64,000 nt of DNA from Pirellulimonas nuda (GTDB lineage: Bacteria; Planctomycetota; Planctomycetia; Pirellulales; Lacipirellulaceae): assembly GCF_007750855.1 (NCBI RefSeq), contig NZ_CP036291.1:1674001-1738000 (forward strand), in the 5' to 3' direction. The translations under genes and the position numbers were made by a program. Under the pieces are notes generated by a model that saw only the letters and a list, made by a program, of their open reading frames with translations, was not told the DNA's origin and made no database searches. Of the stretch, positions 1 to 64,000 are shown one piece after another. Every line of letters starts with the position of its first letter. Positions within the stretch are counted from its first letter, which is position 1.

Positions 1-1
1 C

Positions 2-31
2 TGGGCCGACGTCCAGCCGAGCGAAGCATGA
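2..31 (+). CDS. 3' end of an upstream gene (partial)
   Basis: Reading from base 2, an open frame encodes WADVQPSEA and ends in TGA at 29-31. That stop overlaps the ATG of the next gene in an ATGA arrangement, which suggests translational coupling and a shared operon. Only nine codons are inside the window, so the product cannot be identified, and the frame may be accidental. Confidence 0.35.
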   Translation, partial: WADVQPSEA

Positions 32-876
32 AGTACGGCATCAACCTATTGCTGTGGACCGCCGAGCTGAACGACGGGCTTCTGCCAACGTTCGAGTGGC
101 TTCGCTCGATCGGCTACGACGGCGTAGAGCTGCCGCTGTTCAACCCCGGATTAAACTACGGCGCCTGGGGCCGCCGCTTGGATGAGTTCGGGCTGGAGCG
201 TTCCGCAGTGACCGTGCGCACCGCGGCGGACAACCCCATCAGCCCCGACAGCGCGGTGCGCGCCGCCGGGGTCGAGGCCAACAAGCGGGTGATCGACTGC
301 TGCGTGGCGGCGGGGGCCTCGATGCTGGGAGGTCCTTTTTATTCGGCGCACGGAGAGTTCACCGGCCAGGGCCCGACCGACGACGAGTGGGCCTGGGGAG
401 TGGAGAGCATGCGGATCGTCGCCGAGCACGCCGGCGACGCCGGCGTCGTACTGGCGTTGGAGCCGCTGAACCGCTTCGAGACCTACCTGCTCACCACGCA
501 AGCGGACGCGGCCCGCTTTGTCGCACAGGTCGACCACCCCGCCTGCCAGGTGATGTTTGACACATTCCACGCCCATATCGAGGAAAAAGACTCCTCGGCC
601 GCCATCCGCGTGGCCGGAGAGCGCATTCGCCAGGTCCATATTTCTGAGAATGATCGCAGCACTCCGGGCGCCGGGAGCGTACGCTGGGACGAGACCTTCG
701 ACACGCTGCACGACATCGGCTACGACGGCTGGATGACGGTCGAAGCGTTCGGCCTGGCGATGCCGGAGGTGGCAAGCGCAACCAAGATATGGCGAAGGAT
801 GTACGACAGCGAACAGCAGCTAGCGCGCGAAGCCCTCGCGTTCATGCAGAAGCAGGTCGCCACGCGATGGGTCTAA
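28..876 (+). CDS. sugar phosphate isomerase/epimerase, ketose 3-epimerase-like TIM barrel
   Basis: This 282-residue protein belongs to the xylose-isomerase-like TIM-barrel superfamily and most resembles D-tagatose/D-psicose 3-epimerases, which interconvert ketohexoses at C3 with a divalent metal. The segment ALEPLNRFETYLL (residues 143-155), FDTFHAHIEE (177-186), HISEND (204-209) and VEAF (238-241) are visible. The likely metal ligands E145, D178, H204 and E239 have the same spacing (33, 26, 35) that I recall for Agrobacterium D-psicose 3-epimerase (E150, D183, H209, E244). Length fits the family. Downstream neighbours are a DUF1080 protein and a Gfo/Idh/MocA oxidoreductase, a common planctomycete set for oxidised or keto-sugar catabolism. 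Substrate is inferred; inosose- or hydroxypyruvate-type isomerases remain alternatives. Confidence 0.85.
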   Translation: MKYGINLLLWTAELNDGLLPTFEWLRSIGYDGVELPLFNPGLNYGAWGRRLDEFGLERSAVTVRTAADNPISPDSAVRAAGVEANKRVIDCCVAAGASMLGGPFYSAHGEFTGQGPTDDEWAWGVESMRIVAEHAGDAGVVLALEPLNRFETYLLTTQADAARFVAQVDHPACQVMFDTFHAHIEEKDSSAAIRVAGERIRQVHISENDRSTPGAGSVRWDETFDTLHDIGYDGWMTVEAFGLAMPEVASATKIWRRMYDSEQQLAREALAFMQKQVATRWV

Positions 877-916
877 GACGTTTCCGTTCTCAACCGCTCA
901 CCAAGAACCAATCGTC

Positions 917-1675
917 ATGAGAATCTTCCCGCTTCGGTCGATCGTGGCATTCGCCCTAGTGTGGGCGCTAATCGGCGCCCGCCCCGTGCTCGCAGAGCAG
1001 GATGAAGCGGGGTTCAGGCCCCTCTTTGACGGGAAGACGCTCGAAGGCTGGGACGGCGATCCCGCGCTGTGGCAGGCCTCCGACGGCGTCATCCGCAGCG
1101 TCACAACGGACGACGCCCCCCTCGAATACAATCAGTTCTTGATCTGGGACGGCGAGGTTGGCGACTTTGTGCTGCGGCTGGAGTTCCGCGTGGCGGACCG
1201 CGGCGTCGGCAATTCCGGCGTGCAGTACCGCTCGAAGCGCATGCCCGATGCGGGTAATTGGGTGGTCGGCGGCTACCAGGCAGACATCGAGCGGACCAAC
1301 AAGCACATGGGGATCCTCTACGAAGAACGGGGCCGGGGGATCCTGGCCAACCGTGGCGAAAAGGTTGAGTTGACCGCCGGCCCCAAGGGGGTCAAGAAAC
1401 AGGTTGTCGGCAAGGTGGGAGACCCCGCCGAGATCGTAGACGGCGTGCGGGCCGGCGAGTGGCAGACGCTCGAAGTCTCTGCGGTCGGCAACGAGCTCGT
1501 CCACAAGCTCAACGGCCGGACCACGGTCCGCGTAGTGGACAACGACGCCGCCCACGCCGCACAACGCGGGATCGTGGCCCTGCAGGTGCACAAGGGGCCC
1601 GCGATGCAGATCGAGTTCCGCAACATCCGCCTCAAAGACATCGCAAGAAACGACGGCGCCGTGTCTAACGAATAG
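917..1675 (+). CDS. secreted DUF1080 (3-keto-disaccharide hydrolase) protein
   Basis: This 252-residue protein starts with a Sec signal peptide (basic MRIFPLR, hydrophobic core, cleavage near ARPVLAEQ). The mature part is one DUF1080/3-keto-disaccharide hydrolase beta-sandwich: FRPLFDGKTLEGWDG, then the conserved block with GNSGVQYRS, and a C-terminal strand ending in IEFRNIRLKDI. The family is concanavalin-like and hydrolyses 3-keto-glycosides in characterised members. It lies 40 bp after the epimerase and 37 bp before a Gfo/Idh/MocA oxidoreductase, so one operon is likely. Substrate is not known from sequence. Confidence 0.88.
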   Translation: MRIFPLRSIVAFALVWALIGARPVLAEQDEAGFRPLFDGKTLEGWDGDPALWQASDGVIRSVTTDDAPLEYNQFLIWDGEVGDFVLRLEFRVADRGVGNSGVQYRSKRMPDAGNWVVGGYQADIERTNKHMGILYEERGRGILANRGEKVELTAGPKGVKKQVVGKVGDPAEIVDGVRAGEWQTLEVSAVGNELVHKLNGRTTVRVVDNDAAHAAQRGIVALQVHKGPAMQIEFRNIRLKDIARNDGAVSNE

Positions 1676-1712
1676 TTCCTCCGCTCGCCCATACTTCAAC
1701 GACGGATTTCTT

Positions 1713-2993
1713 ATGGCTTCCAAACTCCGAAAGACCCGGCGCCAGTTCCTCGCAGCCACGGCCAAGGCCGGCGCGGCGATCGCAGCGCCGATGATCGTCC
1801 CCAGCTCTGTCCTGGGCCGCGACGGCGCCACGCCCCCTAGCGAGCGGGTCGTTGTCGGCGGCATCGGCATCGGCAACCGCGGCAGCTACGACCTGGGGTG
1901 CTTCCTGCAGCAGCCGGACGTCGCTTTCGCCGCGGTCTGCGACGTGAAGCAAGCGCGGCGGACCGCCGTCAAGAAGATGGCCGACGACAAGTACGGCAAC
2001 GACCGCTGCGATGTCTACCGCGACTTCCGCGAGCTGCTCGACCGCGATGATATCGACGCGGTATTGATCGCGACCGGCCCCAACTGGCACGCGACCGCGG
2101 CGTCGTACGCGGCCAAGGCCGGCAAAGACATGTACTGCGAGAAGCCGTGCACCAAGAACATCGACCAGAGCCTCGCCCTGGCGGACATCATGCGTCGCAC
2201 CGGGCGGGTTTTCCAGGCCGGCACGCAGCGGCGGAACCTGCCGCACTTTGCGTTCGCCTGCGAGCTGGCCCGCACGGGCAAGCTCGGCAAGATGAAGCGG
2301 GTCTACGCCCACCCACGCGGCATGCAGGCCCTGATGAGCGGTTGGCTCCCCGCCGAGACCGAGCCAGACCCGGAGGTGGTCGATTGGAACATGTACCTGG
2401 GACCAGCGGCGTGGCGGCCCTTCAATGAGAAACTGCTCGACGGCTTCAACTTCGAGAAGGGGGGCGGGCTCGTGGGCGGGGGCGTGCTGGAATGGGGCTC
2501 GCACTGCGTCGACCTCTGCCAGTGGGCGATGGGGGATTGTCCCCCGCCGGTAGAGTACGACGCGCCAAACGACGGCCGGCTCGTCGCACGCTACGCCGAT
2601 GGCGTTGAGTTGATCTTCCGGGAGACCGACTGGATCCCGCTAGGCTCCTGCCCCGTGCGGTTCGAGGGAGAGACCGGCTGGGTGGAAGCCGGCGACAGCG
2701 GGAAGATGGTCTTGAGCTCGCCGGCGCTGCTGGCCGGTCGAGAGGTCTCCGAGATCGGCGGTTACCCGGCGACCTTCCACGTCCGCGACTTCCTCGATTG
2801 CGTGAAGTCGCGCAGCCAGCCCAAGGGGAATGCCGACGCGGCCTGCAACGCCCACATCGCTTGCCACGCGGCCAATATCGCGCTGTACCTCGACCGCAAA
2901 GTGCAGTTTGACAACCAGACGCACGCCTTTGTGAACGACCAGCAGGCGAACCGCCTGCGAAGCGAGGCGCTGCGAGAGCCCTGGCGAATCTAG
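1713..2993 (+). CDS. Gfo/Idh/MocA family oxidoreductase, Tat-exported
   Basis: This 426-residue protein has a twin-arginine leader (KTRRQFLAATAKAGAAIAAP, residues 7-26) and then a Rossmann fold (VVVGGIGIGNRGSYDLG) followed by the family motif YCEKPCTKNIDQS, whose EKP lysine binds substrate and cofactor. A central segment (GGGLVGGGVLEWGSHCVDLCQWA) supplies the catalytic histidine region. The family oxidises or reduces sugars and inositols with NAD(P). Tat export of a cofactor-loaded enzyme is typical of planctomycete members. It sits in a probable operon with the epimerase and DUF1080 protein, consistent with making or using 3-keto sugars outside the cytoplasm. Confidence 0.9.
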   Translation: MASKLRKTRRQFLAATAKAGAAIAAPMIVPSSVLGRDGATPPSERVVVGGIGIGNRGSYDLGCFLQQPDVAFAAVCDVKQARRTAVKKMADDKYGNDRCDVYRDFRELLDRDDIDAVLIATGPNWHATAASYAAKAGKDMYCEKPCTKNIDQSLALADIMRRTGRVFQAGTQRRNLPHFAFACELARTGKLGKMKRVYAHPRGMQALMSGWLPAETEPDPEVVDWNMYLGPAAWRPFNEKLLDGFNFEKGGGLVGGGVLEWGSHCVDLCQWAMGDCPPPVEYDAPNDGRLVARYADGVELIFRETDWIPLGSCPVRFEGETGWVEAGDSGKMVLSSPALLAGREVSEIGGYPATFHVRDFLDCVKSRSQPKGNADAACNAHIACHAANIALYLDRKVQFDNQTHAFVNDQQANRLRSEALREPWRI

Positions 2994-3052
2994 CCTTCCT
3001 CGGGCGGCGTTTGTTCCTGATCCGCATCCCAACTTCATCCAAGCTCCCCAAA

Positions 3053-4957
3053 ATGGCTACCAAACTTCGCCTGTCTGGATTTCTCGCTGCCCTGTCAGCG
3101 TGCCTTGTCCTCACGTCTTCCGCTCAGCCGGCGGCTGCGGCCGGGGCTCGGGCGGCGGGGTGGGCTTCGGTGATGGAAATCAGTCACCCGCCGGCGCCCG
3201 CAGATGAGAACGAACTGATCGACGCGCTGAGATCCGACGCCCCCGCCGCCGACAAGGCGATCACGTGCAAGCAGTTAGCGATCTACGGCACAAGCGCCGC
3301 TGCTCCGGAGCTCGCCAAGCTTCTGCCGGACGATGAGCTGTCGTCGTGGGCGCGGATCGCGCTCGAAGCGATCCCAGGTCCCGACTCGGCCGCGGCCCTC
3401 AGGCAAGCCGCCGGTGATCTGGAAGGACAACTGCAAGTCGGCGCCATCAATTCGCTCGGCGTGATCCGAGATGAACAGGCCGCCAGCTTATTGACGGGAC
3501 TGCTGCAGAACCAAGACGAGCAGGTTGCCTCGGCCGCGGCTGTCGCCTTGGGGCGGATCGGCGGCCCCGAGGCCGCCCGTTCGCTGATTGCAGCGCTAGG
3601 AACGCCCCGGGCGGAGCTTCGCTCCGCGATCGCCGAAGGCTGCATCTTATCGGCCGAGCGGCTGTTGGCGGGCGGCGATCGGGCCGCCGCGGTCCGAATC
3701 TACGACGCCGTCAGATCCAGCGGTGCGCCAAAGCAACCCCTGCTGGAAGGGGTCCGCGGCGCAATCCTGGCTCGCGGTCCCGACGGCATTCCGCTGCTGC
3801 TGGAGCAGCTTCATGCGAAGGACGAAGACTTCTTCCGAATCGCCCTGAGCACGGCGAGGGAACTCCCCGGCGCCGAGATCGACCGGGCGATGGCCGGCGA
3901 GCTGGCCGGCTTAGCTCCAGAACGATCGGCGCTGCTGGTCCAAGCGATGGCGGACCGCCCGCAAACCGTCGTGCTGACTGCGATTATCCGCGCCGCGGAG
4001 CAAGGGCCGCCTCAGCTTCGCGCGGCGGCCATTGGTTCGCTCGCAAGAGTGGGCAACGAAACATGCCTGCCCGCGATGATCCAAACCGCTCTGGGCAAGG
4101 ACAAAGAGCTCGCGGAACTTGCGAAGCAGACCATCGCCCAGCTACCAGGCGAAGGGGTCGACGCCGAGGTGCTCGAGGCTCTCGATGCGGCCCAGGGCGA
4201 CCACCTGGCATTGCTGATCGAGACGGTCGGGCGGCGACGCATCGGCGCCCTGAACGACGTGGTAAAGAAGTTAGACTCTCCCGACCAGCAGGTCCGCAAC
4301 GCGGCGCACTTCGCTTTGGGCGAAACGGTCGGCCTGAAGGACCTCCCGCTGCTAATCACGCGCGTGGTGAACCCCGTGCGCCCGGCGGACGAGGAGGCGG
4401 CCCGCAAGGCGTTGGTGGCGGCGTGCATCCGCATGCCCGATCGCGAGGCGTGCGCCGCCGAGCTGGGCGCCGCCTTCGAGCAGGTCGATGCCGCCGACAC
4501 GAAGGTCGCCCTGCTGGATATCCTCGGCGAGATGGGGGGCCAGAACGCGTTGGCGATCATCGGCCGCGCCGCGGGCAGCGACGATAGCTCGCTCCAAGAC
4601 GCCGGCACCCGGATCCTCGGCACGTGGATGACGGCCGATGCCGCGCCCGTGTTGTTGAAGCTTTCGAGCGAGCTGCCCGAAGGCAACTACCAGATCCGGG
4701 CCATCCGTGGCTACGTCCGCATCGCCCGTCAGCTCCCGGTTTCCCAGCAGCAACGCACAGAAATGTGCCGCGCCGCCCTCGAAGCAGCGAGCCGCGTGAA
4801 TGAACAGGTGATGGTGCTTGAGGTGCTTCAGCGTTACCCCAGCAGGGCCAACCTGCGGCTCGCCAAGGAAGCAGCTGGCCGGCCCGAGCTCAAGGACGCC
4901 GCCGAGAAGGCTTCTCAAGCGATCGCTCAGCAGCTAGAGGCCGAGCGTCGCGGCTAG
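3053..4957 (+). CDS. secreted HEAT-repeat protein
   Basis: The protein is 634 residues if it starts at the ATG at 3053, which puts a signal peptide (MATKLRLSGFLAALSACLVL, cleaved near SAQPAAAA) at the N terminus. The frame is open from a TTG at 3011, but that start would bury the signal. The rest is alpha-helical HEAT/PBS-lyase-type repeats, e.g. VASAAAVALGRIGGPEAARS and VRNAAHFALGETVGLKDLP, with no catalytic motif. Such proteins usually form scaffolds or binding surfaces. It follows the oxidoreductase by 59 bp. Its TAG stop overlaps the TAG stop of the convergent symporter gene within one CTAG. Confidence 0.8.
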   Translation: MATKLRLSGFLAALSACLVLTSSAQPAAAAGARAAGWASVMEISHPPAPADENELIDALRSDAPAADKAITCKQLAIYGTSAAAPELAKLLPDDELSSWARIALEAIPGPDSAAALRQAAGDLEGQLQVGAINSLGVIRDEQAASLLTGLLQNQDEQVASAAAVALGRIGGPEAARSLIAALGTPRAELRSAIAEGCILSAERLLAGGDRAAAVRIYDAVRSSGAPKQPLLEGVRGAILARGPDGIPLLLEQLHAKDEDFFRIALSTARELPGAEIDRAMAGELAGLAPERSALLVQAMADRPQTVVLTAIIRAAEQGPPQLRAAAIGSLARVGNETCLPAMIQTALGKDKELAELAKQTIAQLPGEGVDAEVLEALDAAQGDHLALLIETVGRRRIGALNDVVKKLDSPDQQVRNAAHFALGETVGLKDLPLLITRVVNPVRPADEEAARKALVAACIRMPDREACAAELGAAFEQVDAADTKVALLDILGEMGGQNALAIIGRAAGSDDSSLQDAGTRILGTWMTADAAPVLLKLSSELPEGNYQIRAIRGYVRIARQLPVSQQQRTEMCRAALEAASRVNEQVMVLEVLQRYPSRANLRLAKEAAGRPELKDAAEKASQAIAQQLEAERRG

Positions 4958-6393
4958 CGCCCGCCGGCCGTTGGTCGCGGCTCGGCGCCGCCGCTGGTCG
5001 TGAAGAAGATTGATCCCAGCCACATCCCAACGCCGGCCATGATCAGCCCGGCCAGTTGCTGGGGGAAGGCCTGGCCGAGCGAGGTGGCCATGAACAGCAG
5101 CCACGTCCCCAGGCCCAACAGGATCGAGGTCACCGCGCCGCCGTTGGAGGCCCGCTTCCAGTACAGCCCGCACACCAGCGGCACAAACGCGCCGACCAGC
5201 GGCACCTGGTAGCTGTTGGAAACCAGTTCGTAAACGGAAGTCCCCTGCATGGCGATCGAATAGCCCAGCACCAGCAGGGTAAATGCGAACACCGTGACCC
5301 GCATCAGGGCCAACTCTTCGTGGTCAGACATCTGCGGGCGAAGGTGCTTCAACACGTTCTGCACGAGCACCGTGGAAGGCGCCAGGATGGTCGAGGAAGC
5401 GGTCGACATGATCGCGGACAACAGCGCGCCGAAGAACAGCACCTTCGTGACCTCGGGCATGTGCCCCATGATCAGCGTGGGCAGGACCTGCTGGGGGTCG
5501 CGCTCGATCATCGCCCCCATGTCGTCCGGCATCAGCAAGAAGCCGGTCGCGACGATAAACATGGGGATAAACGAGAAGCCCAGGTACGCGACGCCCCCCA
5601 AGATGGGGCCGATCACCGCTACGTCTGCGTTCTTGGCGGACATCACGCGTTGGAAGATGTCTTGCTGAGGGATCGACCCCAGCATGATCGTGATCCCCGA
5701 CGCGAGAAAGAACAGCAGCGGCCTAGGTTCCAGCGGGGGCAGCAAATGCAACATCTCGCGCCCGCGGGCCGCCTCGAGCACCGGAGAGACCCCCCCGGCC
5801 AGGTTGCCGGCGATCCACGCGATCGCGGTCAGGCAGACCACGATGACGATCATTTGCACAAAGTCCGTCACGGCGACCGACCACATCCCGCCAAAGATGG
5901 TGTAGAAGAGCACCACGACCGAGCCGATGCAGGCCCCGGCAATTGGCGACACGGCGCCCTCGGTGAGCAGCGAAAAAACGATCCCCAGCGCCGAGATCTG
6001 CGCGGCGACCCAGCCCAGGTACGAGACGACGCTGACCGCCGAGCAGAACAGCTCAACGGCGACGCCGTACCGCTCGCGGTAGTAGTCGTTGATCGTCAGC
6101 AGCGAGAGCTTGTAGAGCCGGCGCGAGAAGAACAGGCCCACCAAGATCAGGCACAGCGAGGCGCCCCAGGGGTCTTCGGCCGTCTCGTGCAGACCGCTCT
6201 CGAGGAACCTTGCGGGGATCCCGATTACCGTCTCCGAGCCGAACCACGTGGCGAACGTGGTCCCGAAGATGATCGATAGCGGCAGCGCCCGGCCGGCGAC
6301 CGCGTAGTCGGCCGAGTTGTGCACCCGCCGGGCGAACCACAGCCCCATGGCGATGGACGCCAGCAGGTAGAGGGTGACGAAGAGTATCAGCAT
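4954..6393 (-). CDS. sodium:solute symporter family transporter
   Basis: This 479-residue integral membrane protein belongs to the SSS family (SLC5-like): about 13 hydrophobic helices begin directly at the N terminus (MLILFVTLYLLASIAMGLWF). The early motif with GRALPLSIIFGTTFATWFGS and the later GGMWSVAVTDFVQ segment are typical of the family. It probably imports a sugar or related solute with Na+, given that the convergent operon and the next minus-strand gene are sugar-degradation genes. Substrate cannot be read from sequence. Confidence 0.88.
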   Translation of the reverse strand: MLILFVTLYLLASIAMGLWFARRVHNSADYAVAGRALPLSIIFGTTFATWFGSETVIGIPARFLESGLHETAEDPWGASLCLILVGLFFSRRLYKLSLLTINDYYRERYGVAVELFCSAVSVVSYLGWVAAQISALGIVFSLLTEGAVSPIAGACIGSVVVLFYTIFGGMWSVAVTDFVQMIVIVVCLTAIAWIAGNLAGGVSPVLEAARGREMLHLLPPLEPRPLLFFLASGITIMLGSIPQQDIFQRVMSAKNADVAVIGPILGGVAYLGFSFIPMFIVATGFLLMPDDMGAMIERDPQQVLPTLIMGHMPEVTKVLFFGALLSAIMSTASSTILAPSTVLVQNVLKHLRPQMSDHEELALMRVTVFAFTLLVLGYSIAMQGTSVYELVSNSYQVPLVGAFVPLVCGLYWKRASNGGAVTSILLGLGTWLLFMATSLGQAFPQQLAGLIMAGVGMWLGSIFFTTSGGAEPRPTAGGR

Positions 6394-6552
6394 CGCCTTC
6401 GGCTATCCATGTGCGTCGGCTCCCCGCGGTCGCTCCGCTCGACGCGGGTCGATACCAACACCCCTACCCCCCCGCAGCCTGGCGGGCCGCCCCGACGCCA
6501 AGCCGCGGGCCCGACCCACGTCGGTCGACGCGGGCCGGGGCGGCTCTGCGGC

Positions 6553-7341
6553 CTAGGTCTCCTCGCCCGCGGGGGCGGCGGGCAGCTCCTTGATCATCAC
6601 GTTGCGGAAGCGGTACGTTTTGCCCTTCTCGCCGTGGTGCTGGATCGCGATCCGCCCCTTCGCGTCGGTGCTGTCTTTGAGGTCCGTGACCTTCACGCCG
6701 TTCAGGCGGATGACGATGTGGTCGCCACGGCACTGGATCTCGTACCGATTCCAGCCGTCACGCCGCAGCGCGTCGTGCACCTCGGGGCGCTTGAACCACT
6801 CCTGCGACTCGGCTTCATACTTCAGAAACTCGGGCTCCGAACGCCCCTTGGTGCTCGGCCACACCCACTGGCGGCGCCCTTCGTCGTACAACCCGCCAGA
6901 CCAGCAGCGGTCCGAACCGTCGCACTCGGCCTGGTAGCCGTACACGCGGTTGGGCTCAACGTGGCAGCGGAACATCACGCCGGAGTTCGCCTCGCCGGCG
7001 GGGAGCAGGATGTCGGCCACCAGCTCAAAGTCGCCGTACTCACCGTCCGCCACCAGGAAGAACTTCTTGTCCGCGTTGAGGTGGATCTCGCCATCCACCA
7101 CCTCGGCCTTGCCGTGGTCGTACGGGTTGCTCCACCCGTCTAGGCTCTTGCCATTGAACAGCGGCTTGTAGCCCAGGGCGGTCAGCTCGGCCTGGTCGGC
7201 GCTGGCCGTGGGCGACTGCTCTGCGGCGAAGAGCGCATCGGCCGCCGCGCACTGCCAGGCGACGCACGCCGCGGCGACGAGCCGCAGCGTCACGGGGCGC
7301 AGCGTCAGGGGGCGCAGCGGCGGGAAGGTTGTGGTTTGCAT
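6553..7341 (-). CDS. secreted DUF1080 (3-keto-disaccharide hydrolase) protein
   Basis: The start at 7341 gives 262 residues with a signal peptide (MQTTTFPPLRPLTLRPVTLR then a hydrophobic core ending near ALFAAEQ); GGAG lies 7 bases upstream on the minus strand. The frame is open to 7485, but those residues look non-coding. The DUF1080 fold is seen in YKPLFNGKSLDGWSNPYD, EANSGVMFRCHVEPNRVYGY and KGKTYRFRNVMIKELP. It is a second family member beside the one at 917-1675, transcribed before the symporter gene 159 bp away and possibly with it. A role in extracellular keto-glycoside breakdown is inferred. Confidence 0.85.
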   Translation of the reverse strand: MQTTTFPPLRPLTLRPVTLRLVAAACVAWQCAAADALFAAEQSPTASADQAELTALGYKPLFNGKSLDGWSNPYDHGKAEVVDGEIHLNADKKFFLVADGEYGDFELVADILLPAGEANSGVMFRCHVEPNRVYGYQAECDGSDRCWSGGLYDEGRRQWVWPSTKGRSEPEFLKYEAESQEWFKRPEVHDALRRDGWNRYEIQCRGDHIVIRLNGVKVTDLKDSTDAKGRIAIQHHGEKGKTYRFRNVMIKELPAAPAGEET

Positions 7342-7962
7342 AGGTGCTCCGGTGTGGGGGTCCATCGAGAAGGTCCGCTTGTTGGGGCGACGCACGTGCG
7401 CCGCCCGAGAGCATAACAACACGCCCTGGAGTTCTGTCCTTTTGTCCGCGCCGGCGGCGCTAAAATACGGCCGGTAAACGCCCAAAAGAGCTAAAAACCG
7501 CGGATTTCCGCCGCCCCGCCCGGCCGGCCCGCTGCGTCGGCGCCCGCCTCAGCGGACACAAACCCTGCCGATCGGACACCTCCGGGACAAAACCCCGCGT
7601 TCCGACCCGGCCCGCCCCGCGTGTGAGGCGGCGCGCAACCGCGGCCGGCCCCCATTATCCCCCGCCGGGCCCGCCACGCCACCACGATTTTCGGCCGCCC
7701 CCGCCGCGGCCGGGGTCCGCCGAAAACCGGCCCCAGAGCCGGTTCTCCGGAGGTCGTTGGTCGGGCGGCCTAAGGCGGCAGGCCGAAGCCGGGGGGCCGC
7801 TGCCTGGGGGGGCCCTGCGACGGTCCTGACGAAGACTCCGCCCCACGCGGCCCGGGGCGCCCGGAATCGGCTACCCCGCGGCCCGGACGCTTCGCTGGCC
7901 GGGCGATTCGCAAAGTACGCTTTGGTTGGCCTGATCGAGCAACCCGGGGGCGCACGCTCGCT
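7342..7962. other. very GC-rich intergenic region
   Basis: About 620 bases between the divergent DUF1080 gene and the AAA ATPase gene. It consists largely of C/G runs, and the short open frames in it have the composition of shadows. A small inverted repeat (GGCCT/AGGCC arms near 7769-7788) is visible. It must carry promoters for both flanking genes, but I cannot point to a convincing -35/-10 or -24/-12 pair. Confidence 0.4.
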
Positions 7963-9861
<1,899 letters not shown>

Positions 9862-10192
9862 CCGTCAGCGAGTGCTGCGGGCGCCGCTCATACTACACCG
9901 CTAGAGAAAGCTACGGACCACGGATAACGCTGATTTCACGGATCGATCATCAGCTCCGTAGGCCGGAACAAGACCGCCGCAGGCGGGTCGGGTTTAGGCA
10001 CCGGCGGAGAAGTTGGGGCGACTAGGACGCCGCTTGTTGAGGCAAACACTTCTCTGCTGCTTGCCGTAGCGGCGCGGTGCCGGGCGCCATTGCCACGCTC
10101 GCGTGGCAATGCGAATCACCAGAGGCCGCCGATTCTGGCGCCACTCATGGCCACACAAGCGGGGACCTTGGCGCCCGGCGGTCGAGGGGAGG
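9862..10192. other. intergenic region between convergent genes
   Basis: 331 bases between the AAA ATPase and the minus-strand REC/GGDEF-like gene. It contains a phrase of the planctomycete intergenic type (CACGGATAACGCTGATTTC near 9919-9937) and the hairpin listed separately at 10088-10111. I see no open frame worth calling. Confidence 0.45.
10088..10111. repeat. perfect hairpin between convergent genes
   Basis: CATTGCCACGC and GCGTGGCAATG are exact inverted repeats of 11 bases separated by TC. No T-run follows on either strand, so it is not a classic intrinsic terminator. It lies between two convergent genes and may be a REP-like element or a weak bidirectional terminator. Confidence 0.6.
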
Positions 10193-11692
10193 TCAGGCTT
10201 CGACCGGCACCACCAGCGCGGATAGCCCGTCGCCGCCTTGCGGCTCGCGGTAGTAGGTGCCGGTGTCGATCCGGTCGACCACCAGCGACGCGAGCCCCTC
10301 GGACGTGAGGTAGCCGACAGGCCGCTGGGATTCCAGCACGATCAAGTAGTCGTCAACGACCGACCCAAAGGCCTCGAACAGCTCGCTCAGCGGCATCGCC
10401 CCGTCGACCGTGTTCTCTGTGGGCTCGATCCGGCCGGGGTCCAGCACTCCCCCCGCGCCGTGGGGCACGCCGTCGGGGGCGACCACGCCCAGAAGGCCGC
10501 TGGCGGCGTCTAGTACGGGGATGCAGGGGGGGAAGGGGCGGTCGGCCGTGCCGGGATCGCCCCAGCCGGCAGAGACCGGCAGGTCCGCCTTGAGCAGCAG
10601 CGGGAACGCCTCCATCAGGTCGCGGGCCAGCACGTCGTGGAACGGCTTGCCGGTTTCGGTGTCGTGTTTCCAGGCGGACAGCTCTTGCTGCACCGTGGCG
10701 AGATCGAGCACGCAGCCGCCGCCGTAGGCCCCGACTTGTTCGAGTCCCGCGGCCACACGGTCAAGCGCTTCGTCTACCGGGTCGGAGGGGTCCCAAGCCG
10801 TGACCGCGGCCGACAAAGTGGGGCAGGCGCCCGCTGCGGAGGGAGGGGGCTCTGCTACCGCAAACGCCTCGACAACGCCCTCGGCGAACTGTGCGGCCTG
10901 CTCGCTTGAATAGCCGGGCAGCAGCACGACAAACACCCCACTGCCCAGCGCGCACCCCAGCGCATCGGTCGGCAGCGCGTCGGCCAAGCAGCGGGCCGCG
11001 GCCGCCGTAATTTCACGGGCGGATTCTACGCCCAAACGCTGCTCGATCCGCTCACGGGCGTCGACGCCCAGGGCCACTAGGCCGCAAGGCCCGGCGTCTG
11101 CCAGGCGCTGGGCGCGTCGGATCAGCGCGGGACGCAGCAGCAAGCCCGCCCGGGGGTCGCGCGTCGACGTGGCGGTGAAGCGGCGTTCGAACTCGGTCCG
11201 CCGGACGCCGGCGCGGAGGCGGGTAAGCAGCTCGCCGATGTTGATCGGCAGGCGGATCACGTCGTCGGCGCCCATCGCCAGCGCGTCGTCCGCGGGGTCG
11301 ATCAACGCGTTGGCGCCGGGCGCGCAGATCGCGATCCGGTGGGAGTAGGCGGCGGGCGCGGTCTCGGCGGCGAGCGCCTCGGCCGCCTCGGGGTCGCGGG
11401 CGTCAAGCAGCCACAGCGCCTCGTCGCCGCCGGCACGCCACAGCGCGTCGTCCCGCCAGCACGCAGACGCGGTGACGCGGTAGCCGAAGTTCGAGAGCGT
11501 CCACGTCAGGTCGCGCAGCAGCGACCGGTCTTGGGAGACGATGGTGACGGGGATGGCGGTAGGGATGGATTTCACGGTGGTGACGCCCTCCACGGTCCGA
11601 ACGGCAGTAGCAAGACAAGGGCAGGGCGCCCGCGGCGGGGCGTCTGCGATGCGCCCGTTTGATGCGGGCTGTGCGGCGGAGGACCGAAACAT
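10193..11692 (-). CDS. REC-like / degenerate GGDEF / CBS-like signalling protein
   Basis: The ATG at 11692 gives 499 residues. A GTG at 11575, with GGAGG 11 bases upstream, would start the protein right at its first domain and may be the true start. The first ~120 residues after that resemble a response-regulator receiver (VTIVSQDRSLLRDLTWTLSN, ALWLLDARDPEAAE, GADDVIRLPINIGELL). A GGDEF-type fold follows, but the signature position reads GSGVF in LGSGVFVVLLP, so diguanylate cyclase activity is unlikely. The C-terminal ~200 residues contain CBS-like strands (PVLDAASGLLGVVAPDG). It is divergently transcribed from the FHA/EAL-like gene and shares its promoter region. Confidence 0.7.
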   Translation of the reverse strand: MFRSSAAQPASNGRIADAPPRAPCPCLATAVRTVEGVTTVKSIPTAIPVTIVSQDRSLLRDLTWTLSNFGYRVTASACWRDDALWRAGGDEALWLLDARDPEAAEALAAETAPAAYSHRIAICAPGANALIDPADDALAMGADDVIRLPINIGELLTRLRAGVRRTEFERRFTATSTRDPRAGLLLRPALIRRAQRLADAGPCGLVALGVDARERIEQRLGVESAREITAAAARCLADALPTDALGCALGSGVFVVLLPGYSSEQAAQFAEGVVEAFAVAEPPPSAAGACPTLSAAVTAWDPSDPVDEALDRVAAGLEQVGAYGGGCVLDLATVQQELSAWKHDTETGKPFHDVLARDLMEAFPLLLKADLPVSAGWGDPGTADRPFPPCIPVLDAASGLLGVVAPDGVPHGAGGVLDPGRIEPTENTVDGAMPLSELFEAFGSVVDDYLIVLESQRPVGYLTSEGLASLVVDRIDTGTYYREPQGGDGLSALVVPVEA

Positions 11693-11857
11693 CCGCGGTT
11701 CCGATCTCCCCACGCCATTAGAATGCTACTCTTTTTTTGGACGGCCAGCGGAGTCGCCCGCTACTTTTCTGTGCAGTACGCCAACCGGCGGCATTGCGGC
11801 CTAGCCGCGGACGCCGCCCGCCCCAATCCACGTCGAGCCGAGCCGAGGCGAACCAAC

Positions 11858-13000
11858 GTGCCGACAGATTCATCTAATCACCGCGGCGGCCAGCCCCGCT
11901 TCGAGTACTACCCGCCCAACAGCGCCACGCTGCAGACGGTGAGCGTAGAGAAGCTGCCGTTCACCATCGGCCGGGGCGCCGAGGCCGACCTGCAGATCGC
12001 TTCCTCCAGCGTCTCGCGCGAGCACGTGCAGTTGACCTCGTCCGCGGGGCAGTACGTGCTGCGTGACCTGGGGAGCACCAACGGCACCAGCGTGAACGGC
12101 GAACCGATTGCCGAGACCAAGCTGCGCGACGGCGACGTGGTGCGCGTGGCCGACGTTGATCTGACCTTCCTTGTGAACTCGATGAGCCGCCTGCAGCGGA
12201 TGGTGACGCGGCCCCTCTCCGACCCCGCCCGCCCGGCGCCCTCGGCGCCGACGCACGTCAGCGCCGAGGTCGGCTCGTTGCGGTCCATCGAGGAGGCGCT
12301 GCTGTGGCAGGCGCCCACGCTCAACTGGACCTGCATCGTCGACCGCCGGACCCACGCCGAATCGGCCCGCGTGTGCCGGTTGGCGGAACCGCTGGCCGGT
12401 CAGGTCCGCGAGGTCCGGTCGGCCAGGCGCTGCTCGCCCGCCGCACGGCTGCAATCGCTGGCGTGGCGGCTGGCGGCGGCTCAGGCCGCGCCCGACGCCG
12501 CGGGCGCCCTGCTGCTGCACATCGAGAGCCCGGCGTTGTTCGGCGGCTCCCTGCTGGACGACCTAGAAGAGGCCCGGGAGTTGCTGCCCGAAGCAATCGC
12601 GATCGGCGTGGCCGCGCCGTGGGAATGGGCCTCACGCGACCCCAAGACGCTTGAGTCGTGCGCCCGGCTCCAAGAAGCCGGGGCGCAGATCGCCTTCGAT
12701 CACTTTTCGGGGGGCGCCAACTGCGTGCGCGCTCTCCGCGAGGCGACCCCTGATTTCTTGGTGCTGTCGGCGGAGGTCGTCCAAGGGATCGCGGGCCAAA
12801 TCAGGCTGCAGCAACGCCTGAAGTCGGTCGTCGGCGCCTGCGAAGAGCTAGGCATCCCCGTCGCTACGCCGCCGCTACACCATGAAGACATTAGCCGTGA
12901 AGATTTCGACGCGTGCGCCCGCCTGGGCGTCTGCCTGACAGAACAACCACGCTCGCCGGACGGCGCCCCCCCGCGGGCGCCGCGGCGTCTGCTCGTGTAA
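11858..13000 (+). CDS. FHA domain protein with degenerate EAL-like domain
   Basis: The GTG start at 11858 gives 380 residues. The frame is open from an ATG at 11723, but the extra 45 residues look non-coding. The FHA domain is clear: FTIGRGAEADLQIASSSVSR then HVQL, and DLGSTNGTSVNGEP, with the phosphothreonine-binding R, S and N residues. The C-terminal ~230 residues resemble an EAL phosphodiesterase fold, but the EAL motif is absent and the DDFG metal site reads DHFS (IAFDHFSGGANCVRALREA). It is probably a phospho-reader with a non-catalytic EAL domain. It lies 63 bp upstream of the kinase-tubulin gene, which suggests that kinase as its partner. Confidence 0.72.
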   Translation: MPTDSSNHRGGQPRFEYYPPNSATLQTVSVEKLPFTIGRGAEADLQIASSSVSREHVQLTSSAGQYVLRDLGSTNGTSVNGEPIAETKLRDGDVVRVADVDLTFLVNSMSRLQRMVTRPLSDPARPAPSAPTHVSAEVGSLRSIEEALLWQAPTLNWTCIVDRRTHAESARVCRLAEPLAGQVREVRSARRCSPAARLQSLAWRLAAAQAAPDAAGALLLHIESPALFGGSLLDDLEEARELLPEAIAIGVAAPWEWASRDPKTLESCARLQEAGAQIAFDHFSGGANCVRALREATPDFLVLSAEVVQGIAGQIRLQQRLKSVVGACEELGIPVATPPLHHEDISREDFDACARLGVCLTEQPRSPDGAPPRAPRRLLV

Positions 13001-13063
13001 CCGGGCCCCCTTACCCTGGGCCCCCTGAACCTGGGCCACCCGCTCCTCCCCAACTTTTACGCC

Positions 13064-15784
13064 ATGACGACCGCCCTCTCCCCCATCGCCCTGCCCGAAG
13101 GCTACGCGCTGCTCGACCGCCTTGGCTCGGGGGGCTACGGCGAGGTGTGGCGGGCCACCGCGCCGGGCGGGATGGAGAAGGCGGTCAAGATCGTCTTCGG
13201 CCACTGCGACGGTGACCTGGCCGAGCGCGAGCTCAAGTCGCTCGACCGCGTCCGCAGCGTCCGGCACCCGTTCTTGTTGACCATCGAGCGCTACGAGGTG
13301 GTGGACAACCGCTTGGTGATCGTCACCGAGCTGGCAGACAAGAGCCTCGACAAGCTGTTCCAAGAGTGCCGCGGCCAGGACAAGCCGGGGATCCCGCGCG
13401 AGCAACTGATCACGCTGCTGACCGACGCGGCCGAGGCGCTCGACTGCCTGAGCGAGCGTCACGGCCTGCAGCACCTCGACATCAAGCCAGAGAACCTGCT
13501 GATCGTCGGCGACCACATCAAGGTGGCCGACTTTGGGCTGGTGAAAGACCTGGCGGCGCGGACCATCAACACGATGGTCGGCGGCATGACGCCCCTCTAC
13601 TCGTCGCCCGAGGTGTACGACGACAACCCCAGCGACCGCAGCGACCAGTACAGCCTAGCGATCGTCTACCAGCAGATGCTTACCGGCACGGTGCCGTTCT
13701 CGGGGCGGACGCCGGCGCAGCTCGCCAAGCAGCACACGATGGCCGAGCCGAACCTCGGCTCGCTAGGCGCCAAAGACCAAGCCGTTGTCGGGCGGGCGTT
13801 GGCAAAGGACCCCTGCAAGCGCTACGCCAGCAACCGAGAGTTTGTGCGGGCGTTGTCCGACGCGCCGGGCGACGCGGGCCACGGCCTCGCCGCCTCGCAG
13901 CCGATCGACGGAGTGCAGCCTTCCTACACGCCCCAGGCCGCCAGCGACACCCGCGCCGCGGTAGCCATCAGCACCACGCCGCTGCCCCAGCAGGGGGGCG
14001 CTACCAACTTGCTGCCGCACGACGGCGCCGACGCGCCGTTGTCGGCCGCGCCCGGCCGGCCCCAGTTGGATTTTCCTCCCGCCGACCACAAAGTTTCCGA
14101 CGCCGCACTCCCGCCGATCGCAGCGCCGCTGGCGAGCATGGCGCAGCCTACGTTGTTCGTCGCCATCGGCGGCGTCGGCGCGCAAATGCTGGCGGCCGTA
14201 CGCGAGCGCTGGGCGGGGCAGGGCGAGGCCGCTCCCCCCGCCGAGTGGCTCGCGTTCGACACCGACCGCGAAGAACTAATGCCGCTCACCCGCGGCGAGT
14301 CGCCGCAGATCGCTCCGGAAGACGTGCTGCTAACCCCGCTCCGCCGACCCAAGGATTACCGCCACGCGTCACGCGACCTGCTGCCGTGGGTCAGCCGGCG
14401 TTGGCTCTACCACATCCCGCGGTCGCTCCAGACCCGCGGCTACCGGCCGCTGGGCCGGATCGCCGCGGTCGACAACGCCGACGCGGTGGTGCGTGCGTTG
14501 CACGCCCGGCTGAGCCGGCTCGCGGCCGACGGCGCCCACGCCGGGCGACCCGTGCAGGTGGTGGTGCTGTCCGGGATGTGCGGCGGCACCGGCGGCGGCG
14601 CGGCCCTGGACATCGCCCAGGCCGCACGCAACCTCGCGGGCGGGCTGTCGCGGGGCGTCTCGGTCCGCGGGGTCTTTGCGCTCACGCCAACCGCCAACGA
14701 CAGCCTGGCCGCGTCGAACCTGGTCTCGTTGCTCACCGAACTTACGCACGCGCAGGCCAGCGGCAACGTCGGCCAGGCGTGCGCCCCCGGCGCCGCCCGG
14801 CACTTCGAGGCGGCAACGCCCCCGTTGGACGAGGCGTACGTGCAGCCGGTCTCCGCGCGCGGCAACGCCTTAGAGCGGCGGGCCGCGCTGGCCGCCATCG
14901 CCGACTATTTGTTGCTGCGTTCCACGATCGACCTGAGCCCCGTGCTGGCCGCCGCCGGCGGCAATGCGGCGGGCATGCTGCGGACCTTCAACGTCGCGCG
15001 GCCGGCGCAGATCGAGCAAGCGGCCGCCGTCCACCGCCAGGCCCGGCTCCAGCAGGCGTTATTGCGGTACTGGGTGGAAGAAGCAGACAGCATGGGCGCC
15101 GCGGGCGACCCAGAACTGCTGGCCTGCTTTGGTCGGCATTCGCGCTCGCGTTTCGCGCGTCAGTTCACCTCGCGCTTCAACCCGATGCTCGCGGCCGAGG
15201 ACCCCAACAGCGACCCGCAGTCCGGCGCGACCCGGCGAGAGTACAAGCGCGCGGTGCAGCACGCTGCCGAGCGCTTCGCGCAGTGGGCGGAACTGCTGCA
15301 GCCGGCTGACGGCGAGGGCTCGGCGGCCGACCCGGCGCTCGCGGCGACCGCGCGGTCGATCAGCGCCGGGGTGATCGATCGGCTCTATGCTTCACGACCG
15401 GCCGGCGACGGCGCGTTGTTTGATTTCCCGTCGCTGGCAAGCTGCCACGACGTGCCCTCCGAGGCTGCTTCGGTAGCGCCGGGCACGCTAGCCGCCGCCG
15501 AGACCGGGGTGCTGGGCTGTGGGCACACGCGTTACTCGCTGCTGCTGACCCCGGCGGCCGAACGCCACGCGCCGTTGGCGAGTGAGCTCTTGAAGCTGCG
15601 CGGAACAGCTACGGTCGCCCAGGCCGAGGTCGACGCCGCGGTGCTGATCTGCGAGGGCGCCGCGCTCGCGCCGGCGCAGATGGCCGCGTGCGTCGCCCAG
15701 GCGCTGCCAGACGTGATGGAAGCCGCCAGCCGGCTGCACGCACGGACGGACATCACCTGGACCGACCTGCGCACGCCGGGCTAG
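13064..15784 (+). CDS. Ser/Thr protein kinase fused to a tubulin/FtsZ-like domain
   Basis: This 906-residue protein begins with a Hanks-type kinase: glycine loop GSGGYGEVW (21-29), lysine K42, catalytic loop HLDIKPENL (137-145; HLD replaces HRD), DFG at 156-158 and SPE at 181-183. A ~85-residue linker follows. From residue ~361 there is a nucleotide-binding fold with an N-terminal glycine-rich loop (LFVAIGGVGAQML) and the tubulin-type signature CGGTGGGAA around 506-514, consistent with the Pfam Tubulin-like family (Tubulin_2). No transmembrane segment is evident. The C-terminal ~250 residues are unassigned. It follows the FHA/EAL-like gene by 63 bp. A kinase controlling, or controlled by, a GTP-dependent polymer is the inference. 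Confidence 0.78.
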   Translation: MTTALSPIALPEGYALLDRLGSGGYGEVWRATAPGGMEKAVKIVFGHCDGDLAERELKSLDRVRSVRHPFLLTIERYEVVDNRLVIVTELADKSLDKLFQECRGQDKPGIPREQLITLLTDAAEALDCLSERHGLQHLDIKPENLLIVGDHIKVADFGLVKDLAARTINTMVGGMTPLYSSPEVYDDNPSDRSDQYSLAIVYQQMLTGTVPFSGRTPAQLAKQHTMAEPNLGSLGAKDQAVVGRALAKDPCKRYASNREFVRALSDAPGDAGHGLAASQPIDGVQPSYTPQAASDTRAAVAISTTPLPQQGGATNLLPHDGADAPLSAAPGRPQLDFPPADHKVSDAALPPIAAPLASMAQPTLFVAIGGVGAQMLAAVRERWAGQGEAAPPAEWLAFDTDREELMPLTRGESPQIAPEDVLLTPLRRPKDYRHASRDLLPWVSRRWLYHIPRSLQTRGYRPLGRIAAVDNADAVVRALHARLSRLAADGAHAGRPVQVVVLSGMCGGTGGGAALDIAQAARNLAGGLSRGVSVRGVFALTPTANDSLAASNLVSLLTELTHAQASGNVGQACAPGAARHFEAATPPLDEAYVQPVSARGNALERRAALAAIADYLLLRSTIDLSPVLAAAGGNAAGMLRTFNVARPAQIEQAAAVHRQARLQQALLRYWVEEADSMGAAGDPELLACFGRHSRSRFARQFTSRFNPMLAAEDPNSDPQSGATRREYKRAVQHAAERFAQWAELLQPADGEGSAADPALAATARSISAGVIDRLYASRPAGDGALFDFPSLASCHDVPSEAASVAPGTLAAAETGVLGCGHTRYSLLLTPAAERHAPLASELLKLRGTATVAQAEVDAAVLICEGAALAPAQMAACVAQALPDVMEAASRLHARTDITWTDLRTPG

Positions 15785-16141
15785 GCAGCCTGGCAACGAA
15801 ACGAACGAGCGGCGGAGACGTTAGCTGAGAAAGATGAAAAAACGAGACAGGATAACAGGATCGGCAGGATTGGTGCTGCCTCGGCAGGATCGCTCGTATA
15901 AATCCTAGAGAATCTGTGGCTGGCCCGTCCTCTCCAGATATCCGGTCCGTCTTTCGACTTTCTTGGCGTTCTTGGCGGTTCAACCTCGTCCGTCGTGGCG
16001 GCCTTCGCGCTCGTGGCGTCGTGGCGGTTCTGTTGCGTCGCAGCGACCAGACTACTGATGGCTGGTCTATCCCTGCTTAGCAACGCAGCGCCGGCCGGCT
16101 AAACTGGGCAGCGAACTCCCCAGACCTCGCAAGGCCCCGCC
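15785..16141. other. intergenic region with decayed repeat phrases
   Basis: 357 bases with lower GC than the flanking genes. They hold phrases such as ACAGGATAACAGGATCGGCA and CTTGGCGTTCTTGGCGGTTC, which resemble the dispersed intergenic repeats seen at 19201-19399 and elsewhere in this window. There is no credible open frame. It must contain the promoter of the dihydropyrimidinase gene. Confidence 0.4.
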
Positions 16142-17524
16142 GTGACGCTCCTGATCCGCAATGGCCGCATCGTAACCGCGACCGACGACTACGTGGCCGA
16201 CGTGCTGTGCGAGGGCGAGACGATCGCCGCCATCGGGCGCAACCTCACCGCCCCCGGCGGGACGGAGGTGATCGACGCCACGGGCAAGCTGGTCATGCCG
16301 GGGTTCATCGACCCGCACGTGCATATCTACTTGCCGTTCATGGGGACGTACGCCAAGGACGACTACGGCACCGCAAGCCGCGCGGCGCTGGTCGGCGGCA
16401 CCACGACGCTGATCGAGATGTGCTGCCCCAGCCGCAGCGAAGACCCGCTCGAAGCGTTTGAGCTGTGGAAGTCGAAGGCCGAAGGCCTCAGCGCGTGCGA
16501 CTTCACGTTCCACATGGGGGTCACACGGTTCGACGACGACACGCCGCCCAAGCTGCGGCAAATCGTCGAGGCGGGGGTCGCCAGCTTCAAGGTCTTCCTG
16601 GCTTACCAGGGGTTCTTCGGCGTCGACGACACAGAGCTGTACAAGACGCTGCGGCTCGCCAAGGAGCTGGGGGTGATCGTCACCGCCCACTGCGAGAACG
16701 AGACGCTGGTCGCCCAGCTCCAGCAGAAGCTGCTGGCCGAGGGCAAAACCGGCCCCGAGTGGCACGAGCCCTCCCGTCCGCAAGAGGTCGAGGCCGAGGG
16801 GGTCCACCACCTGATGACCTTCGCGGAGCTAACCGGCGCCCACGTCTACATCGTCCACACGAGTTGCGACGGCGCGGTACAAGCGGCGCTCGACGCGCGG
16901 CGCCGCGGAGTGCATGTGGCGATCGAGACGGTGATCCCGTACCTGGTGCTCGACGGCACCTACGCCCAGCAGCCCGACTTCGAGGGCGCCAAGTACGTGA
17001 TGTCGCCACCGATCCGCTCCGCCGATCAGCAGCCGCTGCTGTGGAACCACCTAGCGAGCCGCGACATCGCCACGGTGGCGACCGACCACGCCCCGTTCGA
17101 CTTTCAGCAGCAGAAAGAGATGGGCCGCGACAACTTCACCCTCATCCCCAACGGCATCCCCACCATCGAGCACCGCGCTACGCTGCTCTACACCCACGGC
17201 GTCGCGACGGGCCGCATCAGCCTGAACACGTTCGTCGACTCCGTGAGCACCCAAGCAGCCAAGCTGTTCGGGCTGTTCCCAAGAAAGGGGACGATCGCCG
17301 TAGGCTCCGACGCCGACCTAGTGATCTACGACCCCGACTACCGCGGCACGATCTCTGCCGCGACGCACCAGATGGCGACCGACTACAGCGCGTTCGAGGG
17401 CTGGGAGCAAATCGGCCGCCCGGAGTGGGTGACGGTGCGCGGCGAGGTGGCAGTGCGCGACGGGGCGTTTGTTGGGGAGCTGGGGAGCGGCCAGTTCTTG
17501 AAGCGGGAGCCGACGCACTTTTGA
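16142..17524 (+). CDS. hydA: dihydropyrimidinase / D-hydantoinase
   Basis: This 460-residue amidohydrolase opens dihydrouracil or dihydrothymine to the N-carbamoyl-beta-amino acid, the second step of reductive pyrimidine breakdown. Metal-site motifs are all present: DPHVHIY, the carbamylated lysine in SFKVFLAYQG, HCENE, VHTSCDG and TDHAPF. The start is GTG at 16142, directly before the conserved TLLIRNGRIVTA strand. The preA gene, the permease, beta-ureidopropionase and aminotransferase genes follow on the opposite strand, which supports pyrimidine rather than hydantoin as substrate. An inverted-repeat element begins at the base after its stop codon. Confidence 0.9.
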   Translation: MTLLIRNGRIVTATDDYVADVLCEGETIAAIGRNLTAPGGTEVIDATGKLVMPGFIDPHVHIYLPFMGTYAKDDYGTASRAALVGGTTTLIEMCCPSRSEDPLEAFELWKSKAEGLSACDFTFHMGVTRFDDDTPPKLRQIVEAGVASFKVFLAYQGFFGVDDTELYKTLRLAKELGVIVTAHCENETLVAQLQQKLLAEGKTGPEWHEPSRPQEVEAEGVHHLMTFAELTGAHVYIVHTSCDGAVQAALDARRRGVHVAIETVIPYLVLDGTYAQQPDFEGAKYVMSPPIRSADQQPLLWNHLASRDIATVATDHAPFDFQQQKEMGRDNFTLIPNGIPTIEHRATLLYTHGVATGRISLNTFVDSVSTQAAKLFGLFPRKGTIAVGSDADLVIYDPDYRGTISAATHQMATDYSAFEGWEQIGRPEWVTVRGEVAVRDGAFVGELGSGQFLKREPTHF

Positions 17525-17607
17525 GGGACGATGGACCGGATTACGGGATGGGCGGGATTTACGGGATGAAGAGTAGGATGGGTTATCCCCGTTAGGGGTA
17601 ACCCATC
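17525..17607. repeat. left arm of ~80 bp inverted repeat pair A
   Basis: The arm runs from GGGACGATGGACCGGATTAC to a hairpin made of GATGGGTTATCCCC and AGGGGTAACCCATC (17577-17607). It starts at the first base after the dihydropyrimidinase stop. Its inverted copy at 17963-18040 differs by about three substitutions and a five-base indel. Confidence 0.85.
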
Positions 17608-17652
17608 GGCAGTAAACACAAAGTTATCTTTCTCTCGATTGGAATCAGAAAA

Positions 17653-17934
17653 ATGGACTGGGATCATCCGTTCAATGTAGCAGTAGTCACGGTCGATGAG
17701 GTGATTGCCGGCGAACGAGATGTCGTGCTCGTAATGCATGACGAAGGTCATTGCGGCTTCCAATTCTACGATGGCTACGACGTAGGGGGCCGAAAGCCAC
17801 TCGTCGTTCCCAGGGAGGTGATCCTTGAACTTGATAGCACTCTCGCCGAAGTAACAGATTTACCCGTCGGCTGGTCAGCACGTAGGGAAAAGAAGGGGAG
17901 CGAATGGACTAGAGAGCAATCAGCGGACGTCTAG
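17653..17934 (+). CDS. small hypothetical protein between inverted repeats
   Basis: This 93-residue acidic protein (MDWDHPFNVAVVTVDEVIAG and onward) has no signal peptide or membrane segment and I do not recognise its family. Its GC content is visibly lower than that of the flanking metabolic genes, and the whole gene sits between two near-identical ~80 bp inverted repeats, which suggests an acquired passenger. The ATG is preceded by an A-rich stretch (AGAAAA) with no clear Shine-Dalgarno sequence. Confidence 0.6.
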   Translation: MDWDHPFNVAVVTVDEVIAGERDVVLVMHDEGHCGFQFYDGYDVGGRKPLVVPREVILELDSTLAEVTDLPVGWSARREKKGSEWTREQSADV

Positions 17935-17962
17935 GACGTTAGAAAAGCGATCTACGGGAGGT

Positions 17963-18040
17963 GATGGGTTACCCCTAACGGGGATAACCCATCCTACATC
18001 CCGTCAATCCAGCCCATCCCGTAATCCGGTCCAACGTCCC
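17963..18040. repeat. right arm of ~80 bp inverted repeat pair A
   Basis: Reverse complement of the element at 17525-17607, with the palindromic GATGGGTTACCCCT module on the inside and the GGGACG end on the outside. It ends seven bases before the preA stop codon. Confidence 0.85.
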
Positions 18041-18046
18041 GCCCAA

Positions 18047-19192
18047 TCACCCCCGCGCCAGCGCATCCGACTGATCCACGAAGTCGTCCCCCGACCACTC
18101 CGCGTCCCCCTGGATCATCTTCTTCTGCTGTGCTTTCTGAGATTGGGCCTCGGCCTTCTTGGCGGCGCGGGCCTCGGCTTGGCGCTGCACTAGGTCGGCG
18201 TGGGTGGTGAAGTAGGGGAGGCTCTTGCCGCGGAAGTCGTCGATGGCTTCGAAGCCGTGCTTCTCCATGAACGCCAGCAGCGACTCGCACATCTCCTGGA
18301 CGCAGCGGTAGCCGAACTTCATCACGCCCGTGCAGACCTGCACGGTGTGGCTCCCCAGCAGGATGAACTGCGCCGCGTCTTCGCCCGTCTCGATGCCGCC
18401 GATGCCGCTGAGGGTGCGGCCGGGGAACTCCTTGTTGATCAGCGTGGCGATCTCCATGCACATCCGCAGCGCGATGGGCCGCACCGCGGGCCCGGAGTAG
18501 CCGCCGGGGGTGGTGTAGCCCTCGACCGACGGCTCGGGCCTGAGGGTTTCTAGGTCGACCGCCACGACGCTGCGGATGGTGTTGATGGCCGCTACCCCCT
18601 GGCAGCCGGCCCGCAGGCTGGCGCGGGTGGGGTCTTCGATGTGCGTGACGTTGGGGGTCATCTTGGCCCACACGGGGAGCTTGGCGACTTGCATCACCCA
18701 GCCGCACACCTCTTCGAGGATCTCCGGGTTTTCGCCCATCGCGGCGCCCATCCGCCGTTCGGGGAGCCCGTGGGGACAGCTCATGTTCAGCTCGAACGCG
18801 TCGACGCCCGCCTCCTCGCACCGGCCCACAATCTCTTGCCAGGCGCCCTTGCTGTACTCCTCCATGATGGACGCGATCAGCACCCCCTCGGCGTGCGAGT
18901 CCTTCAGCCGCTTGAACTCGTCGATCCAGGTGTCGAATGAGCGGTCGCTGATGAGTTCGATGTTCTCCCAACCATAAATCTCGTCGCTCTGGCGTCCCCG
19001 GAGCCGCGCGTACCGAGGCTGCACGTTGTTCACCTTGCCGGCGTCGAGGCTCACCGTCTTACAAATCACGGCCCCCCAGCCATCGTCAAACGCCCGGCCG
19101 ATCACCTTGCCGTTGGTGCCGGGAGGGCCCGAGCCAATGACGAACGGGTTGGGGAGGCGGAGGCCGTCGACGGTGGTTTGGAGCGTGGGCAT
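18047..19192 (-). CDS. preA: dihydropyrimidine dehydrogenase (PreA-type), lacking ferredoxin domain
   Basis: This 381-residue TIM-barrel flavoprotein catalyses or carries the reductive first step of uracil/thymine degradation. NPFVIGSGPPGTNGKVIGRA, FELNMSCPHGLPERRMG (catalytic cysteine), AINTIRSVVAVD, the GYSGPAVRP FMN region and IGGIETGEDAAQFILLGS are all conserved. Standard PreA (about 411 residues) ends in a two-[4Fe-4S] ferredoxin domain. Here the C terminus is instead a Lys/Gln/Ala-rich tail with no CxxCxxC motif, and no preT gene is present in the window. It is followed by an inverted repeat and the aminotransferase gene. Confidence 0.88.
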   Translation of the reverse strand: MPTLQTTVDGLRLPNPFVIGSGPPGTNGKVIGRAFDDGWGAVICKTVSLDAGKVNNVQPRYARLRGRQSDEIYGWENIELISDRSFDTWIDEFKRLKDSHAEGVLIASIMEEYSKGAWQEIVGRCEEAGVDAFELNMSCPHGLPERRMGAAMGENPEILEEVCGWVMQVAKLPVWAKMTPNVTHIEDPTRASLRAGCQGVAAINTIRSVVAVDLETLRPEPSVEGYTTPGGYSGPAVRPIALRMCMEIATLINKEFPGRTLSGIGGIETGEDAAQFILLGSHTVQVCTGVMKFGYRCVQEMCESLLAFMEKHGFEAIDDFRGKSLPYFTTHADLVQRQAEARAAKKAEAQSQKAQQKKMIQGDAEWSGDDFVDQSDALARG

Positions 19193-19200
19193 GACGACGT

Positions 19201-19399
19201 TTTACCACGAAGGGCACAAAGAAGCACGACGGACGCAAAGACGAATAGGACGCGGATGAACGCGGATTACAACGGATTGACAGGGGTCAAGAGAAGGATG
19301 GAATTAATCCGTTTCAATCCTCTAGATCCGCGTTCATCCGCGTCCCATTCTTCCTGCTCTCTTGCTTTCCTTCGTGCCCCTTGGCGCCCGTAGTGGTTA
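19201..19399. repeat. imperfect ~65-75 bp inverted repeat between preA and aminotransferase genes
   Basis: The left arm starts TTTACCACGAAGGGCACAAA and ends with GGACGCGGATGAACGCGGAT (19248-19267). The right arm begins with its exact complement (19325-19344) and ends at TAGTGGTTAA, overlapping the aminotransferase stop. The inner 20 bases pair perfectly; the outer parts are diverged. There is no open frame of note inside. Confidence 0.7.
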
Positions 19400-20737
19400 A
19401 CCTTTTTGGAGCTCGGTGAAGACTTCGTCCAGCATCGCCGTCAGATAGTCTGAATCGTCTTTAGTGATGCACATGGGGGGTTTGATCCGCAGGGTGTTGC
19501 CGTACAGGCCCCCCTTGCCGAGCAGCACGCCGCGGTCTTTCATACGCTCCATCACCGCGGCGGCCTCGGTGTTCGCGGGTTCCTTGGTCTTGCGGTCGCG
19601 GACCAGCTCGACGCCGAGCATCAGCCCGAGGCCGCGGACCTCGCCGATGATCGGGTGCTTTTCCTGGAGCGCCAGCAATGAGTCCTTCATGTGGCCGCCG
19701 ACGACGCGGGCGTTCTCTTGGATGCCCTCTTCGTCAATCACTTCCAGCGTCGCGAGCCCCTGGGTCATGCTGACGGGGTTGCCGCCGAAGGTGTTGAAGT
19801 GGATCCGGTTGTTCATGACTTTCGAGATTTCTTCGGTGGTGGTGAAGGCCCCCAGCGGGATGCCGTTGCCGATGCCCTTGGCCATCGTGATGCCGTCTGG
19901 CTTGACGCCCCAGTGCTGGTGAGACCAGTAGTGCTCGCCGGTGCGGCCGAAGCCCCCCTGCACCTCGTCTGCGTAGCACAGGCCGCCGTACTTGCGGACG
20001 ATCTCGTAGATGATTTGGAAGTACTCCTTGGGGGGAGTCACCGCGCCGCCGACCCCCTGGATGGGCTCGCCGATAAAGCAGGCCACCTCCCCCGGGGTTT
20101 GGTAGCGGATCACCTCTTCGATGTCGCGGGCGCACTTCAGGTCGCACGAGGGGTACTCCAGCCCGTAGGGGCAGCGGTAGCAGTAGCCGGCGTGCGTGTG
20201 GTGGATCCCCAGCGTCTGGTTGCTCTTAAACTTCCACGTGCCGTGCGCGGTCAGCCCCATCGTGGTAGAGGTTCCGCCGTGGTACGCGTTGCGCAGCGCG
20301 ATGACGTCGGTGTTGCCGGTGTGCTCGCGGGCACTGAGGATGGCGACCTCGTTCGCCTCGCTGCCGCTGTTGGTGAAGTAGCTGCGGGTGAGCCCGTCGG
20401 GCATCTTCGAGGCCAGCTTCTCGGCGAACTGTCCCAGCACCGGGTTCAGGTAGATGGTGGTGGTGTGCTGCAGCTTGCCCGACTGCGCCTGCACCTTTTC
20501 CAGCACCTTGGGGTGGCAGTGTCCCACGCTCACCGTCACGATCCCCGCAAACGCGTCGAGATACCGCCGCCCGGTCTCGTCCCACACGTACTGCATCTTC
20601 CCCTCGACGATCATCAAGGGCTCTTTGTAGTACGTAATCACGCCGGGCGAGACGTACTGCTTCCGCAGCGCGATCACCTCCGCGCGCGACGGGCCGGTGT
20701 AGGGGGCGGGCTGGTGGTTGATGATGGGGAGCTGCAT
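19397..20737 (-). CDS. class III aminotransferase (AGXT2 / beta-alanine transaminase-like)
   Basis: This 446-residue PLP enzyme has the fold-type I class III signature YADEVQGGFGRTGEHYW followed by the PLP lysine in MAKGIGNGIPLGAF, and the N-terminal block YLDAFAGIVTVSVGHCHPKV typical of alanine-glyoxylate aminotransferase 2. AGXT2-type enzymes accept beta-alanine and beta-aminoisobutyrate, so here it most likely converts the beta-amino acid from pyrimidine breakdown to malonate or methylmalonate semialdehyde. It lies between preA and the permease on the same strand. The amino acceptor cannot be read from sequence. Confidence 0.88.
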   Translation of the reverse strand: MQLPIINHQPAPYTGPSRAEVIALRKQYVSPGVITYYKEPLMIVEGKMQYVWDETGRRYLDAFAGIVTVSVGHCHPKVLEKVQAQSGKLQHTTTIYLNPVLGQFAEKLASKMPDGLTRSYFTNSGSEANEVAILSAREHTGNTDVIALRNAYHGGTSTTMGLTAHGTWKFKSNQTLGIHHTHAGYCYRCPYGLEYPSCDLKCARDIEEVIRYQTPGEVACFIGEPIQGVGGAVTPPKEYFQIIYEIVRKYGGLCYADEVQGGFGRTGEHYWSHQHWGVKPDGITMAKGIGNGIPLGAFTTTEEISKVMNNRIHFNTFGGNPVSMTQGLATLEVIDEEGIQENARVVGGHMKDSLLALQEKHPIIGEVRGLGLMLGVELVRDRKTKEPANTEAAAVMERMKDRGVLLGKGGLYGNTLRIKPPMCITKDDSDYLTAMLDEVFTELQKG

Positions 20738-20768
20738 GGGGATGGTTGGGCGAAGGACGTAAGGGGAG

Positions 20769-20924
20769 GTGGGGATGAAAAAGAGATGGGGGGATGGTCA
20801 CGCGAGGGTTTGATTTCTTTTCGGTGGCGAAGACAGTTTGATTCCTTCCTCTGAGGGCGGGCTCTTGACGATTGCAGGTCGGCGCCTCCGAGAGACCATC
20901 CCCCTATCCCGTCGTCATCCCCAC
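20769..20924. repeat. 31 bp imperfect inverted repeat between aminotransferase and permease genes
   Basis: Arms at 20769-20799 and 20894-20924 begin GTGGGGATGA and finish GGGGGATGGTC, with 26 of 31 positions complementary. They fill the gap between the aminotransferase start and the permease stop. It could form a long hairpin in the transcript. Confidence 0.65.
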
Positions 20925-20930
20925 ATCCCC

Positions 20931-22373
20931 CTAGGTGATATCCCCCCCTTCGGGCACCAGCACGCCGGGGCCGACGAGGCCCCGTTCTTTGTCGGTGCCC
21001 GGGATCAGGTTGTCGAGCGTGATGCCCAAGATGGCGGCAACCGCCATGCCGGTCTTGCCCACGGCGCCGAGGATGGGACCGAGGCCCCACGGGACCGCGT
21101 TGATCATCGCTTCACCGGCGTCGCTGTAGAAGTACGCGGGGACGCTGAGGCCCATGAACAACGCGAAGCCGCCGATCAGCAGGTTGCGGTCGCTGCTCAG
21201 GTCGGCCTGGGCAAACTGCCGCACCCCGACGGCAGAGATCAGCCCGAACATCACGCAGTACAGGCCCCCCACCACCGGCTGCGGGATGGCCGCGGCCACG
21301 GCGCCGAACTTGCCGAACAGCCCCAGCACGATCAGCAGCACGCCGGCGAGCTGCACCACGTACCGGCTGCCGACCTTGGTGAGCCCCACGAGGCCGACGT
21401 TCTCGGAGTAGCTGGTGCTGCTGAACCCGCCGAACATGCCCGTCAGCGCGCAGCCAATGCCCTCAAAGCCGATGCCGCGCGAGATCTGCTCGGGGCTTGG
21501 ATCCCCCGCGCCGGCAAGCTGGCTGCACGCGTGGTAGTCGCCGAACGACTCGATCATCGACGCCAGGTAGCCGGCCAGCACCGCGACCACGAACGCAGTG
21601 GAGAACCGGGGCAGGCCCCAGGGGAAGAAGACGCCTGTCGTGCGGAGCCACTCGGCGTGCTCGACCGCGTCGAAGCTGACCCGTGCCGGGTGCTCGGGGC
21701 CGTAGACCCCCGTGGCGGTAAGCACCCCGCATACGCCGACGGCGCCGAGGATCGCTAGCAGCATCGGGAAGAGGCGGAACACGAGGCTGTGACGGGCCAA
21801 CACCAGCGAGAACGAGATGATCAACGCCATTGTCAGCAGGCTGGTGGGCCAGTGCCCCGCGGCCACGGGCGCCCCGGCGCCGTAGAGCGCCAGACCGATC
21901 AGCATAATCACCGGCCCCACCACCACGGGCGAGAGGTACCGCCGCACCGCGCCGGCCAGCCCCGAGAAGCCGATCGCCATCTCGGCCAGTGCGCCGAGGA
22001 TCACGGCGCCCGCGATGTACTGCATGCACATGCCGCCGTCGCCACCAAGGCCTCCTTCGCTTGTCGGCTTGAGGACCGTCGGGATGATCACCCCCGAGAA
22101 CGCAGCCAAGAACGAAAAACTAACCCCCTGGATGATCGGCAGCCGCGAGCCGAACGTGGTCTGGAGCAGCGTCGCCACGCCGCTGCAGAGCATGACCGAA
22201 GAAATAAGCAGCGCGGTCTCCGTGGCGTCCATCCCCATCGCCGGCGCCAGCAGCAGCGGCACGGCGACCGTCGAGCCGAACATCGTGAGCACATGCTGCA
22301 CGGCCAGCACCATCGCACGCGGCAGGGGGGGCTTGGAGTCGATGCCGTAGATAATCGGCTGGTTCTCCTGCAT
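20931..22373 (-). CDS. uracil/xanthine permease (NCS2 family)
   Basis: This 480-residue polytopic membrane protein (about 14 helices) belongs to the nucleobase:cation symporter 2 family. The start (VLAVQHVLTMFGSTVAVPLL) carries the QH motif of family TM1, LPIIQGVSFSFLAAF follows, and SFGDYHACSQLAG and GGFSSTSYSENVGLVGLTKV match the substrate-binding TM8-TM10 region. Its place between preA/aminotransferase and beta-ureidopropionase points to uracil or thymine uptake. Confidence 0.9.
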   Translation of the reverse strand: MQENQPIIYGIDSKPPLPRAMVLAVQHVLTMFGSTVAVPLLLAPAMGMDATETALLISSVMLCSGVATLLQTTFGSRLPIIQGVSFSFLAAFSGVIIPTVLKPTSEGGLGGDGGMCMQYIAGAVILGALAEMAIGFSGLAGAVRRYLSPVVVGPVIMLIGLALYGAGAPVAAGHWPTSLLTMALIISFSLVLARHSLVFRLFPMLLAILGAVGVCGVLTATGVYGPEHPARVSFDAVEHAEWLRTTGVFFPWGLPRFSTAFVVAVLAGYLASMIESFGDYHACSQLAGAGDPSPEQISRGIGFEGIGCALTGMFGGFSSTSYSENVGLVGLTKVGSRYVVQLAGVLLIVLGLFGKFGAVAAAIPQPVVGGLYCVMFGLISAVGVRQFAQADLSSDRNLLIGGFALFMGLSVPAYFYSDAGEAMINAVPWGLGPILGAVGKTGMAVAAILGITLDNLIPGTDKERGLVGPGVLVPEGGDIT

Positions 22374-22375
22374 AG

Positions 22376-22414
22376 ACGATGGGCCGGATGACGGGATGGG
22401 CGGGATTTACGGGC
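22376..22414. repeat. left arm of inverted repeat pair B
   Basis: GACGATGGGCCGGATGACGG and the following 19 bases match the outer ~39 bases of pair A and are repeated inverted at 23591-23629 with about two mismatches. It begins two bases upstream of the permease start codon. Confidence 0.8.
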
Positions 22415-22449
22415 GGGGGTTTGGAGCGGCGTTATGGTACAGTCTGGGT

Positions 22450-23052
22450 GTGGAAACGCAAAACTTAAAGCCGACGGTGGTGGCATTCGGCGACGAAGTT
22501 CTCGACCGAATGGCGAGGGCGGTCGAAAAAGTTCAAGAGCGGCTGCGTCGCTCTACCGCCGCTCTCGAAGCGGCCCATGTGCCGTACGCGGCCTTCGGCG
22601 ACAACGCAGTGGCGGCTTGGGTCGCGACCATCGATCCGGGCGCGGTTCGCCACGCTGTTGACATCGAGATGCTCGTCAATCGCGGTGACTACGCCTCGGC
22701 GAAGAAAACCCTTGAGAGCGTCGGCTTCCTGCAGCACGACGAGATGACATTCGTCGATGGTGCCGACGGAAGCCCACGCGAGGCAGTCCGCCTGCTATTT
22801 GCCGGCGAGAAGGCCAAGGAGGGCCACGTAGCCGCCGCTCCGTGCGTATCAGCAGACAGCACGCACACCGCATTCAAGCTGCTGCCGCTGGAACCGCTGG
22901 TGTTGCTTGAGCTGACGCTGTGGCGATGCGTCTGTCGCCTCCACGTTCGCGACTTGATCGAAATCGGCCTAGTCGATCAATCATGGCCTCAGCGGTTCAC
23001 CCCCGCGCTGGCGGGGCGGCTGCAAACGTTGCTGGACGATCCGGACGGGTGA
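22450..23052 (+). CDS. nucleotidyltransferase-like protein (passenger between inverted repeats)
   Basis: Starting at GTG 22450 gives 200 residues; the frame is open from 22396, but those codons lie partly in the repeat. After an N-terminal helix (MARAVEKVQERLRRSTAALE), the segment YAAFGDNAVAAWVATIDP followed by VDIEMLVNRGDY resembles a minimal nucleotidyltransferase fold as in MNT/AbiEii-type proteins, with the aspartates placed in VDIEML. The C terminus has LELTLWRCVCRLHVRDLIEI. Activity is not established: the usual GSxxxGxxxxxSDxD motif is only partly present. It is divergent from the permease gene and lies inside the pair B repeats. Confidence 0.55.
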   Translation: METQNLKPTVVAFGDEVLDRMARAVEKVQERLRRSTAALEAAHVPYAAFGDNAVAAWVATIDPGAVRHAVDIEMLVNRGDYASAKKTLESVGFLQHDEMTFVDGADGSPREAVRLLFAGEKAKEGHVAAAPCVSADSTHTAFKLLPLEPLVLLELTLWRCVCRLHVRDLIEIGLVDQSWPQRFTPALAGRLQTLLDDPDG

Positions 23053-23152
23053 CAACGAACCGGCTCGTCGGGATCGGCGGAGAAATCTCCCCGGCGGCAT
23101 GGATTTTAGCAGAGGCCGGTACGGCATAGAAATCGCAGTCGGCGAGACGCGG

Positions 23153-23512
23153 CTAAGAAGCGGGAATGTCGATCGACCTAATGAGCTTGGCTTGGATGAG
23201 AGTATGGCGACCATCGTCGTGCTCTAGGATCATCATCCCGTGAAGCTCCCAGGGAAAACCACCCTTTGCCTGACTCGAATTGGTAACGCCGACGATTCGC
23301 ACATTCTCGTAGACCTTGCCGCTGCCGAGAAAGACGTTGCAACGCTTACCTTCACCAAGCACTCCCGCAATCTTGATTCGGTTGACGCCTCCATCCCGGC
23401 GAAGCATCCCAAGCAGCGTGAAAAACACGGCGCAGAAAACGATCCCCAATGCAATAGCCCCGACGACACTGATCGCCTTTTCAAACGGGTGAACTTCAGC
23501 AAGGATCACCAT
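23153..23512 (-). CDS. single-pass membrane protein of unknown function (passenger)
   Basis: The ATG at 23512 (GGAG six bases upstream) gives 119 residues. The frame is open to 23623, but its first 37 codons translate the repeat arm. A transmembrane helix occupies about residues 12-37 (KAISVVGAIALGIVFCAVFF), followed by a soluble domain with beta character (CNVFLGSGKVYENVRIVGVT). The GC content is lower than that of the neighbours. No family was recognised. It is convergent with the nucleotidyltransferase-like gene, and both lie between the pair B repeats. Confidence 0.55.
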   Translation of the reverse strand: MVILAEVHPFEKAISVVGAIALGIVFCAVFFTLLGMLRRDGGVNRIKIAGVLGEGKRCNVFLGSGKVYENVRIVGVTNSSQAKGGFPWELHGMMILEHDDGRHTLIQAKLIRSIDIPAS

Positions 23513-23590
23513 TCTAATCTCCGTGACTACTGCGAGCCCTGATGTCTTCCGGCTCAAACCAGTTGCGAGCAATTGTGATTGGTTGTATCC

Positions 23591-23629
23591 CGTAAACCCC
23601 GCCCATCCCGTCATCCGGTCCATCGTCCC
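23591..23629. repeat. right arm of inverted repeat pair B
   Basis: Reverse complement of the 22376-22414 arm (CCCGCCCATCCCGTCATCCG core). Its outer GGGACGATGG end abuts the stop codon of the beta-ureidopropionase gene at 23630. Confidence 0.8.
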
Positions 23630-24502
23630 TCAAAGCTCCACAATCGCCCCATAAGTCTCCGGCCGGCGGTCCCTGAAGAACTGCCACGTGTTGCGCACCT
23701 CGCGGATCAGGTCGAGGTCCATGTCGACGATCACGATGTCGTCCTCGTCGCGCTTCGTGCTCTGAGCGATGAACTGGCCTCTGGGATCAACAAAATAGCT
23801 CTGGCCGTAGAACTCGCCGATCCGCCACGGCTCTTCCCAGCCGGGGCGGTTGATGGCGCCGACGAAGTACTGGTTGGCGACCGCGTGGGCGGGCTGTTCG
23901 ATCTTCCACAGGTACTCGCTGAGGCCCGCGACGGTGGCAGACGGGTTGAAGACGATCTCCGCGCCGGCGAGCCCCAGGCAGCGCGCGCCGTCCGGGAAGT
24001 GGCGGTCGTAGCAGATGTAAACGCCCACCTTGCCGACCGCGGTGTCGAACACCGGGTACCCCAAGTTCCCGGGGCGGAAGTAAAACTTCTCCCAGAAGCC
24101 CGGGTTGCACTGCGGGATGTGGATCTTGCGGAACTTGCCCAGGTACTTGCCGTCCGCGTTGATCACCGCGGCCGTGTTGTAGTAGACGCCGGTGAGTTCC
24201 TCTTCGTACAGCGGGACCACCAGCACCATTTCATGCTTTTTGGCCAGCTCCTGCATTAGCTTGACGGTCGGGCCGTCGGGGACGCGCTCGGTCAGCTCGT
24301 ACCACTTGGTCTCTTGCTCGGCGCAGAAGTAGGGGCCGTAGAACAGCTCCTGCAGGCAAACGACCTGGGCGCCCGCGTCCGCGGCCTGGGCGATCATGGC
24401 GACGTGCTTGTCGATCATCGCCTGCTTGATCTTCTCGACGGGCGAGGTGCTCGGCTCGCAGGTGGTGGCCTGAATCAAGGCGCCGCGGACGGGTCGGGGC
24501 AT
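23630..24502 (-). CDS. beta-ureidopropionase (N-carbamoyl-beta-alanine amidohydrolase)
   Basis: This 290-residue carbon-nitrogen hydrolase has the nitrilase-superfamily triad E52 (VVCLQELFYG), K126 (FRKIHIP) and C164 (VYICYDRHFPDGAR). The sequence closely follows the eukaryote-like beta-ureidopropionase/N-carbamoylputrescine amidase branch. In this cluster it would hydrolyse N-carbamoyl-beta-alanine to beta-alanine, CO2 and ammonia, the third step of reductive pyrimidine breakdown. The putrescine-pathway function is less likely because of the neighbouring preA, dihydropyrimidinase and permease genes. Confidence 0.88.
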   Translation of the reverse strand: MPRPVRGALIQATTCEPSTSPVEKIKQAMIDKHVAMIAQAADAGAQVVCLQELFYGPYFCAEQETKWYELTERVPDGPTVKLMQELAKKHEMVLVVPLYEEELTGVYYNTAAVINADGKYLGKFRKIHIPQCNPGFWEKFYFRPGNLGYPVFDTAVGKVGVYICYDRHFPDGARCLGLAGAEIVFNPSATVAGLSEYLWKIEQPAHAVANQYFVGAINRPGWEEPWRIGEFYGQSYFVDPRGQFIAQSTKRDEDDIVIVDMDLDLIREVRNTWQFFRDRRPETYGAIVEL

Positions 24503-24663
24503 AGGGAGGGACGGGGGGTTGGGGGCGGGAACGCGGCGGTTAATACCACGGCACTGGCCTGGCTGCTGTTCTCCGGTATCCTAACCGACCTGGGGCGAGA
24601 CTCCAAAGCAGAAACTCTCGCCTCTCGCCCCGAGCTTCTACCCCTGGCCCCGCGCCCCCAGCC

Positions 24664-26169
24664 ATGCCAACTATCGAAACGGTCCCCTCGTTCAGCGGCG
24701 GCGTCTGGTCATCATTGGACGCCACCGCCTACGAGGAAGTTTTCAACCCTTCCACCGGCACCGTGATCGCCCGCACGCCGCTGGCCAGCGCGGGGCAGAC
24801 CGCCGAAGTCGTAGAAGCCGCCGCGCGGGCGCTGCCCGGCTGGAGCGCAACGCCGGTGGTCGAACGCGCGCGGGTGATGTTCCGCTTCCGCGCGCTGATG
24901 GAGCAGCACTTCGACGAGATCGCGGCGCTGGTGACCCGCGAACACGGCAAGACGCTCACCGAGGCCCGCGCCGAGGTGAACCGCGGCGTCGAGATGGTGG
25001 AGTTCTCTTGCGGCATCCCCAGCCTGATCATCGGCGACATGCTGCCGAACATCGCCGCGGGGGTCGACGCCCAGTGCGTGCGGCACCCGGTGGGGGTGTG
25101 CGTAGGGATCACGCCGTACAACTTCCCCAACATGGTGCCGCTGTGGATGTTCCCGGTGGCCATCACCTGCGGAAACACGTTTGTGCTGAAGCCATCGGAG
25201 AAAGTGCCCCTCTCCGCCGTGCGGCTGGGCGAGCTGCTGGCCGAGGCGGGGCTGCCCGCGGGTGTGTTCAACATCGTCCACGGCGGCAAGGAGTGCGTTG
25301 ACGCGTTGCTGACCCACCCCAAGGTGTCGGCCGTGTCGTTCGTCGGTTCGACGCCGATCGCGGAGTACATCTACAAGACCGGCACGGCGCACGGCAAACG
25401 GGTGCAGGCCGCCGGGGGGGCCAAGAACCACCTGATCATCATGCCCGACGCGGACCTGGACCGAACGGTCAAGCAGCTCGCCGCCAGCGCCTACGGCTGC
25501 GCGGGCCAGCGCTGCATGGCGGGGAGCCTGGCGGTGGCGGTCGGCTCGGCGGGCGACCCGATGGTCGAGGCGCTTGTGGATCTGGGCGCCGCGATGAAGG
25601 TCGGCCCCTCCGACGGTGACGAGTCGGTCGCCATGGGGCCGGTGATCCGTGCCGAACACCGCACGCGGGTCGCCACGGCGCTGGAGAACGCCAAGAAGGA
25701 CGGCGCCACGCTGGCGCTGGACGGCCGCGAACGGGGCATGACGGACGACGCGTTCTTGATCGGCCCCAGCGTGGTGGACCACGTGACGCCGGAGATGCGG
25801 ATCGCCAGCGACGAGGTGTTCGGCCCCGTGCTGTCGGTCGCCCGTGTGAAGAACCTGGAGGAGGCGCTGGCATTGGGGGACGCGTGCGACTACGGCAACG
25901 GCGCGGTCATCTTCACCCGCGACGGCTACGCCGCCCGCGAGTTCACGCGTCATTTCAATGCGGGGATGATCGGCGTGAACGTCGGCGTGCCGGCGCCGAT
26001 GGCGTGGTTCCCGTTCACCGGCTGGAACCGCTCGTTCTTCGGCGACCTGCACGTGCAGGGGACCGAGGGGATCCAGTTCTACACCCGCCAGAAGGTGACG
26101 CTCACGCGCTGGCCGCGGACGGACGAATCGCACCTCGACCCGGTTTGGCGCGACGCCCCTCGCCAATAG
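24664..26169 (+). CDS. mmsA: CoA-acylating methylmalonate/malonate-semialdehyde dehydrogenase
   Basis: This 501-residue aldehyde dehydrogenase oxidises (methyl)malonate semialdehyde to propionyl- or acetyl-CoA with NAD+ and CoA. The family-specific GITPYNFPNMVPLWMFP block, FVGSTPIAEYIY, GGAKNHLIIMPDAD and the catalytic cysteine C284 (YGCAGQRCMAG) are present. It is divergent from beta-ureidopropionase (161 bp apart) and completes the pathway from pyrimidines to central metabolism. A role in valine or inositol degradation is possible in addition. Confidence 0.92.
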   Translation: MPTIETVPSFSGGVWSSLDATAYEEVFNPSTGTVIARTPLASAGQTAEVVEAAARALPGWSATPVVERARVMFRFRALMEQHFDEIAALVTREHGKTLTEARAEVNRGVEMVEFSCGIPSLIIGDMLPNIAAGVDAQCVRHPVGVCVGITPYNFPNMVPLWMFPVAITCGNTFVLKPSEKVPLSAVRLGELLAEAGLPAGVFNIVHGGKECVDALLTHPKVSAVSFVGSTPIAEYIYKTGTAHGKRVQAAGGAKNHLIIMPDADLDRTVKQLAASAYGCAGQRCMAGSLAVAVGSAGDPMVEALVDLGAAMKVGPSDGDESVAMGPVIRAEHRTRVATALENAKKDGATLALDGRERGMTDDAFLIGPSVVDHVTPEMRIASDEVFGPVLSVARVKNLEEALALGDACDYGNGAVIFTRDGYAAREFTRHFNAGMIGVNVGVPAPMAWFPFTGWNRSFFGDLHVQGTEGIQFYTRQKVTLTRWPRTDESHLDPVWRDAPRQ

Positions 26170-26176
26170 CCAAGGC

Positions 26177-26293
26177 GAGCCGTCGGCGTCAGCCGGCGGA
26201 GCAACGCCTGTCTTCACCCGGATTGCGCCGGGCGTCCTCGTCCCTGCTCGGTGCGAACATGCGCCGTCCTCCGGCCGCTGACGCCGACGGCTC
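26177..26293. repeat. 24 bp REP-like inverted repeat pair
   Basis: GAGCCGTCGGCGTCAGCCGG (starting 26177) and its complement ending at 26293 form 24-base arms with two mismatches, 69 bases apart. The same core recurs at 45281-45375. Confidence 0.7.
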
Positions 26294-26419
26294 CCCTATT
26301 GAGTCCAGCACCGGGGGGTGGTGGGGTGGGGGCCATCGCGCGTGCGTGCGATCCATACTGATCGGCCTAGGCGCGCCTCTCGGGCGCACATCGGCCTGCA
26401 ACGCCTGACGCGAGCCCTT

Positions 26420-26435
26420 TGGCACATCACTTGCA
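26420..26435 (+). promoter_or_regulatory. sigma-54 (-24/-12) promoter for the PRC-barrel gene
   Basis: TGGCAC at 26420-26425, five bases (ATCAC), then TTGCA at 26431-26435 matches the RpoN consensus with exact spacing. Transcription would start near 26446 and give a leader of about 42 bases before the ATG at 26488. Confidence 0.75.
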
Positions 26436-26487
26436 GCTTGGTTGAGTACGGTTTCTCGATTCTGACACTCGAACCAAAGGACTCACC

Positions 26488-26853
26488 ATGGCTACTGCCA
26501 CTCTCAAACGCAGTGTTCTTTCCGCTAGCACCATCAACGGCGATTCGGTCGAAAACTTGGCCGGCAAAGACCTGGGCACGATCAAGGACCTGATGATCGA
26601 CCTGAATACCGGGCGCGTCGCGTACGCGGTGCTGTCGTTCGGCGGCTTCCTCGGCTTCGGCAACAAGCTGTTCGCCGTGCCGTTCAAGGCGTTGCAGGTC
26701 AATTGCGACAAGGAGTGCTTCACGCTCGATGTCGACAAGGAGCGGCTTGAGAACGCCCACGGATTCGACGAGAACAACTGGCCAGACATGGCCGATCAGT
26801 CCTGGCAGACGGACGTGCACGGTGTGTACGGCGTCGACCCCTACTGGAGCTAG
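26488..26853 (+). CDS. PRC-barrel domain protein
   Basis: This 121-residue soluble protein contains a PRC-barrel (NLAGKDLGTIKDLMIDLNTG, VAYAVLSFGGFLGFGNKLFA, VPFKAL), followed by a short acidic tail (DENNWPDMADQSWQ). PRC-barrels bind RNA, proteins or photosynthetic reaction centres; in bacteria of this type small single-domain versions are stress or envelope associated, but no specific function can be read here. It is monocistronic: a sigma-54 promoter lies upstream and an intrinsic terminator downstream. Confidence 0.85.
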   Translation: MATATLKRSVLSASTINGDSVENLAGKDLGTIKDLMIDLNTGRVAYAVLSFGGFLGFGNKLFAVPFKALQVNCDKECFTLDVDKERLENAHGFDENNWPDMADQSWQTDVHGVYGVDPYWS

Positions 26854-26891
26854 CCCCACCGTTACGGGTTAGATCGACTCCCAACCAACGG

Positions 26892-26921
26892 CCGCCGCAG
26901 CAATGCGGCGGTCGTTTTTTT
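26892..26921 (+). terminator. intrinsic terminator after PRC-barrel gene
   Basis: CCGCCGCA and TGCGGCGG pair around a GCAA loop, and a run of seven T residues follows three bases later (26915-26921). It lies about 40 bases after the PRC-barrel stop codon. Confidence 0.85.
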
Positions 26922-26998
26922 GTGTCGGCTGCTACGCCTCGCCGACGGCTGATCCCGATGTGGCTGCTAGAAGAGACGAAATAGCCCAGTTGTGATCG

Positions 26999-27211
26999 TC
27001 AAGCTTGCTCGAACGCTTCCCAGTCCAACCCAAGTTGGCGTACCGCAGCGCGAAGCGTCCCAACTTTTAGGTCCTTTCCCCCATGATCTGGCAAGACCGC
27101 TGACCGTCCAGCAATCGGATTGCGCCACTTGCGGTGGGAACCACCGCCGCGGCGTGGGGTCTCCACGCAGCCGAGGATTGCTAGCCGTCGGACCGCCTCT
27201 CGATACTTCAC
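26999..27211 (-). CDS. hicA: HicA-family toxin (mRNA interferase)
   Basis: With the GTG at 27211 the product is 70 residues. The frame is open from 27238, but the GTG overlaps the hicB stop in a GTGA arrangement, which decides the start. The double-stranded RNA-binding-like fold is recognisable by KYREAVRRLAILGC and the catalytic histidine motif GGGSHRKW, ending with LRAAVRQLGLDWEAF. The family cleaves mRNA in a ribosome-independent way. It is translated after hicB, coupled by the overlap. Confidence 0.8.
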   Translation of the reverse strand: MKYREAVRRLAILGCVETPRRGGGSHRKWRNPIAGRSAVLPDHGGKDLKVGTLRAAVRQLGLDWEAFEQA

Positions 27212-27453
27212 GGCGACGCTACCAACACGTCGGACCAAAAGAGCTCGCCGCTCGGTGGCGCCTGCACTCCAGCGGGCAACGAGCGGCCTTCGTCGGCGTA
27301 CAGCTCGACGACCGCAGCCAGCGCGTCCTGGGCGTTGGCGAACGCCTCGTCGAGGGTGTCTCCCTCCGTCACCAATTCTGGGAGCGCAGAAGAGGTAACT
27401 GTAAACCCCCCTTCGGGTTGGGGGACGAAGCAGAGGGGGACTCGGTAGAGCAT
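27208..27453 (-). CDS. hicB: HicB-family antitoxin
   Basis: This 81-residue protein has the HicB partial RNase-H-like fold (RVPLCFVPQPEGGFTVTSSA, LPELVTEGDTLDEAFANAQD) and no obvious C-terminal DNA-binding helix-turn-helix. It is first in the hicB-hicA order, the reverse of the classical hicA-hicB arrangement. It would neutralise the downstream HicA by direct binding. Confidence 0.8.
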   Translation of the reverse strand: MLYRVPLCFVPQPEGGFTVTSSALPELVTEGDTLDEAFANAQDALAAVVELYADEGRSLPAGVQAPPSGELFWSDVLVASP

Positions 27454-27491
27454 TTTTGATTGGCTCCGGTTCGCTTTTGGAATCGCTCTCT

Positions 27492-27983
27492 ATGATATCA
27501 ACTCCGGCGCCAAGCGAGAATCGATTGCCTACCTTCGACTACAACTTCACCGTCCCCGCCCCGCTCACGGAGGTGGCCGCGTTCCACTCGGACACCCGCG
27601 CGCTCAAACTGCTGACGCCCCCGCCGACGATCGTGCGGATCCACTCGGTCGAGCCGCTGGCCGAGGGCTCGGTCAGCAAGTTCACGCTGTGGGTGGGGCC
27701 GATCCCCTTGCGGTGGACGGCGGTCCATCGCAACGTCTCGCAGCGCGGCTTTACGGACGTACAGGCGGAGGGGCCCGCCGCCCGTTGGGAGCACACCCAC
27801 ACCTTCACGCCGATCGGCCCGGACCAGACCCGGATCGACGAGCACATCGATTATCAGCACCGCAGCGGGTGGCGGGGGCTGCTGACGCGGGTGCTGTTCG
27901 CGCGGGCGAATCTGTCGTTCATGTTCGCCTACCGGGCGTGGGTCACCCGTCGCCGGCTGCGGGGCACGGGCCGGGCCCGGTAG
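27492..27983 (+). CDS. SRPBCC-fold protein
   Basis: With the ATG at 27492 the protein is 163 residues. The pattern FDYNFTVPAPLTEVAAFHSD, FTLWVGPIPLRWTAVH and RWEHTHTFTPIGPDQTRIDE matches the START/SRPBCC (polyketide cyclase-like) helix-grip fold with a hydrophobic ligand cavity. The C terminus is basic (TRRRLRGTGRAR). The ligand is unknown. It is divergent from hicBA and followed by an unrelated peptidase gene. Confidence 0.72.
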   Translation: MISTPAPSENRLPTFDYNFTVPAPLTEVAAFHSDTRALKLLTPPPTIVRIHSVEPLAEGSVSKFTLWVGPIPLRWTAVHRNVSQRGFTDVQAEGPAARWEHTHTFTPIGPDQTRIDEHIDYQHRSGWRGLLTRVLFARANLSFMFAYRAWVTRRRLRGTGRAR

Positions 27984-28145
27984 GCAGACGGACCCCGCCG
28001 GGGCCTGCTGGCCCAGAATTCTAGGGGCGCCAGCATGAACGGCCTGGTTTCGGGCCGCGTATGGCATGTCGGGTGGGCGTTTGACGCCCCGCCCCCCGGT
28101 TGCCGGGGAGGCCGCTTCGAGCCTACAACGTCGGACACTCAACCT

Positions 28146-30386
28146 ATGCCCCGCAAACCGCAATCTCGTCAAACCTGTATGCATTGCCGCCCCAATCCCA
28201 GCAGCCCGCTGAAGACGCGTCTCGGGATGCTCGCCGCTGAGTTGTCGATGTTTCTTGCGCTGCTTGCGCTCGCCGCCAGCGGGTGCGCCACGTCGGTCGC
28301 CGACGCGCCGCAGCTCTCCGCCAAGAAGGCCCCCGCGGCCGACAAGCCCCACATTGTTAATAAGCCTATGCCCGCCTCGCTCGAAGACGCCCCGTTGATC
28401 CCCCGCGAAGTGCTGTTCGGGAACCCCACGCGGGCCCAGGCGCGGATCAGCCCCGACGGCAAGTGGCTCAGCTTCTTGGCGCCGGTCAAGCAGCCCTCGG
28501 GCGCCGAGGTGATGAACGTCTGGGTGGCGCCCATCGACAAGTTCGAAGAAGCGGTCGCCGTGACCGAGGACAAGCTCCGCGGCATCCGCGGGCATAGCTG
28601 GTCGAACGACGCCAAGAGCATCCTCTACTCGCAAGACAAAGGTGGCGACGAGAACTGGCACCTCTACGCCACCGACGTCGCGACCAAGAAGACACGCGAC
28701 CTCACCCCCATCGAGGGCGTGAACGCCCAGATCGCCGGCGACAGCCAGCAGTTTCCCGGCGAGATCCTGGTCGGCCTGAACGACCGCAACCCGCAACTGC
28801 ACGACATCTACCGCGTGAACCTGGCCACCGGCGAGCGGAAGCTGGTGCAAGAGAACCCCGGCGTGGCCGGCTTCATCACCGACGACAAGCTCAACGTCCG
28901 CATGGCGCTCAATTTCACCGAGACCGGCGGCCAGGTGTGGATGCTCCCCAAGGGAGAGGCCGGCGAGACTGGCTTCCCCGACTGGGACGTCATCGAGACG
29001 TTCGGCCCCGAAGACGCCATGACCAGCGGCCCGGCCGGCTACACGGCCGACGGCAAGACCTTCTACTTCCAGGACAGCCGCAACCGCGACACGGCGGGGC
29101 TGTTCGCCACCAGCACCGAGACGGGCGAGACCAAGCTGATCGCCGAAGACAAACGGGCCGACGCCGGCGGTGCGCTCGTCCACCCGGTGACGCAGAAGAT
29201 CCAGGCGGTCTCCTTTACGTACGCCCGCCGCGAGTGGCGTGTGCTCGACCCCACCGTGCAGGCCGACCTCGACTATCTGGGTAAGTTCCAGGACGGCGAG
29301 TTTGAGGTCACCAGCCGGACCACCGACGACACGACCTGGTCGGTGGCGTACATCCTCGACGACGGCCCGGTGAAGTACTACCGCTACACACGCCCCGCGA
29401 AGGGGGGGCCGGGCGAGCGGAGCATGACTTACCTGTTCAGCAGCCGCGACGACCTCGACCAGTACCCGCTGGTCAAGATGCACGACCGCGTGATCGAGAG
29501 CCGCGACGGCATGAACCTGGTCTGCTACCTCACGCTCCCGCCCGGCAGCGACCCGGACGGCGACGGCGTCCCCAACGCCCCGGTGCCGATGGTGCTCGAC
29601 GTCCACGGCGGCCCCTGGGCCCGCGACGGCTGGGGCTTCAACGGCGAGCACCAGTGGCTCGCCAACCGCGGCTACGCGGTGCTGAACGTCAACTACCGCG
29701 GCTCGACCGGCTTCGGCAAGGAGTTCATCAACGCCGCCAACGGTCAGTGGTCGGGTCAGATGCACGACGACCTGCTCGACGCGGTCGACTGGGCCGTGAA
29801 GCAAGGGATCGCCCAGCGCGACAAGGTCTGCATCATGGGCGGAAGCTACGGTGGGTACGCCACCCTGGTGGGGCTCACCTACACGCCGCAGGAGTTCGCC
29901 TGCGGGGTGGACATCGTCGGCCCCAGCAGCCTGGTGACCCTGCTGCAGAACGCGCCGCCGTACTGGGCGCCCTTCATGCCGGTGATGAAGCTCCGCGTCG
30001 GCGACTGGACCACCGACCTCGGCAAAGAGGAACTCCTGAAGCGCTCGCCGTTGACGCGGGTAGACAAGATCGAGCGGCCGCTGTTGATCGGCCAGGGCGC
30101 CAACGACCCGCGCGTCACGCAGGTCGAGGCGGACCAGATCGTCGAGGCGATGCAGGCCAAGAACATCCCGGTCACCTACGTCCTCTACCCCGACGAGGGG
30201 CACGGCTTTGCCCGCCCCGAGAACCGCATGAGCTTCAACGCGGTGACCGAGGCCTTCCTGGCCGAGCACCTCGGCGGCCGCTACGAGCCCATCGGTGAAG
30301 ACTTCGAAGGCGCGAGCATCACCGTGCCGACCGGCGCCAACGAGGTGCCGGGCCTAGAGGCGGGCCTGAAAGCCGCGGGCGATTGA
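28146..30386 (+). CDS. S9-family prolyl oligopeptidase, lipoprotein
   Basis: The ATG at 28146 gives 746 residues with a basic n-region, a hydrophobic core and a lipobox (LALAASGC), so the enzyme is probably an envelope lipoprotein. The frame extends to 28035 upstream with non-coding-looking sequence. A WD/beta-propeller-like N-terminal part (PTRAQARISPDGKWLSFLAP) precedes the alpha/beta-hydrolase domain with catalytic triad S567 (GGSYGGYA), D654 (GANDPR) and H686 (DEGHGFARP). The family includes dipeptidyl and acylaminoacyl peptidases that act on short peptides. Confidence 0.9.
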   Translation: MPRKPQSRQTCMHCRPNPSSPLKTRLGMLAAELSMFLALLALAASGCATSVADAPQLSAKKAPAADKPHIVNKPMPASLEDAPLIPREVLFGNPTRAQARISPDGKWLSFLAPVKQPSGAEVMNVWVAPIDKFEEAVAVTEDKLRGIRGHSWSNDAKSILYSQDKGGDENWHLYATDVATKKTRDLTPIEGVNAQIAGDSQQFPGEILVGLNDRNPQLHDIYRVNLATGERKLVQENPGVAGFITDDKLNVRMALNFTETGGQVWMLPKGEAGETGFPDWDVIETFGPEDAMTSGPAGYTADGKTFYFQDSRNRDTAGLFATSTETGETKLIAEDKRADAGGALVHPVTQKIQAVSFTYARREWRVLDPTVQADLDYLGKFQDGEFEVTSRTTDDTTWSVAYILDDGPVKYYRYTRPAKGGPGERSMTYLFSSRDDLDQYPLVKMHDRVIESRDGMNLVCYLTLPPGSDPDGDGVPNAPVPMVLDVHGGPWARDGWGFNGEHQWLANRGYAVLNVNYRGSTGFGKEFINAANGQWSGQMHDDLLDAVDWAVKQGIAQRDKVCIMGGSYGGYATLVGLTYTPQEFACGVDIVGPSSLVTLLQNAPPYWAPFMPVMKLRVGDWTTDLGKEELLKRSPLTRVDKIERPLLIGQGANDPRVTQVEADQIVEAMQAKNIPVTYVLYPDEGHGFARPENRMSFNAVTEAFLAEHLGGRYEPIGEDFEGASITVPTGANEVPGLEAGLKAAGD

Positions 30387-30390
30387 CGGG

Positions 30391-31656
30391 CTAGGGGCTC
30401 TCGACAGGCGAGGCCTGACCTACGTTGTCGATCCGCTTGCGGAACTTTTGGTGCAGCCGTTTCTGGCGGTCGTCAAGATCGACCTCTTCGCCACGGAGCC
30501 ACGCGCGCTGAACGTGCGTGGGGGTTTCTAGCGGGTCGCCGTCGCAGATCAGCAGCGTCGCCTCTTTGCCCACTTCGAGCGAACCGACCCGGTCGTCGAC
30601 CCCAAGGATCTGGGCCGGGTAGAGTGTGATCGCCTTGAGCGCTTCGTCACGCGGCAGGCCGTAGCCGGCCGCGGTGGCGGCGTGGTAGGGGAGGTTCCGC
30701 ACGTTCGAGGCGAAACGCCCGCCGCCGGCGATGCAATACCGCACCCCTGCTTTGCGGAGCCGCTCCGGCAGCGTGTAGGGGGCGTCGTAGTCGTCCCCGC
30801 GCCGCAGCGGCAGACGATGGATCGCCGAAACTACCACCGGCACGTCGTGCGCCTTGAGCAGCGCGGCGCAGTGCGGCGCGTCGTAGCCCCCCATGATGAT
30901 CAGCCTCAGCTTCTGTTCTGCGCAAAACGCTACGGCCGATTCGATCTGGTCGAGCCAATCGGCGTCGACGATCAGCGGCTGCTCGCCACGCAGCAGCGGG
31001 CCCATCGCCTCCCAGCGGATGTCAAACGGCGTCTCGGGGTCGGCGTCGCGGGCCGCTTGATAGGCGCGGGCGTCGTCGAGCAGTTGCGCCATCCGCCGCA
31101 ACGATGCTTCGCTCGTGTCTTTTTCCGAACCGCGTTTGCGCGTCGCCGGCCAACGGACGTGCATCCCCACGCCGGGCCGCACCAGCATGTCCTCCCAGGT
31201 CCAGCCCCCCAAGCGGATCAGGCTGCTCTGGCCGCTGAACAGCCCGCCGTCAGGCGCGGCCAGGGCCAGCAGCACCCCCCCTGATCGTGTGACCGGGATC
31301 AACTCGCTGTCGGGGTTCACCGCCTTGTGGGCCATCGCGTTGGGGTTGAAGTCGCCCGCTTCGCTCGTGTCGACCGTCGCCCGCACCGAGGGGAGTTCCA
31401 CCAGCCCCAACTGCGAGTAGGCCGCGATCAGGCCGGGGTAGACGTGCAGCCCCGCGGCGTTGACCTTCTGCGCCCCCTGGGGAACCTTCACGTCCGCGCC
31501 CAAGGCGGTGATCGCCCCGTCGGTCATCACCAGCGTGGCGTGCTCGATCGGGTCGGACGAGACGGGATGGACCGTCCCCCCGACCAACGCGACCGTGCCC
31601 GCGGGCGCAGCCGTCGAGGCCAGCAGCAGAAGATAGAAGCAGAGCGAGCGTATCAT
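30391..31656 (-). CDS. secreted amidohydrolase-family protein
   Basis: The ATG at 31656, overlapping the upstream gene's TGA as ATGA, gives 421 residues with a short signal peptide ([20 protein letters not shown]). It shows the amidohydrolase composite-domain pattern (VALVGGTVHP, then VYPGLIAAYSQLGLVELPSV, and DDRVGSLEVGKEATLLICDG) but lacks the HxH metal motif after the PG segment. It may therefore be catalytically inactive or have an altered metal site. The preceding gene is a larger homologue. A frame extending to 32157 exists but is a shadow of that gene. Confidence 0.78.
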   Translation of the reverse strand: MIRSLCFYLLLLASTAAPAGTVALVGGTVHPVSSDPIEHATLVMTDGAITALGADVKVPQGAQKVNAAGLHVYPGLIAAYSQLGLVELPSVRATVDTSEAGDFNPNAMAHKAVNPDSELIPVTRSGGVLLALAAPDGGLFSGQSSLIRLGGWTWEDMLVRPGVGMHVRWPATRKRGSEKDTSEASLRRMAQLLDDARAYQAARDADPETPFDIRWEAMGPLLRGEQPLIVDADWLDQIESAVAFCAEQKLRLIIMGGYDAPHCAALLKAHDVPVVVSAIHRLPLRRGDDYDAPYTLPERLRKAGVRYCIAGGGRFASNVRNLPYHAATAAGYGLPRDEALKAITLYPAQILGVDDRVGSLEVGKEATLLICDGDPLETPTHVQRAWLRGEEVDLDDRQKRLHQKFRKRIDNVGQASPVESP

Positions 31657-34600
31657 CGGCAGTCGTACCCGGAGCAAAAGATGTCGCAGCGCGGCCACAG
31701 CGACGAAGGATCGGTTTTCTCGTCGCCGGCGCCCGCGGGGGATTCGCCAGAGTCGAGCACGAGCTGGATGAGCCGCTGCTTCAGCTCGGCGTCGCGCTTG
31801 CGGGCCGCTGCGTCTGCGCTGCGGCTGAAGTACCGGCGCCCGTCGATCCAGGTCTGCTCGCAGCGAGCGAAGTTCGACAGCGGCGGCCCGCTCCACAACG
31901 TCAGGTCGGCCTGCTTGCCCGGCTCGACCGAGCCGACCAGCCCGTCGATCCGAAGCTGCCGGGCCGCGTTGAGCGTGACAAACTTCAACGCCTCTTCGGG
32001 GGGCACGCCGCCGTACTTGACGGCCTTGGCGGCGTCCTGGTTCAGGTGTCGGCCCAGCTCGTGGTCGTCTGAGTTGAACGACACCACCACCCCCGCGTTG
32101 TGCATCAACGCGCCGTTGTACGGGATGGCGTCGTACACCTCGAACTTGTAGGCCCACCAGTCCGCGAAGGACGACGCCATCGCCCCGTGCGCGGCGATCT
32201 CCGGCGCCAGCTTGTAGCCCTCGAGGATGTGTTGCAGCGTGCCGATCTGCACGCCGAAGCCTTCGAGCGTCCGCAGCAGCGCCAGGATCTCGCTCTGCCG
32301 GTACGAGTGGCAGTGGATCCAGCGCTGGTGTTCTAAGATCTCAACCAGGGCTTCTAGCTCGAGGTCGCGCCGCGGCGGCAGCCCACGCCCGGTCCGCTCC
32401 CAGCGTCGCAGCTCGCCACGGTAGCCCTGCGCGGCCCGGAAGGCGTCGATCATCAACTCGTCGACCCCCATCCGCGTCTGCGGGTACCGGCTGCTGTAGC
32501 GTTCGCCCCAGTTGCTCTGCTTGACGTTCTCTCCGAGCGCGAACTTGATGCCCAGCGGCGCCCCCACGAACTTCATCTCCTCGGGCCCCGCGCCCCAGCG
32601 GAGCTTGATCACCTGATTCTGCCCGCCGATCGGGTTGGCCGACCCGTGCAAGACGTTCGCCGTGGTCACGCCGCCGGCGAGCTGGCGGTAGATGGTGATG
32701 TCGTCGGGGTCGATAAAGTCGCCGATCCGCACCTCGGAGGTGATCGCCTGACCGCTCTCATTGATGCCGCCGTCGGTAGCGATATGGGAGTGGCAGTCGA
32801 TGATGCCCGGTGTGAGGTGCATGCCGGCCGCGTCGGCCACCCGGCACCCCTTGGTGGGTGCGTCGACGCCCACCCGCTCGATCACACCGTCGCGGACCAC
32901 GACGGTGGCGTTTTCGATCACTCCGGCAGGGCCGCAAGTCCAGACGGTCGCCCCGACGAACGCGACCGCTTCTTGCTGGGGCGCCTGGGTGACGCCGAAG
33001 GCGCCCAGCGGGTAGTTCACGGCGACGTCGATCGCTGCCGGCGTGCCTTTGTCTTTCTGGCCGTCATCGTCGCCTTGCTTGCCGCCGCCTTCGGCGACAT
33101 CGCCTTCTTCATTGGCGACTTTCTCATCGCCCTCTTTCTTGGCGTCGTCTTTCGCATCGGCGTCTTTCTCATCGGCGCTTTCTACGGCGCCGGCGTCTGA
33201 CTTCTCGTCTTTGTCGGCTTCCGCCCGCTCGTCGTCGCTGGTTCGCACCGCGGAGAATGCAACCTGGACGCCGTTAGGCAACACGAACGATCCGACCAGC
33301 TTGGGGGGATCTCCGGCCGAGAGCGTGGCGGCGATCGTCACCTTGCCGTCGACTCCCAGCGGTTTGCCGTCGGCAACGCCGCTGAGCTGGTAGCCCAACA
33401 ACGCGAACGGCTTGAGCGTGACCGCTGCGTCGGCGTCTTTCTTGGGCCCCGCTTCTTTCTTGTTCTCAGTTTGCTCTTCGTTCTCGTGCGCCCGCGTCTT
33501 TGCGTCCTTGTCTTCGTTGTCGCTATCGCTGTCTTGCTTGCCTTGGCCTTCGTCTTGGTCTTCAGGGTCGGCTGCTTCATTTGGCCCGTCATCCGGACTC
33601 TGGCTGGCCGCCGCGCTGGGCGGCTCCGCCGCATCTTTGCCGGGGGCCTGCTCGGCAGGAACCGGCGCGAGTGTGCCCTTGGCCTTGGCGCCGTCGCCCT
33701 CGACCTCGAGCCGCCACTGCTTGTTCTCGCCGAGCTTCTTGCTGGCGGAGATCAGCCACGGACCTGAGAGGTCGCTCACCGGATCGGGCTTGACTTTGTA
33801 CTCGACCCCTTCGACCCAGGTAGCGATGAGCGTCGTTTTGTGTTGGAATAAATCGCCATCGGCCACCACAAAGTTCGCCAGTTGGCCCGGATCGAGCGTC
33901 CCTAGCTGATCCTCCGCGCCAAACAACTGGGCGGGGGTGGTGGTCAACGCGGCCAGGGCGGCGTCACGATCGAGCCCGCGATCGACCGCCTTGCGCACCT
34001 GCTTGAGGAAGGCGCCGCGGTCCTTCAGGCCGTGCGAGGTCAGGGCGATGGGCACCCCTGCCGCTGCGAGCCGCCCCGGGTTCTCTGGCGCCAGCCGCCA
34101 GTGCATCAGCACGTCGAGCGGAGCGTCGAGCGACTCAATGGGCTTGGCGACCGGCGGGGGCTTGGGAAAGTCGACCGGCACGATCACGGTGCGGCGCGTC
34201 TGGCGGATCGCTTCGAGCCGCCGGTACTCGTTGCCGGAGCCGACCAGGGCGAGCCGCAACGCAAACTCGCGCGCGAACGCGTCGGCCCGCAACGCGAACA
34301 GCTCGTTGGGCGCGTCGGCGAGCACCAGGGCGCCCCCGTCGAGCGTTCCCATCAGCGTCTGGAGCGCGAGGTTTGCCTCGGGGCGGGGCAGGGCGGGGTC
34401 GGCCCGCAGCGCGGCCTGGGCCTCGCGTAGCCACGCCGCGTCGATCATCGCCTGCCGGGCCAGCGCCACGGCGCCCATCGGCGAGGTGGGGTAGCGGCGG
34501 TTGCCCCCGGAGAAGCCGACCGTCAGACGCAGGTGCTGCGCCGCGGACGCATTGAGGATCGCCTCGCGTGAATCCCCGTCTCCCAACAGCACCAACGCGC

Positions 34601-35066
34601 TCTGGCCCTTGATGACCCCTGAGTCGGGCGCCACCAGCCGGGCCGCAAAGCCCTGGCTGCGGAGCGTCTTGTTGAGCGCGGCGTCCGGCGTGTAGCCGGC
34701 CGCCGCTGAGCGCTGCGGCGAGATCTTCTCGTGCCAGTACCCCGGGCCGGGAGGATCGGCCTCGGCCTTGGCCTCGCCGAAGGCGTCGATGAACCCCGCG
34801 TACACCACCCGTCCGGCCAGATCGACGATGCGGGCGCCCGCGGGCGCGACGACGTCGGCGCCCACCTGCTCGATACGCCCATCCCGCACGACGATCGTGC
34901 CAGACTCAATCACGCGGCCCGGCGCCGCAACGATGCGGGCGCCGGTGAGCGCGTAGTGGCTGGGGGTCGCCTCGCGGAGGCCGTCGGCCGGTCGGGTCGA
35001 AACCGGCGCTGCCGCTGCCGGCCAAGCCAGCATCCAGGCAAGAGCAAACGGAAGGAGGGTGCGCAT
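31653..35066 (-). CDS. secreted double amidohydrolase with acidic linker
   Basis: Starting at ATG 35066 gives 1,137 residues with a signal peptide ([20 protein letters not shown]). The first amidohydrolase-like domain (residues ~30-430) is degenerate: after [18 protein letters not shown] no HxH motif is present. Two highly acidic and lysine-rich stretches separate it from a second domain that keeps the metal motif ([20 protein letters not shown]) and later [17 protein letters not shown] and [20 protein letters not shown]. The charged segments flank a small beta-rich domain. The substrate is unknown. It is translationally coupled to the next gene and lies downstream of the DinB-like gene. Confidence 0.82.
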
Positions 35067-35157
35067 CTGGCGGGCTGAGCGGGGTGGGGGGGCGGAGCCT
35101 AGTTTGCTTGAGCCGCGTGGGCGAAGCAACCCATCCCGATCGCGGCGTCCCGGCCCG

Positions 35158-35649
35158 CTAGAACAGCGGCGGTCGCCCCATCTGTCGGCGCCAATTCGAG
35201 AGGTGCCCCAGGTGGAACGACTCGTGTGTGCTCATCAGGTGGGCCAGCAGGTCGCCCGCGGTAGGGAACGCACGCCTGAGCACGGCGGATTCGATCGGGT
35301 TGGGGACCGTCAGGCTCTCGGGGTCGACCCGCGGCAACGCAGCGACAACCGCGGCGTGCCCTTCCTTGAGCGCGATCAGCAGCTCTGCCTTGCTGGGGTA
35401 GGGGTGCTGCTGGCTCAGCGGCTCGCTGCCGGGGCCGAACTCCTCGCTCCACTCTGCGGGGAGCCGTTTGGGCTCGCCGAGCAGGCCGAGCGCAAAGTCG
35501 GTGCAGATCGCCAAGTGTCCCACGATCCAGGCGGGCGGGTTCACGCCGGGGGAAGGTTGGAGCTGCATCTGCTCTTCGTCGACGTCTTCCAGCAACCGCT
35601 GGCAGTACCCGAGGGTGAAGTCGTAAAGCCGCAACAGGGGATCGTTCAT
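35158..35649 (-). CDS. DinB-family protein
   Basis: This 163-residue four-helix-bundle protein matches the DinB/YfiT metalloenzyme family, with conserved histidines at IVGHLA and in the C-terminal helix [14 protein letters not shown] that could bind a metal. DinB proteins act as thiol-dependent S-transferases or are of unknown role; no specific substrate is evident. It lies upstream of the two amidohydrolase genes on the same strand and is divergent from aconitase. Confidence 0.82.
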
Positions 35650-35829
35650 GATTCGCCCGGGAAAGCTACCGAAGGACCACAGAGCCGTCGGACCGCCCCG
35701 CGGAGGGCGGCCTCAATTCTCCCCCATTGTCGGGTGAGCCCGAAGCGGCTGCAACGGGTGGCCCAAATGCGGTATCATCGTCGGTCGTTCAAGCAGGCAC
35801 CCCCGTCACTCGCCAACCGCACCTACGCC

Positions 35830-38589
<2,760 letters not shown>

Positions 38590-38627
38590 GCACAGCGCTT
38601 CGCAAGCTCGCCGAGCGACCCCAATAG

Positions 38628-38649
38628 CCGACGGGCTCCGCCCCGTCGG
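38628..38649. repeat. single REP-like hairpin after acnA
   Basis: CCGACGGG and CCCGTCGG pair around a six-base loop. The unit AATAGCCGACGGGCTCCGCC is nearly identical to the arm of the large inverted repeat at 40553-40636. No T-run follows. Confidence 0.65.
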
Positions 38650-38700
38650 TCTGCGTACCGGTCCGCCTCCTCCCGGCTCATCCCGACGCCCCCAGAATCG

Positions 38701-40527
38701 ATGAAACCTTCCCTCCTCGCCCGGTCGTTCGTCGCCGTCCTCGCCTCTGTCCTCGCGGCGTCAGCCGCTGAGCCGTTGGACCTCACGTGGCCCAAACGGC
38801 CAACGGCCATCCCCGAGGTCCCGCGCGACCGCGTGATCGGCTTCGCGCTCTACACCACGCAGAACGGCGTCCTCAAGCTCTCGGCTCAGTTGTTCCCGCT
38901 GAAGGTCGAGGAGTCGCGCGAAGTGACGCTAGAACTCGACCGGGGCGACGGCAAGTGGGGCGCGTTCGCCACGCAGAAGGTCGACGACGACCACTGGCAC
39001 ACCTGCTTCCGTGTGGAGGGCTGGGACGAGTCACGCGACGGTCGCTACCGCCTGACCCACCCGGGGGGCGCCGTGTACGAGGGGCGCGTGCGGCGCGACC
39101 CGGTCGAGAAAGAATCCATCGTCGTCGCCGGGCTGAGCTGCAACTCGAACCAGGGACGCGACCGCCGCGACGACGTGGTGCGCAACATCCAGGCACAAGA
39201 CCCCGACATGGTCTTCTTCGCCGGCGACCAGAGCTACGACCACCGCGAGCACCTGTTCGCCTGGCTGCTGTTCGGCTGGCAGTTCGGCGAGGTGATGCGC
39301 GACCGGCCCAGCGTCACCATCCCGGACGACCACGACGTCGGCCACGGCAACCTGTGGGGAGACGCCGGCCGCAAATCGACGCGTCAGGCGGGGGACGACG
39401 GCGGCTATTTCATGCCCGTGGAGTACGTCAACATGGTGCAGCGGGCGCAAACCGCACACCTGCCGGACCCCATCGACCCGACCCCCGTCGCCCGCGGGAT
39501 CACGGTCTACTACACCCGGCTGCAGATCGGCCGCGTTGATTTCGCGATCATCGAAGACCGCAAGTGGAAGACCGGTCCGGCGGGGCTCGTCCCCATGCAG
39601 GGCCCGCGGTCCGACCACATCAACGATCCCGGCTACGACCGCCAGTCGATCGACGTTCACGAGGCCCGGCTGCTGGGCGACAGACAGCTTGCGTTCCTCG
39701 ACCGTTGGGGGCAAGACTGGACCGGCGCCGACGTGAAGTGTGTCCTCTCGCAGACCATCTTCTGCGGCGGCGCCCACATCCACGGAGGCCAGCAGGGACG
39801 GCTGCTGGCCGACCTCGACTCCAACGGTTGGCCCCAGGCGGGCCGAAACCGCGCGCTCATCGCGATGCGCAAGGCGTTCGCGTTTCACATCGCGGGGGAC
39901 CAGCACCTGGCGACCATGATCCACCACGGCGTGAACGACTGGGAGGACGCCGGCTGGAGCTTCTGCGTCCCGTCGATCATGAACTACTACCCCAGGTGGT
40001 GGAAGCCGCTCGAAGAGGGACTGGCCCACGACCCCGCCAGCCCGCTCCCCTACACCGGGCGGTACTACGACGGCTTCGGCAACAAGGTCACCATGGCCGC
40101 CTACGCCAACCCCGCGCCGGGCAACGAGCAAGGGGCGGGCTACGGCCTGGTTCGGTTCAACAACAAGTCCCGCGTGATCACCGCGGAGTGCTGGCCCAGG
40201 CACGTCGACGTCACCAAGCCGGGCGCCCAGCAGTACCCCGGCTGGCCGGTAAAGATCCCGCAGCTCGAGAACTACGGCCGGGTGCCGATGGGCTACTTGC
40301 CCGCGATCGAGCTCCGCGGCGGCGTCGAGCCGGTGGTGCAGGTGGTCGACGAGTGGACGGGCGACGTGGTCTACACGATCCGGGCCTGGGGCAAGCAGTT
40401 CCGCCCCCCCGTCTACAAGACCACCACCACCTACACCGTGCGGATCGGCGAGGGCGGCTCCGTCCAAGAGCACACGGGCCAGGCGGCGAGCCCACTGGAG
40501 CAGCCCAGCAACGCTCCCCAAAAGTAA
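38701..40527 (+). CDS. PhoD-like secreted metallophosphatase
   Basis: This 608-residue protein has a signal peptide (MKPSLLARSFVAVLASVLAA, cleaved near SAAEP) and a small N-terminal beta domain. The metallophosphoesterase/PhoD-like part follows: MVFFAGDQSYDHREHLFAW, TIPDDHDVGHGNLWGDAG (metal-binding D-H-D cluster), VLSQTIFCGGAHIHGG and FHIAGDQHLATMIHHG (His ligands). PhoD enzymes release phosphate from phosphodiesters outside the cell, often with Ca2+/Fe3+. The substrate is unproven. It follows acnA by 111 bp with a REP-like hairpin in between. Confidence 0.85.
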   Translation: MKPSLLARSFVAVLASVLAASAAEPLDLTWPKRPTAIPEVPRDRVIGFALYTTQNGVLKLSAQLFPLKVEESREVTLELDRGDGKWGAFATQKVDDDHWHTCFRVEGWDESRDGRYRLTHPGGAVYEGRVRRDPVEKESIVVAGLSCNSNQGRDRRDDVVRNIQAQDPDMVFFAGDQSYDHREHLFAWLLFGWQFGEVMRDRPSVTIPDDHDVGHGNLWGDAGRKSTRQAGDDGGYFMPVEYVNMVQRAQTAHLPDPIDPTPVARGITVYYTRLQIGRVDFAIIEDRKWKTGPAGLVPMQGPRSDHINDPGYDRQSIDVHEARLLGDRQLAFLDRWGQDWTGADVKCVLSQTIFCGGAHIHGGQQGRLLADLDSNGWPQAGRNRALIAMRKAFAFHIAGDQHLATMIHHGVNDWEDAGWSFCVPSIMNYYPRWWKPLEEGLAHDPASPLPYTGRYYDGFGNKVTMAAYANPAPGNEQGAGYGLVRFNNKSRVITAECWPRHVDVTKPGAQQYPGWPVKIPQLENYGRVPMGYLPAIELRGGVEPVVQVVDEWTGDVVYTIRAWGKQFRPPVYKTTTTYTVRIGEGGSVQEHTGQAASPLEQPSNAPQK

Positions 40528-40552
40528 CCTCAGCCACAACCAACCACCCGCA

Positions 40553-40636
40553 ATAGCCGACGGGCTACGCCCCGTCGGCGCGCGAAGAGAACGCCAACAA
40601 CTGCCAAACGCCGACGGGGCGTAGCCCGTCGGCTAT
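40553..40636. repeat. perfect 28 bp inverted repeat between convergent genes
   Basis: The arms 40553-40580 and 40609-40636 are exact reverse complements (starting ATAGCCGACGGGCTACGCCC) separated by 28 bases. Each arm is itself palindromic. It lies between the convergent PhoD-like and EF-G-like genes and may act as a bidirectional terminator or REP/BIME element. Confidence 0.85.
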
Positions 40637-40661
40637 GCGGTCGCTGTTGGCGCCGTTGCGA

Positions 40662-42755
40662 TTAATCTTCCTCGACGCGCAGCGTCGCCCGCGACATCAC
40701 CTCTTGCTGCACGTTGCCCGGGGCCTGCTCGTAGCCCGACAGCTCCATCGTGTAGCTCCCCTGGCCGCCGGTCATGCTGCTGAGGGTGCGGGCGTAGGTG
40801 GTCACCTCCGCCAGCGGCGCCTTGGCCTCGATGGTGGTCATGCCGCCGCCGTTCTGGTCCATCCCCAGCATCTGGCCCCGCCGGCCGGAGAGGTCGGCCG
40901 AGACGTCCCCCACGTTCGCCTCGGGGGCGGTGATGTGCAGGTGCACAAACGGCTCGAGCAGCGCCGGCGACGCCTGCTTGAAGACCTCTGCGAACACGCG
41001 GTTCGCGGCGGTGCGGAAGGCGTTCTCGTTCGAGTCGACGGGGTGGTCCTTGCCGTAGAACACCTCCACGCAGACATTCTTCACCGGGCAGCCGGTGATC
41101 ACCCCCTGCTTGAGCCGCTCGAGGAAGCCCTTCTCGATCGCCGGCATGAAGTTCCCCGGGATCGTTCCCCCCACCACCGAATCGACCCACAGGAAGTGGT
41201 TCTCTGGGTGGTAGTGGTGGTTCTTGAGCTGTGGGAACCGTTCCTTCGTCGCGAACTCTTCTGGCTTGGCGTCGTCGGGGAAGGGGTAGATACGCACGTG
41301 CACCTCCGCGAACTGCCCCGCGCCCCCGGTCTGCTTCTTGTGGCGGTACGAACCCTCCGCGGTGCCGTTCACCGTTTCGCGGTAGGGGATCTTCGGCTCG
41401 TGCGTGTCGAGCTCTACGTGGTCGCGCCGCGCCACCCGCTCCTTGAGCAGTTGCAGGTGCAGCTCGCTCATCCCGGTCAGCACCGTTTGCTTGGTCTCCG
41501 GGTCGTGCTCAACATGGACGGTGCTGTCTTCCTCCACCAGCCGGTGCAATGCGGTAGAGAGCTTTGCTTCTTCGCCGCGGTTCTTGGCCGAGACGGCCAG
41601 GCCGATCATCGCGGTCGGGAAGGGGATCGGCGGCAGGATCGCGTCGCCCAGCGAGGCGCCGGTGTGCAGCTCTTCGCACTTGGCCACCGCGACGATGTCG
41701 CCTGCGACCGCCGCGTCGATCGGCTCTGTCTTGTCGGCCTGCACGCGCAGCAGCGCCCCGATCTTGACCACTTTCCTGGAGTCGGGGCAGGGGACCACGC
41801 TGTCGCGTTTGAGGGTCCCCGAGAAGACGCGGATGAACGAGAGCTTCTGCACGAAGGGGTCGATCCGTGTGCGGAACACCTGGGCCGCCAACGGGCCGGC
41901 CGGGTCGGCCTTCAGGGCCACGGTGTCCTGGCCAATCGTCGCGGTCCGCTCGACCCCTCCGGGGGGGAGCGCCTCCTCGGCCAGGAAGTCGAGCAGCTCG
42001 TCGAGGCCGATGCCGTTCTTGGCGCTCACACACACCACCGGGGTCGCTTGGCCCTGCTGCATCGCCCGCACCGCGAGCGCCGCCAGCTCGGCGTGCTCCG
42101 GCTCGTGGCCCTCGAAGTATTCTTCCATCGCGTGGTCGTCGACCTCGATGATCGCCTCGACAGCCTGCTCGTGCAGCGCATCGGCCTCGAGCCCCGAGGC
42201 GAGGTGCTCGCCGTGCGTGGGGTCGAGCACGTTGACCATCTTGTGCAGTTCTGGCCCGACGCCGTCGGGGGCGTCCACCAGCACGCAGTGGTCGCCGAAC
42301 GAGGCGTGGATCGAGTCCATCAACGCCGCCAGGTCGACCGTCTGATCGTCCAGCTTGGTGATGCAGAGGATCCGCGCCAGCCCCGCCTTGCCCGCCTCGT
42401 TCCACACGCGCCGCGTGCCGACCTTCACGCCGGCGTGGGCGTCCACCACCACCAGCGCCGTGTCCGCCCCGCGCAGGGCGCCGATCGTCTGACCGATCAG
42501 GTCGGGGTACCCCGGCGTGTCGATCAGGTTGAAGTGCCTGCCCGCGTGCTCGAAGTGGACCACGCTCGCCTCGATCGAGTGCTTGTGGCGCCTCTCCTCG
42601 GGGTCGAAGTCGCAGACGCTGCTGCCGGCGTCGACGCTGGGGGACCCCTGCACGGCCCCGGTCTTAACCAGCAGGGCGTCGATCAGCGTCGTCTTGCCGG
42701 CCGAACCGTGGCCGCAGACGGCGATATTCCGGATATTGGAGGTGGTGAGGGTCAT
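40662..42755 (-). CDS. elongation factor G-like translational GTPase (paralogue)
   Basis: This 697-residue five-domain protein resembles the EF-G2/EF-G-like subfamily. The G domain has G1 GHGSAGKTTL, G3 DTPGYPD and G4 reading TKLD rather than NKxD. The switch I region KHSIEASV differs from the RGITI seen in the canonical factor. Domains IV-V are present (SYRHKKQTGGAGQFAEVHVR, DSVVGGTIPGNFMPAIEKGF, SADLSGRRGQMLGMDQNGGG). Planctomycetes usually carry several fusA paralogues, so the canonical one is presumably elsewhere and this one may serve a specialised step such as recycling or stress translation. Confidence 0.85.
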   Translation of the reverse strand: MTLTTSNIRNIAVCGHGSAGKTTLIDALLVKTGAVQGSPSVDAGSSVCDFDPEERRHKHSIEASVVHFEHAGRHFNLIDTPGYPDLIGQTIGALRGADTALVVVDAHAGVKVGTRRVWNEAGKAGLARILCITKLDDQTVDLAALMDSIHASFGDHCVLVDAPDGVGPELHKMVNVLDPTHGEHLASGLEADALHEQAVEAIIEVDDHAMEEYFEGHEPEHAELAALAVRAMQQGQATPVVCVSAKNGIGLDELLDFLAEEALPPGGVERTATIGQDTVALKADPAGPLAAQVFRTRIDPFVQKLSFIRVFSGTLKRDSVVPCPDSRKVVKIGALLRVQADKTEPIDAAVAGDIVAVAKCEELHTGASLGDAILPPIPFPTAMIGLAVSAKNRGEEAKLSTALHRLVEEDSTVHVEHDPETKQTVLTGMSELHLQLLKERVARRDHVELDTHEPKIPYRETVNGTAEGSYRHKKQTGGAGQFAEVHVRIYPFPDDAKPEEFATKERFPQLKNHHYHPENHFLWVDSVVGGTIPGNFMPAIEKGFLERLKQGVITGCPVKNVCVEVFYGKDHPVDSNENAFRTAANRVFAEVFKQASPALLEPFVHLHITAPEANVGDVSADLSGRRGQMLGMDQNGGGMTTIEAKAPLAEVTTYARTLSSMTGGQGSYTMELSGYEQAPGNVQQEVMSRATLRVEED

Positions 42756-42811
42756 CGTTGGAGCTCCGAGAGAAGAGTGAGGAGAGAGAGCGCCCGATTG
42801 GATGGATGCCG

Positions 42812-43540
42812 CTAATCACCCCCATCGCCCTGGGCGGCGACTAGCGCATCCGGGATGGCGATCGTTCCTTCGTAGAGGGCCCTTCCAATAATGGCGCCAC
42901 TCATGCCGACGCGGCTAAGCGCCCGGACGTCGTCGATGGTGGTGACCCCCCCCGAGGCGACAATCGGCACGCGCACCGCACGCTGCATCTCGGCCATCGC
43001 CTCGACGTTCGGCCCGGACATCATCCCGTCGGTAGCGATATCGGTGTAGACGATCGCGGCGAGAGGCTCGTCGTTGAACTCGAGCGCCAGTTCCACGGCC
43101 GAAGTGGTGCTGGTCTCCATCCAACCGTCCGTAGCCACTAGGCCGTTGCGGGCGTCGAGTCCCAATACCAGCCGGTTGGGAAACTTCCGCACGACCTCAC
43201 GGAACCACTCGCGTTGCTTCAGAGCAGAAGTTCCGACCACCAGACGCGCGACGCCGAAGCCCAGCAGCTCGGTGATCGACTGCTCGTCGCGGACGCCCCC
43301 CCCCAGCTCGACCTGCATGTCGACCGCAGAGAGGATCTCCTGGATGGCCGGCAGGTTGACCGTCAGCCCCTCGCGGGCGCCGTCCAGGTCGACCAGGTGT
43401 AGATGGCGGGCGCCCTGCGCCTGGAATCGCCTAGCCACGGCGACCGGATCGCTGTCAAAGACGGTTTCTTGAGAGTAGTCGCCCTGCAACAAACGGACGC
43501 ACTTGCCCCCCCGCAGGTCGATTGCCGGCCAGATTTCCAT
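42812..43540 (-). CDS. hisA: HisA, ProFAR isomerase
   Basis: This 242-residue TIM barrel catalyses the Amadori isomerisation of ProFAR to PRFAR in histidine synthesis. IWPAIDLRGGKCVRLLQGDY carries the first catalytic aspartate, VELGGGVRDEQSI the phosphate site, and YTDIATDGMMSGPNVEAM the second aspartate; IVASGGVTTIDDVRAL completes the fold. It lies downstream of hisH on the same strand. A hisF gene is not visible in the window. Confidence 0.94.
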   Translation of the reverse strand: MEIWPAIDLRGGKCVRLLQGDYSQETVFDSDPVAVARRFQAQGARHLHLVDLDGAREGLTVNLPAIQEILSAVDMQVELGGGVRDEQSITELLGFGVARLVVGTSALKQREWFREVVRKFPNRLVLGLDARNGLVATDGWMETSTTSAVELALEFNDEPLAAIVYTDIATDGMMSGPNVEAMAEMQRAVRVPIVASGGVTTIDDVRALSRVGMSGAIIGRALYEGTIAIPDALVAAQGDGGD

Positions 43541-43651
43541 CCCGAAAGCCCGCGTCTGAAGAAGTGCATGAATTCGCCTGCGAATGAATTATCGCAAATG
43601 CGCGGGCGCGACACAACGGCCTAGGACACCCGGCGATCGGGGCGCCGCCGA

Positions 43652-44299
43652 TCAGAGCTCTGCGAAGTTACGCAGCAGCCGAAGCCCACAGGCCTGGCTC
43701 TTTTCCGGGTGGAACTGGGCCGCAAAGACGTTGTCACGGTGCACGCACGAGCAGAACGGCACATGGTAGTCCGTTTCTGCGGCGACCAGGCCCGCGTCGC
43801 CCGGGCGGACGTAGTACGAGTGGACGAAATAGAAGTAGTCCCCGTCGTGGATCCCTTCGAGCACCGGGGAAGGACGCTTGATCGAGAGCTGGTTCCAGCC
43901 CATGTGCGGCACTTTGCACTCGTGCGGCAACCCGGCGAAGCGGACCACTTCGCCCGGCAGGACGCCCAGCCCCTCGTGGACGCCGTCCTCGTGGCTCCGC
44001 TCGAACAGCAGTTGCATCCCCAGGCAGATGCCCAGCAGAGGCGTCCCCGCGGCGATCGCGTCGCACAGCGGATCCACCAGGCCCCGCTCCCGCAGCGAAG
44101 CGATGGCGTCTGAGAACGCCCCCACGCCCGGGAGCACGATTTTATCCGCGTGGCGGACCACCTCGGGATCGCTCGTCACCACGGCCGCGTGCCCCACCCG
44201 TTCGAGCCCCTTCTGCACACTGCGCAGGTTGCCCATGTCGTAGTCAACGAGTGCGATCAACGGGGGGGCGTTCCGGAGGGGGAGAGGGGATCCCCCCAT
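43652..44299 (-). CDS. hisH: HisH, imidazole glycerol phosphate synthase glutaminase subunit
   Basis: This 215-residue class I glutamine amidotransferase supplies ammonia to HisF. LIALVDYDMGNLRSVQKGLE starts the fold, GICLGMQLLFERS has the catalytic cysteine and FCSCVHRDNVFAAQFHPEKS the histidine and glutamate. The real start may be the TTG at 44260, where the conserved strand begins; the ATG at 44299 adds about 13 residues. It precedes hisA by 111 bp on the same strand. Confidence 0.93.
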   Translation of the reverse strand: MGGSPLPLRNAPPLIALVDYDMGNLRSVQKGLERVGHAAVVTSDPEVVRHADKIVLPGVGAFSDAIASLRERGLVDPLCDAIAAGTPLLGICLGMQLLFERSHEDGVHEGLGVLPGEVVRFAGLPHECKVPHMGWNQLSIKRPSPVLEGIHDGDYFYFVHSYYVRPGDAGLVAAETDYHVPFCSCVHRDNVFAAQFHPEKSQACGLRLLRNFAEL

Positions 44300-44338
44300 C
44301 TTAAGCCAAGCGACCCCGCGGCTAAAGCGGCCAGCGGG

Positions 44339-45169
44339 CTAGCGGCGCTGGAACGATTCGGGGTAGATCACCAGCTCGATCCGCCGGTTCTTGGCCCTGC
44401 CCGCCTCGGTGGCGTTGGACACGATCGGGTGATTGGCGCCGTAACCGATCACGAACAACTGCTGTTCGGGGGCTTGGCCAGAACGGCGCATCACGTCGTA
44501 GACCGCCGTTGCCTGGGCGACCGACAGGTGGTGGGCCGAGGCGTACCGGCCCGAGGGGGGGCCGCCGCCGTCGGTGTGCCCCTCGATCCCAATCCGCTGT
44601 TCTGGGTAGGCCCGCAGCACGTCGACGGTGACGTTCTGCAGCAACGGCTCGGCGCCGGTCTGCAGCGAGGCGTCTCCCTGCGAAAAGAGCTGGTCGGACG
44701 CGATCGAGACGCGGATCACGTCTCCGTCCTGACGGACCTCGACGCCCGGCAGGCTGGCGACCGACAGGGGCCGCATCAGCGTGCTGTTCGCGCGGATCGT
44801 CGCCCCGCCGCTGGGGACCTGCGTGCTGGCGGTGAGCGCCTGGGTGCGGCTGCTGAGCTTCGAGTTGTCCATCTGCGCCGCGGCGAGCTGATCGGCCGTG
44901 GCGCGTAGCTGGTCCTGCGTTGCTGTCATCTGCTGCTGCAAGAGCTGCGCCTGCTGCCGCGACTCCGCCAGCAGGGTCTCCAACTCCTGGTTGTCGCGAT
45001 CGAGGTCGGTCGCCCGCGTCCTCAGCTCATCGGATTGAAGGGCGAGCTGCTGCTGCTGTTCCGGAGAGAGCGCGACCGGCTGTGGACCCTGAGGCCGGAA
45101 CACAACGCGTCCGCAGCCCGACGCGAGGGTCAGGGTGAAGCAAACGGAGATGGCGACGCGTAGGAACAT
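44339..45169 (-). CDS. OmpA-family lipoprotein with coiled coil
   Basis: Start ATG 45169 gives 276 residues with a lipobox (FTLTLASGC). Residues ~35-105 form a Gln-rich coiled coil (LDRDNQELETLLAESRQQAQ). The C-terminal OmpA/MotB domain binds peptidoglycan: IGIEGHTDGGGPPSGRYASA and QLFVIGYGANHPIVSNATEA, ending in KNRRIELVIYP. Such proteins tether the outer membrane to the cell wall. It is next to hisH with no evident functional link. Confidence 0.88.
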   Translation of the reverse strand: MFLRVAISVCFTLTLASGCGRVVFRPQGPQPVALSPEQQQQLALQSDELRTRATDLDRDNQELETLLAESRQQAQLLQQQMTATQDQLRATADQLAAAQMDNSKLSSRTQALTASTQVPSGGATIRANSTLMRPLSVASLPGVEVRQDGDVIRVSIASDQLFSQGDASLQTGAEPLLQNVTVDVLRAYPEQRIGIEGHTDGGGPPSGRYASAHHLSVAQATAVYDVMRRSGQAPEQQLFVIGYGANHPIVSNATEAGRAKNRRIELVIYPESFQRR

Positions 45170-45280
45170 CGGGGGTCGGTTCGCCTTTGCGCTGGGCGGA
45201 TCCTGCAAGCGGCGGGAGGTTAGCAGGCAAGCCGCCGGCGGCCAAGTGCGAACACGTGACGCTAGCACCCCAAAGCAAGC

Positions 45281-45375
45281 GAGCCGCCGGCGTCAGCCGA
45301 CCCAGAGGGGCTCGCGGAGCGCCGCGGAGGCGTTCGGGCCCACCGGCAAGACTCCGTCGGCTGACGCCGACGGCT
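45281..45375. repeat. 23 bp REP-like inverted repeat pair
   Basis: Arms 45281-45303 (GAGCCGCCGGCGTCAGCCGA...) and 45353-45375 pair at about 20 of 23 positions and share the core of the repeat at 26177-26293. The element overlaps the 3' end of the gene at 45293-45865, whose C-terminal EPSASADGV is encoded by it. Confidence 0.7.
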
Positions 45376-45865
45376 CGACTGATCGCGAGAGCGGGTTGGG
45401 GGGGTACTCGCCGTAGAACCGGCGGATGTAGTTCCGCCGCCAACGCTGCGGCTTGTGGGGCGCCCAGCCCATGCGGCGGAGGGACCGGTCCGAGAGCCGG
45501 CTGTTCGCGGCGTCGCACACGATCGCGTCCGTTTGTTTTAGCTCGGCGACCCAGTCGAGCGCCAAGAGCGCCGTTCGGATCGTGCGGTAGCCGGCGCCCC
45601 GGGTCGACGCGACGTACCGCAGCGCCAGGAACCCCGGCGCAGAACGCGGCTGGTTGTAGTACAGCCGGCAGCGGTCCGCGGGGCCCGCTTCATGGAAGCG
45701 GTCGCCCACCGGCCACAGCTCTCGCAGCGACAGCACCTTCGGCCAGGCCCGCAGGTGGATCGCAACCAGGACGCCGGCGTGCGTCTCGATGACGCCGTAG
45801 CGCCCCGCGCGGATCGCTTTACGCTGACCGGCAAAGTCGCGGATGGTTCTCGAGAGTCGGATCAC
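45293..45865 (-). CDS. conserved hypothetical protein, possibly GNAT-like
   Basis: From the GTG at 45865 the protein has 190 residues; upstream codons to 45949 look like intergenic repeat sequence and overlap the preceding gene. It is basic, with AIHLRAWPKVLSLRELWPVG and a C-terminal SDRSLRRMGWAPHKPQRWRR that recalls the acetyl-CoA-binding end of GNAT acetyltransferases. I cannot confirm the family. The last ~30 residues come from an intergenic REP-like element, so the natural C terminus may have been replaced or extended. Confidence 0.55.
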   Translation of the reverse strand: MIRLSRTIRDFAGQRKAIRAGRYGVIETHAGVLVAIHLRAWPKVLSLRELWPVGDRFHEAGPADRCRLYYNQPRSAPGFLALRYVASTRGAGYRTIRTALLALDWVAELKQTDAIVCDAANSRLSDRSLRRMGWAPHKPQRWRRNYIRRFYGEYPPNPLSRSVEPSASADGVLPVGPNASAALREPLWVG

Positions 45866-45929
45866 GTCGGGTCTCTTGCGGCGTTGCTCAGGGGGTCCCT
45901 CCGCGCCTCTGCGCCTCGGCGAGAGACCC

Positions 45930-47288
45930 TTAATCTTGGCTGCGCCCAAAGAGCAACTGCTTGATCACCTGCCAGATTCCCAGCAACACCCCCAGCAGCA
46001 CAAGGCAAACAACCGTCGCGACCGGCACCAGCCAACCGAGCGAGAAGACCAGCTCGGTGTGGTTCCACAGCGGCGCCCACAAGAAGAAGAGCGCGAGCGT
46101 CGCCAGGCAGAGGTAGGGGCCGTAGGGGATCTCGTCGTCGCGGTTGATCAGCAGGTTCGCCACCGCGATCACCACCGCGGCAAACGGGGCCAAGAAGAAC
46201 ACGAACAGCGACGCCTGCCAGCCGAGCACCGTGCCGAGCATCATCATCAGCATCACGTCGCCAAAGCCCATGGCCTCGCGCCGCAGCGCCGCGGCGCCGA
46301 TCAAACGCACCCCCCACACGATGCCGCCGCTGGCCGCCATTCCCACCAGCGCCGTGAGCAGCCCGCTCCAATGGGCGCCGCCGGTCCACCACGCCATGGC
46401 GATCACCAGCGTGCCGGCGATGACCGCCTCGCGCAGCGGCGTGGTGCGGACGCCGCGCCACACGTGCGCCGCGATCAGCCCCAGCGCGAACGGCGCGCCG
46501 CGCCTGCCGCGCCACACCCGTGGGATCACCGCGAAGCACCACAACCAGTAGCAGCCCAGCCCGGCCAGCAGGGCCGGGTGGCTGTGGTCGGGCCAGGCGT
46601 GGTTGGGCGCCGCGGTGTGCATCGGCTGCACGTACAGCGGCTCACCTTCGGGCCCAAGGATCGGCGTTCCCTGGGGCTCGAGCAGCGGGACCGAGAACCG
46701 CGGCTCTGCGGCCGACTCGACGACATCGGGCAGACCAGCCGCCGGAAAAGCCAGCGCCGCCAGCAAGAAGGCGAGCGTGCCGTAGTCGGTGAGCGAGCTG
46801 GGGATCGACTTCTCATCGATGTCGACAAAGCTGGCCACCAGCATCAGCCACGCGGCCGCGGCGTGCAACGCGAACACGGCGTGCAGCGGCCAGGCGAGCG
46901 GGCGGGGGTCGATCTCCGGCGGTTGCATGCCGGCCCGCAACAATAGCTCGTCGACCTGACCGCCGATCAGGCCGAGCCGATCGACCTCCCACCAGTAGAG
47001 CGCGGCGACCAGCAGCCCGAAGCCGACCTCGATCAGCAGCGGCCGGACCCAGAACAAGCGGCCCAGCTGCGTCGCGTCGCGTCGCAGCCGCCACCAGCCG
47101 AACACCGGCAGCCGGTCGGCCCAGCCGCGCGGGGCGACCCCTTCGGGGGCGGGCTGCCAGGGCGATACCCGGCGGGCGTTCCAGGCCCAAGCGTAGATCG
47201 CGGCGTTCCCCAGCGAGGCCGCGGCGGCGCCGACGACAAACAGGGCCGCGAGGCGGAGCGGGAGCGGGATATCGAGCAGGGCCTGCAT
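45930..47288 (-). CDS. A24 family prepilin peptidase lacking the CxxC zinc motif
   Basis: This 452-residue integral membrane protease cleaves type IV prepilin/pseudopilin leaders. Catalytic aspartates lie in FVDIDEKSIPSSLTD and in GFGDVMLMMMLG. The N-terminal cytoplasmic part (WADRLPVFGWWRLRRDATQL) corresponds to the methylase domain but has no CxxC pairs. A ~95-residue loop with PEGEPLYVQPMHTAAPNHAW is an extra insertion. It lies next to the shikimate kinase gene without a shared function. Confidence 0.87.
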   Translation of the reverse strand: MQALLDIPLPLRLAALFVVGAAAASLGNAAIYAWAWNARRVSPWQPAPEGVAPRGWADRLPVFGWWRLRRDATQLGRLFWVRPLLIEVGFGLLVAALYWWEVDRLGLIGGQVDELLLRAGMQPPEIDPRPLAWPLHAVFALHAAAAWLMLVASFVDIDEKSIPSSLTDYGTLAFLLAALAFPAAGLPDVVESAAEPRFSVPLLEPQGTPILGPEGEPLYVQPMHTAAPNHAWPDHSHPALLAGLGCYWLWCFAVIPRVWRGRRGAPFALGLIAAHVWRGVRTTPLREAVIAGTLVIAMAWWTGGAHWSGLLTALVGMAASGGIVWGVRLIGAAALRREAMGFGDVMLMMMLGTVLGWQASLFVFFLAPFAAVVIAVANLLINRDDEIPYGPYLCLATLALFFLWAPLWNHTELVFSLGWLVPVATVVCLVLLGVLLGIWQVIKQLLFGRSQD

Positions 47289-47300
47289 GCGGCGTGCAAG

Positions 47301-47831
47301 TCAGCGGTTGAGGAAGGCGGCGATCGCGTCGGCCACCTGGTCGGGGGTGCGGCCTTCGGTGTCGACCTCAAAGGTAGCACACTCGCGGTACACGCTCTCG
47401 CGGGCGCTTAGGACCTGGGTGATTTCTTCCAGCAGCCCCTGCCCGGTGAGGCTCGGCCGACGGTCCCCGCTCGACGGATCGGCGGCGAGTCGATCCGCGA
47501 TGGTCTGCGCCGACGCCGTGAGCCAAACGACCGGCCCGGACCGCGCCAGCGCCTCCCGCGTCGCTTCGCGGAGCACGGCGCCCCCGCCGAGAGCCACTAC
47601 GCAGCGGTCGCGTTCGCACAGCGAGATGACCACGCCGGCTTCGAGCGCACGGAACGCTTGTTCCCCCTGCTGGGCGAAGACCTCTGCGATCGACTTTTCG
47701 GCCGCTTGCTCGACCAGATCGTCGGAGTCCACGCTCTCCCAACCGAGCCGCGCAGCGAGCGCCCGTGCGACGGCCGACTTGCCAACGCCCCGGTACCCCT
47801 CTAGAAACAAGATGTCGCGCTGCCCCGCCAT
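47301..47831 (-). CDS. aroK: shikimate kinase
   Basis: With the ATG at 47831 the protein has 176 residues, the usual AroK length. It phosphorylates shikimate with ATP: Walker A is GYRGVGKSAVA, the aspartate motif is SVDSDD, the shikimate site is VVALGGGAVLR, and DRRPSLTGQ forms the lid arginine region. It is 12 bases upstream of the prepilin peptidase gene on the same strand and close to the aroDE fusion gene. Confidence 0.93.
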   Translation of the reverse strand: MAGQRDILFLEGYRGVGKSAVARALAARLGWESVDSDDLVEQAAEKSIAEVFAQQGEQAFRALEAGVVISLCERDRCVVALGGGAVLREATREALARSGPVVWLTASAQTIADRLAADPSSGDRRPSLTGQGLLEEITQVLSARESVYRECATFEVDTEGRTPDQVADAIAAFLNR

Positions 47832-47938
47832 GCAGGAATGATGACGCCGCGGGCGCGTCGTTGCTAGGTCCATCTGCGGGACTCCGGGCTGCCGCGTGGG
47901 CCCGGCGTTCTCACTCAGGCTCTTCAGGGAGGCGCGAC

Positions 47939-48274
47939 ATGCCCAAGATCCACTTCAACAATCAGTCCATCGATTGTGCGGTTGGCGCCAATCTAAGGAA
48001 GACGCTCCTGGCGGCGGGCCAGTCCCCCTACAACGGGGCGATGAAGGCCCTCAACTGCCACGGCTTCGGGACGTGCGGCACCTGCGCCGTGCGGGTTGAA
48101 GGGGACGCGGCGGCGCCCACCAAGATGGAGGGCTGGCGGCTCGCGATGCCCCCCCACAACGCCAAGACGGGCGGCCTCGCCGCTGGGTTGCGGCTGGCCT
48201 GCCAGTGCGCGGTGCAGGGAGACGTCGTGGTCACCAAGATGCCGGGCCTGTGGGGTCAGAAGGCGTCCCAGTGA
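47939..48274 (+). CDS. 2Fe-2S ferredoxin
   Basis: This 111-residue protein starts at ATG 47939 with GGAGG six bases upstream. The cluster cysteines follow the plant-type pattern C-x5-C-x2-C (LNCHGFGTCGTCAVRV, residues 39-47) and a later ACQCAVQGD. It carries electrons for an unidentified redox partner. It sits alone on the plus strand between aroK and aroDE and converges with aroDE. Confidence 0.88.
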   Translation: MPKIHFNNQSIDCAVGANLRKTLLAAGQSPYNGAMKALNCHGFGTCGTCAVRVEGDAAAPTKMEGWRLAMPPHNAKTGGLAAGLRLACQCAVQGDVVVTKMPGLWGQKASQ

Positions 48275-48293
48275 GTTCAACACGCGGGCCCGG

Positions 48294-49781
48294 CTAGTAC
48301 TTCACCGGCCCGATGATCCGCTTGAGCGTGTCGCGCATCACGTCGGTCGGCGCCTCCTGACCCGTGAACAAGAAGAACTGCAGCGCCGCTTGGCGGATGA
48401 ACATCTCGACGCCGGTGACGATCTTGCAGCCGTGGTCGCGGGCCTCTTTGATCAGCAGCGTCGACTCCGGGTTGTAGACCGTGTCGAACACCGTCATGTG
48501 CGGCGTGAGGTACGAGCGCAGGAAGGGCGATTCGTCGACGTTGGGGTGCATGCCGATGGGCGTGCCGTTGACCAGGATGTCGTAGTCGCCGTTGTGGCGG
48601 GCGTTCCAGTCGACCGCCCGGGCGCCGAACGCCGCGGCGAGCTCGTTGGCGCGGTCGCGCGTGCGGCTGGCGATGGTGGTCTTGGCGCCCCGCTTCTGCA
48701 GGCCGTACAGCACCGCCCGGCACACCCCCCCCGCGCCCAGCACCAGCACCCGCTTGCCGGCGAGGGGGCTCGGCTGCTGGCCCAGCGGTCCGAAGCTCTG
48801 CTCCAGGGAGTCCATCGCCGCCTTGTAGTCGGTGTTGTAGCCCACCGGCTCGCCGTCGCGCCACACCACGGTGTTGACCGCGGAGATGCCCTTGACCGCG
48901 GGGTCGACCTTCTTGAGGAACGCGGCGATCGCCTCTTTGTGGGGGATCGTGACGCTCAGGCCGCGGACGCCCAGCTTGGGGACGTCCTCGAAGAACTGCT
49001 TCAAGTCGTCTGCCGGCACGCGGAACGGGACGTACACCGCGTCGACGCCGCGCTCGCCGAAGGCCGCGTTGTGGATCTGTGGGCTCAGGCTGTGGGCGAC
49101 CGGGTCGGCGATCACGCCGTACACGGCTGTCTTCTGGCCGATCGATTCGTAGCGGTAGGTGTCCTGCATCTGCTGGAAGCTGAGCTGCCCCGGCGCCAGC
49201 GCCCGCTCGTGGTGGAACGTGGCGTAGGTGAAGGGCGCCCCGGCCCGGGCGCACAAGATGCGCGACGGCGTGCCGATGTCGCCCATGCACATGCCCACGG
49301 TCGGCAGCTTGCTGGCGGAGACCATCTCTAGCATCCGCACGTTGTCGTGCGGGCGGTTGGCCATGGTGGCCAGCTTGACGATGTCTGCGTCGAGCGCCGC
49401 CAGGCGCCCGGCGATCTCGTTGAGGTCGTCAGGCGTATTGCGGAAGTTGTGGTAGCTGACCACGCGCTTGGTCTTGCCGTAGCGGCGCACGTCGCCGGCG
49501 ATGTCTTCTTCCAAGTCAACGTAGTCGGCGCCGGCCACGATCGCCTCGCGGAGCACCATCAACCGCTGCTCCTCGGTGCCGGTGAACTTCCCGCCGTCCT
49601 GCTCGCGCCGGCACGTGACCACCACCGGGGAGGGCCGCTCCGCCAGCAGCCGCGGCAGGTTCACCCGGCTCGAAAGGTAGTCGAGCCGCAGCTCTACCAG
49701 CTTCGCGCCCCGGCTGACCAGGTCGCGGTGCTCCAGCAGCATGTGTTTGTGCCGACTCCGGCCGATAGAAACGCAGATCAT
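48294..49781 (-). CDS. aroDE: bifunctional 3-dehydroquinate dehydratase (type I)/shikimate dehydrogenase
   Basis: This 495-residue fusion catalyses two consecutive shikimate-pathway steps. The N-terminal type I dehydratase has Schiff-base lysine K136 (DIVKLATMA) and histidine H111 (VVSYHNF). Around residue 217 the shikimate dehydrogenase begins (VYGVIADPVAHSLSPQIHNA), with catalytic K282 (SVTIPHKEA) and an NADP-binding loop VLVLGAGGVCRAVL. The same fusion occurs in plants and some other bacteria; here aroK is nearby. Both active sites look complete. Confidence 0.94.
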   Translation of the reverse strand: MICVSIGRSRHKHMLLEHRDLVSRGAKLVELRLDYLSSRVNLPRLLAERPSPVVVTCRREQDGGKFTGTEEQRLMVLREAIVAGADYVDLEEDIAGDVRRYGKTKRVVSYHNFRNTPDDLNEIAGRLAALDADIVKLATMANRPHDNVRMLEMVSASKLPTVGMCMGDIGTPSRILCARAGAPFTYATFHHERALAPGQLSFQQMQDTYRYESIGQKTAVYGVIADPVAHSLSPQIHNAAFGERGVDAVYVPFRVPADDLKQFFEDVPKLGVRGLSVTIPHKEAIAAFLKKVDPAVKGISAVNTVVWRDGEPVGYNTDYKAAMDSLEQSFGPLGQQPSPLAGKRVLVLGAGGVCRAVLYGLQKRGAKTTIASRTRDRANELAAAFGARAVDWNARHNGDYDILVNGTPIGMHPNVDESPFLRSYLTPHMTVFDTVYNPESTLLIKEARDHGCKIVTGVEMFIRQAALQFFLFTGQEAPTDVMRDTLKRIIGPVKY

Positions 49782-49946
49782 TTGGTAGGTATTAGGTTTT
49801 AGGTGCTAGGCGTTTCGCCGGAGACGGTCATTGCAGGTTCTGGCTTGCTGCGAGAGCCCGGCAGCAGCCGAGCGACGCTCGGCGCGTCAGACAACCATTG
49901 TCCCTTAAAACGCCCCTGCACACAAACAGCACACCCTCCCCGCGTG

Positions 49947-51896
49947 CTAGATCCGCTGGAACCGCCGGTCGAGGTCGTCGCAGGTGAACACCAGGGCCGT
50001 GGGCCGGCCGTGGGGGCAATGGTGGTGGTTTTCGGTGAGGTGCCGGTGCGCCAGGAGGGCGTCTACCTCCTCGGCCGACAGCCGGTCGCCGTATTTCACG
50101 GCCGCCTTGCAACTGATGGTGTGCAGCAGCTCGTCGAGCAGGTCGCGGGCGTCGGGCGCGCGGCCGCCGGAGATGAGCCGCTCGACCAGGTCGCGCAGCA
50201 CCTCGGCGGGGGGCAGGTTTGCCAGCATCGCGGGGTAGCTGGAGACCAGCACGGTGTCCCCCCCGAACGGATCGACCGCCACGCCGAGCTGGGCCAACAA
50301 CGCGCGGTTCTCGAGCGCGGCGGCCGCCTCGGCCGGCGTGAAGTCTACAGGCTCGGGGACCAGCAGCCGCTGCGTTTCGAGCGCGCCCCCCAAAACCTTG
50401 GCTCGGAGCTGCTCGTACAAGATCCGCTCGTGCAGCGCGTGCTGATCGATCACCTCCATCCCCGCCTGGCTCTCAACAATCAAGTAGCGGTTGTGGAGCT
50501 GGATGGCCTTGGCGGCGCCGACGTGTGGGGCGCCGGTTGGTTGGTTGTGGGCCGCGTCGATCCTCCCGTCGATCCTCCCGTCGATCTGCCCGTCCATCGG
50601 AGCGGCTGGACCCGAGTCTGAAGTGCCGTCCGGGCCGTGAGGCGCGGCGCCCTCCGGCGGCTGGTTGCGGAACCGGTGCAGCACCAGCGGCTCGCCCGGC
50701 GGCATGGGGCGGGGCTCGGCCGGCTGGTCGAAGCGTTGCTGCGACAACTCACGCTTGGCCCAGTTGACCAGCTCGCTGGCGTCCGCCTCGGGGGCGCCGG
50801 CGCCCGGGCCGGCCGAACCGCCGAGCTGCGGGAAGGGCCGGAACCCGCCGGCCGCGGGCAGGTCGCCCCCGTCGGTCCCGGGCGCTTTGAGGTCGGTCGA
50901 GAGGAACTTCGTGCGGATCGTCCCCAGGAGCTGGCTGTAGAGCCGCCCGCCGTCTTGGAAACGCACCTCCAGCTTGGTGGGGTGCACGTTCACGTCGACC
51001 AGCTCCGGCGGCATGTCGAGCCTCAGGAAGCAGATCGGGTAACGCCCGGTCAGCAGCAGCCCGCGGTACGCCTCGCCCAGGGCGTGCTGGAGCGATCGAT
51101 CGCGGATCGCCCGGCCGTTGAGCAGCAGGTACTGCAGGCGGTTGTTCGACCGGCTCTCGTGCGGGCCCGCGACGAAGCCCGCCAGCCGGACCCCCTGGTT
51201 CTCGCTCTCCACCGGCACCAGCGCCGCGGCGATCTCGTCCCCAAACAACCGGCCGATGCGTTCACGCCAGTGGGGGAGCTCGCTGGTTGGCAGCCCCGGC
51301 AGGTCGTGCACCACCCGCCCGTTGTGGCTAAGCGTGAAGTGGGTCTGGGGCGCCGCCAACGCGATGCGGCTCATCGCCTCGGTGATGTGGCCGATCTCTG
51401 TGCCGGGCGTGCGGAGGAACTTCTGCCGCACCGGGACGTTGTAGAACAGGTCTCGGACCTCGATCGTCGTGCCGACCGGGCAGCCGGCGGGGGCGACCCC
51501 CTCGGCCACGCCGCCGTGGACGCGCAGCTCGGCGCCCGAGGCCGCATCGGCCGTGCGGCTACGCATGACGAACCGGCTCACCTCGGCGATCGACGCCAGC
51601 GCCTCGCCGCGGAACCCGAGGGTGCCGACGCGGAACAAGTCGTCCGCTGAGGCGATCTTGCTGGTCGCGTGGTTCGTGACCGCCAGCGGAAGCTCGTCGG
51701 CCGCGATGCCGCAGCCGTTGTCGCTGATGCGGATCAGGTCGACCCCGCCGCGCTCGATCGCTACGTCGACCCGAGTGGCGCCGGCGTCTACGGCGTTCTC
51801 CAGCAGCTCCTTCACGACGCTCGCCGGCCGTTCGATCACCTCGCCGGCGGCGATTTTATTGACCACCGACGACGGCAGCGCGCGGATGGTGGGCAT
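49947..51896 (-). CDS. mutL: DNA mismatch repair protein MutL (with endonuclease motif)
   Basis: This 649-residue GHKL ATPase links MutS recognition to strand incision. N-terminal motifs ENAVDAGATRVD, DNGCGIAADEL and TLGFRGEALASIAEV are present. The C-terminal endonuclease motif DQHALHERILYE starts at D484, and ISCKAAVKYGD and HHCPHGRPTAL complete the nicking site, so this MutL is of the self-nicking type used in organisms without MutH. A Pro/Ala-rich linker of about 100 residues joins the halves. Confidence 0.95.
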   Translation of the reverse strand: MPTIRALPSSVVNKIAAGEVIERPASVVKELLENAVDAGATRVDVAIERGGVDLIRISDNGCGIAADELPLAVTNHATSKIASADDLFRVGTLGFRGEALASIAEVSRFVMRSRTADAASGAELRVHGGVAEGVAPAGCPVGTTIEVRDLFYNVPVRQKFLRTPGTEIGHITEAMSRIALAAPQTHFTLSHNGRVVHDLPGLPTSELPHWRERIGRLFGDEIAAALVPVESENQGVRLAGFVAGPHESRSNNRLQYLLLNGRAIRDRSLQHALGEAYRGLLLTGRYPICFLRLDMPPELVDVNVHPTKLEVRFQDGGRLYSQLLGTIRTKFLSTDLKAPGTDGGDLPAAGGFRPFPQLGGSAGPGAGAPEADASELVNWAKRELSQQRFDQPAEPRPMPPGEPLVLHRFRNQPPEGAAPHGPDGTSDSGPAAPMDGQIDGRIDGRIDAAHNQPTGAPHVGAAKAIQLHNRYLIVESQAGMEVIDQHALHERILYEQLRAKVLGGALETQRLLVPEPVDFTPAEAAAALENRALLAQLGVAVDPFGGDTVLVSSYPAMLANLPPAEVLRDLVERLISGGRAPDARDLLDELLHTISCKAAVKYGDRLSAEEVDALLAHRHLTENHHHCPHGRPTALVFTCDDLDRRFQRI

Positions 51897-51927
51897 GGGA
51901 ACGTCCGTGTGGTTTCGCGTTCAGCTA

Positions 51928-51985
51928 TCAGCGGTCAGCGATCAGCTTTTTTCCGCTTGGCTGAAAGCTGATCGCTGACCGCTGA
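51928..51985. repeat. perfect 20 bp inverted repeat between mutL and the regulator gene
   Basis: TCAGCGGTCAGCGATCAGCT (51928-51947) and its exact complement at 51966-51985 form a hairpin with an 18-base loop. It lies between the 5' end of mutL and the 3' end of the regulator gene, both on the minus strand. It may terminate the regulator transcript; T-rich tracts are present in the loop. Confidence 0.75.
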
Positions 51986-51996
51986 CCGCTGGTCGC

Positions 51997-53397
51997 TCAG
52001 TTCAGTCCGTACTCTTTGATCTTCCGGTACAACGTCCGCTCGCCGATGCCCAGCATCTTGGCGGCCTCTTCCCGGTTGCCGGCGGTCACCTTGAGCGTCT
52101 CGCCGATGAACAGCGCTTCGAGGTCGCTCATGCTCTTGCCCACAAGCTCTGCCATGCTGGCGCCTGAATCCATCGGCGAGCCGTCCGCCTCTTGCTTGGG
52201 GGCGAGGTCCGGCGGCAGGTCGTCCAGGTCGAGCACCCCGTCGTAGTCTACCACCACCATGCTCTCGATCGCGTTCTTGAGCTGCCGCACGTTGCCGGGC
52301 CATTCGTAGGCCAGCAGCCGGCGCCGGGCCGCGGCGGAAACGCTCTTCACCTGCTTCTTGTGGCGCGTGGCGTGCATGCGGACGAAGTAGTCGATCAACA
52401 GCGGGATGTCTTCGCGACGCTCCACCAGCCTCGGCAGACGCACCGAGATCACCTTCAAGCGGTGGTAGAGGTCTTCGCGGAAGGCCCCGGCGGCGATGGC
52501 CGTCTCTAGGTCGCGGTTCGTGGCGGACAAGATCCGCACGTTCACGCGGACCGGTTCGTTCGACCCCACGCGGGTGATCTCCCCGCTCTCGAGCACCCGC
52601 AGCAGCTTGATCTGCGTCGGCAGCGGCATGTCGCCTACTTCGTCCAGGAACAACGTGCCGCCGTCGGCGTACTCGAACTTCCCGACCCGGTCGTGCGCGG
52701 CGTCCGTGAAGGCGCCGCGGATGTGGCCGAACAGCTCGCTTTCGAGGATGTTCTCGCTGAGGGCGGCGCAGTTGAGCCCCACGAACGGCCGGTTCTTGCG
52801 GGGGCTGTTCTGGTGGATCGCCTGGGCGACCAGTTCTTTGCCCGTGCCGGTCTCGCCCTGGATCAGCACCGTGGCGTCGGTCGGGGCGATCCGCCTGAGG
52901 CGGTCGATCAGCTCACGCACCGGCTGGCTGTTGCCGATGATGCTCTCGAAACCAAACTTCTCGTCGAGCCTGCGGGCGAGCTCTGTGTTGGCGCGGCGTA
53001 GGTGCTGGCTGCGGGCCGCGTTGTCCACCACCGCCCTCAGCTGCTTGAGGTCGAGCGGCTTGAGCAGGTAGTTGAAGGCCCCCTGCCGCATCGCTTCGAC
53101 GGCCGACTCTACGGTCCCGTGACCGGTGACCAGCACGACCTGCGCGTCGGGGAGCAGCTCCTTGCTCTTCTCCAGCAGCTCCAGCCCGCCGACGCCGGGC
53201 ATCTTGAGGTCGCTGACCACGATCTCGAAGCCGCCCCGCTCCAACTGCTCAACCCCTTCGGGCCCGGAGCCCGCCACCACGCATTGGTACCCTACCCGGC
53301 TCAGGCTGTCCGCCATCGCCTCGGCGTGGGCCGGGTCGTTGTCGACGACCAGAACCTGGATCGGCGGCCCGGTCGTAGCGGTAGTCGAAGAAGCCAT
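51997..53397 (-). CDS. NtrC/AtoC-type sigma-54-dependent response regulator
   Basis: The ATG at 53397 gives 466 residues. The receiver domain ([20 protein letters not shown]) has phospho-acceptor D63 in [13 protein letters not shown]. The AAA+ domain has Walker A GETGTGKE and [20 protein letters not shown] as Walker B. The sigma-54 contact loop reads GAFTDA instead of GAFTGA. A Fis-type C-terminal HTH ([20 protein letters not shown]) binds enhancers. The cognate kinase gene lies just upstream on the same strand, separated by a 7-bp tandem repeat. Confidence 0.93.
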
Positions 53398-53496
53398 GGG
53401 GCGATTATGGGGGAAGCGACGGCGCGGGGGAAGGCGGCGGAGAAAGAACGAAAACGATGAGTGATGAGTGATCAATCACGGACAGTCGCAAACCGC

Positions 53497-53584
53497 ACTC
53501 ATCACTCATCACTCATCACTCATCACTCATCACTCATCACTCATCACTCATCACTCATCACTCATCACTCATCACTCATCACTC
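53497..53584. repeat. 12.6 copies of a 7 bp tandem repeat (ACTCATC)
   Basis: 88 bases of exact ACTCATC repeats lie between the kinase and regulator genes. On the minus strand the first units encode the kinase C terminus (MSDE) and its stop. A short inverted complement (GATGAGTGATGAGTGAT) lies at 53457-53473, so a hairpin could form. The copy number probably varies between strains. Confidence 0.9.
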
Positions 53585-54332
53585 CGCCTCCTCCTATCCG
53601 CGCCACCCCCGGCAGCTCGATCGTGAACCGGGTCCCGCGGCCCAGCTCGGTCTCCACGGCGATCGCGCCGCCGTGGGCCTCGATGATCTTGGCCGCGGTC
53701 GGCAGCCCCAGCCCGCTGCCGCCCGGCTTGGTGCTGAAGAAGGTCTCGAACATCTGCGCCGCGGTGCGGTCGTCCATGCCGACGCCGTTGTCGGTGAGGT
53801 AGACCGCGGCGGTTGTGCCGTAGGGGCGGGTCTGAACCACCAGTTGCCCGCCGTCGGGCATCGCCTGCTTGGCGTTGATCAGCAGGTTCAACAACGCGCC
53901 GCGGAACGCTTCGCGGTCCAGCCGCACCGCGGGGAGCTCGGCGTCGAAGTAGGTGATGATCTCGACGCCGGCCTGCTGCGCCTCGGGCTCGAAGAACTCG
54001 AGCGTCAGCTGGATCTCTCGGTTGAGATCGACCGGCTTGAGGTCGAAGCGACGCACCTTGGCGTAGTTCAGAAAGTCGTCCAGCAGGTCGTGCAGCCGCT
54101 GACACTCGCGCTGGACCGCCTCCATCCGCTTGGTCGCCCGCCGCTCGGCCGCCGGGGGGAGCCCTTCCAGCTCTTCGGCCAACAACTGCATGTTGAGCCG
54201 GATGGTGGAGAGGGGGTTCTTGATCTCGTGCGCCAGCCCCCCGGCCAGCCGGGCGATCTCTGTGTACTGGTCCAGCAGCCGCTTCACGGCCGCGTCGGTG
54301 GACTCCGTTGGCGGTTCGGTGCGATCGGGCAT
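53565..54332 (-). CDS. soluble sensor histidine kinase (NtrB-like)
   Basis: This 255-residue kinase lacks transmembrane and PAS domains. The H-box is LAGGLAHEIKNPLSTI (H35), and the ATPase domain has the N box (LLNLLINAKQAM), G1 (LTDNGVGMD), F (TFFSTKPG) and G2 (GSGLGLPTA) motifs. It should phosphorylate the downstream NtrC-type regulator. The stop codon lies in the tandem repeat. The signal it senses is unknown; input may come from a partner protein. Confidence 0.9.
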   Translation of the reverse strand: MPDRTEPPTESTDAAVKRLLDQYTEIARLAGGLAHEIKNPLSTIRLNMQLLAEELEGLPPAAERRATKRMEAVQRECQRLHDLLDDFLNYAKVRRFDLKPVDLNREIQLTLEFFEPEAQQAGVEIITYFDAELPAVRLDREAFRGALLNLLINAKQAMPDGGQLVVQTRPYGTTAAVYLTDNGVGMDDRTAAQMFETFFSTKPGGSGLGLPTAAKIIEAHGGAIAVETELGRGTRFTIELPGVARIGGGGVMSDE

Positions 54333-54413
54333 GCAAACGCGAGGGATGTGAAAAAAGGCCGGGCCTCGCGTGCGGGGCCCGGCCTCGGGTTCGTTCGGTG
54401 CGGCGCGTCGGGG

Positions 54414-56537
<2,124 letters not shown>

Positions 56538-56746
56538 TCGTTTCTCTTTCTTGCTTTTCTCTTCTGGAATGACACATCACCGCAATTACCGGCGCGCCAG
56601 GGTCCAGCGGCGACCGTGCGGAACGGATTGGCGAGCGAGCTGCGCAGCGGGCGCAACAAGCCAGGTCCCGAGCGGGACGCGAGAAAATGAGAGTGCCGAA
56701 CACGCACGACGCCAGGCGCAAGACGCCCCCCGCGTCAACCGCGTGG

Positions 56747-57016
56747 CTACTTCCGGATGTTCAGACGGGCCAGCAGGTCGAGGTAGAGCTGCGGGTCGGT
56801 GCGCTTGACGTAGTCCAGGTGACGACGCCGACGGCTCACCATCCGCAGCAGGCCACGCCGGCTGGCGTAGTCCTTCTTGTGGAGGCCCATGTGCGCGGTC
56901 ATCTGGCTGATGCGGTTGGTCAGCAGCGCGATCTGGACTTGGGGCGAACCGGTATCGGTCGCCTCTTGGCCAAACTCTCCAACCAGCTCTTGCTTACGTT
57001 CTCGTGTCAACGACAT
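56747..57016 (-). CDS. rpsO: 30S ribosomal protein S15
   Basis: This 89-residue protein matches bacterial S15 over its full length: EFGQEATDTGSPQVQIALLT, HMGLHKKDYASRRGLLRMVS and RRRHLDYVKR, which binds the central domain of 16S rRNA. Upstream sequence is AT-richer and probably carries the promoter of the rpsO-pnp operon. Confidence 0.97.
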   Translation of the reverse strand: MSLTRERKQELVGEFGQEATDTGSPQVQIALLTNRISQMTAHMGLHKKDYASRRGLLRMVSRRRRHLDYVKRTDPQLYLDLLARLNIRK

Positions 57017-57474
57017 GTGTGCTGAGGGCGAGGTTTCGCTCGCCTGCTACCTTTCCTGCGACGCCATTGTCTTAATACCCCGGCCGGCCGACGCGCCCAT
57101 CGGCTCTTGCTCAGTTTCCCACAACCTTTTCCCGAGGCGGAGACCATTCTCCGGCCCAAGCGAAAGGCCGCTGGGGGGTGCCAAACTCTTTCCGCAAGGA
57201 CGCCGCCGCCCCTGCACACTAACCTACGGTTTTACTTCCGCACTGCTTAGCAAGCGAATATACCCGACCGGCGTCCGCCTGCAACCCGCCGGCGGGCCCT
57301 CGGCACGCGGAGGTGATCCCTGCCGATTATGTCGGGTTTCCTCGGGCGCTCCCTAAATCCCTGCATCGGAACACCCCAGAATATGCTTGCGTCGACGCGG
57401 TCGGCCTCTAAGATGGGCCCCGGACGGGCCGCCAGGCATGCCTCCGAACCGCACTCATCTGCCCAGGAACCGAC
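57017..57474. other. divergent promoter region of rpsO and DUF2167 genes
   Basis: 458 bases without a credible gene. On the minus strand the AT-rich TATTAAGACAAT around 57070 may be part of the rpsO promoter, but no full -35/-10 pair is secure. The plus side leads to the DUF2167 gene. Confidence 0.4.
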
Positions 57475-58398
57475 ATGTCTAAAGATTCCCTGTTCCGCAC
57501 CCCGCATCTCCTATTCCTGGCGGGCTTGCTGCTCGTTGTGGCGCCGGCAGGCCTGTACGCGCAGCAGGACGCCGATTCGGGCGAAGACGAGCAGGGCTTC
57601 GAGCAATTGTCGCCCGAGCAGATCGACGCACTGATGACCGAGAAGCTGGGCCTTCAATGGCAGCAGGGCCCGACCGAGTCGAAGATCGGCTCGCAGGCGC
57701 AGATTAAGGTCCCTGCGGGTTACCGTTTTCTGGATAGCTCGGGCAGCCAGAACCTGCTGGAAGCATTCGGGAACATCGCGGACGACGAGGACCTCGGCCT
57801 GATCAGCCCCCAAGGGACGACCGATTGGTTTGTCGTGTTCTCGTTCGACAACGTTGGCTACGTGAAGGACGACGAGAAGGGGAACATCGACAAAGCCGCT
57901 CTGCTGGAGCAGTTCCGCGAGAGCTCGAAGATCGGCAACGATCAGCGCAGGTCCATGGGCCTGCCGCCGCTGAACTTTGTCGGCTGGGCGGTCGAGCCCT
58001 ACTACAACGACGAGGCCAACAGCCTCGAATGGGGCCTGAAGTACGAGTCGGAAGGGGACGGGGTGGTCAACTACTTCACGAAGCGGCTCGGCAGGCGCGG
58101 GGTGATGAACTGCAACCTAGTGGTCGACCCGGAAGACCTCGACTCGGTGCTGCCCAAGTTCCGCAGCGCGCTAGCGGGCTTCGAGTTCGCGTCCGGAGAG
58201 AAGTACGCCGAGTTCAAGGCGGGCGACAAGGTGGCCGAGTACGGGTTGACCGCGCTGGTGGCGGGCGGGGCCCTGGCCATCGCCGCCAAGAGCGGCCTGC
58301 TGGCCAAGTTTTGGAAGCTGATCGTGCTTGGCGTGGTGGGCGCCGGCGCCTTACTCAAGAAGCTATTTGGCGGCGGAAGCAAATCAACGACCGCCTAG
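57475..58398 (+). CDS. DUF2167 membrane-anchored protein
   Basis: This 307-residue protein begins with a signal peptide (MSKDSLFRTPHLLFLAGLLL, cleaved after LYAQ), has the DUF2167 domain (GSQAQIKVPAGYRFLDSSGS, WFVVFSFDNVGYVKDDEKGN, NCNLVVDPEDLDSVLPKFRS), and ends with two short hydrophobic segments (TALVAGGALAIAAKSGLLAK and KLIVLGVVGAGALLKKL). The family's function is unknown. The next gene starts at the base after its TAG stop. Confidence 0.88.
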   Translation: MSKDSLFRTPHLLFLAGLLLVVAPAGLYAQQDADSGEDEQGFEQLSPEQIDALMTEKLGLQWQQGPTESKIGSQAQIKVPAGYRFLDSSGSQNLLEAFGNIADDEDLGLISPQGTTDWFVVFSFDNVGYVKDDEKGNIDKAALLEQFRESSKIGNDQRRSMGLPPLNFVGWAVEPYYNDEANSLEWGLKYESEGDGVVNYFTKRLGRRGVMNCNLVVDPEDLDSVLPKFRSALAGFEFASGEKYAEFKAGDKVAEYGLTALVAGGALAIAAKSGLLAKFWKLIVLGVVGAGALLKKLFGGGSKSTTA

Positions 58399-59526
58399 AT
58401 GACGGACGCACAGGCGCTGTTGGCCATCCTGGCCGCGATCTACCTCTCGGAGTGCGCACTGTGGGCGCGCAGCGGGGCGGTCGTGTTTGTCGCTTGGGCG
58501 CCCCTGGGCTATCGACCGGTCGAGCAGGGCGCGTTGCACAACGCCTCGGGATCGCTGGTTTGGGCATGCCCGTGGCCGCCGCTCTCGCCCGCGTTCTTGA
58601 CCGGCGCGTCGCCCGTGGCCATCTCGCCCCTGGGCATCGCGCCGTTTTCCGATGCCGAAGCCGCCGGCTATCTCCCCTGGGACCAGGTCCGGAGCGTCGC
58701 CTATCGGGAGTCGGTGCTCCTGGTCAACGACCGGCACTTTGCCTCTGCGGCTGCCCCGGAGCAGGCCGGCCTGCTTGCGCGGCAGATCGCCCGGCTCTCG
58801 CGGCGCTCGCAGCAGGGCCGCGGCCGCGCGGTCGAGGCGGCCATCGATCGGTCGCTCTCCCCGCAGCGAACGGCACGCCGCCTGCGGACGTTGCGGGGAC
58901 GCACGCGGACGCTGCGTCGGCTCTGCAACGTGCTGGGCGTGTATTTTTTTGGGGCGTCCGCGTTGTTGGTGTGGTATGCCCCCGCGCGGGCCATGTGGTT
59001 GCTGCTGTTGGTGTGGCTGGTTGGACTGCTGGTGCTGACGATCGTTGAGTTCCGCGACGCCTACCGCCGTGTCCACCGCCGCTCACCCACCGGATGGCGC
59101 ACCAAGGGCGTCACCATGATGCTGTCGCCCATGGCGGCGATCCGGGCGTACGACCAGGTCGGTCGCAAGGCCCTGGCAGAATGCCACCCGCTAGCCGCGG
59201 CAAGCCTGCTCTGCGGCCCAGAGGCGTTCTCTGAGTTCGTCCAGGCCGAGTGGGGCCGGACCGCCTTCCCGGAGCCAACCGGGGCGCCAGAGGACGCCGA
59301 CGCCGCCGTGGTGCGCCGTTGGCATCGCGCTCGCCTGCTGGAGGGGGCGCAGCGCCTGGCGGATCAGGGCAGAAGCGGGGCGTTTGACCTTGCCGCGGCG
59401 CCCGCAGCGATCGATGACGACTGCCAGACCTACTGCCCCCGCTGCCGGACCCAGTTCGTGATCGCCGAAGGCGCATGCCAGCCGTGTGGCGGCATCCCTC
59501 TCCGGCCCCTCTCAGCGCACCTCTAG
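58399..59526 (+). CDS. membrane protein with C-terminal zinc ribbon
   Basis: This 375-residue protein has an N-terminal hydrophobic segment, two adjacent central membrane helices (LGVYFFGASALLVWYAPARA, MWLLLLVWLVGLLVLTIVEF) and a C-terminal cytoplasmic zinc ribbon (YCPRCRTQFVIAEGACQPCG, CxxC...CxxC). It is directly contiguous with the DUF2167 gene, suggesting the two work together at the membrane. The family was not recognised. Its last 15 bases overlap the 3' end of the convergent gene. Confidence 0.7.
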   Translation: MTDAQALLAILAAIYLSECALWARSGAVVFVAWAPLGYRPVEQGALHNASGSLVWACPWPPLSPAFLTGASPVAISPLGIAPFSDAEAAGYLPWDQVRSVAYRESVLLVNDRHFASAAAPEQAGLLARQIARLSRRSQQGRGRAVEAAIDRSLSPQRTARRLRTLRGRTRTLRRLCNVLGVYFFGASALLVWYAPARAMWLLLLVWLVGLLVLTIVEFRDAYRRVHRRSPTGWRTKGVTMMLSPMAAIRAYDQVGRKALAECHPLAAASLLCGPEAFSEFVQAEWGRTAFPEPTGAPEDADAAVVRRWHRARLLEGAQRLADQGRSGAFDLAAAPAAIDDDCQTYCPRCRTQFVIAEGACQPCGGIPLRPLSAHL

Positions 59527-60954
59527 CTCGATCGAGCTGTGCCCCGTCTTGTCGGCGAGCTGGTCGCGGACGTGCAGCTCAAGCCGGTACCGGCCCGCCG
59601 GCAGCCTGGGCGGGAGGGTCACGCCGTATTGGATGTGGAAGTCGCGTCGCCGGCTCAAGCAGTAGTCGTCGATCACGGGGAACTCGCTCTCTTGAACGAT
59701 GCCCCCCTGCTCGTTCACCAGGCGGTAACGCGACGCGAACGAGGTGTGCTGGCCCTCGGCCGACGGCTGCGAAGCAAAGTTCTCTACCTCGACGTACAGC
59801 ACGAGGGCCTCGCCGGCGCGGAACCCAGTCGCGGTCCGCGGCTCGTAGGCGCCGTAGCCGTAAACCTCCTTGCAGAACGTCAGGTTGCGGAGCGTCAGGG
59901 CGCCGAGCTCGGAGAGCTCTACCGAGGCGTCCGCCAGGTGCATCGCCGCGGAGGTGGCCCGCGGCCCGAGGTCGGGCTGAGAGTCGGCGCCCAACATGGT
60001 CGAGATGGCGAACAACTGCTTCGACCAGTAGGCCTGCTCGTGGACCGGCAGGCCCGGGATGGGCGCCACGGCGGCGTCGTCCATGCCCGCTGCTAGCTGC
60101 AACAGCCGCAGCCGTGCGTGCAGGTAGGCCTCGTCTGCGGTATTGGGGGAGTCGATCGCGGCGGTGTCGAGGCCATCGATTGCGTCGCGTAGGGCCCCCT
60201 GCCAGTCGCCGGGCGTGGTCGCCGCTGCCGTGTCGCTCGTTGGCCGCAAGGGCGCGCCGGGCATCGGAGGCGCCTGGAACGAGACGGGGCGGACCGAGGC
60301 GTCGACGTGCGTGGCCCCAGGCCACGCCGCTTGGGTAGAGGCCGACGGCGCCTCGGTCGAGGCGCGGGTCGTGGGGTAGGGCGCCGGTTGGCGCTCCGCG
60401 CCCGGGATCGTCACCTCGGGCGCCGAGTGGGTCGACGCGGGGGTCACGCGCGGCGTGGGCGCCGTCGCGGGCGACGCCTGCGCGTCGCCGGGCGCCGGGT
60501 CGCTTGGGCGGGCGGCGATACGGGTCTCGCCCGCTTGACCCGGCCAGTCGCCGGGCCGTTGGTCTTGTAGCGGCTGCTCTGCCCGCAACTGCCGGCTGTA
60601 GGCCAGCGTGCTCTTGAACTGCTGAACCATCAGCGGCCAGAGGCTCGGTTTGGCCTGCTGCAACTGCTCCATCAGCAGCCGCTGAGCCTCGGGGTCGGCG
60701 GCGCCGATCTCTTGCAGGTCTCCCAGGATCTGGGCGAAGGCCTCGTCGCGGCTCGGTTCGGGGGCCGCGGCGCTCTCTTGGTCTGCGAGGGCAACGGCGT
60801 TAAGCGATTGATGGTCGGACGCGTTGGCAGGGCGCCCGGCGGGCGCATCGACACGGCCGGTCGCGACCTGCAGGGCCGAACGCGTGGTCCGACAGCCCAC
60901 TGCCGGGACGACGAGCGTCACGAGTAGCCAGGGCATCCATCGCAAGCCATGCAT
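59512..60954 (-). CDS. planctomycete lipoprotein of unknown function
   Basis: This 480-residue protein starts with a lipoprotein signal (WLLVTLVVPAVGC). A helical N-terminal region (QILGDLQEIGAADPEAQRLL) is followed by a ~170-residue Pro/Ala/Thr-rich linker and a C-terminal beta-rich domain (GEALVLYVEVENFASQPSAE, LPAGRYRLELHVRD). The C-terminal part recalls surface or adhesin-like domains but no family is assigned. It is convergent with the previous gene, overlapping it by 15 bases. Confidence 0.72.
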   Translation of the reverse strand: MHGLRWMPWLLVTLVVPAVGCRTTRSALQVATGRVDAPAGRPANASDHQSLNAVALADQESAAAPEPSRDEAFAQILGDLQEIGAADPEAQRLLMEQLQQAKPSLWPLMVQQFKSTLAYSRQLRAEQPLQDQRPGDWPGQAGETRIAARPSDPAPGDAQASPATAPTPRVTPASTHSAPEVTIPGAERQPAPYPTTRASTEAPSASTQAAWPGATHVDASVRPVSFQAPPMPGAPLRPTSDTAAATTPGDWQGALRDAIDGLDTAAIDSPNTADEAYLHARLRLLQLAAGMDDAAVAPIPGLPVHEQAYWSKQLFAISTMLGADSQPDLGPRATSAAMHLADASVELSELGALTLRNLTFCKEVYGYGAYEPRTATGFRAGEALVLYVEVENFASQPSAEGQHTSFASRYRLVNEQGGIVQESEFPVIDDYCLSRRRDFHIQYGVTLPPRLPAGRYRLELHVRDQLADKTGHSSIELEVR

Positions 60955-61229
60955 CCGTTGTGTGCTCCGAACAGACCTTCGTTGCTTTGCGCGGGCTCGG
61001 CAGCCCTGGGGGGCGGGATCGTAGAGAGAACGGCGCGGCCGAGCAACCGCAGTGGTGTCGGATTGACTTCTGCCCTATGTCCCATGCTACTGGAGGGTTC
61101 TGAGTTCGGTCAGAGATTTGAGTCGGTTGGCGCCCCCTTGATTTTTCGATCGCGGGCCCCGAGAAACCCCCTCTGACGAGGGAGTTTCTCTGCGCCTGCG
61201 GCTAACCTCGCGCCTTCCCGCCAACGCTG

Positions 61230-61712
61230 CTACGGCCCCAAGCGGCGGTATTGCTTCCACGCGATGTGGGTCAGGGCCTCGTCCTTGCCGCGGGAGATGA
61301 TGAGTGTAGTTGAGGTATCGTGGGTGTTGACCAGCACGGTATGAACCGCGAAAGGCCGGCCCTCGGAGTCGTCGCTGAACACCACCGAGCGCCCCGCATC
61401 GTCGGCCGGCGGCGCGTCGTCCCCTTCTGCTTTCGGCATGGGCGAAAGCTTGGTCTGGTAGTATTCGACCACCTCTTTGATTGGAGCTTCGGTCATCATC
61501 TCGGCGTTGCAGACAATCGACTGGGTCGTGCGTTTGCCGGCAGCGTCCACGGTGGCGCCGTCCGACATCTGGGCGCCGCTGAAGGGGGAGTCAGGATACT
61601 TCCACTCCTCGAGCATCCCCAGCAGCGACAACTGCTCCGCGGCGACAGACGGGGCGACCAGGGTTAGCGTGCAGGCAAGGGTCAAGATCGTGCGTGTAAA
61701 GCGGCGTTGCAT
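61230..61712 (-). CDS. small secreted protein of unknown function
   Basis: This 160-residue protein has a signal peptide (MQRRFTRTILTLACTLTLVA, cleaved after SVAA). The mature part (LGMLEEWKYPDSPFSGAQMS, PIKEVVEYYQTKLSPMPKAE, TTLIISRGKDEALTHIAWKQ) is soluble and alpha/beta. I do not recognise the family. It stands alone between two lipoprotein genes. Confidence 0.7.
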   Translation of the reverse strand: MQRRFTRTILTLACTLTLVAPSVAAEQLSLLGMLEEWKYPDSPFSGAQMSDGATVDAAGKRTTQSIVCNAEMMTEAPIKEVVEYYQTKLSPMPKAEGDDAPPADDAGRSVVFSDDSEGRPFAVHTVLVNTHDTSTTLIISRGKDEALTHIAWKQYRRLGP

Positions 61713-61744
61713 GTCGGGCCTCGGCTAATGTATGGAGGAGGAAG

Positions 61745-61781
61745 TAGGGTGCGATGAAGCCGAAGGCGTAATCGCACCCTA
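61745..61781. repeat. perfect 11 bp hairpin
   Basis: TAGGGTGCGAT and ATCGCACCCTA are exact inverted repeats with a 15-base loop (GAAGCCGAAGGCGTA). It lies upstream of the small secreted-protein gene, beside the larger palindrome at 61809. Confidence 0.75.
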
Positions 61782-61808
61782 GGGACTATTCAGTGGACGC
61801 GTTCGAAG

Positions 61809-61930
61809 GGGTGGCGGGGGCGCACGGCACCAGCCGAAGCCCCCGCTGGGGCGGAGACAAAGTTTACCCTCCGGAACGTCTACCCCGTGGCTGCGGGGGC
61901 TTCCGCTGGCGCGGTGCGCCCCCGCCACCC
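61809..61930. repeat. 122 bp palindromic repeat, copy 1
   Basis: The ends (GGGTGGCGGGGGCGCACGGC ... GTGCGCCCCCGCCACCC) form 38-base arms with about three mismatches. A second copy at 63776-63899 has the same orientation and about 85% identity. The two copies flank the ExbD-like gene and the IS630 element. No gene lies within the repeat. Confidence 0.85.
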
Positions 61931-62117
61931 AAAGCCCACAACCGCGCCTGGAGAAGTGGTAGGCCCGAACAAGGTCGCGGCAGCGACCGCAGTTCCGGCA
62001 AGCGGGGGACAACGTGCTGCGAGTCCGCAAACCGCCGTCTCCGTGTTAGCATAAATCACGATACCCGGCTTCACTATTTCATTCGGCCCATCCCGAGTAG
62101 CCCCGAACTCAACCGCG

Positions 62118-62648
62118 ATGCAACCGCCTACGCACGTTCTCACTCTAAAGCTGACTTTCGCCTGGTGCGCCTTTCCGATCCTGACGGCAGTTGGGTGCGG
62201 ACCGGAAGGGACGACAAACTCGGGTCCAACCGCTACCACACAATACGGCAGCCCAACACCGCCTGGTCTAGAGCTCGATTTCCCAGAGCCGAAGATTCTC
62301 GACAATCCAACTCCCGAGAATTGCGTCGTCATCACGATTGTCCACGCACCGGAACTTCCTGGCGGCGCAGCCATTTATCGTGGGACAAGTACGGACGAGG
62401 ATTCAATTTTTGTGGGAAGCTCCGACGAAGACATGAGGAAACAAATCGGGCATTATGTGGACCAAGCATTTCAGAACGACGATTCGAAGATCGGTGTGAT
62501 GATCGTCGGTGACCGACAGGTTGGATTTAGGCCAGTCTGGTTAGTTCAGTCCGCCGTCGCACTTGCCGCCTCATCATCTGATCGATCAGTGGTGGTTAGT
62601 GTCAGATATACCCATCCCGTTTCGGAGTTGAGTCTTCTTCCCGGTTGA
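62118..62648 (+). CDS. ExbD/TolR-like lipoprotein, C terminus probably altered by the IS
   Basis: This 176-residue protein has a lipoprotein signal (FPILTAVGC). The soluble part resembles the periplasmic domain of ExbD/TolR (NCVVITIVHAPELPGG, FQNDDSKIGVMIVGDRQVGF, RPVWLVQSAVALAAS), without the usual N-terminal TM helix. The last ~15 residues (RYTHPVSELSLLPG) are read from the IS630 left end, so the original C terminus is probably lost. GC is lower than in the neighbourhood. Confidence 0.6.
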   Translation: MQPPTHVLTLKLTFAWCAFPILTAVGCGPEGTTNSGPTATTQYGSPTPPGLELDFPEPKILDNPTPENCVVITIVHAPELPGGAAIYRGTSTDEDSIFVGSSDEDMRKQIGHYVDQAFQNDDSKIGVMIVGDRQVGFRPVWLVQSAVALAASSSDRSVVVSVRYTHPVSELSLLPG

Positions 62649-63750
62649 CGGTAAGCTGCGGCTGTACGGAGGCATTTCTCACCGCAGGAGGCGACGGGAT
62701 GGGCGCGGTCAGGTTCACCGAGGAAGACATTGAGCGGCTTGCGTACGAGCGTTTCCACCACCCGCACCCTCGGGTGCAGCGGAAGCTCGAGGGGGTGCTG
62801 CTCAAGGCCAAGGGATTCTTGGTGCGGGACATCTGCGACGTGGTCGGCTGCTGCCCCAACACACTGCGTAGTTGGCTGCGGGACTTCGAGGCGGGTGGCG
62901 TCGATGGACTCACGCGGTGGGACTCGGGAGGCAAGGCCTGCGAGCTCGACCCGTACACCGACGCGATCTGCGACCACCTCAACGAGCACCCACCCCACAC
63001 CATCGCCGAAGCGGCGGGCGCGATCGAGCAGCTTACCGGCGTGCGACGATGCCAGACGCAGGTGGGCGAGTACCTCAAGCGGGTCGGCTTCAAGCGGCTC
63101 AAGACCGGCTCGCTCCCCGCGAAGGCGGACCCGGCGGCGCAGGCCGCTTTCAAAAAAGCGAGCTGCTGCCCCGCCTGAAGGAAGCCGACGCCGGCGAGCG
63201 TCACGTCTACTTCGTCGATGCATCGCACTTCGTCTACGGGGCGTTCCTCGGCTACGTGTGGAGCGCGGTGCGGCGGTTCGTCCCCACCGGCTCCGGCCGT
63301 CAGAGGCTGAACGTGCTCGGCGCGGTCAGCTACGGCACGGGCCGCATGGTCACGGTCATCAACCGCGGCTCGATCGGCGCCGAGCAGGTCATCGAGCTGC
63401 TGCGGGCGATCAAGCGGCGCAGCCGCAAGCCGGTCACGCTCGTGCTGGACAACGCGTCGTACCACCGGGCCAAGGCGGTTCGTGCGCTGGCCGGGCAGCT
63501 CGGCGTTGAGCTGCTGTTCCTGCCCCCCTACTCGCCCAACCTGAACCTCATCGAGAGGGTGTGGAAGCTCGTCAAGAAACTCGCGCTCAACGCACGCACC
63601 CTCCCGGACTTCGAGGCCTTCGCCGAGTCGGTCACCACTACCGTGGGTGAACTTGAAACCAAGCATCAAAACCAACTCCTCTCCTTGCTTACACCCAACT
63701 TCCAAGACTTCACCGAGGCTCAGCTTTCAGCCGTTTAAGGTATAACTCAG
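62600..63750 (+). mobile_element. IS630-family insertion sequence
   Basis: The element contains a DDE transposase and imperfect terminal inverted repeats: left TCAGATATACC (62602-62612), right GGTATAACTCA (63739-63749), 9 of 11 positions complementary. The TA target duplication expected for IS630 is not clear at these exact ends, so the limits are approximate. Confidence 0.7.
62699..63738 (+). CDS. IS630-family transposase, frameshifted at A6
   Basis: The first frame (62699-63178; ATG with AGGAGG seven bases upstream) encodes the N-terminal HTH domains (FLVRDICDVVGCCPNTLRSW). It stops at 63178. The DDE domain is in the -1 frame and continues to 63738: YFVDASHF (first D), LVLDNASYHRAK (second D) and PYSPNLNLIERVWKLVKK (E). 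The switch lies at CAAAAAAG (63151-63158), so a -1 slip on six A residues, or transcriptional slippage, joins them. If this is not programmed, the copy is dead by frameshift. Confidence 0.8.
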
Positions 63751-63775
63751 TGCTTGCGTGCCTTACTACGCCGAC

Positions 63776-63899
63776 GGGTGGCGGGGGCGCACGGCGCTAG
63801 CCGAAGCCCCCGCAGGGGCGGAGGCAACGTTCACTCCACCAGAACGTCTACCCCCGGGGCTGCGGGGGCTTCCGCTGGCGCGGTGCGCCCCCGCCACCC
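63776..63899. repeat. 124 bp palindromic repeat, copy 2
   Basis: Second copy of the 61809-61930 element, in direct orientation, with conserved GGGTGGCGGGGGCGCACGGC ends and a diverged centre. It starts about 26 bases after the IS630 right end. Confidence 0.85.
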
Positions 63900-63922
63900 T
63901 TTCTTTCACCACTCTTTACCAC

Positions 63923-64000
63923 TCACCACGTGTAAACCTGCCCATCCAACTCCACCACCACCGGCGCGTCGATCGCCAGGTACTGCGCCACGTGCTTGCC
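63923..64000 (-). CDS. 3' end of a gene entering from the right (partial)
   Basis: The minus strand reads GKHVAQYLAIDAPVVVELDG then QVYTW and a TGA stop at 63923-63925. 25 residues are inside the window. I do not recognise the product. Confidence 0.55.
   Translation of the reverse strand, partial: GKHVAQYLAIDAPVVVELDGQVYTW

Follow-up and report, generated by a model that had tools for sequence, protein, structure and literature searches.

What does a tubulin-like domain joined to a protein kinase do in a planctomycete? The question is raised by one gene, called KT in this text, in a stretch of 64,000 nucleotides of Pirellulimonas nuda DNA (the window). To our knowledge, Planctomycetes have no FtsZ and show unusual cell plans. 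We propose, with moderate confidence in the whole explanation (module and mechanism together), that KT lies at the centre of a four-gene signalling-cytoskeleton module that is conserved in Pirellulales. KT and its three companion genes suggest a self-signalling cytoskeletal device, and the conserved partner genes are a more interesting part of it than the fusion.

The fusion itself is already known. In Planctomycetes, the joining of a kinase to a tubulin-like domain was named in 2010 (FtsZl1 family; Makarova & Koonin, PMC2875224), the position of the kinase domain N-terminal to the tubulin-like domain was restated in 2023 (PMC9871819), and in 2024 the tubulin-like domain was reported to accompany the cytoplasmic Ser/Thr kinases of Planctomycetota more often than any other partner does (PMC11032199). 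Since all three report such a fusion in Planctomycetes, the novelty that the preliminary description saw in it falls. KT resembles FtsZl1 in its domain order, in its bacterial order and in a Tubulin_2 match above the cut-off; the FtsZl1 list names Rhodopirellula baltica and Blastopirellula marina, and B. marina DSM 3645 was recovered here too. Unlike FtsZl1, the KT of the window is a short divergent paralogue, and the conserved partners found for it are FHA-EAL, AAA+ and GGDEF-CBS proteins instead of the vWA, diverged GTPase and OmpA genes that are the typical, not universal, context of that family (PMC2875224). On the other hand, the partner module is apparently undescribed: no description of it was found in the searchable literature, a scope that includes few subscription papers and, for Makarova & Koonin, the main text. 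Table 1 summarizes the features of the locus.

Table 1. Positions of KT, its domains and loops, and its three partner genes in the window.
Feature	Position	Strand	Basis
AAA+ ATPase, winged-helix-like N-terminal region, Walker A GPPGNGKTT, LLIDDFG	7963..9861	+	sequence, relatives
Divergent REC-GGDEF-CBS-type gene, GGDEF motif lost (GSGVF)	10193..11713	-	Pfam GGDEF 7.8e-06; relatives with REC and CBS
FHA-EAL gene, 63 bp upstream of KT, same strand	11858..13000	+	Pfam FHA 1.2e-18, EAL 1.3e-11
FHA domain, phosphothreonine-binding G-R, S, H, N residues	11963..12148	+	Pfam, family alignment
Degenerate EAL domain, catalytic E, N, D2, K replaced	12416..12862	+	Pfam, alignment
Kinase-Tubulin_2 fusion gene (KT), 906 aa, short subfamily	13064..15784	+	ORF translation, Pfam, tree
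Hanks-type Ser/Thr kinase domain, residues 14-270	13103..13873	+	Pfam PF00069 E 9.5e-29, motifs
S/T/P/A-rich linker, residues 271-359, weakly conserved; candidate autophosphorylation region (inferred)	13874..14140	+	alignment
Complete tubulin-superfamily fold (predicted), residues 360-887	14141..15724	+	AlphaFold2, Foldseek, VIA-align
T1 nucleotide loop VAIGGVGA, residues 366-373	14159..14182	+	FtsZ alignment; GG invariant in family alignment A1
T4 loop CGGTGGG, residues 506-512, tubulin signature	14579..14599	+	sequence, FtsZ alignment
Expected T7 region STIDLSPVLAA	14924..14956	+	position inferred from order of secondary-structure elements in model
Helical insertion splitting the C-terminal tubulin domain, about 165 aa	15002..15499	+	DSSP on model, alignments
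C-terminal alpha/beta (activation) domain of the tubulin fold, conserved ending RLHxRxDIxW	15527..15724	+	model, VIA-align, alignment

The KT frame has no internal stop across its 906 aa. The Pkinase family matches residues 14-227 (E 9.5e-29), and the complete set of Hanks-type motifs read in the preliminary description (G-loop GSGGYG, K42, HLDIKPEN, DFG and SPE) is present. Intact kinase motifs occur in 88 of the 90 KT relatives, always with HLD and not HRD, and because the catalytic loop reads HLD the kinase is of the 'non-RD' kind. Among the matches listed, the plasmid-borne relatives align with the kinase half only and none reaches 80% query coverage.

By its profile matches, the tubulin part of KT belongs to the Tubulin_2/FtsZl1 branch and not to FtsZ. 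Tubulin_2 (PF13809) matches residues 364-621 with E 3.7e-21 and 76.2 bits (curated cut-off 27), while PF00091 gives E 0.006 over 27 residues and 17.3 bits, under its cut-off of 33, and the FtsZ model TIGR00065 scores 9.3 bits against a cut-off of 295. In a sequence search of the PDB, FtsZ had E 0.24, which is not significant, and the fold comparison alone gave significance. An AlphaFold2 model of residues 348-906, built from an alignment of 33 Pirellulales relatives, has a mean pLDDT of 88.3 and a pTM of 0.86. Its best 50 Foldseek matches in the PDB all belong to the tubulin superfamily with CetZ at the top (E 4.1e-8), and VIA-align superposes the model (range 13..540) on CetZ 3zid with Z 26.4 and rmsd 3.7 over 301 residues. 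The archaeal CetZ structures (3zid, 4b45, 4b46) are the best structural match, with Z 25-26 over about 300 residues; unlike KT they have neither a kinase fusion nor the insertion, and their identity with KT is 12-15%. The catalytic T7 is present in CetZ. When the other kinase-tubulin protein encoded in the genome of the window was modelled, it showed the same layout as KT (Z 23.3) and a longer insertion.

The tubulin-type reading of the C-terminal half is therefore far beyond chance, since the Tubulin_2 match and the predicted fold agree. They bear out the T1 loop and the tubulin-type T4 glycine motif that the preliminary description had picked out, and the comparison with FtsZ/tubulin and Tubulin_2 that it proposed returned a complete tubulin/CetZ fold with PF13809 above its cut-off. 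Makarova & Koonin had no alignment past helix H5, did not identify T6-H7 and found the C-terminal domain unlike that of known FtsZ/tubulins (PMC2875224). For the KT subfamily the model answers this question of the C-terminal domain: it predicts that the tubulin fold is complete but carries an inserted stretch of helices, which is longer in the paralogues of ~1150 aa and nearly absent in those of ~790 aa.

Loops T1, T2, T3 and T4 of KT line up with those of E. coli FtsZ (T2 is AFDTD against AVNTD) in an hhalign comparison with that single sequence, whose E of 0.005 and probability of 7% make it a means of loop assignment and not a proof. In KT the T4 signature GGGTG(S/T)G is present, starting with C and having G at the S/T position; the strict form GGTG[SGT]G is found in 50 of the 90 relatives, and the loop is imperfect in the other 40. 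Unlike bacterial FtsZ, KT has an N-terminal kinase, is not a single-copy division gene and has no recognisable NxDxxD in T7: the acid motif NxDxx(D/E) was not recognised by sequence in the expected region, as placed by the order of secondary-structure elements in the model. In the relatives this stretch often reads (T/S)PAxxFFD. GTP binding by the tubulin domain is plausible because T1-T4 are present, and normal GTP hydrolysis is doubtful; GTPase-driven dynamics may be altered, since the canonical T7 acid is not recognisable. Given T7 and the imperfect T4, hydrolysis or even binding could have been lost in some relatives.

Upstream of KT in the window lie, in order, the FHA-EAL gene, the divergent GGDEF gene and the AAA+ ATPase gene. 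The FHA-EAL reading frame opens at 11723 and the start common to its family is likely the GTG at 11858. The GGDEF gene of the window has receiver-like and GGDEF regions, and CBS domains are seen in its relatives. The AAA+ ATPase is the most conserved partner, with 49-78% identity to its relatives over the core, and no Pfam family matches it above its cut-off. Three gene orders recur, namely AAA><GGDEF-CBS FHA-EAL>KT> (the window type), AAA>KT>FHA-EAL> and <FHA-EAL AAA>KT>. We counted neighbours in the well-flanked loci, defined by at least 4 kb upstream and 3 kb downstream, which are 58 of the 90 non-identical Pirellulales loci. FHA-EAL genes are found in 58/58 of them, AAA+ in 47/58 and GGDEF-CBS in 25/58; the last, in degenerate form, belongs to one lineage type. 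An unbiased all-against-all clustering of the neighbours in 33 loci returned exactly these four families, KT included, with the next family in 4/33, so that no fifth conserved neighbour emerged from it.

The partners also occur together when whole genomes are compared, in counts that ignore shared ancestry. Of 99 genomes, 41 have the AAA subfamily that scores high (about 700 bits or more), and all 41 are KT carriers (genome G279 was counted from pieces at contig edges), and a full FHA-EAL gene is present in 40 of the 42 KT genomes and in one other genome of the 99. Genome G028 carries a Tubulin_2 gene without kinase (L187, C247, 4646-8616) with the AAA+ gene still adjacent, and it gave no full-length FHA-EAL hit. 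Such a pairing is expected if the FHA domain reads the product of the kinase. A conserved neighbourhood of this kind indicates functional association, not the order of events.

What is kept and what is lost within the partners is informative as well. The phosphothreonine-binding residues of the FHA domain are invariant (79/79), and the FHA of the window has the HMM match together with the GR, SxxH and N residues. The EAL domain of the window reads VIADHVPE at the eight catalytic columns, where E, N, E, D, D, K, E, Q are expected, which is not a phosphodiesterase pattern. When 'intact' is taken as at least 7 of the 8 scored columns (the Asn column was scored one position off; the intact sequences do show the NTHP motif), EAL is intact in 40 of the 47 loci without a GGDEF-CBS gene versus 0 of the 33 with one; the window locus is of the degenerate-EAL kind. 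The GG(D/E)EF motif is broken throughout the module genes, and the GSGVF of the window is not that of a diguanylate cyclase. With the kinase motifs and FHA residues kept, EAL lost in part of the loci and GGDEF broken, phosphorylation and its reading form the constant core and the c-di-GMP chemistry is optional. The self-regulated, phosphorylation-controlled nature of KT, which the preliminary description had inferred, is plausible and is strengthened because an FHA phospho-reader is always next door.

Two loci are worth recording beside these counts. The second module of the same genome (L040, G000 C1:2406589-2412093) has the order AAA>KT>FHA-EAL with an intact EAL and no GGDEF gene. At 13500-15197 of locus L051, a second GGDEF protein beside the module has an intact GGEEF, unlike every module GGDEF.

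The mechanism that we favour within this explanation is one in which a GTP-bound tubulin-like assembly clusters its own kinase, the FHA-EAL protein is recruited to the phospho-linker and the AAA+ ATPase remodels the complex; we infer every functional step of it. The tubulin domain of KT would bind GTP and self-associate into filaments or oligomers, and the assembly would gather the kinase domains, so that they would phosphorylate either the S/T-rich linker of KT itself or one another. The resulting phosphothreonine of KT would be the docking site for the FHA domain of the protein encoded next door. Where EAL is intact, a c-di-GMP phosphodiesterase would be attached to the KT assembly; where it is degenerate, as in the window, the FHA-EAL protein would be an adaptor or a c-di-GMP sensor together with the degenerate GGDEF-CBS protein. 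The AAA+ ATPase would remodel or disassemble the complex, which our proposal needs because KT without a recognisable T7 acid may hydrolyse GTP slowly. The likely output would be a rearrangement of the cytoplasm, the envelope or the surface of these bacteria, which lack FtsZ, and not division itself. The substrate of the kinase could be another protein, and the polymer is putative, since the canonical T7 acid is not recognised.

A more specific version of this mechanism, which we consider rather doubtful, is a tubulin-like polymer that phosphorylates itself and whose state of assembly FHA-EAL reads. Polymerisation would be coupled to local c-di-GMP breakdown in the intact loci, the c-di-GMP enzymes would have become structural adaptors in the degenerate loci (including the window), and the AAA+ ATPase would be a dedicated disassembly factor. 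With the fixed partnership of kinase-tubulin, FHA, EAL and AAA+, what was a vague 'FtsZ-like fusion' becomes a concrete circuit, testable in isolated Pirellulales such as Botrimarina, Adhaeretor, Lacipirellula and Blastopirellula. This circuit would be a first proposal to connect a tubulin-like polymer with c-di-GMP signalling. One genome with both an intact-EAL and a degenerate-EAL locus offers a natural comparison, and the kinase-less tubulin locus of G028 a natural experiment.

The main rival to the polymer model is a non-polymerising tubulin domain that senses GTP/GDP and switches the kinase on or off, so that the module would be a soluble one-component signalling hub with no filament. We regard it as possible but less likely than not. 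The unrecognisable T7 acid and the variable-size helical insertions that split the C-terminal domain favour it, and Makarova & Koonin thought that FtsZl1 might not form filaments (PMC2875224); however, KT retains the complete fold and, as part of it, the C-terminal domain, which touches neighbouring subunits in filaments, and its fold neighbours among the matches listed are all from filament-forming families. The same authors proposed a membrane-remodelling or vesicle machine for FtsZl1, the Pfam family to which KT also belongs, from the vWA, GTPase and OmpA gene context (PMC2875224). For the KT module we find this improbable, because none of these families was found by Pfam among the scanned neighbours in the window, the 33 clustered loci gave no further conserved family, and inspection of the four conserved sequences by eye revealed no obvious membrane anchor.

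A defence or conflict system, similar to the kinase-AAA defence systems, was considered because PADLOC matches the kinase to PD-T4-6 and mad6 and the AAA protein weakly to IetA, and because tubulin-GTPase conflict systems exist (Kaur et al. 2020, PMC7159879). The latter, found mainly in actinobacteria and firmicutes, likewise encode a bacterial tubulin with a regulatory NTPase, but TRAFAC GTPases, GAP1 and vWA proteins are central to them and none was identified at the KT locus (PMC7159879). We rejected this candidate as quite improbable: the PADLOC matches extend no further than the generic kinase domain or a short AAA stretch, the locus has retained its four partners across families and has not travelled with mobile genes, and neither a nuclease nor a pore-forming effector was identified next to it. 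More improbable still is that KT is a division tubulin replacing FtsZ. It has a tubulin fold, and no PF00091 member was found at E <= 1e-3 in the genome of the window (a single 6.62 Mb contig, 95.9% complete, with two kinase-Tubulin_2 genes), while 13 of 14 control genomes have one. On the other hand, the KT family is present in 42 of the 99 sampled genomes of the order (in G291 as a C-terminal fragment only) and in 8 of 196 in the phylum sample, so that most relatives divide without it. KT is thus not a general FtsZ substitute; its patchy presence disfavours a general division role, and this candidate was rejected on distribution.

Named carriers include Bythopirellula, Aeoliella, Botrimarina, Adhaeretor, Lacipirellula and Blastopirellula marina, and the members outside the order score weakly. 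The search with family alignment A1 found 78 related loci, of which a single-protein query confirmed none. In the tree, the clade of short KT proteins that holds the window copy is well supported (0.996-1.0). A genome from another class of the phylum has two adjacent Tubulin_2 genes (G099 C107:55221-58692), the first without a kinase domain by the family kinase HMM.

Some relatives of the partner genes lie outside the module. Most genomes of the order carry two more groups of paralogues of the module AAA+ ATPase, at about 500-634 bits. A third full-length FHA-EAL gene (G000 C1:2188106-2189164; L186, about 9100-10170) is not beside KT, and solitary copies similar to it are found in several other genomes of the order. 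Downstream of KT in the window, at 16142-22373, is a pyrimidine-degradation-like set that is not conserved with KT: amidohydrolase/dihydropyrimidinase-like, PreA-like dehydrogenase, aminotransferase and uracil-permease-like genes, of which the amidohydrolase was scanned with Pfam.
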